DNA from: Datnioides undecimradiatus
Taxonomy: Eukaryota; Chordata; Actinopteri; Lobotiformes; Datnioididae
DNA: 64,000 nt
Direction: 5' to 3'
Assembly: GCA_008933995.1 (NCBI GenBank)
Contig: WARS01000012.1
Coordinates: 5,394,001-5,458,000, forward strand
Position numbers and translations under genes: made by a program. Position 1 is the first letter of the stretch; each line of letters starts with the position of its first letter. A model generated the notes under the pieces. That model made no database searches, had not been told where the DNA came from, and was given only the letters and a program-made list of their open reading frames with translations. Of the stretch, positions 1 to 64,000 are shown piece after piece.

Positions 1-62
1 GCAATTAGGAAACGATGTAACTAAATACAGTGAGTCTGCAACACAGAGGCAGTGTTCCAGTG

Positions 63-65
<3 letters not shown>

Positions 66-98
<33 letters not shown>
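66..98. repeat. (TA)n microsatellite
   Basis: A run of alternating TA of about 33 bp, followed directly by a short GT run and a second imperfect TA tract to about 135. It is simple-sequence repeat in an intron. Confidence 0.95.
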
Positions 99-106
<8 letters not shown>

Positions 107-1414
107 TGCAGATATATATATAGAATTATATATAGTATAAATACACTGGAGATAGTAAATTACAGTTACAATGTTTAGATCTTAATATTTTAAATTAATA
201 TGCCAGTATATCCTATTTGTGTGGTGGAGGGCAGTAAACACTAAAACTTTTTTAAATTAAATGAGATGTTCCTCATAATTTGAACTTTCATAGCTGATGA
301 GTGCAAGTATAAACTAATAAGTGCACATTTAAGAAAACAAGTTTGTTTCAGTATTTTAGAATTGGAGGTGTTTTTGGTGCATGTAAAGGGCAGATGTATG
401 ACAGGCAGACACCCACTGCTGATAAGTTAATGTGATATGATGGAAGGATCCTGAATAGCTACCAAACTGACCTTGCGGTGAGGTTGTTGTCTCAGTCAAG
501 ATTTCCAGACTGAGTTGCAAAGTTTGTTTTCATGGACAAAGTTTGCAACCCAGTTACATTTTAGTTCCATTCGGTCACATATTACATTATATAATATGGA
601 GCAGCAGTGCAACTTTCCCTTTAGTTTGATCTTTTCTTGTTTCTCAGTATGTTGTATTATATACAATTAACTGTATATATTATATGTTGAGTTTAGAGGA
701 GACAGTAAAGAGACTGTCTGAGATTGTCTCTGTCTGGATTGCATTTTCACAGTAACCTTCCCAGCCCTCAGCCCTCCACACGCCCATGCTTCTGTCACTT
801 ATGAATGCATAATTACTGGTGTGTTTTCATTCATATTGGATCACGACAAAATGTGAGACTTAACAAACCATAACACTATTAACATAACCAAGTATGAAAT
901 AATGACACCCAGCTTTTTAGTGTCTGGCAAACAAAATGTAACATTTTATCAAAGACTGTAGATGATGTTTATGAAGAACGTCCAGTGTATGCAGAAGCTC
1001 ATATCTAAGATGTCTGTATATACTGTGTAAATTGTATATACTTGTACAAAGTATATGCCTGAGGTTGCTGTGTGGGTGTTCATGGTCTCATACCTTGTGT
1101 ATGTTATGTTAATGGGATCATATTATGTACATGGGGCAGGGGTTGAGGTGGTTGCATGTGTGTTGCTTGTGAATTAATCCACTAAAAGGTCAGAGGTGAT
1201 GTTGAGTAAGAGAAAATCCCGGTGTTTCATCACAGCATCAAACCATAACTCTACCTTTAGTACTTTAGTACATGTTTTTGGTTGTGTGTGTGTGTGTGTG
1301 GCTTTATTTAGTCCCTGTGAAGTCAGGCTGTGGTGGGCTTTAGAGATCCTTACATAACCCAGTAATAGATCTCTGGGCCAGGGGGATGTTTTTGCCGCCT
1401 GCGAGGGGGTTAGG

Positions 1415-1421
<7 letters not shown>

Positions 1422-1468
<47 letters not shown>
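1422..1468. repeat. (GT)n microsatellite
   Basis: A nearly perfect GT run of about 47 bp. A shorter GT run lies at 1283-1300. Together with the run at 1739 they produce repeated Cys-Val open frames that are not genes. Confidence 0.97.
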
Positions 1469-1469
<1 letters not shown>

Positions 1470-1737
1470 ATGCACGCTTTTATGTGTGTGTGTGAATACA
1501 TTCATGAAGCTGTAATGCATAGAGACACTAGAGGGCAAGAAGCAGCCAGATTGAAATCTGATCTTTTCCTGTATTGTGAGTACATATGTGTTTGCGTGCG
1601 TGTGTCACTTGCAGAGAATGTGAAAGGAAGCTGACCCCGATACATATCCAGTCCTTCCATCGTGTCTTTTGCGCGTGCTGGAGGGCAGCCGGTGCAGAGA
1701 CAGAGTGCAGCTGATAGATATGTGATCGCATTCTTTC

Positions 1738-1738
<1 letters not shown>

Positions 1739-1802
<64 letters not shown>

Positions 1803-1812
1803 TGTGTGCGCG
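1739..1812. repeat. (TG)n microsatellite with GC-interrupted end
   Basis: About 60 bp of perfect TG followed by imperfect TGCG units. It is intronic. Confidence 0.97.
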
Positions 1813-2308
1813 TGCACCAGTGCGTGGCCAGCTGGCACAGTCTTTTGCCTATATTACCACTTTAGACACAGCTTGCCATACCAGAATTTTAAAGAGATGA
1901 CATGAGTGCAAGCAAGACCACACACACACACAATACAGAGTTTCAGCTGACTGTCACTTGGCTGTGGACTTTGTTTCCTGTTCACTGGGTTTTAATGCCC
2001 CTAGTAACAGCCTTGTAGTAACACACTAACACGCTTACAAGTCATCTTGTTGCTTGGTTCATTAGTGCATCAACATTTGTGTAAATTCTCCAATAGGAAA
2101 TGTCCCCTGTTAAAACATACAACATATTGTGGCAGCATATAGGAGAGGGGAATCCCGCTTTGAATTCATCAGAATCTAAATGTTGGTATCAATTGAATTT
2201 AATAAATGTACAGTTGTTGAAAAAACAATTTAAAAAGACATAAATATATAAATAATGTTTTATTACCTTTAATGTAATATCAACTATTAGTAATACTGCA
2301 TTATGTAA

Positions 2309-2473
<165 letters not shown>

Positions 2474-2613
2474 TAAGGCGCACTCAGACACTCAAATATG
2501 CTCATAGACTCTTCATAGACTTACACATTTGCTTTTTTCTGAACTGCCTGCATACATTAAAGCAAGATATCATGTTTTACCAACTGATATTTGAGTTTTT
2601 CTTTGTCCTTCAG

Positions 2614-2761
2614 GTCCCGCAAAGTGCTTAAGATGTGGCAATTTATGGACCAGTCAGACATTGAGACCATGAGGAGCCTAAAGGATGCCATGGCTCAGCA
2701 TGAGTCTTCTTCTGAGTACAGGAAGGTTGTAACCCGAGCTCTCAACATCCCAGGATGCAAG
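2614..2761 (+). CDS. plce1: plce1 exon 2: RasGEF domain
   Basis: Continues the CDC25 domain with [20 protein letters not shown] and [16 protein letters not shown], close to identical with vertebrate PLC epsilon. The acceptor is a pyrimidine-rich tract ending CAG, and the donor is AAG followed by GTTGGT. It begins by completing an Arg codon and ends on a codon boundary. Confidence 0.95.
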
Positions 2762-2885
2762 GTTGGTCAATTTTTTTTTCTGGTGTAATTGGTCAAAACT
2801 GACTTCTTGAAGTCATTATTAAGTCAAGTATTTCTTACTTAACTGACCGGTATAATGTGTTTTTTTTCTTGTCTTCATGCTGTAG

Positions 2886-2996
2886 GTGGTGCCATTCTGT
2901 GGGGTTTTTCTGAAGGAGCTGAGTGATGCACTGGATGGGACAGCAAGCATCATCAGCCTTAAACCACCTCCAGATAATACAGAAGACTCTATAGAG
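2886..2996 (+). CDS. plce1: plce1 exon 3: RasGEF domain
   Basis: Begins VVPFCGVFLKELSDALDG, the conserved PFxGxxLxxL signature of RasGEF catalytic domains, then a less conserved linker. It has 37 whole codons with acceptor TAG and donor GTATGC. Confidence 0.95.
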
Positions 2997-3088
2997 GTAT
3001 GCATGTACAACCATATACACATTTAACAGAACTAAAGCCAGCAGCAATAATTCATCCAGCTATGTTTGGTCTGTCCTTGTCTCCCTAG

Positions 3089-3198
3089 TTTGTGTCCGAC
3101 TACAGTGGCCAGCACAACTTCATGTCGCGGTCTGGTCCAGATGGTCTACATGTCCCAGAGAAAGAAGCTACTGTCAGCAACATCCTTCAGATTATCAG
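3089..3198 (+). CDS. plce1: plce1 exon 4: end of RasGEF domain
   Basis: Encodes FVSDYSGQHNFMSR and ends in NILQIIR, the last helix of the CDC25 region. The acceptor is CTCCCTAG. The donor is non-canonical: CAG is followed by GCACGC, so this intron is GC-AG. The join to the next exon restores RSCNRSLE, the expected family sequence, which supports the GC donor. It ends with two bases of a codon. Confidence 0.92.
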
Positions 3199-3285
3199 GC
3201 ACGCTACATCCTCTGAAAATCTCTTTTTAAAAAGCAAAGACTATGGGGTGATCTTCTGCATGTGACTCCCTTGTCTGCTTCTCAG

Positions 3286-3402
3286 ATCATGTAATCGTAG
3301 TTTGGAGGCAGAGGATCCTGATGAGGCATCCACCAGTCCCTCTTCTACTGGCCCATCCCCTGCATCCAGAAATAACTCCTTCAGGGACCGCTGCCGCAAT
3401 CA
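3286..3402 (+). CDS. plce1: plce1 exon 5: Ser-rich linker after RasGEF
   Basis: Encodes SCNRSLEAEDPDEASTSP and then a serine- and arginine-rich stretch ending RDRCRNQ. The serine-rich linker between RasGEF and the PH-like region varies between species. It ends with CA of a Gln codon before donor GTCAGT; joining to 5449 gives QFMVGDF, as in the family. Confidence 0.88.
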
Positions 3403-5072
3403 GTCAGTACCATTATTTCTCTCCTCTTTCTACGTGATTCCCTTTGATAGCTTTTTTGGTTTTTTTTTGTGAACTCCAGAGTTCTTTGCAATATCACTTG
3501 ACAAACAGCAACTCTGGATCTCATTAGAAATTACTTGTCTTGTTTAAGGATACTGTAGAGGAGTGAGAGCTTCTGTCACGGGGTCTTAAACCCATCCAGT
3601 TGAAGGACAATTCTTGAGCGTGAGGGTATTGCGCAAGTTGTTACCAAGCTTACGAGACATACAGTACTGTATCAAATGGCACGGGCATATGTGACCCAGT
3701 CCATCAAGACCATGGGACATTGTGTATCAGTTGATTGCAATTGTTTCACTTTTTGTTTCCTGGTTTTTAACTGGACTTCTTAATTCCGTTCAACAGTTTT
3801 TTGTCTTTGTGGTGTGTAGAAAGAGTTACTCATCCTAAATCTCTCTATGTAATACGGAGACTTTAATGTCACTTTTCATCTTTTTTTCATCACTTTTCTT
3901 TTGTGCTTAAAAGAGCATCTAAGTGTAAAGTGGCAGCCTTTACTTAATTTAGATTTTTGGTGACTTCTTTCAGGCAGACTGAAAATATTCTATTGTTTAG
4001 CACTTTGACCTCTCCTGTCTGACTTCTCTGTTTTCCTTTTTGGTCAGAAATCACGACACATAGACAGAGTCAAGGAAAGTGGGTTTGTTATATCAAATTT
4101 ATTTCAGATCTGTGAATACCACCATGCTGTAAATGATTGGCATGGCTGACTTTGAAACAAAGATGAGGTTACTGTGCATCATCACCAGCTTTGCAGATGC
4201 AGAGTTAACAGTTTTTTGAAAATATTTCTGTGGACATGTTTGCACAGCAGGCTCTCTTGGAATCTGCTACATCATGACTTTCAAAAGAATAAAAGTTGGA
4301 TTTTTTTAATGCCAAAATATGATTATAAAGGAAATTCTAGGGAATTAATCAAACATGATACAGATGTTTTGGTTTCCTTACATAGGAATGTGTAGTCTGT
4401 ATAGTTCCTTAAAAATACTTGGATAATTTGCATTCATAGCACAATTTCTTGGGCCAGATGACCTGGATGTTTACCAAACTCTTGCTGAACAGTATATTGT
4501 CTCTCATAAACACTGGCACAAGATAATGGGTTTTTGAAGGAACACATTTGCAGATTGTTATTGAGATGAGGTGATGTTCACATAAACTCCTGTGTCACAA
4601 AGATAAAAGATAACAGGTCAGTTTCCTGTCAGGACAGGAAGGAACAGAGCTCTGGTACTTTTCAGCACACTGGTGGAAAGTAGCTAATGGCACAAGCAGG
4701 AATTTTGTTGTGAAAATGTTGTTAGAAAACTTTCACTTCAAGCTTGACCTGTGGTGTTTGTATTAAGGAAACCTGGATTATCTTCTCTGTGTTTCTCAAC
4801 AGTTTTCTCTGACTCTGAGTTAGTATTTCATGTAAGAGCTCAGGATAACAGCTCAGGATAACAACTTTCATTTTGGCTAAAGCTATGGTTCATTTGTCTG
4901 CACTGTGTTGCAGATAAACTCTATCTGTCTTTCTCAAAGAGGTTTAGGTGTTCTTTTCCTTTGTCCCCAATCTTTCTCACTGGCATCCTCTTTTTATTGT
5001 TTTTGTTTTCCCTGCTGACAACTTCTCTGTCCACTCTTCATTTGTCTCATTTGTCTCCCTCTCTCATTCTAG
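3403..5072 (+). other. plce1: plce1 intron
   Basis: No conserved coding is visible. A tandem copy of a 14-base unit (AGCTCAGGATAACA-like) lies at about 4837-4865. The pyrimidine-rich 3' end leads into the candidate cassette exon at 5073. Confidence 0.6.
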
Positions 5073-5114
5073 TTCACATTCATTTAGGACACCACCAGAA
5101 TCAAACCGTGTCTT
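5073..5114 (+). CDS. plce1: plce1 candidate 42-nt cassette exon (14 codons)
   Basis: This is a 42-nt block with a strong pyrimidine tract and acceptor (TCTCATTCTAG) and a near-consensus donor (GTAAGTGG). Placed between exon 5 (ends CA) and exon 6 (starts A) it keeps phase and stays open, inserting HSHSFRTPPESNRV and a Leu at the junction. The length is a multiple of three, so inclusion or skipping both leave the frame intact. It falls in the variable Ser-rich linker. I do not recall it in the mammalian protein. It is an inference without transcript support. Confidence 0.55.
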
Positions 5115-5448
5115 GTAAGTGGTTGTAAGATTGTCAGGAATTTGAACATTAACCTCAACATGGTTTAAGTTTAAGTTTGTTTGCAGTTAAGGAATGTGCA
5201 GTGAAAGTGCATGATACTTTTTTGCTTGTTCAACCGATGCACTACAGTACAGACTACATGTGGAATGTTGATCTTACTGTAGTTGCAGGTTATTTCTTAC
5301 TTTGACTGGACCTCGATGATCTTGCTCCTGGATTAATGCTCCTGCTGCAGTAGTTGAAATTAAAGTTGAGATCAGTGAACTGAAACTTTGAAATTCAGAT
5401 ACTATTTGTTTATTTATTAATATTTTCTCAATCTTCTTCAATCTTTAG

Positions 5449-5577
5449 ATTCATGGTAGGGGACTTTTCGGATTCAGAGGGTGACTTGTCGTTGGAGCCG
5501 GCGGTAAAAGAGGTGGAGTTTCAGGGGACTGAAGAAACTCACAGAGCTTTCGCCCATGGCACTGAGCTTATTCCCTG
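5449..5577 (+). CDS. plce1: plce1 exon 6: linker into PH-like region
   Basis: Encodes FMVGDFSDSEGD, an acidic stretch, then HRAFAHGTELIPW, matching the start of the PH-like region of PLC epsilon. Acceptor CTTTAG and donor GTTAGC. It ends with TG, completed by the next exon to Trp. Confidence 0.93.
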
Positions 5578-5668
5578 GTTAGCAGCAAACACACACTTAT
5601 CCACACACAGCCACATAGATAAATGGCACAACAAGGCACTCCAAGCTTTTCGCATTTTCTTTTGCCAG

Positions 5669-5805
5669 GTACGTGTTGTCACTACAGCCAGATGTTCACC
5701 AGTTTCTGCTGCAGGGGGCTACAGTCATCCACTACGACCAGGACAGCCACCTCACAGCTCGCTGTCTGCTGCGATTGCAACCTGATAACACAACACTCAC
5801 CTGGG
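5669..5805 (+). CDS. plce1: plce1 exon 7: PH-like region
   Basis: Encodes [19 protein letters not shown], then [18 protein letters not shown] and TTLTW: beta strands of the PH domain as placed in PLC epsilon. Acceptor TTGCCAG and donor GTAAAT. It ends with one base of a Gly codon. Confidence 0.95.
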
Positions 5806-6176
5806 GTAAATTATGACCGTGTCATAAAATTGCATAATTTGTGGGATTTGTTATGGTGAATGTATGAAGAACTGCTGAAAAGATTTACTGACATCAGTAT
5901 ATTTTAAGATGTTTCTATCACATGGCGACATGCCTCATTTCCTCTCTCATGATTACTCTCTAAACAAATGGAAAACAGGCAGCCATATTAAAAATCCTAT
6001 TTCCTATGTCATTATTATGTTTCAAACATACTGTAAATGTGTTTATGCACAGAAGGTAAGTACCATGTTTTTTGTCACACACAGTTTAAGCTGGTTATAC
6101 ATGTGTGTATATGTGCACAATTTCCTTTCACTTTACTAGATTTCAAACATATCGTAAATGTGTTGATTTATGGCAG

Positions 6177-6283
6177 GTAAGCCTCAGAGCGGAGGGGCTT
6201 CTCCCACAGAACAACCACTGGGATTAGGACAGACTGTGGTGGCGGGACTAGCAGAGGGCCTTTTGGATCTGGGAGTTGTGAAG
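6177..6283 (+). CDS. plce1: plce1 exon 8: PH-like region
   Basis: Encodes GKPQSGGASPTEQPLG and then VVAGLAEGLLDLGVVK, comparable to the family stretch before the QNKL segment. Acceptor GGCAG and donor GTTTGT. The acceptor region appears to be a partial copy of sequence 121 bp upstream (see findings). Confidence 0.93.
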
Positions 6284-6537
6284 GTTTGTTAGAAAAAAGT
6301 ATTCCTCTTAAAACAAGTTTAAACAAATATGTTTTGCTTTTTATTTGATTTTACAGTGAGGCCAGAAAATTGAGCTGCATTGTTTCAAACATGGTCATTT
6401 TACTGTTTAAAATCCTCAAACTACATTGTAAGAATAAGAATTCATCCTGTAGGACTAGTAACTTGTTTTGCATTTGACAGTCACAAGTTAGATGGAACAC
6501 ATAATATTCAGAATATTGTGTTTATATAAATGTGCAG

Positions 6538-6662
6538 GCAGTGTTCCTGGGTCATCAGGGAGTGGATGTTCATGCTGTATGTTTACAAAACAAGCTGAGC
6601 CAGATGACAGTGGAGGAGAACGGTCTCAGCCTCCTCTACGGTCTCAGTACCACCGATAATAG
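6538..6662 (+). CDS. plce1: plce1 exon 9: PH-like region
   Basis: Encodes AVFLGHQGVDVHAVCLQNKL and LLYGLSTTDNR, closely matching vertebrate PLC epsilon. Acceptor TGTGCAG and donor GTTCGT; ends with two bases of an Arg codon. Confidence 0.95.
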
Positions 6663-6779
6663 GTTCGTGCCTTGTTATCACAATTATGAGCACTTGTACA
6701 TTGCTGCAGAGGTACGCCAGTAAAGCACCCTTGCAATTTACTAAATGTTTTAACTAATTCTCTTATCCCCTGCCTTTAG

Positions 6780-6924
6780 ACTCCTGCACTTTGTGGCCCC
6801 CAACCACACAGCACGAATGCTCTATAAGGGTCTGACAGAGTTGGTGAATGCGACCAGAAAACTGAAGAAGTTTCCTGATCAAAGGTTGCAGTGGCTGAGG
6901 AGGCAGTATGTCAGTTTGTATCAG
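6780..6924 (+). CDS. plce1: plce1 exon 10: PH-like region, C-terminal helix
   Basis: Encodes [18 protein letters not shown], then [19 protein letters not shown]. The amphipathic helix with the Trp-Leu-Arg cluster is typical for the end of the PLC PH module. Acceptor CCTTTAG and donor GTAAAC; ends at a codon boundary. Confidence 0.95.
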
Positions 6925-7072
6925 GTAAACTCTTATTTCCTTGTTAATCTCATGATTAAAATGAATATTTGGATTCAAAATAAACTGGTTTATCCTATTT
7001 TATTATATATCCCTGCCAACCTTAACCTGTGCATTTTCTGCCTTCATGTCTATCTTGTGTTTGTCTCTTTAG

Positions 7073-7237
7073 GAGGATGGCAGGTACGAAGGCCCTACAC
7101 TAGCTCATGCCATTGAGCTGTTTGGTGGGCGGAGGTGGAACATGGGCACAGGCGGAGTTGAGAAACCTGCTGGCCAGAAAAACAGCCCCCTGAGCATCAA
7201 TGATAAGACCAAGAAGAAGAAGAAAGTCCTTGTCAGG
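7073..7237 (+). CDS. plce1: plce1 exon 11: linker
   Basis: Encodes [20 protein letters not shown], conserved in the family, then a basic tail with a [10 protein letters not shown] cluster. It has 55 whole codons, acceptor CTTTAG and donor GTCAGT. Confidence 0.95.
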
Positions 7238-7600
7238 GTCAGTACATGATAAAAAGTTCTGTTTCTATATCTTTCATTGTTTCACACACATTACATTTAG
7301 CCGAGACTCTAATCAGCAATGTGTGAGCAAGTAAAGTGGTGATCTTTTACATTCTTGCTTACTAATAGTTTGATTTTCTGTCAGTTTGACAAGTAAAGAG
7401 CCCTCCCAGTGCCCCCTGTTTTCTGCTGTTTTCTCTTATGGCTTGTATGTAAGGATAGGGATGGATCGGGAAACCACATATATGACAGTCCTGTCGTCCA
7501 TTTCACTGTTCAGTCTTGATACACTGCTTGTTACACCTACCAACTTCCACAGATGCAGTTTGCTTTTAACACAGCATGTGTGTTTATGCCCCCAATGCAG

Positions 7601-7715
7601 GGAGACAGTGGGGATGCCACTGATGACGAGATGGGTTCGAGGAAAACGCGGAGCTGTAAGGAGGGACTGTGTCGCAACGGGCCAGAGTCAGACAGCATCG
7701 ACCAAGAAGATCCAG
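7601..7715 (+). CDS. plce1: plce1 exon 12: linker with TDDEM motif
   Basis: Encodes GDSGDATDDEMGSRKTR, aligned to the family TDDEMATRK segment, then a Ser-Asp-Glu-rich run. Acceptor AATGCAG and donor GTGATC; ends with one base of a Glu codon. Confidence 0.92.
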
Positions 7716-7831
7716 GTGATCTTTCTCAGAGATATTAAATATCCAAAATTTTCACAGGACATTAAGATATTAGGATCACTTCCATTATACCTTCCTTATT
7801 TGTATGGGTTTTTTTTTATTCAACTTCACAG

Positions 7832-7991
7832 AGGACAGTTTCCCTGGACCATTCTCCCTTTCATCCAATAAAAGCCCTGGATTGCTAGCCTCTTCTTCCT
7901 CCTCCTCCTCTTCCTCCAGCATGGCAGGGTCCAACCAGTCCCGCCCCCAGTCCTCTCCAATCCTCTCTGGAACAGCCAAGTCACAGCCAGG
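7832..7991 (+). CDS. plce1: plce1 exon 13: poly-Ser linker
   Basis: Encodes EDSFPGPFSLSSNKSPGLLA followed by a ten-Ser run from TCC/TCT repeats and SSPILSGTAKSQPG. It is a low-complexity, probably disordered linker. Acceptor TTCACAG and donor GTACTG (weak). The join to the next exon restores Gly-Ala-Trp. Confidence 0.88.
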
Positions 7992-8095
7992 GTACTGCTA
8001 AAACTGTACAGTATATGAAGACTTAAGACTAAAGATGTGAACGTGTGACTTGTAAAACAGTCAGGTTAATGTATTTTACTCTCTGCGGGTTGCAG

Positions 8096-8218
8096 GGCAT
8101 GGAGCAGCAGATCGTGGCACGGTCGAGGCAAAGGCTGTTTCAAAGGCTTCCAGAATCTCATGATTTCTGACAGCACGATGAGCTTCATTGAGTTTGTTGA
8201 GCTCTTCAAGTCCTTCAG
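8096..8218 (+). CDS. plce1: plce1 exon 14: start of EF-hand region
   Basis: Encodes [19 protein letters not shown] and [18 protein letters not shown], the start of the EF-hand region. Acceptor TTGCAG and donor GTCGAT; ends with two bases of a Ser codon. Confidence 0.95.
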
Positions 8219-9169
8219 GTCGATACCAAAACTCTGTTAGGTCTACAACAGCTATGAAAGATTGTGTCCCTAAGGCAGAGATTCATATATTCATATAATA
8301 TAAATAAGTTACTGTTTTATCTTGGCAAACTAAAACACAGGCCATATTTTTTCAGTTATATGTAATCATTATATACTCACTAATGGCCTGAAGCACTGAT
8401 GTATGTATATTGCACATGTTCTGTTCAGCATATTTGCCATCTCACTCCCTCTTGTGATAGAATTGTTGTGTTTTTATCAATGGCACCTGAAGACAGCATG
8501 ATAAGACGAATGCAACAAATGTTTCTCAAGGTTATCGTGCCTTCTCAAGGATTCTTGTCTTTATAATATTTAGCTTCTGTAATATTTTCCCTTGTCAAAT
8601 GAAAGGGAACAATGTTTTGCCTTGATAAGCAGTGGATTATTCTCATACCAGTCCTCCTACATGTCTCAGATTGTAGTGTATCCTCTCATCTGCTGCCCAG
8701 CAGTTTCCTTTTAAATTCCACACTTGCTTAGCAATGGAGAGAAAATGGAAGTACAGAACTTTACCAGATCCAGTTGGTTTTCCAAAGATGGTACAGGAAA
8801 TATCATATTTTTAGCCATTTCACAACTGAAACAACTCTTTAAGTTCTTGCATCAGAAAAAGAAAAACTCATACAAGGTACAGGAAAACAACATTTTACAA
8901 CATGTGAAGATAAAAGAAAGGCTTTAAATGTGACTTTTGGTCTTCAGAAGAAATGTTGTAGTATTTGTAATGAAACACATTCATCTTCCTAATTGTCATC
9001 AAAGGCTTTTGCAAACTCAAAAATAATTTGGTCAGCTTATCAATGCCTCTTCACAAATGTGTTTGTGTATTGTTGAAATTACTGGTAATAAACCCTAAAA
9101 TACATTTTGTCAGTGTACAGTGATTAAAAATTGTCTGAAATCTGCTTGTTGTTGTGATTTCCAACACAG
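8219..9169 (+). other. plce1: plce1 intron
   Basis: No coding signal or repeat family is recognisable. It is AT-rich. Confidence 0.6.
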
Positions 9170-9306
9170 TATACGAAGCAGGAAGGACCTGAAGGAGCTG
9201 TTCGACACTTTTGCTGTCCCATGCAGTCGTTCAAGTCCTGAATCTGCTCCTCTCTACACCAACCTCAGAATTGATGACAAAGACACAGGGCTGCAGCCAG
9301 ACCTCG
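9170..9306 (+). CDS. plce1: plce1 exon 15: EF-hand region
   Basis: Encodes [20 protein letters not shown] and [12 protein letters not shown]. The EF hands of PLC epsilon are degenerate, and no canonical Ca-binding loop is complete here. Acceptor AACACAG and donor GTAACA. Confidence 0.95.
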
Positions 9307-9422
9307 GTAACACACAGTTACTCTCATTTAATATTCTCAGCAGTCAGAAACATGGACACAACAAGGTTATTCCTCTTTTTTATCCTTATTACAGCTCACT
9401 TTATTTTACCTCTCTTCTTCAG

Positions 9423-9661
9423 ATTTATTAACCCGCAATGGTTCTGATCTCGGCCTCTTTATTCGGACGAGACAGCAGATGTCTGACAATCAGAAGCAGA
9501 TCTCAGACGCCATTGCAGCAGCCAGTATTGTGACCAATGGAACAGGAGTGGAAAATGCATCACTTGGCGTCTTGGGATTGGCTATCCCTCAGCTCAACGA
9601 CTTCTTGGTCAACTGCCAGAGAGAGCACCTAAGCTACGATGAGATTCTCAGCATTATACAG
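9423..9661 (+). CDS. plce1: plce1 exon 16: EF-hand region
   Basis: Encodes [38 protein letters not shown] and [20 protein letters not shown], all near-identical to vertebrate PLC epsilon. Acceptor CTTCTTCAG and donor GTGTAG; ends on a codon boundary. Confidence 0.96.
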
Positions 9662-9875
9662 GTGTAGTCTGGAGGAAGAACACTTTAAACTCTATTTAAC
9701 AAGAACCAAAGGGAGGGATGGTGGAGATGGAGGGCATACACTGTAGGATGATATAGATTTGTGAATTTTCCAGGTGAATGGGCAGAATAATGATGAAAGA
9801 AACCTGTGACACAAGGAAGGAAAGGGAACTGTGGATCAGTGATGATTATTAATTGTTTTGTTGCTTTTCTCACAG

Positions 9876-9937
9876 AAATTTGAGCCCTCATCAAGCATGA
9901 GACAAATGGGATGGATGTCATTTGAAGGCTTTGCCAG
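9876..9937 (+). CDS. plce1: plce1 exon 17: EF-hand region
   Basis: A short exon encoding KFEPSSSMRQMGWMSFEGFA, the last EF-hand helix before the X box. Acceptor TCTCACAG and donor GTAGAG; ends with two bases of an Arg codon. Confidence 0.95.
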
Positions 9938-10122
9938 GTAGAGTAAAAATGTAATGGCTTATTCATGTCGGCACTTAAACACAACTAAGGTATGTGCTGA
10001 ATTAATAACCTGTGTAATGAATTTCAGTAATACAACATTTTTTATAAACATGTTAGTGCTTGCTAATTGTAATCAGTGCAACATGGTCATGTATTACTGA
10101 ACTATTCGTCTCTCCACACTAG

Positions 10123-10288
10123 GTTCTTAATGGATAAGGACAACTTAGCTTCTCGTATTGAGGAATCCCAGATGAACCCAGAGGAGCTGCAGTATCCACT
10201 GTCTTATTACTACATTGAGTCTTCTCACAACACCTATCTGACTGGACACCAGCTCAAAGGGGAGTCCTCTGTTGAGCTTTACAGTCAG
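10123..10288 (+). CDS. plce1: plce1 exon 18: start of PLC X box
   Basis: Encodes [15 protein letters not shown], then [20 protein letters not shown]. The catalytic His of SSHNTY is at 10226-10228 and the Ca-ligand Asn follows at 10229-10231. It ends ESSVELYSQ on a codon boundary. Acceptor CACACTAG and donor GTCAGC. Confidence 0.97.
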
Positions 10289-10383
10289 GTCAGCGAAATG
10301 ATTTCCTTTTCTCTTAACACAGTATTTTAAAGCTTTTTTTGGACTCATAACTTCCATTTTTGCATGTTCATGTTTGATCATGA

Positions 10384-10527
<144 letters not shown>

Positions 10528-10897
10528 TAATCTACTCAGTCACTCGTTCTCCTTGCTTTCCGATTCAATGCTTCATAGTTTTGCCATATTGCCAGACGCA
10601 GTGTGTGATGTATTTATTTTGACAAAAGTACTCCAGGCAGAAATACTGCTGGTTCAGTAAACCAAACAAATGTGAATTTTTAGAACTGACCTCAGTTCAC
10701 AGGCTGGGGACTCTTAAGGGTCATATCACTACTTACTTTATGTAATTACATCTAATCAGATTCATCAAACACCTGTGTTTCATTTGATGTCGTATATATG
10801 TTTCAGTAAATCTCATTAGTTTCCACAAAGTTGAGTTTTATTTGATACAGTGTTTTTTTTTCTTTCTGTGACTTAAATCCCTCCCATGATCCTCCAG

Positions 10898-11014
10898 GAT
10901 GTGGTTGAAGCAGTTAACCGGTCTGCATTTGTCAATTCTGACATGCCAGTCATCCTGTCCATAGAGAACCACTGCTCCCTCCCACAGCAGCGCAAGATGG
11001 CTGAAATCTTCAAG
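10898..11014 (+). CDS. plce1: plce1 exon 20: PLC X box
   Basis: Encodes [19 protein letters not shown] and [20 protein letters not shown], with the Ca-ligand Glu of SIENH. It has 39 whole codons, acceptor CCTCCAG and donor GTATGA. Confidence 0.97.
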
Positions 11015-11726
11015 GTATGACAGCATCTATGTCTCTGCACAAAGAAATATGACTCTCCCTATTAGTGTCTATGTATGTTTTCCATGTGTGGTTTATTTGC
11101 TTTGATGTTAACATTTTATACACAGACAGTTTATATAAGCACACATACTGTTTTTTCAGAATTACTGTGCTTTATATTTTAGGAATCTTGTGTATCTACA
11201 GCTTCAGGCAGTCTAGTTTTTAGTCCAATCACATGTTTTCTCCAGTGGCACCGTTTGAGTAAGAGCAGTATGCCACTCATTCATTTTCCCAGATTTTCTC
11301 TGCTGCCCTGGGCATCCGAGCTGGCCGACATCCAGCTAGAGGCTTGCTTTTCTAATCTTCAGGCTACAACTGTCCCTTTCTTCCTCTTTTTTTAAAGTTA
11401 CGTACTGAAGACCACTCATATCTGGGCACAACAGATACATCATGGAATATCATCTTGCTTTCATCTAACAAAACTTCTCAGTATCACATCCTCCCCAGAG
11501 ACTGACTTCTGAGTGTCTTGATAAAGAAAAGTCTTTCATGTTCAGATAGCTCTGTGCCTCTAGCCAGCTTATGTCACTACAGTCTTGTTTATTTTCAATG
11601 TTGTTTTGTGCTGATAAATGCACTTTGATTTTCCTCTCCCCCCTTTGCGTGGCGTTACATTCTGATCTCATTACCACACCTGATTTATGGACGTCTGTCT
11701 GTCACGTTTGAACATTTATTCATTAG

Positions 11727-11885
11727 ACGGTGTTTGGGGAGCGTCTCGTGACACGCTTCCTTTTTGAAAGTGACTTCAGCGATGACCCTCACCTGCCTTC
11801 GCCGCTGCAGCTGCGGGGGAGGATCCTCCTCAAAAACAAGAAGCTCAAAGCGCACCAGGCACCGGTGGACATACTCAAACAGAAG
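11727..11885 (+). CDS. plce1: plce1 exon 21: end of PLC X box
   Basis: Encodes [20 protein letters not shown], then [20 protein letters not shown] with the two substrate-binding Lys residues of LKNKKLK. It has 53 whole codons. Acceptor TTCATTAG; donor GTTTGA is weak. Confidence 0.96.
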
Positions 11886-12261
11886 GTTTGAGAAGCAAGA
11901 AAGACGTCCTTTGTACATAATTTATGTTTCATATAAGCCATCCTTCAAATGGCCTTGCAGATAGCATTAGGACATTCAATATTTAACACTGTTATTTAGA
12001 GTGCTGTCACACATAAATAATATATGCTAATGTGCTCAAATGTACACCTCATCCCTCAGTTTGCCTAGCACACAGATTAGGCTTAGGTACATATACACTA
12101 TAGAGCATATCTCTGCAGATAAGAGCATGTAGGTTTACATGTAGATACAGATCACGCATCAGATACAGGTATCTTTATCTTTGTAAATATTAGTTCTTCG
12201 CATACACCTTTTCTACATGCACTTTGAAGCTGTTTTTTTCCCCCCCATATTTTAATTACAG

Positions 12262-12397
12262 GCTCACCAGCTGGCACACATGCAGGCACAGGCCAGCAAT
12301 GGATCACCCGGGGTTACTTCGGCTGGCAACCACACCAATGAGGAAGAGGAGGAGGAAGAGGACGAGTATGACTATGACTATGAGTCTTTATCAGATG
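12262..12397 (+). CDS. plce1: plce1 exon 22: acidic X-Y linker
   Basis: Encodes [17 protein letters not shown] and then a Glu run leading to [13 protein letters not shown]. The acidic X-Y linker is known to autoinhibit PLC enzymes. Acceptor ATTACAG and donor GTAAGG; ends with one base of a codon. Confidence 0.95.
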
Positions 12398-12621
12398 GTA
12401 AGGAGAACTGCAAGAAGAAGAAAACGTTCCAAAACCATAAAACTAACAGATTCTCAGACTCTATAATTAATATAGAGATTTTTACGTTGTAACCCCTGAA
12501 TCAGTTTCTGTTCACACCTTTATTCTGTTTCTCTTTTTTAACACTGAAGTCTTTCTTTATGTTGACACACTGTTCTTACTCTGTTCCTTTCCTATTTGAT
12601 CTTGCCTGTTTTTCCACTTAG

Positions 12622-12663
12622 CTGATGTCCTCACAGCCTCTACTGCCTCGTATGGCCTGGAAG
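12622..12663 (+). CDS. plce1: plce1 candidate 42-nt cassette exon in X-Y linker
   Basis: A second 42-nt in-frame block, preceded by a long pyrimidine tract and acceptor (TTTCCACTTAG) and followed by donor GTAAAA. Between exon 22 (ends G) and exon 23 (starts AT) it encodes ADVLTASTASYGLE with no stop and leaves the flanking Asp codons intact. It would lengthen the regulatory X-Y linker by 14 residues rich in Ser, Thr and Ala. I do not recall it in mammalian PLC epsilon. There is no transcript evidence here. Confidence 0.55.
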
Positions 12664-14584
12664 GTAAAAGCACGGCTCTGCTGCGCCTCTCTATGTATCA
12701 GTGTTTCCAACTTTTGTTTTGCTGTGGTAGTTGGATTATGTGCATCAACCATACGAGTTTTTTGGGGTAATTACATCTAAATTATTACGCTTCCCGTGGT
12801 CATGTACCACTGCAGAATAACTACAGGGGAAACACTGGTATGTAGATCTGCATCTTGAGATCTGGCTCATTGGTGTAAACTGATTCCTGTGCGTGCTTGC
12901 ATACTATAAAAGTTGCTAGTTCTTTGCCTTTTGTGGACGTCAGATCATGTTCTGCTGTTCTGTAGCAAAACTGTGCATATTAAGTAACACTCAAGCAACT
13001 TCAAATAAGTCTGTCCAGTCTCTTTAATGGCAAAAAGTATTGAAGTTGTGTTGTTTGACAGGTTGAGGTGTAATTAATATGTTAACACTACCGTCTTAAC
13101 CTATTTCATCACTCTACATTGCATCTTATAAAAGTTTGACATCAGCAGAGAGGTTAAGACTTCACGTGCTAATGAAAGTGATTTCATTATATCTTTCATC
13201 TTTCATCATTTTCAACAATTCAAATTCTGTCACTATGAACACTGTGAGAGTGTGTGACTCTGTAAGAGTGTGTAAGTGAGAGTAACCTGGATATTGTCTT
13301 GTTTTTAAAAAGTAATTGTAAAGTGTGCGCTTGTCTTTGTTTTTGGCCTGCTTGTTTGATGTTTATGATGTCTTTCTTTAATACACAAGTTACAGTCTAT
13401 ATCTGCCACAACCTTAAACCTTCTTCTAGAGAAAACTATGAATGACATCAAATTTAGACATTTTATTCATTTTAGACAGTGTTTTTTAACAATGAAACAA
13501 CTGTCTGCATGACTCCTCTTTCTCCCACAAACACATCACCTCCCTTTCTCCTCCCCTTCATACTGTATTTGTCGGTGACCTCGCCAGTGGCTGGGCAGGC
13601 TCATCAGGGAAACAAAACAAAGCCATCTGGTTTCTCAGGCCCTATGCTGCCCCCACACTAAACAACAGACCAGGGGAAACTACCCCATCCCAGTCCCAGT
13701 CCCAGCACTGTTCTCTCCTAATTCCTGCCCTCAGCTTGTCCCCTTCAGAGGAGCTTACCGGTCATAGAACTTTCAAAGAACGTTCCTCTATTTTAAACCC
13801 TTCATCTTGATACAATGAAATAGATCAGGCTCCACCCTTTCCTGTCTCCATTTCCCTGACCCTGCATGCTTGTACTTAACATTGGCTGCCCATTAAATAC
13901 AAACACTTGAGCACTAAACTGCCAAGCTGCCACCATCTCTTGTCTAATGTTCTGGTCCCACTCACTTCTCTGGCTACTGTCTGCAGGATGACACTCAGGG
14001 TCAACTCTGTTGCTGAAACCCTTTCAAATGAAGAGATTCCAAATGTCAGGAATTAAACAAGTTTTTTGTGATAAGAAGCTTCTGCATTTTCAAGTTGATA
14101 AGTTTCTGTCTGTGTTTTTGGCTGCGATGAATGTGGGAGAAGGAATGGGAGCGAAGGGGAGAACTCCCTACTGTTACTCCTGTTTACAGTTGATAGACAT
14201 TGCTTTGAATATCAATAAAGAGGGGGCTATGTGGGTGTTTGTCTTGGGAATACGCTCGTGGGATCTGCAAGTAGTAAGGGATATAGATAACTGCCCTTTG
14301 TCAGGCCAGTTTTTGCTGGATCAAATATTGTCCGCTTTGCAGCTATACTCATACAAAACGTGCATTGGAGAGGTGTATAGGAGCTAACTTACAGTTAGGG
14401 AGAAATTAAGCCTCTGAAGAGAGATTTGCTTGATTGGCCGGTATCATGGCCTGATAAACTCCACCAAGAAAATTGTTGTTTCTGACACCCTCAAAACATT
14501 TCATGTGGATGTTTGCTCTGTCAGACCTATTCTTCTGCCTGTGAACACCTGAACGCTACTTAAATCCACTGTATTTCCACATAG
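12664..14584 (+). other. plce1: plce1 intron (large)
   Basis: A 125-codon open frame at 14010-14387 lies here without recognisable similarity or splice sites that would join it in phase, and I treat it as chance. No repeat family is confidently identified. Confidence 0.55.
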
Positions 14585-14703
14585 ATAACATCTTGGATGA
14601 CAAGCCAGAGGGGAAGACCTCAGCAGACAAAGAAGAGCAACATGTTGATGAAATACCAAAGAGGATGAAGAAGTCTGATAGCGCTACGCAGAGCAAAGGA
14701 AAG
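14585..14703 (+). CDS. plce1: plce1 exon 23: X-Y linker
   Basis: Encodes DNILDDKPEGKTSADKEEQ and EIPKRMKKSDSATQSKGK, matching the family DNILED...EIPKRIKK pattern. Acceptor CACATAG and donor GTGGGG; ends on a codon boundary. Confidence 0.94.
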
Positions 14704-14991
14704 GTGGGGAACTGCGCTAGTAAACTGAGCTAATTGCTGAAATTTTGTCATATGGATATTTTTGCTATCTGCATTGAGGCCAGTGTCCATATTTTGTTTT
14801 TATTCTGCTTGGTTGATTTGCTGGTGGGAAAATCAAAGACTTACAAACATGTTGAAGTCAACAGAAAAAGGTTAAAAAAGAAAGAAAAGTACGAGGTGTA
14901 TCTATGAAGTGTTTGGCTGTTCCTAAAGTACATCGCTGTCTCTTCAAGTGAAACCATGTTTTCCATGTCCTGTCTCTGCCTGCACCTGTAG

Positions 14992-16625
<1,634 letters not shown>

Positions 16626-16763
16626 GCCTCTCTACCCTGTCTCCTGCCGGCTCGAGCAGAGGGAAGGACCGTGGAAAGAGCAGGAAGTCCATATTTGGTA
16701 CAGCTCCTGCTCGCTGCGGCACAACAGGGGAGGTCACAGCCCAGAGCCGCACCCCTGGGAAAG
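16626..16763 (+). CDS. plce1: plce1 exon 25: insert within Y box
   Basis: Encodes GLSTLSPAGSSRGKDRGKSR, then KSIFGTAPARCGTTGE and SRTPGK. It is a basic, serine-rich insert seen in PLC epsilon between two halves of the Y box. Acceptor ACCCAG and donor GTACAC; phase 1 in and out. Confidence 0.92.
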
Positions 16764-17489
16764 GTACACACAGCAATGGAAAATATGCTTATATTTATAA
16801 TTTTGTTCCATTGTTATGTTTGTCTCATAGATACTTAAAATGTACATGTTACTGGAGAAGAGTGGGTGGATGTGCATTTAAATGTGTGTGTCAACAGTAA
16901 AAGAAACAAAAGCGAACTCCTACTTAAACATACTCATCCATCAATGTGGAATCAACTTTCTGGATAAAGTGGGTGCAGCTAACTTTGGAGAGATAGATTG
17001 GACAAGCAGTTAACGTTAAAGACAGTGCAAAACAGGCTGAACAAAAATGGCTTAAATAAAATAAACTGATAAGGAAAATTACCAGAGCCTTACTATTAAG
17101 ACTATTTGTTCTGCTTGTATGTGGACCAAAGAATGCAAGCTTCTAGATATAGTGGATCCAATTCTTCCTGCAAAAGTTGATGTTGTGATAAACTTATTAT
17201 GGAGGCAAGTTCATGTTTCTTCTCCGGCTCTACACTAGTTTTTTCAGACTTATCATGAAATAAGCCGATGAATTACTATAACATAGGCCCTTAAAGATTC
17301 AGGACTTGAATCTTGACTTCAGGCAAGAAAACGTGTTTAGAAGACTTAGTTTAAACCCTCATACACTTTGAAAATTGAAAATCTTGCAAAATCTTGATTG
17401 GTGCCTAAAGTTGTTCTTTCTTCGTCTTCATGTAGGAAAATCAAAGCGGAAGCTGATGGAGGAAACTCATTTTTCTGTCTCTGCTCTAG

Positions 17490-17780
17490 GTGGTGCTGAA
17501 CGGCTGAGCTGGGAGGAGCAGCAGACATCTCCGGTCCTCAACCCCCCCACCTCTCTGAGTGCCATCATCCGCACGCCTAAGTGCTACCACATCTCCTCCG
17601 TCAATGAGAACGCCGCCAAGCGCCTGTGCCGACGTTACTCCCAGAAGCTGATCCAGCACACAGTGTGCCAGCTGCTCAGGACTTACCCAGCAGCCACCAG
17701 GATTGACTCCACAAACCCCAACCCTCTGCTCTTCTGGCTGCATGGTATTCAGCTGGTGGCACTCAACTATCAGACTGACG
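17490..17780 (+). CDS. plce1: plce1 exon 26: PLC Y box
   Basis: Encodes [58 protein letters not shown] and [16 protein letters not shown]. The Arg of TRIDS is the conserved substrate-phosphate contact. It is the largest Y-box exon. Acceptor CTCTAG and donor GTGAGG; ends with one base of a codon. Confidence 0.97.
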
Positions 17781-18669
17781 GTGAGGATGGCGTGGAGAGA
17801 TGCTGTTTCCTGTGTGCAAAGGAACATCTCTTTCTACGAGTTTGTGTCACTCACAAGCAAACATTACCTCCCAGTCTTTTATTATAGTTTTGTGAAAAAA
17901 CAAGCAAGAGAGAGAGAGAGAGAGATGATGAAGAGTTAATTTTGTTCTACTCCATCCTCTTCCTTGCTTGTAGTGCAATAAAATATAAGCCCAAGGCCTC
18001 TTCTTCGTGATAATGTTTGCTTTTTACAACTTTGCAAAGTTGTCTGAAAGACTTTAATACCAAGTGAGCCAATGCAGGCCATTCTCCACTGAGAAAAAAA
18101 CCCCAAGAGTTTTCAGATTAAGTTGAGTGAGACTATATTCTAGTAGTCTGTGTATTAAATCTTTCAAAAGTGGCAGATAATATGATCTGTTATCACCCTC
18201 TTTTTAACAGATAGTTGATGCCAAGTTGACCCCCTTTTTTCTCTAAATTTCCTCTTAATTCGGTCTTTCTTGCTCCCTCTCCTTTTTTCTTACTACATCA
18301 ATGTTTTTTTCCAGACGTTCTCTGTTTTTTTATGTTCACTGAGTTAAGCAGCTTTCTCTCATGGTAATTACTATCAATATTAAAGCTTCTCTTCTCTTTT
18401 TCTCTTTCGCTTTCTCTTTCTCACTTCATTCCTTCTGTGCTTCTCAAACCATTTTAGTTTTTATTTGGAATCAAAACTTAAAAAAAAACCCATAATCACT
18501 AAGTTATGTACACTCAGACATGCAAGTTTTGTTTAGACACACTCAAGTTTAAAGTATGTTAAACAGAAAAATACCCTCATGGTGGAGTTGAGGCATTTTG
18601 ATTTTTGCTCTTTTTGTGTTTCAAACAGCGAATCTTGTTAATATTATTGCCTCTTTCTTTCTTTCCCAG

Positions 18670-18833
18670 ACCTTCCCATGCAGTTGAACACAGCTTTGTT
18701 TGAGGCCAATGGTGGTTGTGGCTACGTCCTGAAGCCGGCGGTGCTGTGGGACCGTAGCTGTCCACTTTATCAGCAGTTCTGTCCGATGGAGAGGGATGTG
18801 GAAAAAATGAGCCCTGCCGTCTATTCCCTCACT
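18670..18833 (+). CDS. plce1: plce1 exon 27: Y box to C2 junction
   Basis: Encodes [20 protein letters not shown] and [17 protein letters not shown], the GGCGYVLKP signature at the end of the PLC barrel. It ends SPAVYSLT at the first C2 strand. Acceptor TTCCCAG and donor GTGAGT. Confidence 0.97.
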
Positions 18834-20190
18834 GTGAGTTAACATGATGTATGGAGGTGAATGGAAGATCAGTCATACTGCTTCATCCCTAATACTTTGC
18901 CCTTTAAACTTTCATCCTCGCTCTTTTAGTGCCCTGCCCATTCGTATGTTTTCCTACTGACTGCTTTTAAACTCAGTGTAAGCTTCAGAAGTGCTGCGTA
19001 TTAATTTTCATAAAGGTAAAATAAGATTACTATTCTAATTGTCTTATTGTCTTAGTTTGGACAAAAACTGAAATGGAAATTTTTAATTGATTTGAATTCA
19101 TACCCTGACTCTCATGTTAGCGCAGTTTCCGAAGGCTTCCGTCATGTCTGTTCTTTATTAGCATAGCTGCGATGACTTCAGACATTATAACTGGACACTC
19201 AAACACACACTGCTATTGTACTCATGTTAGGTCCATAAAGGTGTGTTTGGACAGTTTCATTGTGAAGTGATCTGTATGGGCTTTCATTATTTGACAGCCT
19301 CGCAGACCACCCAGCTAATTCAATATAACAGTGAATGAGAACAGACCTCATAAAAGCTCTGCATTACAATATGTCCACACTGTCTGACACCCCCCCATCC
19401 CCGACCATATTTATTGTTCCACCTGTGCTTTTCATCACTTTCTGTCACTCATTGCACATTGTTTGTTCAGAAATAAACAATGAAAGCATGAAAGTTATTG
19501 CACCCAATCTGGTGTCATCATTCACTATGTACATACGTGTTTGTGGGCTTTTGATTTTCTTTGCATCCTCACTGAACGAGACAAAAGGATTTAAAGCTTC
19601 AGAAATGTTTTAAGACAATTAACTATATTTGAAGTGAAACTGGGAAACGGTTTATTTCATTTGTGTTTATTTTTTGTTGGCATAAACATGAAAAGCAGCT
19701 GTAGCACCAACGTTTGTTGACATGAATCGGTTATTTACAGTTTTGGGTATGTTATGAAAGTCTGAAATAGCCTGAGTGAATACCAGCCTGAGTAGTTTGT
19801 AATGACACAACAAATCATGCCAATAACGTTGAGCATTTGATAATGTTATTGCCTTTAATTGTGGTGAATAGTCTGAGTCATTTGTTTATCCAATGACTTT
19901 CCCTGATGATCTGTGAGCTTCAGATGATTTGCCTATTTGCTCTCAGAGGTAACATGAACGCCAAACTGGTAAAATAAGCAATATAAACAGAGGGATGATC
20001 TCACTCTCATAAAAATTTGTGTTAGAGTGTTTGTGTATGTGTGTAAGAGAGAGATGTAAAGAGCTTTGGTTGTCAGGTCAGACTGCCTTGCCTTAGCAGA
20101 TAGTAAATAAAGAATCTTTACTGAATGTGTTCAAACATGATGTGACAGTTGTTGCTCATTAATCATCACACCTCTCTTGTCTTCTCTCAG
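18834..20190 (+). other. plce1: plce1 intron
   Basis: AT-rich, with no exon or clear repeat family seen. Confidence 0.6.
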
Positions 20191-20452
20191 ATTGTCTCTG
20201 GTCAGAACGTCTGTCCCGGTAACAGCGCTGGCAGTCCCTGCCTCGAGGTGGATGTTCTGGGTATGCCCATTGACAGCTGCCACTTTCGTACCAAACCCAT
20301 CCATCGCAACACCCTCAACCCCATGTGGAACGAGCACTTTCAATTCACCGTGCACTTTGAAGAGATGTGTTTCCTGCGCTTTGCTGTTGTGGAGAACAAC
20401 AGTTCCCAGACCACTGCTCAGAGGACCCTGCCTCTGAAGGCCCTCAAGCCAG
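20191..20452 (+). CDS. plce1: plce1 exon 28: C2 domain
   Basis: Encodes [58 protein letters not shown] and [11 protein letters not shown]: the core strands of the C2 domain. The Ca-binding loops lack the full set of Asp residues found in classical C2 domains. Acceptor TCTCTCAG and donor GTAGGA. Confidence 0.97.
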
Positions 20453-20682
20453 GTAGGAGCCTCACACACACAACTGATGTAACCATGAGAAAGATTGAGC
20501 TGAGCTGTACATGGGAATGTTATTGAAAAGAGTCTGCAAAAAACATGTGTAAATCACTGAAAAATGTCTTCAGAGAATATATAAATACACATCTGTCTTA
20601 TCATGTGTCTCTTAATCTTCTCATTAAGTGTGCTTTATCAGTTTATGTGAAGTCAGAATACATTTTGATTTCGGTGTTTCAG

Positions 20683-20801
20683 GTTACAGACACGTCCAGC
20701 TGAGGACACAACATAACGAACCGCTTGAAGTGTCGAGCTTGTTTATCTACAGCCGCAGAACAGAGGAAGGTCCCACGGGGGGTGCTACTCTCTCATCACT
20801 G
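20683..20801 (+). CDS. plce1: plce1 exon 29: end of C2 domain
   Basis: Encodes [20 protein letters not shown], the usual last C2 strands, then [20 protein letters not shown]. Acceptor GTTTCAG and donor GTAGGA; ends on a codon boundary. Confidence 0.96.
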
Positions 20802-20961
20802 GTAGGACTTCCCTCTTAAATTCTGGGATTGCCATTTTCAAAGTTTGGTGTCAGTACTTTTACCTAACTAAACATTTTGAGTACTCTGCACGGTGTCTGA
20901 AAAATGCTTTCTGAGAGTGTAACAAAGCAGTAAAGTCATGTCTCTACTGTCCTCTTTTCAG

Positions 20962-21090
20962 CTGTTCAGTTCAGAGGAGAAATGTATGTCGCAGCAGCAC
21001 AGAGTGACGGTGTATGGAGCTCCTGGTCCTGAGCCCTTCACTGTCTTCTGTGTCACAGAGCAGACGACTGCCAAACAGCTGCTGGACACA
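20962..21090 (+). CDS. plce1: plce1 exon 30: RA1 domain
   Basis: Encodes LFSSEEKCMSQQHRVTVYGA and PEPFTVFCVTEQTTAKQLLD, the first two strands and helix of a ubiquitin-like RA fold. It has 43 whole codons, acceptor TTTCAG and donor GTAAGT. Confidence 0.95.
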
Positions 21091-21168
21091 GTAAGTACAT
21101 TACAAATAGAGACTTCTGTATATCTGTTGGAGATTTATCATTTGCCTTATAAGACTTCTCCTTCTCAG

Positions 21169-21366
21169 GTCGTAGGATCTGCAGGAAGCCCGTCAGAATA
21201 CTTTCTGTGCGAGGAGAAGGTTCCCCTTTTGAAGGAGCGCAGTGAGGTGAAGCGCTGCGCTCAGCATCGTCCTCTGGCGCCTGAGGAGGAGGTGATCAGA
21301 CTGGTCTCCAGCTGGAACACTGAGGAGGGATATGTGGGGAGGATCTGCCTCAAAACCAGAGAGGAG
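21169..21366 (+). CDS. plce1: plce1 exon 31: RA1 domain
   Basis: Encodes SPSEYFLCEEKVPLLKERSE, RPLAPEEEVIRLVSSWN and GYVGRICLKTREE. It completes RA1. It has 66 whole codons, acceptor TTCTCAG and donor GTACAC. Confidence 0.95.
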
Positions 21367-21797
21367 GTACACACAGAGCACACAAAATATGAGCCGTCTT
21401 TTGTCTCTTCTACTTGTTTTACTTGAGTTTTATTTGATTTTCTGAGTACTTTAAAAAGCCTTAATGACCTATATTTATAACCTTAAAACCTATGATTGTT
21501 GTTATTTCACCTCCACCTCTTGTTACTGCTGCAAACAGCTCGAAATACTTAATATGCAAATACCCATCCTGTCTGACCTATCATGTAGACTATGGCTCCC
21601 CCTTGTGGTTGTCTTGTATAACTCAGTTCAGTCTCCAATGGAGATGGCAGTAGTTACAGCAGCTCTTCTAGAAACACATTTATTTATAGATATGAATGGT
21701 ATTTTAAACATTTTCACATGTCAGATATCAAGTTCTGGCTGAAATCAAGGATACTGTAACATAATTTTACTGTTACTGTGTGGTTTTATTCTTTCAG

Positions 21798-21995
21798 AAT
21801 TTGAATGACAAGAACACAGTGCTGGAGGGAGAGGAGGAGGTGACTGTAGGGGGCAGAGAAGGAGCAGGTGGAGGAGGGGGAGGAGGAGCGGAGGACGACA
21901 TGTTCTTTGTCCAGGTCCATGAAGTTTCACCAGAGCAGCCTCACACTGTGATCAAGGCCCCGCGCTACAGCACTGCTCAGGACATCATACAGCAG
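21798..21995 (+). CDS. plce1: plce1 exon 32: Gly-rich inter-RA linker and RA2 start
   Basis: Begins with an acidic then glycine-rich stretch ([16 protein letters not shown]), then [20 protein letters not shown] and [10 protein letters not shown], the start of RA2. RA2 is the Ras-GTP-binding domain in this family. The glycine run is not something I associate with mammalian PLC epsilon and is encoded by a GGA/GGG repeat. It has 66 whole codons, acceptor TTTCAG and donor GTGAGA. Confidence 0.95.
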
Positions 21996-22123
21996 GTGAG
22001 AGGAGTCAAAAATACACCTGCTAACCTTTTTAAAGCTGGTCTTTAAACAAAACCCCTACGAGACATATATACAAACGTTACGGTGGCTTCATGTATTTGT
22101 TGCATGCTCTCTGTTCTGGCCAG

Positions 22124-22336
22124 ACTCTGTCAAAGGCCAAGTATTCCTTCAGTATCCTATCCAACCCCAATCCATGTGACTACGTCCTGATGGAGGAAGT
22201 GACCAAGGATGCCAGCTCCAAGAAGTCCTCCACTGCCAAGCCCCTGCAGCGGGTGCTGCTAGATCACGAGTGTGTCTATCAGGCTCAGAGCCGCTGGCGA
22301 GGCGCGGGAAAGTTCATTCTTAAACTCAAAGAGCAG
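22124..22336 (+). CDS. plce1: plce1 exon 33: RA2 domain
   Basis: Encodes [59 protein letters not shown] and KFILKLKEQ, the rest of RA2. It has 71 whole codons, acceptor GGCCAG and donor GTAGCT. Confidence 0.96.
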
Positions 22337-22974
22337 GTAGCTCTCTGCAGTGCTAGAGACATTTTTTAGTTTTTTTTTTCATTGTTTTATCTTAAATTTC
22401 TGTGCATTACGTCCGACCTTCGAGCATGTTCCTGTACGCTCAGTTTTTACTGTTCTGTTATTGTTATTTTGTACAACAGCTGAATTAATTTGAACTTTGC
22501 ATGTGCTTCCATGAAATCTTTCTCTAACATCCTGGTCCTTAACATCTTGATTAATCCATGTTGTTGTGTGCTCCTCATTGTATTTTGACACATGTATGTG
22601 CATTTAACCTGTCGCTGCTTCTTTTGTTTGTAGCTTATGTGTGCTTTGTTGCCGTGTTTCACTGTGCAGTAAGTGTTGTCTGCTCATCTTGCCTTAGTGT
22701 TTTTTTATGTTGTGTGTCTGTATTTATTTTATTTATGAATTGTCCTTTTCCACCTGAGGCCTTTGGGGCTGATAATAAGAATGTGTTCAATTGAGCTGCC
22801 TCATTGAATAAATTTTTAATGATTTTTTAAGATGTGTATTTTTTTTAAATAACAGACTGAGTGAGGAAAGGATATAAAACATTCAACTCATTAAGAAAAC
22901 ATGAAATGTGCGGTTGGTCGGTCTTGGTGTTTTTTTACATGCTTTAGTGACATGAATCACATTTCTGCTCCCAG
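22337..22974 (+). other. plce1: plce1 intron
   Basis: AT- and T-rich, with no exon seen. Confidence 0.6.
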
Positions 22975-23086
22975 GTGGTGCGGGAAGACAAAAAGAAAGT
23001 AATTTCCTTCGCCAGCGAGCTGAAGAAACTGACCAGTCGCAGCCGCAGCATGACGACAGGCGGCGGTGTAGACGGTGCTGCCCAGA
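22975..23086 (+). CDS. plce1: plce1 exon 34: C-terminal tail (spliced form)
   Basis: Encodes VVREDKKKVISFASELKKLT, then SRSRSMTTGGG, conserved at its start with REDKKK.ISFASELKKLT of vertebrate PLC epsilon. A good donor (GTAAGG) at 23087 leaves one base, which joins in phase to 23926. If the intron is retained the frame continues to a TGA at 23137-23139, adding ARG-ALA-rich residues ending TELQE. Acceptor CTCCCAG. Confidence 0.85.
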
Positions 23087-23139
23087 GTAAGGATGATAGA
23101 GCTGCATGCTGTGTGGCTCTGACAGAGCTCCAGGAGTGA
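23087..23139 (+). CDS. plce1: plce1 alternative (unspliced) C-terminus
   Basis: Read-through of the GTAAGG donor gives 17 further codons, ending LTELQE and a TGA stop. The protein would be 1,691 codons from the window start, 45 residues shorter than the spliced form. Which form dominates cannot be decided from the sequence. Confidence 0.4.
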
Positions 23140-23925
23140 GGCTCACACTCTGCCTGCTGTCTGTGCATGGAAAGGCAACAGAGGTACCGTATGTTGTCTC
23201 TAACACCTAACATTAGAAAGGCGCATAAAAAGTTACGGTGCAGCTCTGTACATACTTTAAAAAGACCTGAATAAATACAACGTGTGTTGCATTTCTCAAT
23301 AGTGATCGCGTCACCAGGGTATGTGCTTATATTTTGAAATACAATGTAAGTACAATGTAGAAAACTAGAATAGAGTAGGATGAGTGGGGTTAAACTTTGG
23401 GATTGTATTGAAGTTGTGGTAATGCATGAAACTCATTTTTCATCTCACAAATGGAAAAAAAAATCTCTCCGGATCTCTTTTTTCCATTTCAGGGTTTGAA
23501 TTACACTCATTTAATGTCATACTGAACATGGTCTTAAGTTATTGTCTGATCTTGAGTTAATTCTCTAAATTTGACAACTTTTCTCATAATGTCACAACTT
23601 TATTTTCAAAATCCCAGATTAAACTCTTACAGAGCAAAAAGCAAGTATCATCCCTTCACGTTAGAAGACTCATGACGAGCAGCGTGTGTAGTGATACTCC
23701 TAATCTCCGTGCGCTCCACTGCAACTTGTATTTGTAGCAATGATTTTAAAGTACTTCAGAGCCGTGAATGGTCCACTTTATTATCTCCACCTCATATAAT
23801 CTAACACTTCATTTCCAGCAACATTACATCCGTTCTTTTTAACAGATGGTCTCAAAACAGTTCATGATCATATTTCTATGTGTTGTATTTTACATTATTT
23901 ATAGCTAATCTGTGATCCTCTGCAG

Positions 23926-24113
23926 GGTATCTGTCTGCAGCCGCAGGTCTGAAGGCGTGGGTGGCAGAGGGCAGGGTGGGGGCAGGAAGGCTCCTACAGG
24001 CCTCCTCCTCCTCCTTTAGGGGGCAACTGCAACCTGTCCACCTGCCCACCTCCTCTCTGACCCCCGCAGCCTGGAAGCTTCACCTCCTCAGGAACTGGAA
24101 GGTCCACAAATGA
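23926..24113 (+). CDS. plce1: plce1 exon 35: last coding exon (spliced form)
   Basis: The acceptor CTCTGCAG is followed by a frame that stays open for 62 codons in the phase left by exon 34, encoding RYLSAAAGLKAWVAEGR, a Ser-rich stretch, then NWKVHK and a TGA at 24111-24113. The tail is not conserved with mammals as far as I can recall, which is usual for this C-terminus. A long open frame in the right phase argues for real splicing. Confidence 0.65.
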
Positions 24114-27100
24114 GTCAGCAGAGAGAGAAGATCCGGGTTGACTGCTTCTACACTTGGAGGATTCTGGTGTTTTTCGGCCAGAGTCCTGCACAGCGTGGAA
24201 TTCTGGGATATGCTCCTGTCTTTAAGACCTAAAGGAGTCTGACCCTGCCTTGTGTTAGCTGAGCAAGTGGAGGTCAGACTTCAGTGGCAAGCCCTGTTAA
24301 TGAGACAGACTGTTTGGTTGATTGATGGACAGAGGATCATGGTCATGTGGGCAGGTCGCTCTGGCTCAGCTTGGTCATAGTGTGGTTCCTGTTATTGAAG
24401 TCAAAAGTTATGTGGTCAGGGACACAAAAACATCTTCTCTTACCAAGAACTAGGAGAAATTTGTCACATTCAAAGTTTGAAGATGTTTGTTTTTAGATGT
24501 GCCAGACTTTATCTCCTTAAACAGCACTAAAGAAAAGATGGAAAATGGCATCTTGATTAATTAAGTTTAGTGAACCACAATTTAAATCCGGCTCTGTAAG
24601 ACATTTTCTGTGTCTCAGCACAGGCCACGGTTTGCTGGAATCATGTATTTGATTCAAAGTGTATAAACTTCTTCCCCTTGTCTGGAATCATGTGCAGCAG
24701 ACAGAGGGAGATCTGCTCTGGGGGGGTGGGCGACTGAAGGAGATGAAGGAGAGTACGAAGCAGTATTCTTCTGTCTTTCTCAGTTGTGGGGCTCTTTTGG
24801 CTGAGGGCATTGTGAAGGAGGCTGACAAGCTGGCTTGTTTGGTTCTTTTCTTATTGTTCCAGTTTCACAGTACTGTAAGGGCACATTTTGGGCGCCGCGC
24901 ACAGAGAGAGGCAACATGGTAAGACGACCTGTGAGGGTTTTCTGTTTGAGAAGCAGCAGTGCTTTAGGCGGTTTCTTGGACATCACTGTCTCTGCCCTAA
25001 AGGTGAAAATACATGATCAGCATTTTAAAGCAGGCTAGATGTGACATACTGTTGATGAAGTTGCCATTCTATCTTGCCGTAAAATGTTGCAAAACTGCCT
25101 TTAACTTTGGTAGATTTTGTAGCTGAGAGGATGAACTGTGGCTTGACTAACAAAGTATTTTAGTTCTGTTATCATTCTCCACGCATAATCAAGTCATCAG
25201 GGATTTTCTCTGGCCAAACATATTAATGCAAAAGTTTACAATTTAAGATCGGTACTTGCGGTACGGTAACCAGAGCAGTGTTTTTCAATAAAAACATTTT
25301 TGTCAGAGAAAGAAATGATAAGCTATGAAAGCTAAATATCGTCTAAACTACAAATACAAATATGAACATGTGATATTTAATTCCAGGTTTTAAACAGTTT
25401 TTGAGCTCAACCACATTTCAGAACTCAACAAAAAAGTATTGATCTTCAGTATTCATCCCTTAATGCTAACAGCACTACAAGCTATTGGTGCTACACTGAT
25501 AAACTTTTAAGAGGACTTTATGAGCAAAAGTACAGAAAACTAAAATGTTTCCTTCAGTTTCATCTTTTATTTGAGTAGAACAACAATGATTTCAGAACTA
25601 AGATCCTTTAGAAAACCAGCCTGGTCGTCTTCAAACAGCATTTTGCACATTTGTTTTTCTTTTTGCTGTCTTCTTCAGTGTTTTTCTGTTACTGTCTGTT
25701 GATGACAGAGTTTTCATTGTTATGAGATGGTCAAAATGTTTTGGTTTTTTTTTATGATCGTAGTATTTATTACGTTTGATTTTAGTCCAGTTATGAATTG
25801 AGTTTTGTGGACAACACAAGACAAATAATGTTTTTTCTTTGTCAAACTGAAGTGGGCTTGTGATCTGAGCCCGGGCTTGAAATTCCCCCACTGAAAATAT
25901 TCATAACTGAATGAAATGCATTTCACGTTAGTTGATTGGCCTTTGTTTACTGTCCTTCATTGTGAGCGCAGTATCTTCACAGATTACTAGCATTGATTGT
26001 CAATAATGATTGGAGACTTGAGGCTTTTCTTTATTTCTCTTTACTGTTATTTTTCTTTTAGATTTTACTAAAACCTGATTTATTCGGGGCCACTTTTCCC
26101 CTTTTTACTCTTTTGATGTTTAACAATTCCATTTTTTTTCTCTCTTAAGAACATATTTTCCTTTTATTTGGAAAATCTAATCTATATTCCCTTTTGTGGA
26201 CATGTGGGTCCTCAAATAGCCCATGAAGATAATTAAGAATCTACAGTAAAAAAGGAAAATGAAAAGAACTTTTCTTCACCCTAAAGAGACAAAATGACTT
26301 TTAGAATGGGGTTAATAACAAATTATGCACTTAAAACAAAGCAAATCTGATCATTTTCAATATAAAACTCCCTAAAACCTGCAGAAGCTTCAGGTTAATT
26401 TAGTAGAAGAGTAGCATTACTTAAAATGTTTGCCTTTTATTTTGTTGTTAAAATCCCACAAAAAGAATCAGTTTACTTTCATTTAAAACTTTGCTCAGTG
26501 ATGATGTTTGAATTTTAGTGCAATAGTGAAGTATTGTCAGCTCAAGCTTTCAGGTTTTAACTTGTGACATTGACATGACGTTTAAATTGGTCAAAACTGA
26601 TGTCCTTTATGCACAGCGATGATCTTTTGTCAGTGGTGAGGTGGCAGCAACATGTCTAAGAGTGATGAAGGTAGATTTGGGAGCACAACTCAGTGATGAT
26701 GAGGCCGATAGGTTCAGCAGAGGCCGTGATCCTTTTATCCATTCCAGCTTTTTGTTGTTAGAATTACATGATTATGCAAAAAGACCAGATTTCATAACAG
26801 GTGATTACTCACGACTATCATGCTGGATAAAAGTGACATCAGCTGTTATAAATATGTGAAACCCACAATGACTTTCAACAGAAAGGGACAATCTCTGTTC
26901 AGTAGTAAATCTATAATCACAACATATAATCTTCATGACATGTTAGCGCCGTTAAGGCAGAGCTGTGTTCCTTGTTTTCCTTCTTTCTAACCTGTAGACC
27001 TCATTTCTGAATGTACCATTTCTTAACATGTTGAACCCGAGACCCGTGTGTTTGGATGTTATTTATTTTAATGTGAAGCCCTGGTTGGCATTTATCTGTT

Positions 27101-27620
27101 GTTTATGTATAATTTCCTGTAAGTAGTTTTAAGTGTTTTTTTTATTTATTTCAACATGTGAGTAGATAAACACTCTACTGCCCTAATTTTACTCAGTCTT
27201 GTTTAGAAATGTATGTAAAGAAATATTTTACTTTATGTGTAAAATATTCACATAGTATTCATATTTCTGGCATGTTATTCTGCAGCACACAGCAGCATCT
27301 TTCAATGCCTTTTATTTTGTGGGTTTTCATAAATGTGGACAAAAGCTAACGGTATGAAACTTTGTCGAAACGTGTTTTGTTTGAAAAGTTTTGGTGTACT
27401 CATTATATCCGCTAAATATGACACACGTGTTAGCTGACTGTGGGTTCGGTTTCATCTGTTCTTTCCATAACATGTGCAGTATATACCCTTTAACATCCAC
27501 TGTATATGTTATGAAGTGGCCGTCACGTCAACATTCGTCTGTTTACTTGAAATTTTAAATGGATGAGCATTGGTGGATTTGTTATATATCAGGATCACAA
27601 TAAAACATTAATATAAATAC
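24114..27620 (+). other. plce1: plce1 probable 3' UTR
   Basis: No further coding exon is seen on either strand. The stretch is AT-rich with several ATTTA-type motifs. A candidate polyadenylation signal AATAAA lies at 27599-27604, followed by AT-rich and then T/GT-rich sequence, a suitable 3' end about 3.5 kb after the stop. Earlier termination is possible. Confidence 0.5.
27599..27604 (+). terminator. plce1: candidate plce1 poly(A) signal
   Basis: AATAAA on the plus strand, followed within about 50 bases by a GTGTGTGT-type downstream element (27649-27658). It is the best placed signal before the convergent pcdh15 3' end. Confidence 0.4.
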
Positions 27621-30238
27621 TGAACCATGTTGCATCAGTTTTAACGCTTGTGTGTGTCTGAGCTGAACTCTGCACTGTCCCCTTACTTTTGTTTTCACAG
27701 GCTTTGCTTCTTCTTTGGTTCTAGATTAGGTTACTTTAGACTGGTCTGCAGCATGGGGCCAGTTCTGTTTTTGGACCTGCTTTAGTAAATTAGTCAGTGT
27801 TATTAGTTAGGCAGCTTCAAACAATAGTGATTTTAAACATTCACCCAAGCTACACTCTCAGCTATGAACCATGTTTTAAATGAGCTTTCTTGGACCTAGA
27901 AAATATATTAAAACAATAAAACAGTCAGCTCAATAAGGACATTATTGCTGTCATTCAGAATTTTTATGCTTTCATACTTTCGGGCATATTCAGATGTTTC
28001 TGGGATTTTTTTTTTTTTTTTTTAAATGAATGGAAGGAATGCTTGAAATTGTCTCATTTTCAAAGTTTTAATGCATTTTCAACACTTAACCACTAATATA
28101 TATTTACATAGAAACTCCATTAAAACGTTCTCATATTAATTAAACTTTTTCAGACAGTTTCAGATTCCATGCCATTTCCATATCTTAGCTGCAATTGGCC
28201 CTTGGCTAACACAGTTGTTACTTTTAGTAACACATTAGTAAGAGCAACTTCATTGTTACCTATAGTGGCACGGTTCTTACTGCAGTGTGCTTGTCTTCTG
28301 TAATTACAAATAATGGGTTTAAAGTTTCATTTCTTTTCATGATAAACTTCATTTGAGAGAAATTTTATCAGTGTTTGTTTTTGTATTCTAAAATGGATTA
28401 TAGGCCCTAAAATGACAGCACAGTGCACTTAAATCAACAGGTTTTGCTAATATCTGAGAATATCATTAAGACCTGAGGACTGGTGTTAAATTGATCAAGG
28501 GGTCATGTTCCAAGTGTTATCTATCTGCCTCAGTTTCAGGCTCCTGGTTTGCAACTGCTGACAAAGACAAGCTGATCCAGGCCTTTATCGTACTGTCATG
28601 TCTTATCGGGAAACTTGAATATAACTAAGCTGTCACCTGCGCGCACACAGTGAAGTGTCAGAATGTCTGCTGTGAAAAAGGTTCATTCATAAACAGCTCC
28701 GAATGCATCAGAGGTGATAAATAGCTGGATTGTTTTGCAAGATTCTCATTTCTTTATCTGGTGCACGAATGAACTTGAACACAATGAACATAATTTCAGC
28801 CACTAATCAAATCTTTTTCGCCTGTGTTACAGATTAATGAGCCGAGTTCAGGCTACTTTCTCATCCAATACGCACAGTGGACTCAAGAATCGGTGACATA
28901 AGCAGCTCGTTTAGCTGAATCAATAACAGCGGCTTAGGCGTGCCCTTCCTTCCAGAAACTGTTTAAAATATTACTCTGCGGTACAGTCTGCTAATTTTGG
29001 GTAATAAGGAGCACTCAGTTTCAAATATCACCACCACTGTGGCACCCTCTGTTGAGTTCCTTAATGCAAAATTATGCAGTCATCAAGCGAGAGGTTTAAA
29101 ACCTGGTAATTCTGCAGCTTAATGTTCTAACTCCTCTCAGACTTCAAATGAAACAATTCACTGTAATGTGGTTCACAGTTTAAGAGTTCTACCACCTTAG
29201 TCGTGATGAACTTGGACGACGGAGAAGGATTCACGTGCTCCATTAGTTGGATCTCTCAGGGATCCAGTGGGAGGAGAATGGAATTTACAGTAACCTCTCT
29301 GGTCTGAACAGGTTTCCAAACACTTCTGTCATCCTCAGTGAAAAACAAAATGCTAATGTCCTGTAGCGCCAAAGATAAAAAATATGTGGATCTCACAGCC
29401 TGTGATCGAGTCAAAGCTTTTATCCGCCTCCTCCCTTTCATCTGCATTTCTCACTCATGACTAATGTATAATGGCTAAATTGATTCTTACCAACAGGAAG
29501 TGATAAAGTCCAGCACTCAGCATCAACCAGACAACGTGTTTGATCTCATCCTAAAAGTACCTTTTAGAGATTAGAGCCACATCATCAAGAAATTCAGAAA
29601 CTCTCACAGCAGTGTTCATGAACATGGCATTTTAAAGCTTTTTCATACAGTGACCGGCAAGAACAAGTGATACACTGTGTGCAAGAGAGGAAATTATTGT
29701 TAGCTGGTGAAAACAAATTACTATTTATTTTAAAAAAAAACTAAGCTATGCTAACATATCGTCACCCTCTTAAAATAATGGCCTAAGTCATATTTTCAGG
29801 TTTTTTCAAAAAACAGAAAAAACTGAACAAAATATGGAGTATGTGATATTTATTCATCAAAAACCATTTTTGTCAAAAAATGACTTAGGCCATTATTTTA
29901 AGAAGGTGACGATATGTAGTTGTAGAAGAGTTATATGTATAACATGTAACCTTCTTCCACTAGGGGTCTCCCATTCAAAACAATAACAAAAGATGTGGTC
30001 TGTGTGGGATTGTGGGAATTCACCAAGTCTTCACCATAGCAGCAGTCAGCTTCTCTCAACTGGGATTCCTTCAATGCTAATCATTCAGGAAGTTTTAACT
30101 GGGACACAAATAATCTGCAACAGTTTCCTACTCTTTAAAATAAAACAAACTTGGTGAGTAAAACAAGTTCTTGGTAGAAGAGACATCGACACAGAATCAA
30201 GTCAGCCAGACTTCAAGTTTAAATGGATGAAATAGTTT
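27621..30238. other. spacer between convergent plce1 and pcdh15 3' ends
   Basis: No coding signal. It contains a poly-T run at about 28010-28023 and a 164-bp palindromic element at 29754-29917. Otherwise it is AT-rich unique-looking sequence. Confidence 0.6.
29754..29917. mobile_element. 164-bp palindromic MITE-like element
   Basis: Two 38-bp arms, 29754-29791 and 29880-29917, are inverted copies of each other with one mismatch (C/T in CCCTC versus GAAGG). They flank an 88-bp AT-rich centre. Long terminal inverted repeats with a short AT-rich core and no coding match a non-autonomous DNA transposon or foldback element. The family is not identified; outer flanks show only a possible CTA/TAG similarity. 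Confidence 0.65.
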
Positions 30239-30856
30239 TTTATTTGGATAAAGTTTGCCAAGCAACTTGACAAGGATAAAAAGGCAAGTTTGAACAATAC
30301 AAGACTTTGTGTGTCAATGCAAAGTGTCAGGCAAATTCAAAATGAGTCGATCTGGTGGCCGTAATACTGAATGAAACGAGTGTGGTTCCATACAGAGACA
30401 CCAGTTGCTTAAAGGGCCATAAAAAGTTCATAGACTTTTTTCTCAAGTTTCTTTCACTCTCTCTTAGCAAAGTAGAAATATAGCAAGTCCTCTCATCCTA
30501 GGTCCAGTTTTCCAAAGGTGTAACAGCTCCAAGATTTGCACTTAAGAGATGCTCCAATCGGAAGATTGAGCAGTAATGAAACATTTTAATGAGTAAACAA
30601 TCAGTTTGATGCTCGGACGTGTTTTTATTTGTCTCTGAACTGAAACAAAAATAAATTGATTTCATCTTAAACCTTAATGAAATTCCCACCAGAATATGTT
30701 GATTCACCATTTAGCTAAGTATCAATCTGTTAATCAGATTATGTTTTAATTGGATTCGAGCATCCCCATTAGTTCCACAACTAATGAACAGAAATGATGT
30801 CTGAACGCTTTAATGATCTTGGCAATAAGGAGTGAGCACAGTGGGGTCACGATCAG
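30239..30856 (-). other. pcdh15: pcdh15 CD3 3' UTR
   Basis: Minus-strand AATAAA motifs lie at 30624-30629 and 30239-30244, giving a 3' UTR of about 230 or 620 nt. Nothing else is seen. Confidence 0.5.
30624..30629 (-). terminator. pcdh15: candidate pcdh15 poly(A) signal
   Basis: AATAAA on the minus strand about 230 nt after the CD3 stop. A second at 30239-30244 is an alternative. Confidence 0.4.
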
Positions 30857-31597
30857 TCAGAGTTTGGTCATGGGTATGTGAAGGCTGTTCCACGGGCCCA
30901 TCCAGAGTTCCTCCTCATCAGACTGCGTTCTGTCACTCGGGCACTCCGATGGCCCCCTCGTGACAAGTCCATCGCTGTCGTCGTTACTTCCGTCTACCTT
31001 CGACTCTCGCTCGCCTTCTTTCAACTCGTCTCTCTCCGCTGTGCTCTGAGGTGGCTCTGTGCTGCCCTGTGCCGCCTTGAGCAGGTTGGACTTGGACGCC
31101 ACACTATCAGTGCCCGTGTTGCTGGTGGATCCTAAGGAAACGCTTGATTGTCGAGTGTTGAACTCGTTCAGCGTTTTATTGTTGTCAGTGTTAGAGAATG
31201 AGGAAGTGGCCGTCGCAGAGGTGGCCATTCCCGAACTTTGGAAAGTGCGCAGTGTGTTACACCCTACGTCTGTTCTGGGGCTGTTCAGGGGTACTCTCTC
31301 CTCCAGCGTGGCGGCCATTTTGTCGAGTTTTTTAAAGTGCTTGGCCAGCCGGGAGCTGAAGACAGGGGAGGGGAGTTTGAGGTTGTTGTTCGTGTTGTGT
31401 GTGTGCGTGGAACCTGTGGCATTGACTGAGCGTCGTGTGCGGATGATGGAGCCATTCTGCGCCACGTAGACGCTGCCGTTAACATTGGCATGGGTGGAGG
31501 ATAAGCGGCTGCGCTCTGGTATGCTGTCCTCACCAGTGGAACTGGTCTCATATTCCCGATCCACCACCAACTTGACGCGACGTTTTCTGCCACCAAC
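30857..31597 (-). CDS. pcdh15: pcdh15 CD3 terminal exon
   Basis: 246 residues plus stop. Begins VGGRKRRVKLVVDREYETSS, then TGEDSIPERSRL, with VYVAQNGSIIRTRR and LAKHFKKLDKMAATLEE, all close to vertebrate CD3. Ends EELWMGPWNSLHIPMTKL; M-T-K-L is a class I PDZ ligand. Acceptor GGTTTCAG; phase 0 from the 35,696 exon. Confidence 0.95.
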   Translation of the reverse strand, partial: VGGRKRRVKLVVDREYETSSTGEDSIPERSRLSSTHANVNGSVYVAQNGSIIRTRRSVNATGSTHTHNTNNNLKLPSPVFSSRLAKHFKKLDKMAATLEERVPLNSPRTDVGCNTLRTFQSSGMATSATATSSFSNTDNNKTLNEFNTRQSSVSLGSTSNTGTDSVASKSNLLKAAQGSTEPPQSTAERDELKEGERESKVDGSNDDSDGLVTRGPSECPSDRTQSDEEELWMGPWNSLHIPMTKL

Positions 31598-32883
31598 CTG
31601 AAACCGTAAATAACACGTCACTGAACCAACGCTAAAATAGAGGTACAGGATAGAATCTCTGTCGCTCTCCTGTCAATCACTTCTCTCAACTGAAATAAAC
31701 TTAATGTAAAAGCATTTTCTGTAACTATACGTGGTGCATCTTTGTTTCCTGGGACAGTGTTTCCTCACTGAGGACTCATTTTAGTTTTAGTTTAGCCTTT
31801 TTGTTTATTCTCAGTCAGTATGGGCAGGAAGAAAGACTACACCAGCCGATCACTCTTTCAGTCTACATGCAGACACGCGAGCATTGTTTTAAAAAGCATA
31901 CCCCTGGTCTGAAAGCACCATTTCACTGTGGCCCACTGTGTAAAACTTCTCGCGTCTGGAATATAGTTTAAAACCAATTTACAGTTTGTTTTTTGTTTAT
32001 TTTACCTTTTTAAGATGCTGGTCCTGTAAAGTCAAGAAATGCACAGAATCAACCATTCACAAACACACACGACACGGCAAAGACAAGGGAGCGCAGCTGT
32101 GTTTGTTCATGTGTTAGGGCAGCAAGTCAAAGCAGCCTTTTGATCAAGTGGTGCTAATAATTTACGAGAATGAAAGTAACAAGGAGATGCTTTTAATATA
32201 TGCTGCGTACCGATCCCTTTTTGGACTCTTAGTAACATGAAAGCAAAACCTCATCTTTGTTAGATCAGAGCAAACACCGCTGTGCACACACTTTGGAAGA
32301 GGAAAATAACTCTGACCTGCCAGCACTCAGTCTAACCCCCAGTTTTTCCATTTAACCTCGATAGAGTGGAAGAAAGAATATGTTCGCCATTACAAAGAAA
32401 ACACCTCTTACCCCTGCAGATAACCGGCACCGGAAGAACTGACAGACACAGGCAGAATGATGGACACAGAAAGAAGAAATGGTGATGTAAAAAGCTCGAG
32501 TGAATCTGAAGTGCGACAAAGAGAGGTCAGTGAACGTAGAGAAATAAGCAGCTGGAAATGGAGCTTCTGACACGAGTCAGCTCAAGAGAAAAACTTCAGA
32601 GGTGAGGCAGTCAAGCACTTCAAGACTATCAAGGTGGGTGTAAGTAAGGCGAGACAGAAGAAGAGAAGGTGGAGGACAGAGGCTGATTGGAAAAAGGGCA
32701 TTCAAGAGCCAAGTGAAAGAGAGCGTCAAAGAGCTGCAGTCTGAGAGGGCAGCGGAGGACATGCAGGCAATCTCAACTCCTGCGTGTGTGAATCACACCA
32801 AACAAGGGAAAAGAGAGAGATTACAGTAATAAATTCCACCCAGGTAATCACTGCACACCCAATACAGTCATTTTCAGCGAGAT
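31598..32883 (-). other. pcdh15: pcdh15 intron before CD3 exon / possible CD2-like 3' UTR
   Basis: No coding exon seen. Minus-strand AATAAA motifs lie at 31996-32001 and 31804-31809 and could end a CD2-like transcript. Otherwise AT-rich. Confidence 0.45.
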
Positions 32884-32889
32884 CTTACT
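32884..32889 (-). other. pcdh15: strong splice donor downstream of CD2-like stop
   Basis: Minus-strand GTAAGA follows 57 bases after the TGA. It would make the CD2-like block an internal exon of 1,731 nt, a multiple of three, carrying a premature stop. Confidence 0.4.
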
Positions 32890-32945
32890 TAGTGGCAAAG
32901 AATTTAATCTTTGGTTGGGGGGGTGACGAAGGCCTCATCTGCATT

Positions 32946-34619
32946 TCAATCAGCTGACTCATTTTCCAAATCCCCCTCTTCTTCATCCTCGTTTTCATCC
33001 CCACCATGGCCGCTGCTTCTCTCCTCCTCCTCGGTCTCCTCGATGATGGGTGACAAGTCGTCAGAGGTGTTGATCGCACCCGTGCCGGTGCCTGATTGGA
33101 TGTGGCTTGTGGCTCGCCTGCTTGACTGAGACTTTCGTGATCCCACACTTCTCTCCTCCTCCTCTTCCTCTCCCGATTCCTCATCTTCTTCGCTCTCCTC
33201 CTCTATCGTTTCACGTGAAGAGCGGGAGTGTCGAAAAGTTTGAGGCCTAGAGCTACAAACTCTAGAACCTGAATATCTCAAACTCTCTCTGCTGCTGCTT
33301 TCTTCTGTCTCTTTGCTGTTTTCTTGCTGTCTGCTTGTCCTCTGCCTCTTCACGTTGGCACGACTGCTTCTACTTCTACTACTAACACTGCTGCTGCTCA
33401 CCAAACTCTTACTAACACTTCCTCCTGAGTGTGTTCTGCTTCCCTCATCTGATTCCCTCTCAGACTCTGACCCTTCTCCCTCTTCATCTGGGCTGCCACT
33501 CTCTGACTCTCTATCTGAGTCGGGAGTCTCCTCTTCCTTTTCTGTCCCTGAGTCAGACTCGTTTTTTTCTGTCTCTGTATCAGATTCGGTCTTGTCATGC
33601 TCGGCTGTAACAGATGAGGTGGGGCTACTTGCATCAGAGAGACTAAACTCTGATAGAGACTCTTTGCTGGCACCTCCTGTTTCTGAATCACTGTCATGAA
33701 ATCTGTTTTCTCTCTTCCACCACACCTCGGAGGAGCCGTTCTCCTCTCCTAACTGCCTCTCCCACCTCCTCCCACCGGCTCTCTCAGACACTGATGCAGA
33801 AACACTAATATCTCCTACAGAGCCATACATCTTCCTGCTGTTCTCCTCTCCTCTGCCCCAGCTTTTTCCATTGCTCCACTGTTCATCTCCCACCCTGACA
33901 GGTCCCTGGAGTCTTCTGGCGAGGGAGATAAGACTGAGGGCCTCGCTCAGCTTTTGTTTCACTGGTGGGGGTTTGCTGGCTTCAACAGACGTCTGGAAAT
34001 AACTCCCGTCGATGACTATGCTGCCATCCAGGCTGTCGAAGTGGCCAGCGGATGACAAGCCAGGGAGCACTCCCCTATGCTCTGGCCTTACGCCTTCTCC
34101 TCTTCCAATAGCATTTCTCATCCCATTGTTCGTTGCGCCACCTCTGTTACTTCTTCCCTGTGTTTCCATTTCTCCTCTGCCTCCTCTTTCCCTTCCTCGT
34201 TCTGCTGCTTCATCTCTTCCTCCCCCTTTGTTTTCTCTTTTCCCTGTTTCCCCTCTCTCTAATCCCCTTCCCACTCCTTCCACTCTTCTTTCCTCCAGTC
34301 TGTGTCTGCTTCCTTCTGCTCCTTCAACCGGTTTGACTCTGGCTTTGTTCCAGGGCGGGTGGATGGCAGGAGGTTGTCCAGATGTTTTACTCCCAGAGGA
34401 CAGCAGCATGCTGCCTCTCATTATGGCCTTCAGCCTGTTGGCCACACTTGAGCCCCTTGGCTTTGCGTTCATGGTTGTAGCAATGTCAGATGCCTGTTTT
34501 TGGTTGCCTTCTGTTCTTGGGGCTCCTGGGGTCTTTGAGGGCCCATGAGAAGGTGAAGGGCGTGGCTGCAGGTAGGCAGGGCGTGGAGCTAATCTACTTC
34601 CTTGAAACTGTCTCCTCAC
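32946..34619 (-). CDS. pcdh15: pcdh15 Ser/Glu-rich exon in CD2 position (CD2-like tail)
   Basis: A 557-codon open frame in phase 0 with the preceding exon, starting VRRQFQGSRLAPRPAY after acceptor ACAACAG. The first half is basic and Pro/Gly/Ser-rich, the second half has long Ser/Glu/Asp runs (about residues 320-395 and 460-557). It ends DLENESAD, without a PDZ ligand. Its position (between the shared exons and CD3) and S/E composition match mammalian CD2, but I see no clear residue alignment. Other readings: a lineage-specific tail, or a divergent CD2. Confidence is high that it is a coding exon and moderate on identity. Confidence 0.75.
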   Translation of the reverse strand: MRRQFQGSRLAPRPAYLQPRPSPSHGPSKTPGAPRTEGNQKQASDIATTMNAKPRGSSVANRLKAIMRGSMLLSSGSKTSGQPPAIHPPWNKARVKPVEGAEGSRHRLEERRVEGVGRGLERGETGKRENKGGGRDEAAERGRERGGRGEMETQGRSNRGGATNNGMRNAIGRGEGVRPEHRGVLPGLSSAGHFDSLDGSIVIDGSYFQTSVEASKPPPVKQKLSEALSLISLARRLQGPVRVGDEQWSNGKSWGRGEENSRKMYGSVGDISVSASVSERAGGRRWERQLGEENGSSEVWWKRENRFHDSDSETGGASKESLSEFSLSDASSPTSSVTAEHDKTESDTETEKNESDSGTEKEEETPDSDRESESGSPDEEGEGSESERESDEGSRTHSGGSVSKSLVSSSSVSSRSRSSRANVKRQRTSRQQENSKETEESSSRESLRYSGSRVCSSRPQTFRHSRSSRETIEEESEEDEESGEEEEEERSVGSRKSQSSRRATSHIQSGTGTGAINTSDDLSPIIEETEEEERSSGHGGDENEDEEEGDLENESAD

Positions 34620-35695
34620 CTGTTGTCATGTGATGTTAATGCAAAACGAAATAAAGATATTTAGGAAGAGAACAAGTGAGGCAAAAAGAATGTGAGGAGT
34701 ATAAACAGGAGCAGGATTTAACTCTGCACCTCCTGTTCTTGTTTATCTACCAGGAACTTCCAGATTGATGGTGCCTTGAAAAGGTACAAGGCATGAACAT
34801 GTATCGGTATAAAACGTGTAAAACATGTGTCAGTGAGACAATGAAATACAAGACCAGGAGGTGTTGTATGAGAAAAATAGATCTATGAGTATGGAGGCTT
34901 ATCAGACACTAAAGAACTACTTAGATGAAATGAAAAATGTTACATGATAAAGTAAAACATATCTTTTGTTGCCGTAATGGAGATATAAAGAGCAGAGATA
35001 CCACATTCAAGTTATCGACCAGGAAGGTGAGCCAGGTTCAACTGGATTCCTCTGCATTTGTACCCGGACTGTATTGCAGTGTTAGTCTCATTTGAATAAA
35101 TGCGTTTTTTCATGCGAGACCAAAGTTGACATTAACTTTACAGTACATTTTGATGAACACTGGTAGGCTGATTTTGCTCATTTTGGATGGAATCAAAGGT
35201 AAGCTAACTGTCTGATCAATATTTAAGTCTTAAATATAAGAAATCAGCTGCTAGCCTCACACACTGTTTATTGAACAGACATGATCTATTGATCTTCACA
35301 ACTAAACCTTAGCTAAAAAGCAAATTAGTGTGGTTCCCGTCATATTGAACTGTTTCTTTAAAATGATGAACGTTCAGAGTATCTCATAGTCTGTCAGTGA
35401 GATTGTCAGAAAAAACTATATATCCTGAATTTCAGCAAAAGGGTTTAAACAAAGAAAGTCAATTTCATTTGCACCAGCCACAAGAAAACTGTGACCTTAA
35501 AGAACAGTTTTGGTTTTTAAAACTTTTTCTGACTTTTTATTCATCGCTCTCACCTCATTCTGTTTTGTCTGCATTAGAAAATCTATCAAACAAAATCAAT
35601 ACACAAGCCTGTGATCAACAACATTTCCTCTTTACACATCATGGATGCTGGTAATAGTCTGTGTTGGAATATTCAGCAGTTTTTGGTCTGTTTAC

Positions 35696-35825
35696 CTCTC
35701 CGTCAGACTCCTGTGGGCTGTAGTAGTAGCTGCCGTCATCATCGACAACAACTTCTCCATATTCATCGTAGAGGCCGGAGGGTGAAATCAGCTTCCTGCG
35801 ACTGCCGTACTGAGGAAGGTCATAC
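35696..35825 (-). CDS. pcdh15: pcdh15 shared tail exon (PQYGSRRKL)
   Basis: Encodes YDLPQYGSRRKLISPSGLYD and EYGEVVVDDDGSYYYSP, aligned to mammalian YEMPQYGSRRRLL...EYGEVV. Acceptor CTGTCCAG and donor GTAAAC. Phase 2 in, phase 0 out, so it can precede either the 34,619 exon or the CD3 exon, and can be joined straight from the juxtamembrane exon. Confidence 0.95.
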
Positions 35826-37052
35826 CTGGACAGAGAGAGGAGGGGAGGAAATAAACAGGGTGCATTACAGATAAGCAATAAAATGCTGTGCAGAGCAGAT
35901 ATAGGCAATTCTAAAATTTACCACTGTTACTTTACTGTCATTTTCGGTATCTTTAATAAGAACAAATAAAGGGAAGCTGTGGTTTTGTCTGAAAGTTTCA
36001 GCCAATCAATGGTGAAGTTGGGAGAGAAATCTGCTGTACAAACTAAACTGTTGCAGTATCGCTTATCCACAGCCACTTAAAGCAGTAACACACAGGGCAT
36101 CACTGTGGTTCACTCCAATGATAAGCAGTGCCTAATGACTTGCCTAGGCAAAGCTGCCTTAATCACAAAAGGAGCATTTTGTTGCCAGGAGACTTTTTGT
36201 TAGCAGAAAACACTGGAATCGATTTCCCTCCCTTTTGTCTCTCTTTGTTGCCTGTTGCCGGGAGCGGTGCCTGGCTCCACCGGCCAAAAAACTGTGTTGT
36301 GCATCACCACTTGGGCTCTGTGCCCTGCAGCAAGCAACTCAGAGAACCAGTGGGTCAAAAAACACATCTTTTCAAACGCTATCCTGGAAACAATATGTCC
36401 CAGAGTGATTAAAGTAACAGATCTGATAGAAGTCCTTTGGCTTGGTTCCGTAACAGAGTTGTACAGAAAAGTTGCCTCATGTAATCACTCTGCTTACAGT
36501 CGACTGGTGGGAGAACTTGCCCTCCCTATTGCATTAAGAAGCCAAGTAATAAACAAATGGAAGGGGCGAGTGCATGACTGATGTGTTTGGGTGAGAAAAA
36601 GGGAGAGGCAGAGGTGCGTCTGGGATGAAAAGAGGCGAGGGAATGGAAGAAAGAAAGAAAGAAAGAACCGGTGAACACTGGTGAGGTCGAAACAGAAAGA
36701 CCAGGTCAGTCATAAATGTTTCACAGTTATAATCCTTAGAGTTTGGCCTCTGCAGGCTAATGTAATGAGTCTTAACCTTCCACTAAAACCTGCTTATAGG
36801 ATTTCACAGTCATTAACCCTCAGACTCAAACTGCATGCACATTTAAATTACTTAAAGGCTACAGAAACACTTTGCTCACATTTTCTTGCCTCTGACTGGT
36901 CTTTTTTCACTTTTCTTTCCCTCCATTCTTCCCTTCACCTTTTCCCCCTTTCTTTCTCACTCGCCCACCTCCTCACATCTCCACTAGGGGGCAGTAATAA
37001 ACTGAGAATCAATTTACACAGTTCACGCTGGCATTAAAGTTGAAACTCAAGG

Positions 37053-37096
37053 GTGTGCGTGCGTGTGTGCGTGCGTGCGTGCATGCGTGTGTGCAT
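37053..37096. repeat. GTGC/GCGT-type simple repeat
   Basis: Imperfect GTGCGTGT units, about 44 bp, in a pcdh15 intron. Confidence 0.9.
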
Positions 37097-39255
37097 GTAT
37101 TCGGACCCAGAAGGACACAACTGGGTGTCTGGCCTGTTTTAAGGTGGGTCTTAAAATGTTAAATGATGGTTCAATGGTCATTCCCATGACGTGTGATCAC
37201 ACTGACAATGAGTAATAACAGTGCTGTCTGATTAAACAGACTTTAAGGCATCACTGGGTGAGAAATAAACCCAATTTCTGATGCCAAATTGAAACAAAAT
37301 ATGTTTTGTTCGGTTTCATGATTGCCAGCTTGATTTAATCTACAGGTATAAATTGAAACATTGAGACTGAGAAAAGTTCTGCCTATTCCTACAGACGGCT
37401 ATTGGTGAGTGTCTTGTTTTCAGAGTGTACAGTTAGTATTTTTGGATATTGAATATAAAGAGGGGAATCTATTGATTTTGCATTTGAAAGTTGGTTCACT
37501 AATCGCAGTGAATACTAAACAGCCTATGCAATGAATTCTTGGCCTCTGCACTGAAAAGAATATAATTCAAGTGACGTCACTTGGACCTGTCTCAGCATGG
37601 GCTTTGACATCACATATATTAGCAGAAAGCATGCATTACACACTGACTGTATGAAGATTGAAGGGAGTAGTATTTCACCAGACTGGGGGCTCTAAATGAC
37701 CATCCAGTTGCATTATGGGAAATTTAAGATCAAATATTTTTGGAGCTTGATGCACACAAGGGACAAAAAGTCATGAGCGGCTCTCGCCCTGTGCTGCTTT
37801 TGATTTCATTCTTCTTTTCTTCTTTATCCAAGTGCAACATCAAATCTGTACAAGTCTGATTGTCCAGCTGCTGGAGCCATGAGTCTTTTACAGACAGGTG
37901 AGCTTTAGAGGGGGTGTGGCTACCTGGCTAGCTGTTTTACCAGAGTCCAGGCTTATGCTAAGGTAAGCTTACTGGCTGTAGCTTCACACCTAAATCTTAC
38001 ATATTTCACATATTTCTTACATATAACATATTTCTCAAAGTGCTTAACCATCCTTCTTCATTTTTCCCTATTTGAATGCCTTCACATGCCATGCAGCCTG
38101 CGGACTTTTACTCTTCTCTTTTTGTCCTCGCCTTTGTCCTGCTTCTGTTTACAACATGAAAACTGCATCTTTATTGAGCTGATAATGCCAGATTTCACTC
38201 TCCTCACCCCATATATTTTCTAAGTGGGTGCCCTAACTCAGCACCTATCAGCTTCATGACAGTCACACTGCTCATCACCCACGCCAATGATGATTTTGGA
38301 GAAGGAAGATTTAATCCCTTACTGCTGCGTGGCGTGTATGGGCTGAGTATTTTACTCTTGACTAGAGGGCAACATGAATTTGGCTTGTTTTGTTGTTTTG
38401 TTTTGTTTTTCCAGACATGCATCAAAACATCAGACCTGTGCAACAAACGGTTCAAGTTATTTTCAGCATCTGTGTAAATCCAATCAGAATCATGCCAATG
38501 GCAGATGGCTTCATTCCCACATGCGGAGAAAATCCCATTTTGATTTCATCTTTTGCCAGATGAAGGCAAAGGTCAAAAGGTTATGATCCATCTGTCCAAA
38601 TGATTTCTAAATGATTTATTATAGCTACAGAAGATAATAGTGACAAAGCTGTTGTCTTTCTCTAAAACAAAACAAACAAAAAAAAACAACAACTCACAAG
38701 TCTCTCTGAATGCTGAAAACTTTGTCTGGGTCCCCTCTTGGGGAAAGTTTCAGCATTTTTAGCATTGGTTAAAAAAAAAAAAAAGACCCTGCACCTTTCA
38801 TTTGCAACTGTGACAAATAAAGTGATTACATCTGATTCCCACCGGGTCACAAAGTCTGATTTCCTGCTCCTGTGTATGTTCAGAGTCAGACATGAGTTTG
38901 TGGATGTTGCTCTAAGCCAGCAGCATCTGGCCCATTGTCTGGCTCCACGGCTGGCTGCCTGATTAGCTGCTACAGTATTGCAATGCTAGGCAGAGAGAAT
39001 TAGCTGTGTGTGTGTGTACGTGTGTGTGTGTGAAAGAAAGAATGAGCAAGAGAGCATTTCTGAGTGAGTATGAGTGAGTGAGTGAGTGAATGAATGTCTT
39101 TGCCATGAGAGAATTTGTGTGTGTGTGTGTGTGTGTCTGCTACTGCGTATTTATGTGTGAGTGTGGGTGGGCGTATAAAATCAAGTTCCCCAGAGTCTGC
39201 AGCAGCTAAAATTATAAAAATTACACAATGCATCACAGATGGCAGGCTGGGTGCA

Positions 39256-39256
39256 T

Positions 39257-39318
<62 letters not shown>
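39256..39318. repeat. (CA)n microsatellite
   Basis: Perfect CA run of about 63 bp in a pcdh15 intron. Confidence 0.97.
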
Positions 39319-39320
<2 letters not shown>

Positions 39321-40087
39321 GAAGGATGCAATAAATCCTCAGAGGTCTTGTTCATGAATGCTTTGATCTAATGTGTCTGTATGTTTGTGTTCAGCATATT
39401 GTCCCTCCTTATTGTATTTCTTATTTCTCCAGCATCAAGCACCCAACCAATGACTTGCACATACTGTACATGGACACACACACTTTTGGAATGAAATCAC
39501 TTTAAGATCGTCCTCCAACTCATCTGACTTCCTGTAGTTCAAAAACATACACATCACACAAGAGTGGGAAGGTATGAGGTCACTGGTGTCAACATTTCAT
39601 CGTAGCCGCCTTACTGTGTGACTGACACGGTCAGCTTGATATCAAAGCAGCTGCCACAGGGCTGACATGAGGCTCAGCTGGATAAAGTGCGCACAGCAAA
39701 CTCCAGGCTAACGTGGGAGGAAATATGATTCATCTGTGCTGAGGTGAACCCTGTCAGTCACTGCTAGAGGTCGAAGGTCAAAGGCGAAACATTGTGGAGA
39801 TGACTGGATTCACCAACCTCAGTATCTTGTGGTTTGCTAATTTTACAACAGAACTTGAAGGATAAATGAAGGAAGGACAAGAATGTACATCCAAGAACTT
39901 AAATAACTTTACGGTAAGTTTAGTGTGGAAAAAAAAATATTTCAACATCTGCAGTTGCATTAAACTGGACAATGGGGCAACTTGTACAATAGAAAGGTCC
40001 AGAATAGGTTCCTTGTGGTTAGATTGTTACTGTCTACAACAAAACATTTTTTCTCGGGCATCTGTGCAAACAGAGAGAAATACAAAC

Positions 40088-40161
40088 CCATGGTCATAGT
40101 TGTAATAATCTTGTGTGTAGTAATCCTGACCGGGGTCGATGCCAGATTCCATCGATAACTC
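40088..40161 (-). CDS. pcdh15: pcdh15 shared tail exon (Tyr-rich)
   Basis: Encodes ELSMESGIDPGQDYYTQDYY and NYDH, a tyrosine-rich motif that I recall in vertebrate PCDH15 tails (SGIDPGQ-YY). Acceptor TCTAACAG and donor GTTTGT; phase 0 in, two bases of a Gly codon left at the end. Confidence 0.85.
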
Positions 40162-41197
40162 CTGTTAGATTAACAGACTTGTTGTTAGCAGCTTTCCACA
40201 CATACACACTGCACACAGACAGAGATACATATGGACTTGTGCACCCACACAAATCTTTCTGTACTCTCACAACACTCACACTCATATATATACATATACA
40301 TTTGCACTTTTTCACCCTCTGATTACATCTACTCACACACTCAAGCAGGGACAGACATGCTGAGAGAGGAACTATTCAGAAAAGAGAGACAGAATACCTC
40401 TGGTCTGAGCAGAGAAGGTCGGAGAAGTTGTTGTGTCTGCCAGAGGGAAAGAAAAGTGGCGAGTGACAAGACAAATGAAAGAAGTTAGGAGTTCTCCGCT
40501 GAAATGGTATACATCTATTTTGGAAACATAAAATCAATACCTGATGCTCCTCTTTCAATATTGCTAGAATGCAGATGATCTTGTCTGTGCATTTGTTTTC
40601 ATTCAGCATTGTCAATCAAATCTGGCAGTATTACCTTTTTTCAGACTGAACACCACTTTGGAACTTAGTTTCAGCTCAAAATGAAATATTTACAAGGTTG
40701 AGAATTTATGTACTGTCAGGGTGATTGCTGGAAATCAAATACAGCTATTTGGGTGCGATGGATATTTCCCAAAATACTTTTTATACAATACTAAGGACTC
40801 ATATTAGATTTTCCAGCATGTCTAAATCTGTTTTAAAGGTAAAGATAAAGATTTTTAAAAATTAACAGTTTTCTCATCCTCAAAACAAAACGCTTTTGGA
40901 TTAAAGAAAGGGTTGACTTTCTTTATCAGTTTTTGGGTTTTTATGTTTTAATACGTGCCATCAATGGAGAACTGAAGTCTTGTTTACGAGAAATGCGACA
41001 AAGTCAATTATGCAGACACAATAAACTGTAAATACGAGGCCCTGATTACATGCTGCTTCATCTTGATTCCATCAAAGGAAAAAAGGAATAGAAGAGCAGA
41101 ATACAATGAAGGACACCACTGAACATCAGAGGAGGAGAAGAAAAAGTGAATAACACACATGCAAGTGTGCAGCGTGCACGCAGACAAAGACACCTAC

Positions 41198-41219
41198 CTC
41201 ATGTTGTCCATATCCACGG
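41198..41219 (-). CDS. pcdh15: pcdh15 22-nt shared tail exon (RGYGQHE)
   Basis: Minus-strand 22-nt exon between acceptor (CTTCCAG) and donor (GTAGGT). Phase 2 in, phase 0 out; encodes RGYGQHE after a junction codon. It brings the frame to the phase needed by the next exon. Confidence 0.75.
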
Positions 41220-44200
41220 CTGGAAGATCAAAGAGAGAAACAGAAAGACCACTAACCAACATTGCCTTGAAAACCTGTCATTAAACATAATCCCCCTGAT
41301 GTGGACGTGTCTTTAATGCAAGTCAGCACTTTGCTGCACATTTTCTGTACTGCAGAGGAAATGGGATGTTTAAATCAAGACCCAAATGGAAGTGGCCGCT
41401 GGAAATATATCACATTTTCTGAAATTTAACCCAGTTTCCAAGAAGAAAGCAAGAAGATGAGATGTGTGGGAGTGTATGTATGGGAGTGTGTGTATTTTGA
41501 GATAAATGGAGAGTCAGGGAGGGCTTTATAAAAGAGAAAGAGACTAAAGGATAAAACAAAATGAAAAAAGCTGTGAAACTACAGTGTGCCATTCCAGCAT
41601 TCCTGTCATTTGCCGTTTATTTTGTTGTCTTATTCTAGAAAATACTCTGATTATAGCTGCATAAATATATAATAATCACATCCCATTTACAAGCCAAATG
41701 AGCTCATCCAATTGTTGAAAAAAAACAAAAAAGTAGATGGGGTATGTCAATATTAGCCAGAACAATAATAAAACCATATTTCAATTACTGTGTAATTTGT
41801 GACTAGTTTAATGGGTGGAATGTATTATTCATGACTGCAGGGCTATTTGTTGTCAGGATCAGGAAAGACACGACACATGCATGTTTAATATAAAAATCTG
41901 TATGTATAAACCTACTGCTTAGCATAAAGTCATCACTGTGCTGGTACACACCCTCAACTTCAGTCAACAGATGTCAGCTAAAGTTTAGTAGCACTTAGCA
42001 ATCAAAAGAACCCTGACCATCCCTTACTCCTGCAAGGTGCTCCCTGCTGACTCCAATCAAACTTTCATGCTGTCTTTTTTTTTTTTTTTTTGTAAAGGCT
42101 GAAGTCTAATAATAGTCCCTTGCCATTTAAGCTGTTTGGTCCACTCGTTAACCCTTTCTTTTAGGTTTGGAAATAGACATTTTGGGGTCTGGTGGAGAGA
42201 AAAAAAACAATATTTCTGCGCTGACGAAAATGGGGAATGGTGGGGTAAAAATGTCAAAAATATCAATTTAAAGGGCAGATGTAAGGATAAATGTTAGCTT
42301 GAAACTGTCTTGCATGGACACCAGGTCTGAAGTTCATGATCCTTGTTAATGGTCATCAAAATTTCTTTTCCAATGAGCTTTGGGAATCTGTGTTCCTGGA
42401 GCTTATTCTTTTAAGGAATGTCATGTAAGAATCCAGTAGGACAGGTCTCACAGGCAGAGATGAGGTAATGTCATCATTATCTAAGCATTGCCAAAAGTGC
42501 TTTCACTAGAAAGGATTCCCGTTTGCTTTGAATAAGCAGTAAAATATTGATTACCATTACAGTGGCCCCAGTCAAATTGAAATTCTCTTGAAACATTTGA
42601 CCATTTCCTGTGAGACAGGACCCTTCATCTGGTTTTGGCTGATTTTTCCTAACCCTGAAGGCACTCAGAGAACCTTTGCTTGTTTGCCCATCTCAAGTCC
42701 AGCCCGCAATTACTCTGCGCTTAGTTTGACATGAAGGAAAGACAGAAAATCAAAGTCAGAGGAAGATATTCTCAAGTACATATCACAGGGGCATAATTAT
42801 GTCAGCTTAGTTGTCTGCAGGAGGCTGTGGCCTATATATGCAAACTTTGGGCCATGGGTAGCCTGTCATTATGATATCCTTACAGTTTACATTTTAATAG
42901 GGGTGTTCATGTGTTGGAAGAAAAAGCCCTTACATGCAAAAGTTTAGTAATGAACATTTTAGAGCTTGCACTTACAAAAACCAATGTGCACAAAATGACA
43001 AGTTGTAGTTTACAGGAAACAAGCAAGTAGCAGCCACAGGCAATCTGTTTCTCTTGTTGCTTCTACTATGCTAAGCTAATTATCTGCTGTCCTTTCAGAG
43101 CTTCATAATTGCCATACAGACAAAAGTGAAACTTTCCCCTGAAGGGAAACAAGAAATACTGACTATTCATTTGACCACATATCAGATCAGGCCACCAACA
43201 CCAGCCAAGTTTATGATAGTTTTAACAAATAATCCTGACTCTGTTTGGTACTGTGAAATTAAGACTTACTGTTCTGAGAAAAACAAACTGTAAACAAAGA
43301 CAGTAAGACGGAGAGAAAAACAAGAAGTCACAGATGCAGTGAGATGAAGTAAGACATGAAAAAAATGAAAATAGGAGGTGAAAAACAAAGCAGGGTTTTT
43401 AAAAACAGGTGGGGAAAAAAGCCAAATGGAAAAATACAAAGAAATAAATAGCAAACTCAGAAAAACAGCCAAAAAGCGCTCTGCCCATGCGTCTTAACTA
43501 TGTTGCCAGCAGGATGTATTGTCATGTGAAACCAAGGTAATGAGCTGGCCAAATGAAGATATATCACAGAACAACAAATGGTGACTTTTAGAGGACATAT
43601 CACATTCTCCTCTCTGTTATTAGAGAGCAAACACACACAGGCGCACACGCAAATTGTTAAACCACTTGAGCATTTCATTAAATAAATTCAAATAAGAATA
43701 TAACTGGGCCTCATACCGACACACACTTCAAGGAGACATGGTGGCGTTTCAGTCAGTTTCAAAAATACACATTTGAAGGAATGCGCATGCTTGAAAAAGA
43801 CAAGATTATCCGGTTGAATAAAGGTGCGGAAGGAAGGATGAGTGGATGTATTGATGGACGTGTCAGCGGATGAATGGAGGGATAAATGGGTGAATGCATA
43901 GATGGAAAGGTTGATCTACAGGTTTTGAATGAAACAGCCCCTCTCACCAAAACTGTGGGTATAAATGTGTGTATGCTGTCCAGATTATAGCTGCCACCAG
44001 TGTACGCCTGGCATTGTGTATTGTGTATTGTGTAGTTTGTGTTTGTGTGTGTGTCACTGTGTGAAGATAAGTCTATCTGTGTGTCCTTGTTGCTCTGACA
44101 GACACATTATTAGGTCCTCTCTAGACAAAAACACACAGACAGCAATCTGATCTCGCACACAAACACACACACTTCTGACATGATTGACTCTCGCTCTTTG

Positions 44201-47200
44201 TGTCCTCTCCACCTTGTCTCAGAGTGTGTATGAGAAAGACAGGAGGAAGGAATTATTATTAGCTTTTAAAGAAAAGACCCTAACACCCAATAACACTCTC
44301 TTCTTCTATTTTCTATTTTCTTCCTACATTTTGTCTGACTTCGTCTGACTAGCTCCCTCGCCCTTTGCTCTGTCACTCCTCCACTCTTTTCTTACTTCCT
44401 TTTTCTAGTACCTGTTTCACTCCGTCTGCCTCCATTTCAGCCTTTTGTCACACCACAAACCTTCCTCTCTCTTTTTATGTACATTCTTGTACAAAAAACC
44501 CTTCATAACATAACCGAGCTTCTTCACGTTTCCAGAATAGGTCCATTTGAAAGAAGGTAAACCATCAGTAAGTCGAGAACATACTTTGTATTGTTAATGT
44601 GTTGAGATATCAGGACTGTTACAGACAAACAGCTCCTGATTCAAACAGCTTTAAATTTATATGACATATAATAAACTGAATTGTCTTTTCTAAGATTAAC
44701 ATTTTCCTGAATTTACACTGAACACAATTATACAGTATTACAATAAAATTTCATAGCTATTTAGTCACAACTGCGGTTCATTTCAACTTGTGCAGTTTGG
44801 GCCATCGTTTCAGCTGGATGTTGTAACACCCACCAAAGTGAGATCAGGGAACACGGTGACATTGCAAAAACAAAATGCGGCGAGGCAAGAAATTATCAGA
44901 CAGGTTGTTTACCACTTTGGAGTGTTAGCGCGATAATGTTTGCTAATTAGCACTAAACACAAAGTACAGCTAAAGATGATGGAAATGTTCAGCAGTTAGT
45001 TAGTTTAGCAGAAATTTGGTCATAAAGTATATGACAAATTAAAATTTTGACCTAATTATGGTGCTAGATGACAAGTCAGGGGATTACAAAAGTGATTACA
45101 GTTCTTCCTGAGGGTATCGTGAATGAGTGTCTCAAAACCACAAATAACCTCATCAGGAAAAGTAAGATTCCCAAAAATCATGAGGACTCATTGTTATTCA
45201 TAGGAGCCATGAGTGTCTGTGTCAATCCAAGTAGATGGCGAGATAATTAACTGGAGCGAAAACTTTGACCTTCTGATGGTGCTCGAGAAAAAGTTGGGAG
45301 ATCAAAGTCATTAGGATTCATCCTCTGGTCCCCATTACTATCGACAATATACCAGATTGCAAACCAGCCATTAACTGCGGTAAGTTTGGACTAAGCTGAC
45401 TGACAATAAGCCAACAGCACAGCCATTTCATCTACATCACTTTATTTAGAGTCAAACTGAAAGTGGGCATGTAGAAAGGTTGAAAATGACCTGATGATGA
45501 TCCCATTGCACAGAAACATTGCACTGTGCATATAGACCTACAGAAAATAAGTGTTTTGATAAAACCTGTGTGATTGTTTGACTGCTCTTGCATCACATAT
45601 GACATTTGCAATCTCACCATGCATGCATTTATTGTCAGCAATAAACATGCTAAATACTATGGATAGAAATGGTGCCAGAACCAAGAAAGTAACATGCAAG
45701 TTTTAGTAAACTTGAATTATCCTCAGAGATTTGGAGAATTGCTATGTCACACAGATATTGGTGGACACACATGTTGAAATTATCACTGTGTACAACAGTT
45801 TATTTCAATTTTCTTGATGCATCTTGACAATTTGCTGGTTCAATGGCCACATTTCCCATGTTAGTTTTTGCTGTACCGAGGATCAAACCTGTGACTTTAC
45901 AATTACACCACAGCCTCTCTCTCTCTCTCTGCATCTTGTATCTCAGTTCAGTTTCAATTAAATGCAGTCTGCTTTGCTGAATGTTGTAAACAACACATAT
46001 TCCCAAAGATGTCAAAAGATGTCTGTTCTCTAGTGGAAACACACAATAAGAACTGAAAGAGTGAAAGCACAATCTGTCTGTGAGACAATGAAGACAACGA
46101 GTGTGTATGAGTGTGTGTAATGACATGCAGCACACTGAGGTTGAAAGCTAATCTTCACATAAAACATTTCCAACCCAGTCATCTGAAACAACAGCACTGC
46201 CTGCAACCTGTTTAATGCAGCTGTGTGCCTTTGTGTAAGTGTACACGCTCACACTCCTGTTTATGTGCATGTGCCTCTCTGTACTGATGCTTAAATCTTG
46301 GACTTGGAGTCTTTTATAAATTTACACCTTAATAGTAAAATGTTTTAGAAAACGTAGCTAACAATTACAAAATCTATCTATAATCTTATCTCTATAGCAT
46401 CACTGCAGAAACAATACCTCAAAATATGTGTATTTATATGTGTGTGCCTGTGTGTGTTTGTGTATTTAGTATCTGACAGCACAAATCCTCTCATAATCTC
46501 AGCAGTTGATAACCACTGACATGAGCATCAGGATTTGTTTTATTTGGCTGTACATCACGATTTGATCCGGTTGCCCAGATATGATCGTCGGTGACATGCG
46601 GGGCTTGTGGGACAGACGTGATTCTGTCACTTCACGATGACAGTATGCGTCTGGAGACAGTGGATGGCAGTGAAATCGGCTCCTGACAGAGCTACTGTAT
46701 ATCTTTAGTTTAACAACTTGCACTGCTTACAAGTAAATTTTTAGATATTTTAGGGAAATGTCAGCACTTCAAAGGCTGTCACTTCTTTCAGTTTACTGGT
46801 TAACTGTATGGACACAGAAAGGAAAAAGAAGGATCTGTCTATTAGTTACAGATGACGTTCCTGGGCAAAATCAACTTTATTTTTGTTGATTTCACCCAGT
46901 AGAAAGTCTGATTTAATCACAAAAAATGTGCTGTCATGTCATTTAACTCTATATAAAATGGGGAAAAAATTATATCAAAGAGAAAGATGCAAAACTCAGA
47001 GAACATGAAAGCGATGAATGTGCTTTTCAAAAATCTGCTCGTGCTTGTAAGGTTTGGTCTGAGAAGGCAAAAATGCATAAAACCATGTGACAAAATACAG
47101 CAGTGCCACCTGATCTCCATTTTTATTATTCCTATTATTATTATTACCACATCATTTATTAATTTTAAATGATGCTGCTGTGTTTGTGCAAATATATGCC

Positions 47201-50132
47201 TGTAAACACCTTTGACACTGATACCGATGAAGATGGGAGCCTTCAACGCAGTACAGCAACGTTATGTAAGTGCATTGTTTGTTTGTTTTTTTATGTAATT
47301 TTAAAAGTTCAAAAACATTCGTTCTACAGCAACTGCCACCCCCCTTGGATGAAACTTTCCTCATTAATATGCTGCAAATGTAGGAGTCTCTGTATACTTT
47401 TCTGGCACACTTCCATCAAGAGAAAACAATTGCACAGATGCCGTCATTGTCAGTCAGTGGATGGTACACTTTGCGTATGCCCATAGCACTGCTGCTTCAC
47501 TTCTGCTCCACCCTGAGGCAGGTTTTCAGGGAAAACGTGCAGTAGAAATGCATATGATTGAGGTACCCGTCTTGGTTACTGTACCACAAGTTCTAATGAA
47601 AAAGTCACACAAGACTAACTACAGACAGATGAGTGACTACAGTAGCTCCCAGCACAAGTTAATATGAATTTCTAAATGGTGACTGTTCCCACAGGAAGTC
47701 GACAGATGCAGGGAGGACAGCTTCATTCACTTCTGTCATTGGATACATCCTGTATTCTAAAATCTTTGTTTTGTAAAAAGAAATAAAAAAAAGTCTTGGA
47801 TTCTCTTAGTCAACAACATATTTTATTGAGAAAAATGTTTCATGTTCATGGCCTTTTTGAATTTTTCATATTAATTATCTCCCAAAGTACCCGCACAATG
47901 ATTTTAATGAAGGAAACCTTGGGCAAAAGAAGCAAAAGAACCCTCTAGAAAAAAAACCTCAGAAAAATTTAGCACATATTTTGAACAAAAATATCTCTCT
48001 ATGTAAATGTTTTAGATGTGTTTTTCATGTAGCTACACCCCTACCTATGTATTAACATTTGTCCCCTTGACAAAACAAAACACATCACCTTGTGGAACAT
48101 TAAAAGACAATGCGGGACAAGTCTCTGAAACGAGAACGAGATTTGATAGAAGACAGACTGAGAACAACAGAAACTGAGAGCTAAGCATCACCATGTGGAA
48201 CTAGAGACAAATGAGTGTTATTAAAAACATCTACCAACTAAATGAGTATCTGAAAGGAAACAGAACAGACGCAAAAAGACAAACGGCCACTTTCTCCATG
48301 TCTGTGCTTGCAAGTTAGTTTACAATACATGCTGATGTCAGTATTGAGATAAAGCAATCAACTCTGTCTCCTAGAAATTATGCTTATATACATCTATTCT
48401 GCAGCAGTAAATATGTTTTGACATGCTGCTGACCAGATTACACTTTCTATCAAGATAATAAGGAAAACGTTAATGTATCTAGCGTAAATGTGAGAACATT
48501 TCATTTGTTTTCTGTCAAGATATGTGAACTTGCAATATTCACTCCTATGTTAATTATGACATTATTACGTTTTTTAAAGGTTATAATTAGCATCTAGCAA
48601 CACTTTGCCATGGTTTTTGGAGAGATCATCGTCATGGTAGAAAGAAAAAGTCTGCAGTGACCTGAATCACTAAACATGTCATTTAGCGCAAACCAGGATC
48701 TTTCCCCAACGTTAACTAAAGTGCTTTTGTTGCCAAATGTAATTACAGACGTGACTCCAGAGGCAAACCTCAATCTCTGGAGTCCAAGACTGACGCTTTA
48801 TATGCCTGCTCTCCATCCCCGTAACTCTGGAGCAGCAGATAAATCATTTGTTCCAAAAAAACCCTTGCCCTTGAAGATAATCAAGCCGGCGATAATGCTC
48901 AGAAGCACAGTGTATGTGGGAAAACAAACGAGTAATATATAAACGTAAATTCTAGGAGACGGGGTTGAGAGGTTAAGTAGTTCCGACTCAAATTAACAGA
49001 CTAGTGAGCGGAATAAATGTAATCATGTAACAGTGATTAGTACAGTGATTACTTACATATCTCACTATGTAAACATGTAAAAGTGAAATAAATGAAATGG
49101 AAAGTGGTCATGTGATTGGTTGTTGGTTGTAGCCCGCAGCAAAACTATCCATGCTAAGAAAATACATAGACGAAAAGCTTAGTCGGGCTTGGCAGGTTTA
49201 ACATGTTGCTCTCTCTTTCTCTGTTTGATTTTACTTTAGTTTAGATGTCCAGAGGGTGCATGTTAAAGCCACCCCAAAGTGTAATTAGCTTCTCAACAAC
49301 AGCGAGTGGCGCTATCAAAAATCATATGACTTTCATTGATTATAATTTGTTGCTGACAAGAATGTAAATTGCTTGGCATGGATAGAAAAGGTTAATGATA
49401 GCAGTCAAACTGAAAGTTAACCAGGAGACATTTTGCCACTTCTAATCATTTAATTTCACTGCTCCCCATCTGCAGCTATTTAAGCCAATTTTCCTCAGTG
49501 TTAATTAAAAAAACAAGCCTGAGAAATGTTGTTTGTGCTGAAACTAAAATAATGGCTGGTGCAGATAATGAGTTAGCCCTCAAAACAACTACTTCGGCAC
49601 TGGTTTGTGGGAGCACGCTTTGTAATTCCTCCAAGCTGTTCAGGTTCACTGAAATGACACAAATTAAAAAGTGAACATGAACCTAAAACCTCTTAACCTG
49701 ATTATCATTTCCCTGTCTGTAACGCTCCCTCTCTCTTTCTGTACTAGTCAAAGAGACATAGTGTAGAATACAGTAACTGAGAGTGGGAGACCGTTCCAGC
49801 TATTACATGACAGAATCTATTAGGACTATGCAAGATGTGACCTTTCTTGCCATTTCACTTTCTCCTTTACTGTTCAGAGTTAATTCCATCATTTGAGAGG
49901 AATAAAAAACATTTTTGTTGTACACATGAAGTTGTATTAGGCTTAGTTCTTTTCCTTTTTTTCTCATGTAGAAAACAGGACGTCATATTGGAAAAGCACA
50001 GTAAAATAACCAAATCAACATGGCATCCAACGGAGCTATTTTGAGCATCAGTCCCTTGACAACTTCACAGCAACTATGCAACAATGTTAAGAAATCCCCC
50101 TCTGTGGGCTTTCAATATAATCAAGGCAAAAG
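41220..50132 (-). other. pcdh15: pcdh15 intron after CD1 (with CD1 3' UTR)
   Basis: On the minus strand this holds the CD1 3' UTR and intron to the next shared exon. No clear poly(A) signal lies close to the CD1 stop. A repeat block is at 44910-45340. A weak candidate 18-nt exon lies at 43270-43287. The rest is AT-rich. Confidence 0.55.
44910..45340. repeat. interspersed repeat, percomorph-type, with two related units
   Basis: The units 45045-45120 and 45263-45336 share the pattern TTTGACC...GATGGTGCT...GATCAAAGT and are partial tandem copies. From memory the segment resembles a repeat common in percomorph introns and UTRs that carries AATTTGGTCATAAA and TTTGACC signatures. The copy is diverged. 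The plus-strand 60-codon frame inside is not a gene. Confidence 0.5.
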
Positions 50133-51771
50133 CTAAAGCATTGTGGACTGAGAGGGGAACCGCTTCTCAAGCTCTTCCACGATGGAGTTCATGTTTGGGT
50201 TGGGCTGAATTGGTGGAGGTGGAGCATCCCCTTCTCCAACTGCTCCTTCTCGACCTCCCTCTCCCCCTCCTGCTCCTACTATTCCTCCTGCTGCTGCTAA
50301 TGCATCCAAGGAGTCAAGTGAATCAAGGGAATCCACAGACGCCCGGCTCTTCATGACCTTTTTGAGCGGGATCTGTTTCTGATCTATCTGGCTGAACATG
50401 TTGGCCACTGACTTCTCAATGTCTGCAATATTTTGGATGTTTTTTAAGATTCCTTTCAGCTCTTTTCGGGGAGGGTCAGGCTCCACAGGGAGGGGTGGTG
50501 GTGGAGGCCGGAGGGATACAGGTCGCAGGGATGGAGCCTCTGAGAGTGATGGGAGGACAAAGGTGGATGGACGCAGAACCGATGGTGACAAAGGGGGAGG
50601 AAGAGGTGGAGGAGGAGGTGGAGGAGGTGGAGGAGGAGGAGGAGGAGGAGGAGCCTGTTTTTCTGTTTGGTCCAAATGAGATGAAGTTGGAGCGACGGGA
50701 GGAGGAGATGAAGGGTGTTGTGAAGGAGTAGATAAAGGGGGAGGGGGAGCAGATACAAGAGGTGGAGGTGGAGGAGGTGGGGATGAAGGTGGGGGTGGTG
50801 GTGGAGGAGTTGATGGAGGGTCAGGGATTACCTCTAAATGGACCTGAAGTCTATCTTCTGCACCTTGATTTCCTGTTAAATTTGCCCCAAAGCGTCGCAG
50901 CACAGGAGGAGTTGGCTTGTGACTGGGCGGTGGGGTCCCCCCATCACTCTGTGTGACAATGATACTAGGAGGACCCTCTTTAACCTGAACATTCGAGATA
51001 CTGTGAGTGGGGGTCTGCTTGTGATGCTGAGGAGACTCTGGGAAAACCGATAGTAGGATATCAGGTGACAAAGATCCTCGTGAATCTCTGTTTTGCCTTT
51101 GTCTCATTTCCTGCAGCGCCTGTTGCTCAAACTGTCTGGCTTGTTCTTTGACTGTCAGCTTGGGCTCCAGACTCGGACTTCCCATTAGGTCTGAATCCAA
51201 CCCCCGATCAAATCCTGAATCCAGACCAGCATCTTTACTCTCCTTGAACTCAGCCTTTAAAAGCTCCAGCTCCCACTGCACAGGATCCATAACCACCTGG
51301 CGTCTCAAAGCATCATACATCTCTCTTCGATGTAATCTTGATGGGAGAGTCCAGCTGTGTCCACCCCCAGATCCCCATCCACTGTCACTGCCGCTATACC
51401 CACCAAATCCCATATCTCCACCATGGGAGCTGAGCCTCAGCCAAGCCTCTCGTAGGCCTTTCCTTGAAGGTGAAAAATTTCCAAGAAGGTCTCTTCTCCT
51501 CTGGCTTCTACCAAGTGTCTCTGGGCTACTCAAAGTCCCATCCTCATGGTAGATTGGATTTTTAATAGTCAGAGGGTTTTCATCAGAAAGAAAGGTGATG
51601 TTGGACTCAGACTTGGGAAGGTTGTTGAGCACCCCACCATTAGCGACGCACTGACGATGTGCAGCGATTGCTCGTGTCGCAAAATCTGAGATGAGACGTT
51701 GGCGGTCACTTTCGTCCAGACTGCCACCACTCCCACCACCACCACCACCACCACCACCATGGTTTGACCGG
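50133..51771 (-). CDS. pcdh15: pcdh15 CD1 terminal exon, proline-rich tail
   Basis: A 1,639-nt exon with 545 residues after a junction codon. It starts with a His-Gly run (HGGGGGGGGG), then ITFLSDENPLTIKNPIYHED, aligned to vertebrate [20 protein letters not shown]. Further on are long proline runs (about residues 315-440), then LKGILKNIQNIADIEKSVAN, matching mammalian [20 protein letters not shown]. It ends FPSQSTML, an X-T-X-L class I PDZ ligand like mammalian STSL. Acceptor TGTACCAG. It is a complete alternative tail with its own stop. Confidence 0.95.
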
Positions 51772-52770
51772 CTGGTACATGGATGGAAGAAAAAAAAATG
51801 AGGGGAAAGAAGATGGAATAAAGGGAGAAATAATAAAGAATTAAAGATAAAATATGAGGAAGGGGAGAATATAGTGAATTGGAAAGATGTAATTATATAA
51901 ATCAAAGCTAAATGAAATGGAGGAGGGAGATGGAGACTGAATGAAATTTAAATGAAAGAGCAGTAATGCACAGAATGGTAACGTGTAAAATGTTTTATAA
52001 AGGGGAGTGACAACAGAAGGATACATAAAGAATGGTGAAAGGCACATAAAACAACAGAACGTCGGCCAGAGCTGTTGTTTGCTATATGAGATGAAAAGAG
52101 CCTTCACATTAACAGATGAATGGGTTAAGGAATGAGAGGAAATGGAGGAGAGATCTTAAAAGGAATAACAGCATTTTTCTTTCTGTGCTGTTTTTACCAG
52201 AGGGGCAAGAGATGGAGCACTAAAAAAATAATCTTGAAACACAAAGGAGAAGAATGCAAATAGATTTTATGTACGCTAAAAGTGGTGCACTACAAAGACG
52301 CTACTGCATCATGACTATAAACAATGGCAGATCTGTTGGGGCAGGGTTAGACAACTGTGTGTCATGGAGTTCTGAGAGTATGCAGATTTCCTCTCCAACA
52401 AAAGACTGATTATATCCTCCTCCCTGGTTGAAGGAGCACTAATCTGTGCAATCTCTGGTGTAGTTTGAGACTTTTGTGAAACTTTGCAGACTCTCAGCAC
52501 TCCATGGCTCATGGCTGCCTAGTTCTAGGCTGAGGCAACCAGTGCAACTTCACCACAGCTCTAATCCATCATTGATCAGCCAGAAGCACAACTAACCTTC
52601 AGCAACACAACACCGATCTCTGATCTACCAAATTACAACTTGCCCTACGTATAAAACAAGAGTAACCACTAACAAGCACTGACACAAACACAAAACTAAA
52701 GCAAGAAAACCACCACAGCATTGTATCAAACTCGTCACAGATGTGAAGCAGTTTTCAATATCTTACTCAC

Positions 52771-52776
52771 TTTTGT
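52771..52776 (-). CDS. pcdh15: pcdh15 candidate 6-nt microexon
   Basis: The six minus-strand bases ACAAAA lie between an acceptor (TATGACTGACAG) and a strong donor (GTGAGTAAG). Phase 2 in and out. With it the joint reads I-Q-(K/N), similar to mammalian M-H-(K/N) at the same place before the tails. Six bases are hard to prove from sequence; the strong donor and conserved position are the support. Confidence 0.55.
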
Positions 52777-54115
52777 CTGTCAGTCATAGATAAAAGAGTG
52801 GATGGATGAGAACAGGAGAAGGTGGTCAGTTGAATGCATCAGTCAGCGTGAGAACAGGAAAAGTAGAGTGATGAAATGGTCGTAAAGAATGATGTTACAA
52901 CGTTCAATGTTGTGAAAGGAAAGAGCTAGCCGAGAACAAATTGAAGTAAATTTGCAGGGGCACACTGTAATAAAATTTGTTAAGTTTGCTGCTATACAAC
53001 AAATTAAATAAGAAATTATTTAAAGAGTAATTTCATCCTGTGCAAAGATGTTACAGTGGGACAGTAGGTCCATTTTTGGAGATTCTGTGAATATGCAAGT
53101 TATTTTCTATTCTCTTAGTTTGTTTTGAAATATATGTTGTTAATACCATCAGCTAATCTTAAATGACAGTTGCAAATATTCAATCTAAAAGTGAATTAGC
53201 AATATTTATTTTTTGTCTTCATTTAGGTTGCTAAAAATAATTTTGCTGCCGGCTTTATCCACAGCAGTACATTGCTTGGCATCACACACCAGTAGTCCTG
53301 CTGCTTCTCCATGATGGTTTGTGCTGACCGCCCTTTACTATAGGTTATTCACTAACTATGGACAAGTATATCAGACAAGCTCACCTGAAAAAAACAGGAA
53401 CTCTCCCTTTACTTTTTTTTTTTTGGACATGTGATAATTATGGGGAAAACAATAACAACAACAGGAACCATAGAGCAGTGGAGTTAGCATGAAACAAAAT
53501 CCCATTTCAAAAAAGGACTGACCTAAAAAAAACATAAGTAAGAGTAAAGCATATGAATGACACCTCGTTACTGAGAGCGCAAGTGATGACAGTAACATAT
53601 GCTTTATTACTAAATAACACAATTTTTAATTTAATTTATAGAAAACATGCTCCATTTAATGTGCTGCTAATAATAAGTAAAAGAACGCTTAATTTCTCGT
53701 AGGTAATTGAAAACAGACATTAAAACCCAAGGCTGTCAAGAGAACAGCCAAAGGTAATTAAAAAGAAAAAATGCCCGGAAAATCAGGATACTGAGCAGTT
53801 TGATAATGGACTTTAATTATGAATGTGCAAACTTCTGCAGTTTGCAGGTTTTATGTTCTTTAGGGATTATTTAGCTCCTACAAGATTACAATGATACAGA
53901 ATAGACACACATGCACATGTGCACAAACACACACACGCACACACACACAGACCATCCCTACCACAATTAAACATGCTCTATAGCTTATCAATGGAATTAA
54001 TTATCGCCAAGGGTGGTCTTTATAAATTACGGGCTGCATTTATTTCAATTATCTCATATCCAAGTTCATTTCCGCACACATTTTTCAGGGGATCATTTGG
54101 GCTGGTTAGTCTCAA

Positions 54116-54117
<2 letters not shown>

Positions 54118-54159
<42 letters not shown>

Positions 54160-54160
54160 C
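54118..54160. repeat. (CA)n microsatellite
   Basis: CA run with a short TATA interruption, about 43 bp, intronic to pcdh15. Confidence 0.95.
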
Positions 54161-56633
54161 CACAGAGTTGGAAATCCCTTGTTGTCATTTGGAGATAGTT
54201 TCTACAATCTTGCATATGAATTGCTCTCATGTTAATGGGAGTGGGGAGGCATATCAAGGACAGACAGGAAACCGGTGATGCATGTAATGCTGATAAGAGT
54301 TCCTCTCAACTTCATCTTAACGCTCCAGTAAGGAATTATAAATGAACTATCTGTGTATTGCCCTGAGTGTGTATGTGTGCGCACGCGTGTATGTGGCTGT
54401 TTAAACTTTACAATAAAAGTGCCTCTACCGTGCACACAGTCACTATTAGCCTCTTGATTAACCAAATCAACAAGTATCAAACCAGTAGAAATTGGTAAGA
54501 GGATACATTAAACAAAATTAGCTAGACGATGCATTAAAACAGGGGAGCTAGAGTAAGTGGTGACGAGAATATGACTAAATTGCACAATAATAAAGCAGCT
54601 TTTTGAGGCAGCATAGAGTAGATGGGCAGTAACGCCCTTCAGCACCAAAGGGAGTTGAGACGTAGGACAGAATTAATAAAAAGTCAAAGTAAACACAATC
54701 ACCAAAAAACATACTTATACTGCCCCAATTCTCTGGCCATGGAGCATGGTCTTATGGTTAGAATTTTAAAAACAATCAAATTACTCGCAAAGCAAACATT
54801 CAATAAACTCATGCTGCAGTATGGGAAGAAGGCCGATCAGGAAAAAGGTCATTTTGAGAGGATAAATTTGGATATTTACCATGTTTCTGAAAGCTATTAA
54901 TCGATGAAAATCTTTAAATAAACTTAAGAGCCTGCACTCAAGCTGAATATTCTTCTGTGTGCATATCGCTGACCTTCATTTTATCTTTTGTATTGTGAGC
55001 ACATTGGTATGCATTACAACAGAGAAACTGACAAGGAAAGAGCTGAATGTCGTTGAACTCTGAAGATAAAATTGCAGTTTATCTATGACTGTTAATGTAT
55101 TCAAAAATCAGGGCTTTGTTTGGTGTTAGTTTGATGTAGGGTTACAAGGCTCTGTCTGATTAACCCAAGATTGTGTCTGTCTGTACATGCTGTCAGTTTC
55201 TCTGGCCACTGCAAAATGAGAGACGAGAGAAAGAAAATGTCTCCAGACTACAAGAAAGATTTGAAGGCACAGTCACAACAGTTTAGGTTACTTTTAGAGT
55301 CGTTTTTAACTCAGTCGATAAATCCTTGCAAGGGCTTCCAGCTTAAGAGTCAATTGGGAACATTCAACAAAGCAACTCAAGTGCAGTGAATCAACAAGTT
55401 TTATTCCAGAGAGGAGGTGTGTTTGAGTTACTGCCACTGGTCGATCAAGAGAAAAGCTCTGCTTCGGTTCAAAGATAGTTAAGTATAATTTGCTTCAAAT
55501 TTTAAATAAATAGTTAGAACAACATCATCTTTAAAGGATGTTTAAGAACTTCACAGGCTGAAACGTGCTGCCATTTTGTGTGAGCACAGCCGTCCTGTCA
55601 TTTGTCAGTTTGACATGAAACTGGCTCAAGACTTCGACCAATTAGTTTAATTGCTGGCCTGTGCTGGCACGCCTTTAAATTTGCTTGCTGAACAAGTGTG
55701 TCAATGATGTGAATGTGTCACTATCAGTGGCCTCAAGAACACTAATAGAGTCCACTGTCCCCATCCAAGAGTTATTGTTTGTGTGATTGGGCTACGTTAT
55801 TTCACGATCATCACTTTTTCTCTGCTGCATTTTGGTTTCCACCTCACGTCCTCATCGCTACTTTTTCTGCATTGTTGTGTTCTGGTGCTGTAGAGTTTAT
55901 TGTTGTGTTTGAGGGTTAGAAGTACAGAATTTTATGACAGTTCTTCTATATTTTCTTTATTAGTTTATATTTTTGGATATGTATCTTAATTTTTGGTATT
56001 TTCTCTTTGTGATTGCTTTTGGTATTTGTGATGGACAATGTTTTTTGACATGTTGCATCTGTAGGAATTCTTAATATTTGAATTTCAATGTTGGGAACGA
56101 CAGCATCTTTTAAATTGCATTTCCAAAAAAAGTTTTGGATGATAACACAGCACAATTTTGCTCCATCATTAGGTGTGGAGTTTGGAGATTGATTGCATCT
56201 GATTGCAGGCTTATGGTCCATGTTTTTTCAAACTATAAACACCTTCCTTCCTTAGCCAATGTTGGTTATTGTTTAAGCTTATTTTCCAGTTATTTCCAGT
56301 AACCTTGTGCTACTTGTATCAATGCCTTCTCATTTATAAAGCTTGAAAAATGGAAAATGAAAGTGGGAAAATATGGAACTTGTACTTTAAATTACTAATA
56401 ATATCTTTGGTATGTTGAGAATCAAAGCTATGTTTGCAAGAATTTTCCACTGTGATAGTTACAATGGGGGCAAATGTAATATTATGTGAGTGACTGCATG
56501 TGTGGATACTACAAAGCTCTCAAAGCAGAGAAAGGCACATGGCCAAAGGCTTAAGTTTAACAGCCATGGAAATGTGAACTAATACCTCTGCTTTGGCTCA
56601 TCAATGCAAATGCCACTTTCACACTTCACTTAC

Positions 56634-56744
56634 ATGGCGTTGTCACCAAGCTCCTCATACAGGTTGTTGGCAGTGCCTCCCCCAGGTTTGCCCGTTGGCA
56701 GTGCCATCTGGATACGGGCTGTTTTGGCACACTCTGCCTGGCGT
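56634..56744 (-). CDS. pcdh15: pcdh15 exon: juxtamembrane cytoplasmic segment
   Basis: Encodes RQAECAKTARIQMALPTGKP, then GGGTANNLYEELGDNA, aligned to vertebrate [20 protein letters not shown] and YEELGD. Acceptor GTCCAG and donor GTAAGT; ends with AT, the branch point from which all alternative tails start. Confidence 0.95.
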
Positions 56745-57251
56745 CTGGACATAGCAGGGAGGAAACACAGAGTTATTTATTTTAGAGTAAAATCCAGACC
56801 TTAGAAAGTATTAACATGGTCATATTCAGGGCGGGAGGGATTATGATTTCTTTCTTTGTCCAAATGGTCAAAGGCTTCAGGCTTTCAACTGGTGTCCTCA
56901 AGCATGGCCTCATGTCAACTGCATATATTTATTTGAACATGCATTATTAACTATGCACTGGAATGGGAGCTGGAAACAACACATATGTATATCCCAGATA
57001 TTACTTCGTCTCTGAGCTGGACTCCTGTATGACCACACAGAGACAACTCTAATAAAAGCATCTGTCTTGGACATTTACTCATTCAGTGATCTTCAGGATT
57101 CATTTGTTCAATTGTCTGCTGTCCTCTGGGTTTCACCGCCCTTCCTGATCTCATCCATTTTATCGTACAATGAACATCAACAGATAAATCACAATGAAAG
57201 GTGTTAAAGACAGTCATGGTATTAATATTTTAGACTGAAAGTTGTACTCAC

Positions 57252-57260
57252 TCTTTGAAT
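57252..57260 (-). CDS. pcdh15: pcdh15 9-nt microexon (FKE)
   Basis: The nine minus-strand bases ATTCAAAGA lie between an acceptor (CCACTACCAG) and a good donor (GTGAGT). Joining the transmembrane exon (ends CA) and the juxtamembrane exon (starts A) gives QFKERQAEC, matching family QFKVRQAEC; without it the FK residues are lost. An 85-bp CT-rich tract and a TGC lie just upstream on the minus strand, a layout typical of regulated microexons. Confidence 0.8.
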
Positions 57261-58764
57261 CTGGTAGTGGTGGATGTAGCAGAGAGAGAGAGAGAGGGAG
57301 ATGAGAGAGACAGAAAGAGAGAGAGAGAGAGAGGGAGGGAGAGAGAGAGAGAGAGACAGAGAGATTAGTGATTATTTCAACCATAAATTAAACAGTACCT
57401 CTTGTTAGTCAGGTTTACTTATTACAATTTACAAGAAAGTTGGACAATTGGTCTTCGTTACAATCGTTTAGCAACAGAGACTCCTCATTATTATGCTGAT
57501 GATTCCGACTCTGTTTTTCTTTCTTCAAATCTCCTCTCTTCACTCTGTTATTTGTCTCCGGAAGAGCAGCTTTCTCCAAAATGCACTGATCCAGTTTAAA
57601 TGTGTGGCGTGTGTGTGTAAGTACATGCTTGCGTTTGTGTGTGAATGATGCTTGTGTGTGTGTGTGTGTGTGTGTGTTTAGAAGAGGGATGAAATTAATA
57701 GCCTTTCACGGTGGTTAGCTAAACAAACTATTAGAATTGGCACTGTGGGACAGGCTGCCATGCTGAATCATCTGGGGAAGTGACTGGCCCAGGTGATAAA
57801 ATGATAAATAGTGCAAAAGGACATCCTGTGGGAGAGACTGCCAGCTTTGTCTATTTTTCTGACTGTCTGCAGTCTCTTAAAAGAATTCACACATTTTATA
57901 AATGGCTTTTTATCTTTGTTAGCCTTCCTATTTAACGTCAGATCCTTCTTTTTCAGTCCGAACATGTTGAGAGGACCTAAATTCAAATATTACAGTTGAA
58001 GGAGATGGCTTTACTTCAAGCACAATTATGTTAGCGGCAGGAATGTCTGTAACCCAGAAATCACAACAAAACTAGGTTTAAGTTGATAAGCTTTAAAAGA
58101 CAGGCTGTTATGTTGCAATGTAATAGATATAATAGCCCCCTTTGGGATTTACACAATAATCCTACTATTTTATACATTGATGGGTAGCTAAGATTTGCAG
58201 AGAAATGACATATTTGTTATCTTGTCTCTCAGTACTTTCTGCCCTCCCTGCCTTGTCAATGGCAGTAAGCTGCAAGCCCATTGGTTCCCATCGAGGATGT
58301 AAACTTTAGTTGAAAAATATTTCGTTTTCCTGAAGCGGCTGTGGACATTGCTGTTTTTGGCAAGGGTTACTCAAACAAGAGTAAATAAGTAAATAGTGTA
58401 TGTGCTGAGCACTACTTTCAGCTACGGGTCAATGCACATGATGTAAAATAAACTAGTGCCAATGGTCAACATAATGAGGAAACGTGCCACCCAGTGCCAA
58501 GCTGTGGTTAAATTATGTGTTTTTAACAATGTACTGTATTACAGAAAGAAGCTATGTCAGACTTTAGTTAGAGGGGCAATAATTATTAGGCTCAGTCCAC
58601 TGCTGGCTTTGATTTTTTCATGGGATGTGTTGATATTAAAAAGAAGATATAAAACATTGTCAGCCTTAACGTCATACAGCCTCATTCACTTGAAGTAATT
58701 CATGATTAAAGTGCCATTTTTGTTACAAAACTGTGAACTAAACCTACAAATGACTGATACTTAC
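57261..58764 (-). other. pcdh15: pcdh15 intron before the microexon
   Basis: Contains the CT tract at its 3' end on the minus strand and a TG run at 57653-57676. No exon seen. Confidence 0.6.
57281..57365. repeat. (GA)n/(CT)n tract next to the microexon
   Basis: Imperfect GA repeat of about 85 bp on the plus strand, so a polypyrimidine CT tract on the minus strand ending 20 bases before the microexon acceptor. It is intronic to pcdh15 and may be part of the splicing signal. Confidence 0.95.
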
Positions 58765-58983
58765 TGTCTGTAGGTGATAATGACGATCAATATGGCAGGA
58801 ACACAGCAGATAATGATGATAACTGCCAGAGCCAACAGTGCTCCCTCTGTGTAGCCTACAGTCTGCACTGCTTTCTTTACACTGGTCACTACTTCAGGGG
58901 TTCGAATCTCCAGAATCCTTCCACCAGGAGGGAGGAAAGGCTGGGACTCTTTATTGATGTCCAAGAGTTTGCCATCAAGAAAC
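58765..58983 (-). CDS. pcdh15: pcdh15 exon: transmembrane exon
   Basis: Encodes [33 protein letters not shown], and then GYTEG followed by a 23-residue hydrophobic stretch (residues about 47-69 of the exon, [20 protein letters not shown]), the single transmembrane helix, ending TYRQ. Acceptor CTCAAG (no typical long pyrimidine tract) and donor GTAAGT; ends with CA of the Gln codon. Confidence 0.97.
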
Positions 58984-59546
58984 CTTGAGGGGGAGAAACA
59001 ATAATCTAACTGAGACCATGTATCTTTGGCAATAAACAATACACATTAACCTCTATTACTCAGTGCAAATGATGCCAGCATCAAATAAGTGTAAATGTGG
59101 TGGTCAAGGTCAGAAACCACTGCCAACTAGATGTTAAACAGTTATCCAGGCTGCAATTCGGTCACTAAGTCAGCAAGTTTCATGCACACACCCACCCACT
59201 CATTTGTGCTATTATAATTGCAAATCTGTTTAGTTTATTTTCAATTGTCTGTATTTCCTAAATCCTCATTCTAAATGGTGTTCCCAGTCAAAACAAGGAC
59301 TGATAAAACTTAGAAGGAACTTTTCTTATTGTTTAAGTGAACTGCCAGAAAGAAGAAGATTGACTTCTGCAAAGTACCTGAAAACCTGTGTGAATTGCAG
59401 CGCTCCCAAAAACTAATTGAGTCCAATTAATTTCAAGATGACTTAATTGCGATGTAATTTAGGTTAGGCCCTGTCCCGTCTTATGATCTAAAGCTTTTGG
59501 AGAGCTGCCATTTTACTTTACTTGGATTTGTTGGCTAAGTTCTTAC

Positions 59547-59723
59547 TTGTAGAGCTCCTGTCTCGATACAGCTCTATTTGTCAGTGGGTCGATAGCATAA
59601 ATCATCAGGTCCGACTTGGTGTAGTCTTCCTGCTCCATTCCATCACCATAGCGATGGGGCCCAATGGTTTCCACAACAACCTTTGCTCCTGGTATCTGTT
59701 CCTGGACGTAGCGTTCCAGAATG
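59547..59723 (-). CDS. pcdh15: pcdh15 exon: membrane-proximal domain (MAD12/EL)
   Basis: Encodes [38 protein letters not shown] and [11 protein letters not shown]. This is the ferredoxin-like membrane-adjacent domain that dimerises in known PCDH15 structures. Acceptor CTCAG and donor GTAAGA; phase 2 in and out. Confidence 0.97.
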
Positions 59724-62345
59724 CTGAGGATGGAAAATGATGGATTTTGATGAATGGGATCACACTAATTTTACTCCTGCAGGATATCAACATTGTAATT
59801 AAAAACACGCATATTTTTTTAAACATGAAAAGCAACCACCAGACTCCGGTCACAGCACAGACACTAAACAGACACACAAAAACCACACAACACACATTTT
59901 TTTTTCATCCCACCAGCAAGGCAGAATCTCATGCTGTGCAATATTGATTTCTGTCCCCCTAGTAACACCTGTTCACAGCAGGAATGGTTCCGCCAAGGTT
60001 TGTGTGTGTCTTTGTGTGAGTGCGCACACACAAAATATGGTAAGTACTTCATCATTATCAAGTTATGGGTGTGAGGCAAAAGACTGTAGCAACTTAACTG
60101 GGCAGCGGACTGTGTTTGTGTTTCTGTGAATGTGCACAGGGTGGAAACATAACTAAATATAAAATGTGTTCAAAATGTGCAATTTGTTTTTAGTATTAAC
60201 ATCCTGCCTGTCTTCAAATGAATGAAAATATATTTGGGATATTTGACAGACTGTGGAGAGAGATAATATCACTTGATTCAAGTAAACTCCTCAAGCTGAG
60301 CCATGTGGGAGCAAAGTCTCTTGCATTTAAGCTGCCACTGCGGTGATGGCAAAGTCATGTATTCAGGGTCCGAGCCCCAAATATTTTGAGCTAAGCAGAG
60401 GATATTTTTAATATCTTGTGTTGGGCTTCAGGGGACAGATCGTGGGGGAGGCTTACTGACACCTGCTCCATGAACCATGCTAAGAAAAGAGGGGCTTAAA
60501 CTTCAACACCTGACTTGAATAAAGCTAACAAATCAAATGGGGCTAAAGCGGTTCCATAAAGGTCAGTTCAAGTTCATGAAATCAAACTAATTTCACACAG
60601 GTTCAAGCAGGCAAGATAACTGCATGTACACATTATTCTCAAACTGATCCACTACGGTAAACAGCAGTGGTAAAGAGAGAGTGGTCATTTTCACAGCTCC
60701 TGAGCAGCACTTACTGTTCAAAACAACAAACATAAAACAACAAATGACCAAAAAGTTAACACTGATTCCATTAACAAAACCTGAGAAAAGGTGATCTGCC
60801 AAATGTATAAATAGTATGTTTACCTGCTGAATAATATTTCAACAACATGAATACAATCTTGGGCAACAGGTTCCAGCTCAGCAGTGTCAAGCTTAAAATC
60901 ACTGCTGCTGATGGTATACTACTACTGAGGCACGCAGACAAATCTTCACACACACTGGCAGATCTCTGCCAGAGCAGAGGTGCAGCAAGTCATACGTATG
61001 AAAAGAAGAGGAAGCCTGTCTGAGTTGTGACTGATAACTTGTCTGTATTTCAAGCTCCTGGAGCAAAATACTTTTCAAACACAGATTCCTGACATTCACA
61101 AATGTCAATACACATTAAGTGGTTCTTTTATGGATTTACAAATCTGAATATGCACACTCAGACTAAGATACAGTTTAGCAATTGTAAGTGGTTCTAGAAC
61201 AATAATGGCCCCATATGTGAAAAACAATTATAAAAATATTGTTTAAAATAGTAAGTATGCCTATGGGCTATGTAAACACTTGAACATAATCAGCCTGATG
61301 CTATTACCGCCCAACTGCATGATGTTCATTACTGTTAAATGCATTTTATGGAACTGAACTAACTGAAAATTAGTCAGACTAACCAAAAATAGGCCTGGTA
61401 AATTTGGTTTATGGAACAGGCCTCTGGTGGCATATTTAACAATGACAGGTAACATTTCAAAACACAGAAACGGGGAAACTTTATCCCCAAAAACATCCCA
61501 AGGAAAATGCATCCTAATAATCACATACGAGGATCTGGGCTAACCCCTGGATGTCCTAGTGACCCTATGTATTAATACCGACAAAAAAGTAAAATATAAA
61601 GACATAGAATGAAATATATCTGTTACCAGAGCTTGGTCTGTTCAATCCATCACCAGAGACATTGTCAGCTGTTGTAACTGTGGTCTAGCTGTGCTGGTCT
61701 GATGCCTGTCCCCGTTACAGTCCCAGTGTGGCTTCTAGCTCAACACAACACTTGGAGCTTCATTCTTACTAGGACACTTCATTTTGATACAAAAACCCTC
61801 TATTTTTAAACACAAGACTGTGCTCTTTATCAAGTCTTGTTGATTTCCCCATGGTAGCAATTACAGCTTCAGTCCTTCCTGTGAGGACACACCACTGCTA
61901 AATCAGGAACCGCTGACTGGTATAGCTGTATGTTTGTTGTATGGCAACAAATTAAGTCTAAAACTTACATTTCTGTCCTGTCCTGAATGTTAAAATAACC
62001 AATTATAATGCAAAACTATGACTTTTTAACAATCACTGAGTTTTCAGGCTTTCAGTAGCATTGTATATATGACCGTGAGATGTGTTTTATAACCCATGGC
62101 TCTGTTTTTTAAAATCGCATACTGTAGTCTGATTTATGAGGATATAAGAAGAGACGTGTTTGAGGACAAGTGGGCAACTATTCAAAGTTAACAATAAAGC
62201 TAATGTAAGAAACATGTCAGCGGTTGTCCATCCACTATAATTTGAAATGTTGATGTCACATGCTGTAGATGAGTTATTAATATATTATACATGAAAAAAC
62301 ATATGGCAGAATGATGGATAAATCATACACTATAATGCAAGTTAC
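59724..62345 (-). other. pcdh15: pcdh15 intron
   Basis: About 2.6 kb, AT-rich, with no exon or repeat family recognised. Confidence 0.6.
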
Positions 62346-62434
62346 CTGAGCAGCCTGTCTTTGTTTTTCTCCACATACGTTGGAGGGACATTTGAAACGA
62401 CCACCTGCATGTCCAGCTGGTTCACGACTGACAC
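62346..62434 (-). CDS. pcdh15: pcdh15 exon: end of EC11 and start of membrane-proximal domain
   Basis: Encodes [20 protein letters not shown] and VEKNKDRLL, matching vertebrate NQLDMQVIVSNVPPT. Phase 0 in; ends with two bases of a Ser codon. Acceptor GTGTAG and donor GTAACT. Confidence 0.97.
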
Positions 62435-62803
62435 CTACACACCATAGAAGGATAAAAACCCAATGTACTGTCTGCATTTGAATTTGGCTGAAAACAGCAT
62501 GTTCATCGGTGCAATATTTCACTAAACCTTATCAGATGGCATCTTCATCACTGGGAAAAAAAAGTTGGCATTAGAAAACACAATTTCTAATCCAACAATG
62601 CTTCGAGACCATTTGAATTTGAATTTGTTTCCCCATTTTTTATTTTTTTTTTATCTACTTCAAGGACATTCTGGGAGCAACGTTGCATTTAATCATGTCA
62701 TTCAATTTGTTTTAAGGGACTATAGAATATAAGATGATATAAACCTCCTTACAAGAACATTTTAAACCTGTCATGAATGTAAAAAAAATGTAAATATACA
62801 CAC

Positions 62804-63034
62804 CACTATTGCCGCTTTGCTGCTGTGTCCTTGACCATAATTGTCTGTAGCAACCACCTCAAACTTAAAATACGACCTCCTCATGTTGCGGTACATGATT
62901 GCTGTCTTCACCACGCCGCTGTATGGTTCGATGACAAAGCCGTCTTTGCTGTCTTTAGCGTCTTTACCAGCAGGAGGGGGAATGATGAGCCGGTACACCA
63001 TAGAACTGTAGTTACCAGTGTCTCTGTCCAGGGC
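62804..63034 (-). CDS. pcdh15: pcdh15 exon: last cadherin repeat (EC11 part)
   Basis: Encodes [38 protein letters not shown] and [20 protein letters not shown]: cadherin features are the LDRDTGNYS segment and the VxATDNYG Ca-binding motif. It has 77 whole codons, acceptor TTATTACAG and donor GTGTGT. Close to the vertebrate PCDH15 sequence. Confidence 0.97.
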
Positions 63035-64000
63035 CTGTAATAAGGAAAGCAGTGTCATGATTATAATAATAATAAACAATGTTATAATAAAATGTCATCA
63101 TCATTATCCATGCAAACAACTGTAATCAAGTCATTGCTGCCATCATTATAATAAATCAATGCTTTGATCTGTGATGACTGTCATCATGATAGTGATTCCT
63201 CCACTTTCCCAACATTTGTCTCCAGGTGTTTAAGAAGTATATCAATACGCAGTTCAGCCCTGTACATTGATTATGGCAACGTTCTGTTGAGGGGGATGGG
63301 TGGGAGTGGGCGCTCTGACACTTTTAGTACTTGCATCATTTGATGTAGTACTGTGTATCAGCAGTAGGGGGTAAAGTGGTGCTTTGAGCTCTACTCAGGT
63401 CGATTCATTTGTTGTGTCATTCTAGCTAACTATCAACTCTCGCCCTCATTCACACATACATGCAAAGCCCACATTCATATCCAGACACACACCCAGACAG
63501 ATAGACATTGATTTTTTTGGCTGGGTCTTTACAAGAGGGGCTGGGAGTATAGACTACAGATTCACTCTGAGACGCACATCAAAGGTAACAATATAATAGC
63601 AAGAAACAAAATATATATATATTGTTCTTAGGGCCAGGGAATCAGGAAGTGGTAGCCAGAGAGGAAAGAGGAAGTAAAGAGAATAAAGAGGCATACATAG
63701 AGAAGATGAGGGAATAGGGGAGGACTGGGGTAAGAAAAGATGTACAGGTATATTTTTTGTGTTCTTACTTGCACAGGTAGTTTAGGGTAACTTTCAGCAT
63801 TACATTAATACCTGCAGTAATACCAGCCACCTGTTAGTGTATAGCTGTGTCCAAGATCCATTTACACACAATGTCTAAGCAGATTTTTAATATTTACTGT
63901 GTTCAAACTGAAAAGGAGGGGTATTTAAGTCAATGTGGATCCAAAGAAGCCTTCATTTTTGTAGGAAAAGATAACAAAAATAAGGACTGAACTTTTTAAA
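63035..64000 (-). other. pcdh15: pcdh15 intron, right edge of window
   Basis: Upstream (5') of the first exon on the minus strand. AT-rich, with short ATA and TA runs near 63060-63075 and 63610-63622. No exon is seen. Confidence 0.6.

Follow-up and report, generated by a model that had tools for sequence, protein, structure and literature searches.

A predicted third alternative tail, of the CD2 kind, in fish protocadherin-15

The fish pcdh15 gene described here, which encodes the hearing and vision protein protocadherin-15, contains a real-looking, predicted exon for a third alternative cytoplasmic tail in addition to those for CD1 and CD3. The window analysed is a 64,000-nucleotide stretch (C465:5394001-5458000) of the Datnioides undecimradiatus genome (581 Mb in 497 contigs), and the gene lies on its minus strand; positions given without a contig name are those of the window. 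The exon (32946..34619) comprises 1674 bases, read from 34619 to 32946 as 557 sense codons followed by TGA. Judged from the genomic sequence, it is a real coding-type exon in the slot that CD2 occupies in mammals, and it is homologous to an exon at the same place in a second pcdh15 copy of this genome. The exon is likely to be protein-coding and to serve pcdh15 as an alternative last exon, in position the fish counterpart of mammalian exon 38 (CD2), and it probably predates the split between the two copies; it is very probably the CD2 of fish.

The membrane-proximal and transmembrane exon of the gene (58767..58985) matches Protocadherin-15 among PDB sequences (6c14_A, E 6e-31), which identifies the gene as pcdh15. 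Further along the minus strand is the CD1 terminal exon (50133..51752, the 5′ end being approximate), with the C-terminus SQSTML where mouse CD1 has SQSTSL. It is followed by a short cytoplasmic exon (40088..40161; ELSMESGIDPGQDYYTQDYYNYDH), the 3′ end of which was placed by reading frame and the peptide of which has a near-identical counterpart in the second copy. The next exon (35696..35825) takes the place of mouse exon 37, which is common to CD2 and CD3 (PMC7532178). The CD3 terminal exon (30857..31597) has the C-terminus MGPWNSLHIPMTKL, its last 14 residues being those of the mouse CD3 peptide (PMC7532178), as is also the case in the second copy. In the mouse, exons 35, 38 and 39 correspond in order to CD1, CD2 and CD3 (PMC12370195), and the window exon, lying after the shared exon and before the CD3 exon, has the position of mouse CD2.

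The shared exon ends in GAG/gtaaac and joins the cag/GTG start of the CD2-slot exon (acceptor AG at 34621-34620) in phase 0, such that the reading frame continues across the junction. From stop to stop, the frame extends only two codons beyond the exon start, to 34625; it opens 6 bases upstream and is closed by a TGA at 7-9 bases upstream, so that the open stretch effectively begins at the acceptor AG. The exon also has a stop codon of its own and, 37 nt beyond it, the candidate poly(A) signal ATTAAA (32903..32908), which may mark a 3′ end. The original prediction of a long phase-0 open exon between the shared tail exon and CD3 is thereby borne out, with 557 codons and 0 stops in its own frame where about 19-21 would be expected.

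That expectation comes from Markov sequences modelled on the exon, which contain a mean of 21.4, 19.1 and 19.0 stops at orders 1, 2 and 3, respectively. The other two sense-strand frames of the exon itself hold 18 and 39 stops. Purine content inside the stretch reaches 0.54-0.73 in 200-base windows, and a purine-rich stretch has a lower stop frequency, which would favor a chance open frame in an intron without any exon. Yet none of the 2000 simulations at each of the three orders was free of stops, the longest open run in any of three frames reached 315 codons, and a 639-codon frame fills the same slot in the second copy. Chance does not account for frames of this length, 557 codons in one copy and 639 in the other, at corresponding places in two genes that have diverged, and this explanation is given almost no credence. 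Codon use points in the same direction: the 96 serines are encoded by 47 TCN and 49 AGY codons, two unconnected families, which indicates that the residue rather than a purine-rich repeat has been kept. TCN codons number 17 and 13 in the two other frames. A repeat scan returned three rows, the longest of 47 bases, and no large tandem array under the exon.

The second copy was located with the CD3 exon, which detects a further locus in the genome at C337:7314660-7314052 (57% identity) and, in addition, gives one weak match (E 2.03). The 50 kb surrounding this second CD3 contain, all on one strand, a transmembrane exon, a CD1-like frame ending in STVF, two short shared exons, a 639-codon frame and CD3, and the tail exons have the same order and strand as in the window copy. 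Its CD2-slot exon occupies the minus strand at C337:7317416-7315500 (L008:3500-5416); it is Ser/Glu-rich, ends in GNSTAF and opens at the acceptor tttag/GGC, the TAG of which is in frame. The preceding shared exon, from about C337:7317697 to 7317583, ends in GAG/gtatta in phase with the 639-codon frame, and an AATAAA lies 32 nt past the stop, where the window copy has its ATTAAA at 37 nt. In both copies the three tails account for the longest frames of the coding strand: 604 (CD1), 559 (CD2 slot) and 271 (CD3) amino acids in the window, the next being 162, and 603, 639 and 257 amino acids in the second copy, the next being 177. When this second gene serves as the comparison, the frame proves to be preserved: slot, strand and phase all agree, and 639 codons are open. 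The intron between the shared exon and the CD2-slot exon spans 166 bases in the second copy and 1076 in the window.

A separate single-exon gene or a retrocopy residing within the intron is very improbable as the source of the window frame. The frame does contain internal Met codons, as such a gene would require, but in each of the two copies it starts from an AG in matching phase, and the exon has no match in Pfam (E up to 10) or among PDB sequences (E up to 1). A search of the genome contigs (E up to 10) returned, besides the exon itself, two weak matches (E 0.86 and 2.45), so that the candidates scored include no convincing further copy, and the CD2-slot exon of the second pcdh15 gene was not among them. 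The match at E 0.86, to residues 437-497, lies on contig C24 (L003:1501-1686) within an open frame of 495 codons, probably that of another low-complexity charged protein.

Sequence similarity between the two CD2-slot exons is limited to a small part of their length. BLASTP aligns one block, residues 57-101 of the window exon (34317..34451) with residues 43-90 of the second, with identical residues in 18 of the 49 columns (32.3 bits, E 5e-5). None of 2000 local shuffles reaches this score, the best attaining 25.4 bits. The same block is retained with SEG filtering (E 2e-4) and is not significant under comp_based_stats 1 (E 0.34 and 5.1). The two exons thus share slot, strand and phase together with a significant alignment, which is one 45-residue block and depends on the composition statistics used. 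The N-terminal thirds of the exons give a local score of 66, reached by 5/1000 and 4/1000 shuffles. A possible second block, around residues 188-238, is weaker (score 35, reached by 22/1000 and 11/1000 shuffles); its residues 220-238 correspond to 33906..33962. Over the C-terminal 80 residues, alignment is no better than that of shuffled sequences (118/1000 and 83/1000). Heavy masking of low complexity removes the aligning block and leaves a best score that 109/2000 and 126/2000 shuffles reach; since this masked score of 35 is below the 39 obtained against the CD1 of the second copy, the heavy-mask comparison is uninformative.

The remaining tails are better conserved between the copies. Identity is 57-58% for CD3, the last 21 residues being identical, and 47% for CD1, for which the row of the second copy extends a little way upstream of the exon. 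In a global alignment the CD2-slot exons reach 30%, a figure inflated by low complexity; they are the least alike of the three and therefore the fastest-changing tail.

The acidic, Ser/Glu-rich composition ascribed to the exon in the original prediction holds for only part of it. The window tail is acidic from approximately residue 300, but its first 180 or so residues are Gly/Arg-rich and carry a net basic charge (+18). A similar division is seen in the second copy, in which the first 180 residues have a net charge of +14 and acidity begins near residue 180. An AlphaFold model of residues 1-250 of the 557, computed from the single sequence, has a mean pLDDT of 52.5 and predicts, at low confidence, helices of at least four residues only at 58-69 and 220-238, in addition to four short strands. 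Both low-confidence helices lie inside the blocks that align with the second copy. Minimal CK2-type sites were considered as a functional hint and dropped, as an excess is present only in the second copy (its count is reached by 2/1000 shuffles) and is absent from the window exon, the count of which is reached by 648/1000.

The copies also differ at the C-terminus. The CD2-slot exon ends in NESAD in the window copy and in NSTAF in the second copy, the latter of which we take to be a class I PDZ ligand. The CD1 tails of this fish end in QSTML (window) and QSTVF (second copy). The corresponding mouse peptides end in QSTSL (CD1), YNTAL (CD2, peptide GANSEQYNTAL) and HIPMTKL (CD3) (PMC7532178), so that each mouse tail carries a PDZ ligand. 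The window exon accordingly has ESAD where the second copy has STAF and mouse CD2 has NTAL, and an end that lacks a PDZ ligand, as had been noted beforehand, is what the translated frame contains. Its absence is probably a derived condition, because the second copy ends in STAF; on the simplest reading, the common precursor of the two copies had a ligand, which the window copy then lost.

Loss of the ligand might also signal that the window exon is a decaying remnant, unused although still free of stops, and that the exon of the second copy is the working CD2. The modest acceptor, the strong divergence and the lack of excess CK2-type sites in the window copy fit this scenario. The acceptor has 8 pyrimidines among the 16 positions from -20 to -5, compared with 15/16 at the shared exon, 9/16 and 10/16 at other acceptors scored in the window and 9/16 at the CD2-slot exon of the second copy; such an acceptor fits regulated or minor use and also counts against use. 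The CD3 acceptor of the second copy is left out of this comparison, its row having been read from three bases inside the exon. The scenario is nonetheless unlikely, given zero stops and no break in frame over 557 codons despite the deep divergence of the copies, where random sequence matched in composition contains about 19 stops.

Similar comparisons can be extended to the mammalian gene. Like PCDH15 CD2, the window exon follows the exon that CD2 shares with CD3, precedes that of CD3 and is a predicted last exon with its own stop codon, and the STAF of the second copy is comparable to the NTAL of mouse. It differs in size, since mouse CD2 has 284 residues (PMC4119359) and the fish exons encode 557 and 639, as well as in the missing ligand of the window copy. 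Of the mouse CD2 sequence, the last 11 residues entered the comparison. Because it lacks a PDZ ligand and is twice as long as mouse CD2, the window copy is not filed as a typical CD2; it is a variant of the CD2 kind. CD3 shares its upstream exon and splice phase with the CD2-slot exon, but CD3 is conserved between the copies and the CD2-slot exon hardly aligns.

Ser/Glu-rich tails arise easily, which counts in favor of another acidic tail having filled the slot independently; the exon would then be a coding last exon in both copies without being homologous to mammalian CD2. The twofold difference in length is in keeping with independent filling, as is the lack of an alignment with the main part of mammalian CD2, the comparison having covered the last 11 mouse residues. 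Against it, slot, shared exon and order are all as in mouse, and the second copy ends, like mouse CD2, in T-A-hydrophobic. Independent filling is accordingly regarded as improbable.

The expectation that fish pcdh15 had been described with CD1 and CD3 tails only is confirmed for zebrafish. CD1 and CD3 are the tails named for zebrafish Pcdh15a in PMC5462536 and for zebrafish in PMC12428828, PMC6380590 states that zebrafish lacks CD2, and the term CD2 does not occur in PMC8669488 (main text), which deals with zebrafish pcdh15b. Among the matches listed, titles and abstract openings describe no CD2 tail in fish, in a literature that leaves subscription journals mostly uncovered. Automatic annotations of other fish genomes may already contain the exon. 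The genome described here resembles zebrafish Pcdh15a in belonging to the same gene family and in having CD1 and CD3 exons in both copies, and differs in that both copies possess a CD2-slot exon whereas zebrafish is stated to have no CD2 (PMC6380590). In mouse and human, CD2 is the tail needed for mature hearing (PMC4119359). The stated absence of CD2 from zebrafish has been one ground for a possible tip-link-independent role of Tmie (PMC6380590); if a fish has a CD2-type exon in both copies, this ground is not extendable to fish in general.

The arrangement of the locus suggests how the exon could be used. CD2 and CD3 would compete for a single 5′ splice site, the donor at 35696/35695 of the shared exon (35825-35696). 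Splicing of that exon to 34619 would commit the transcript to CD2, and transcription would presumably end at the ATTAAA just past the stop. The resulting tail is predicted to be long and disordered, basic near the membrane with one or two short helices and Ser/Glu-rich and acidic thereafter. The exon would have been present before the two pcdh15 copies separated, and its frame is open in both. The C-terminal peptides of all three mouse tails bind whirlin (PMC7532178), and for the CD2 of mouse an interaction with TMIE has been reported (PMC6380590). When the window copy selects CD2, PDZ scaffolds such as whirlin would be unable to hold the receptor by its C-terminus, although the membrane-proximal part of the tail may still touch the transduction machinery. 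The window tail would thus lose the whirlin-type contact and may keep that with TMIE. More tentatively, and with somewhat more doubt than confidence, CD2 may be an ancient tail of vertebrate protocadherin-15, rather than a mammalian one, that this fish has kept in both copies, the window tail working without a ligand, such that splicing switches tip-link or photoreceptor forms between scaffold-anchored (CD1, CD3) and scaffold-free (CD2) tails. If fish having a CD2-type exon in both copies exist, comparing the copy that has kept the PDZ ligand with the one that lacks it offers a natural experiment on the purpose of the ligand.

Bacterial/archaeal and viral contigs scanned with the CD3 alignment for stray fish DNA gave 79 and 107 pattern matches, respectively, none of which was confirmed. 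At 34614-34622, the start of the window exon reads cag/GTGAGG, placing an acceptor directly before a sequence that resembles a 5′ splice site. A recursive-splice reading of this element was rejected because the exon start is not common to both copies, the exon of the second copy beginning with GGCCGA. In addition, the window CD1 exon (50133-51752) encodes a proline run of approximately 16 residues; in the second copy this run is reduced in length and interrupted.
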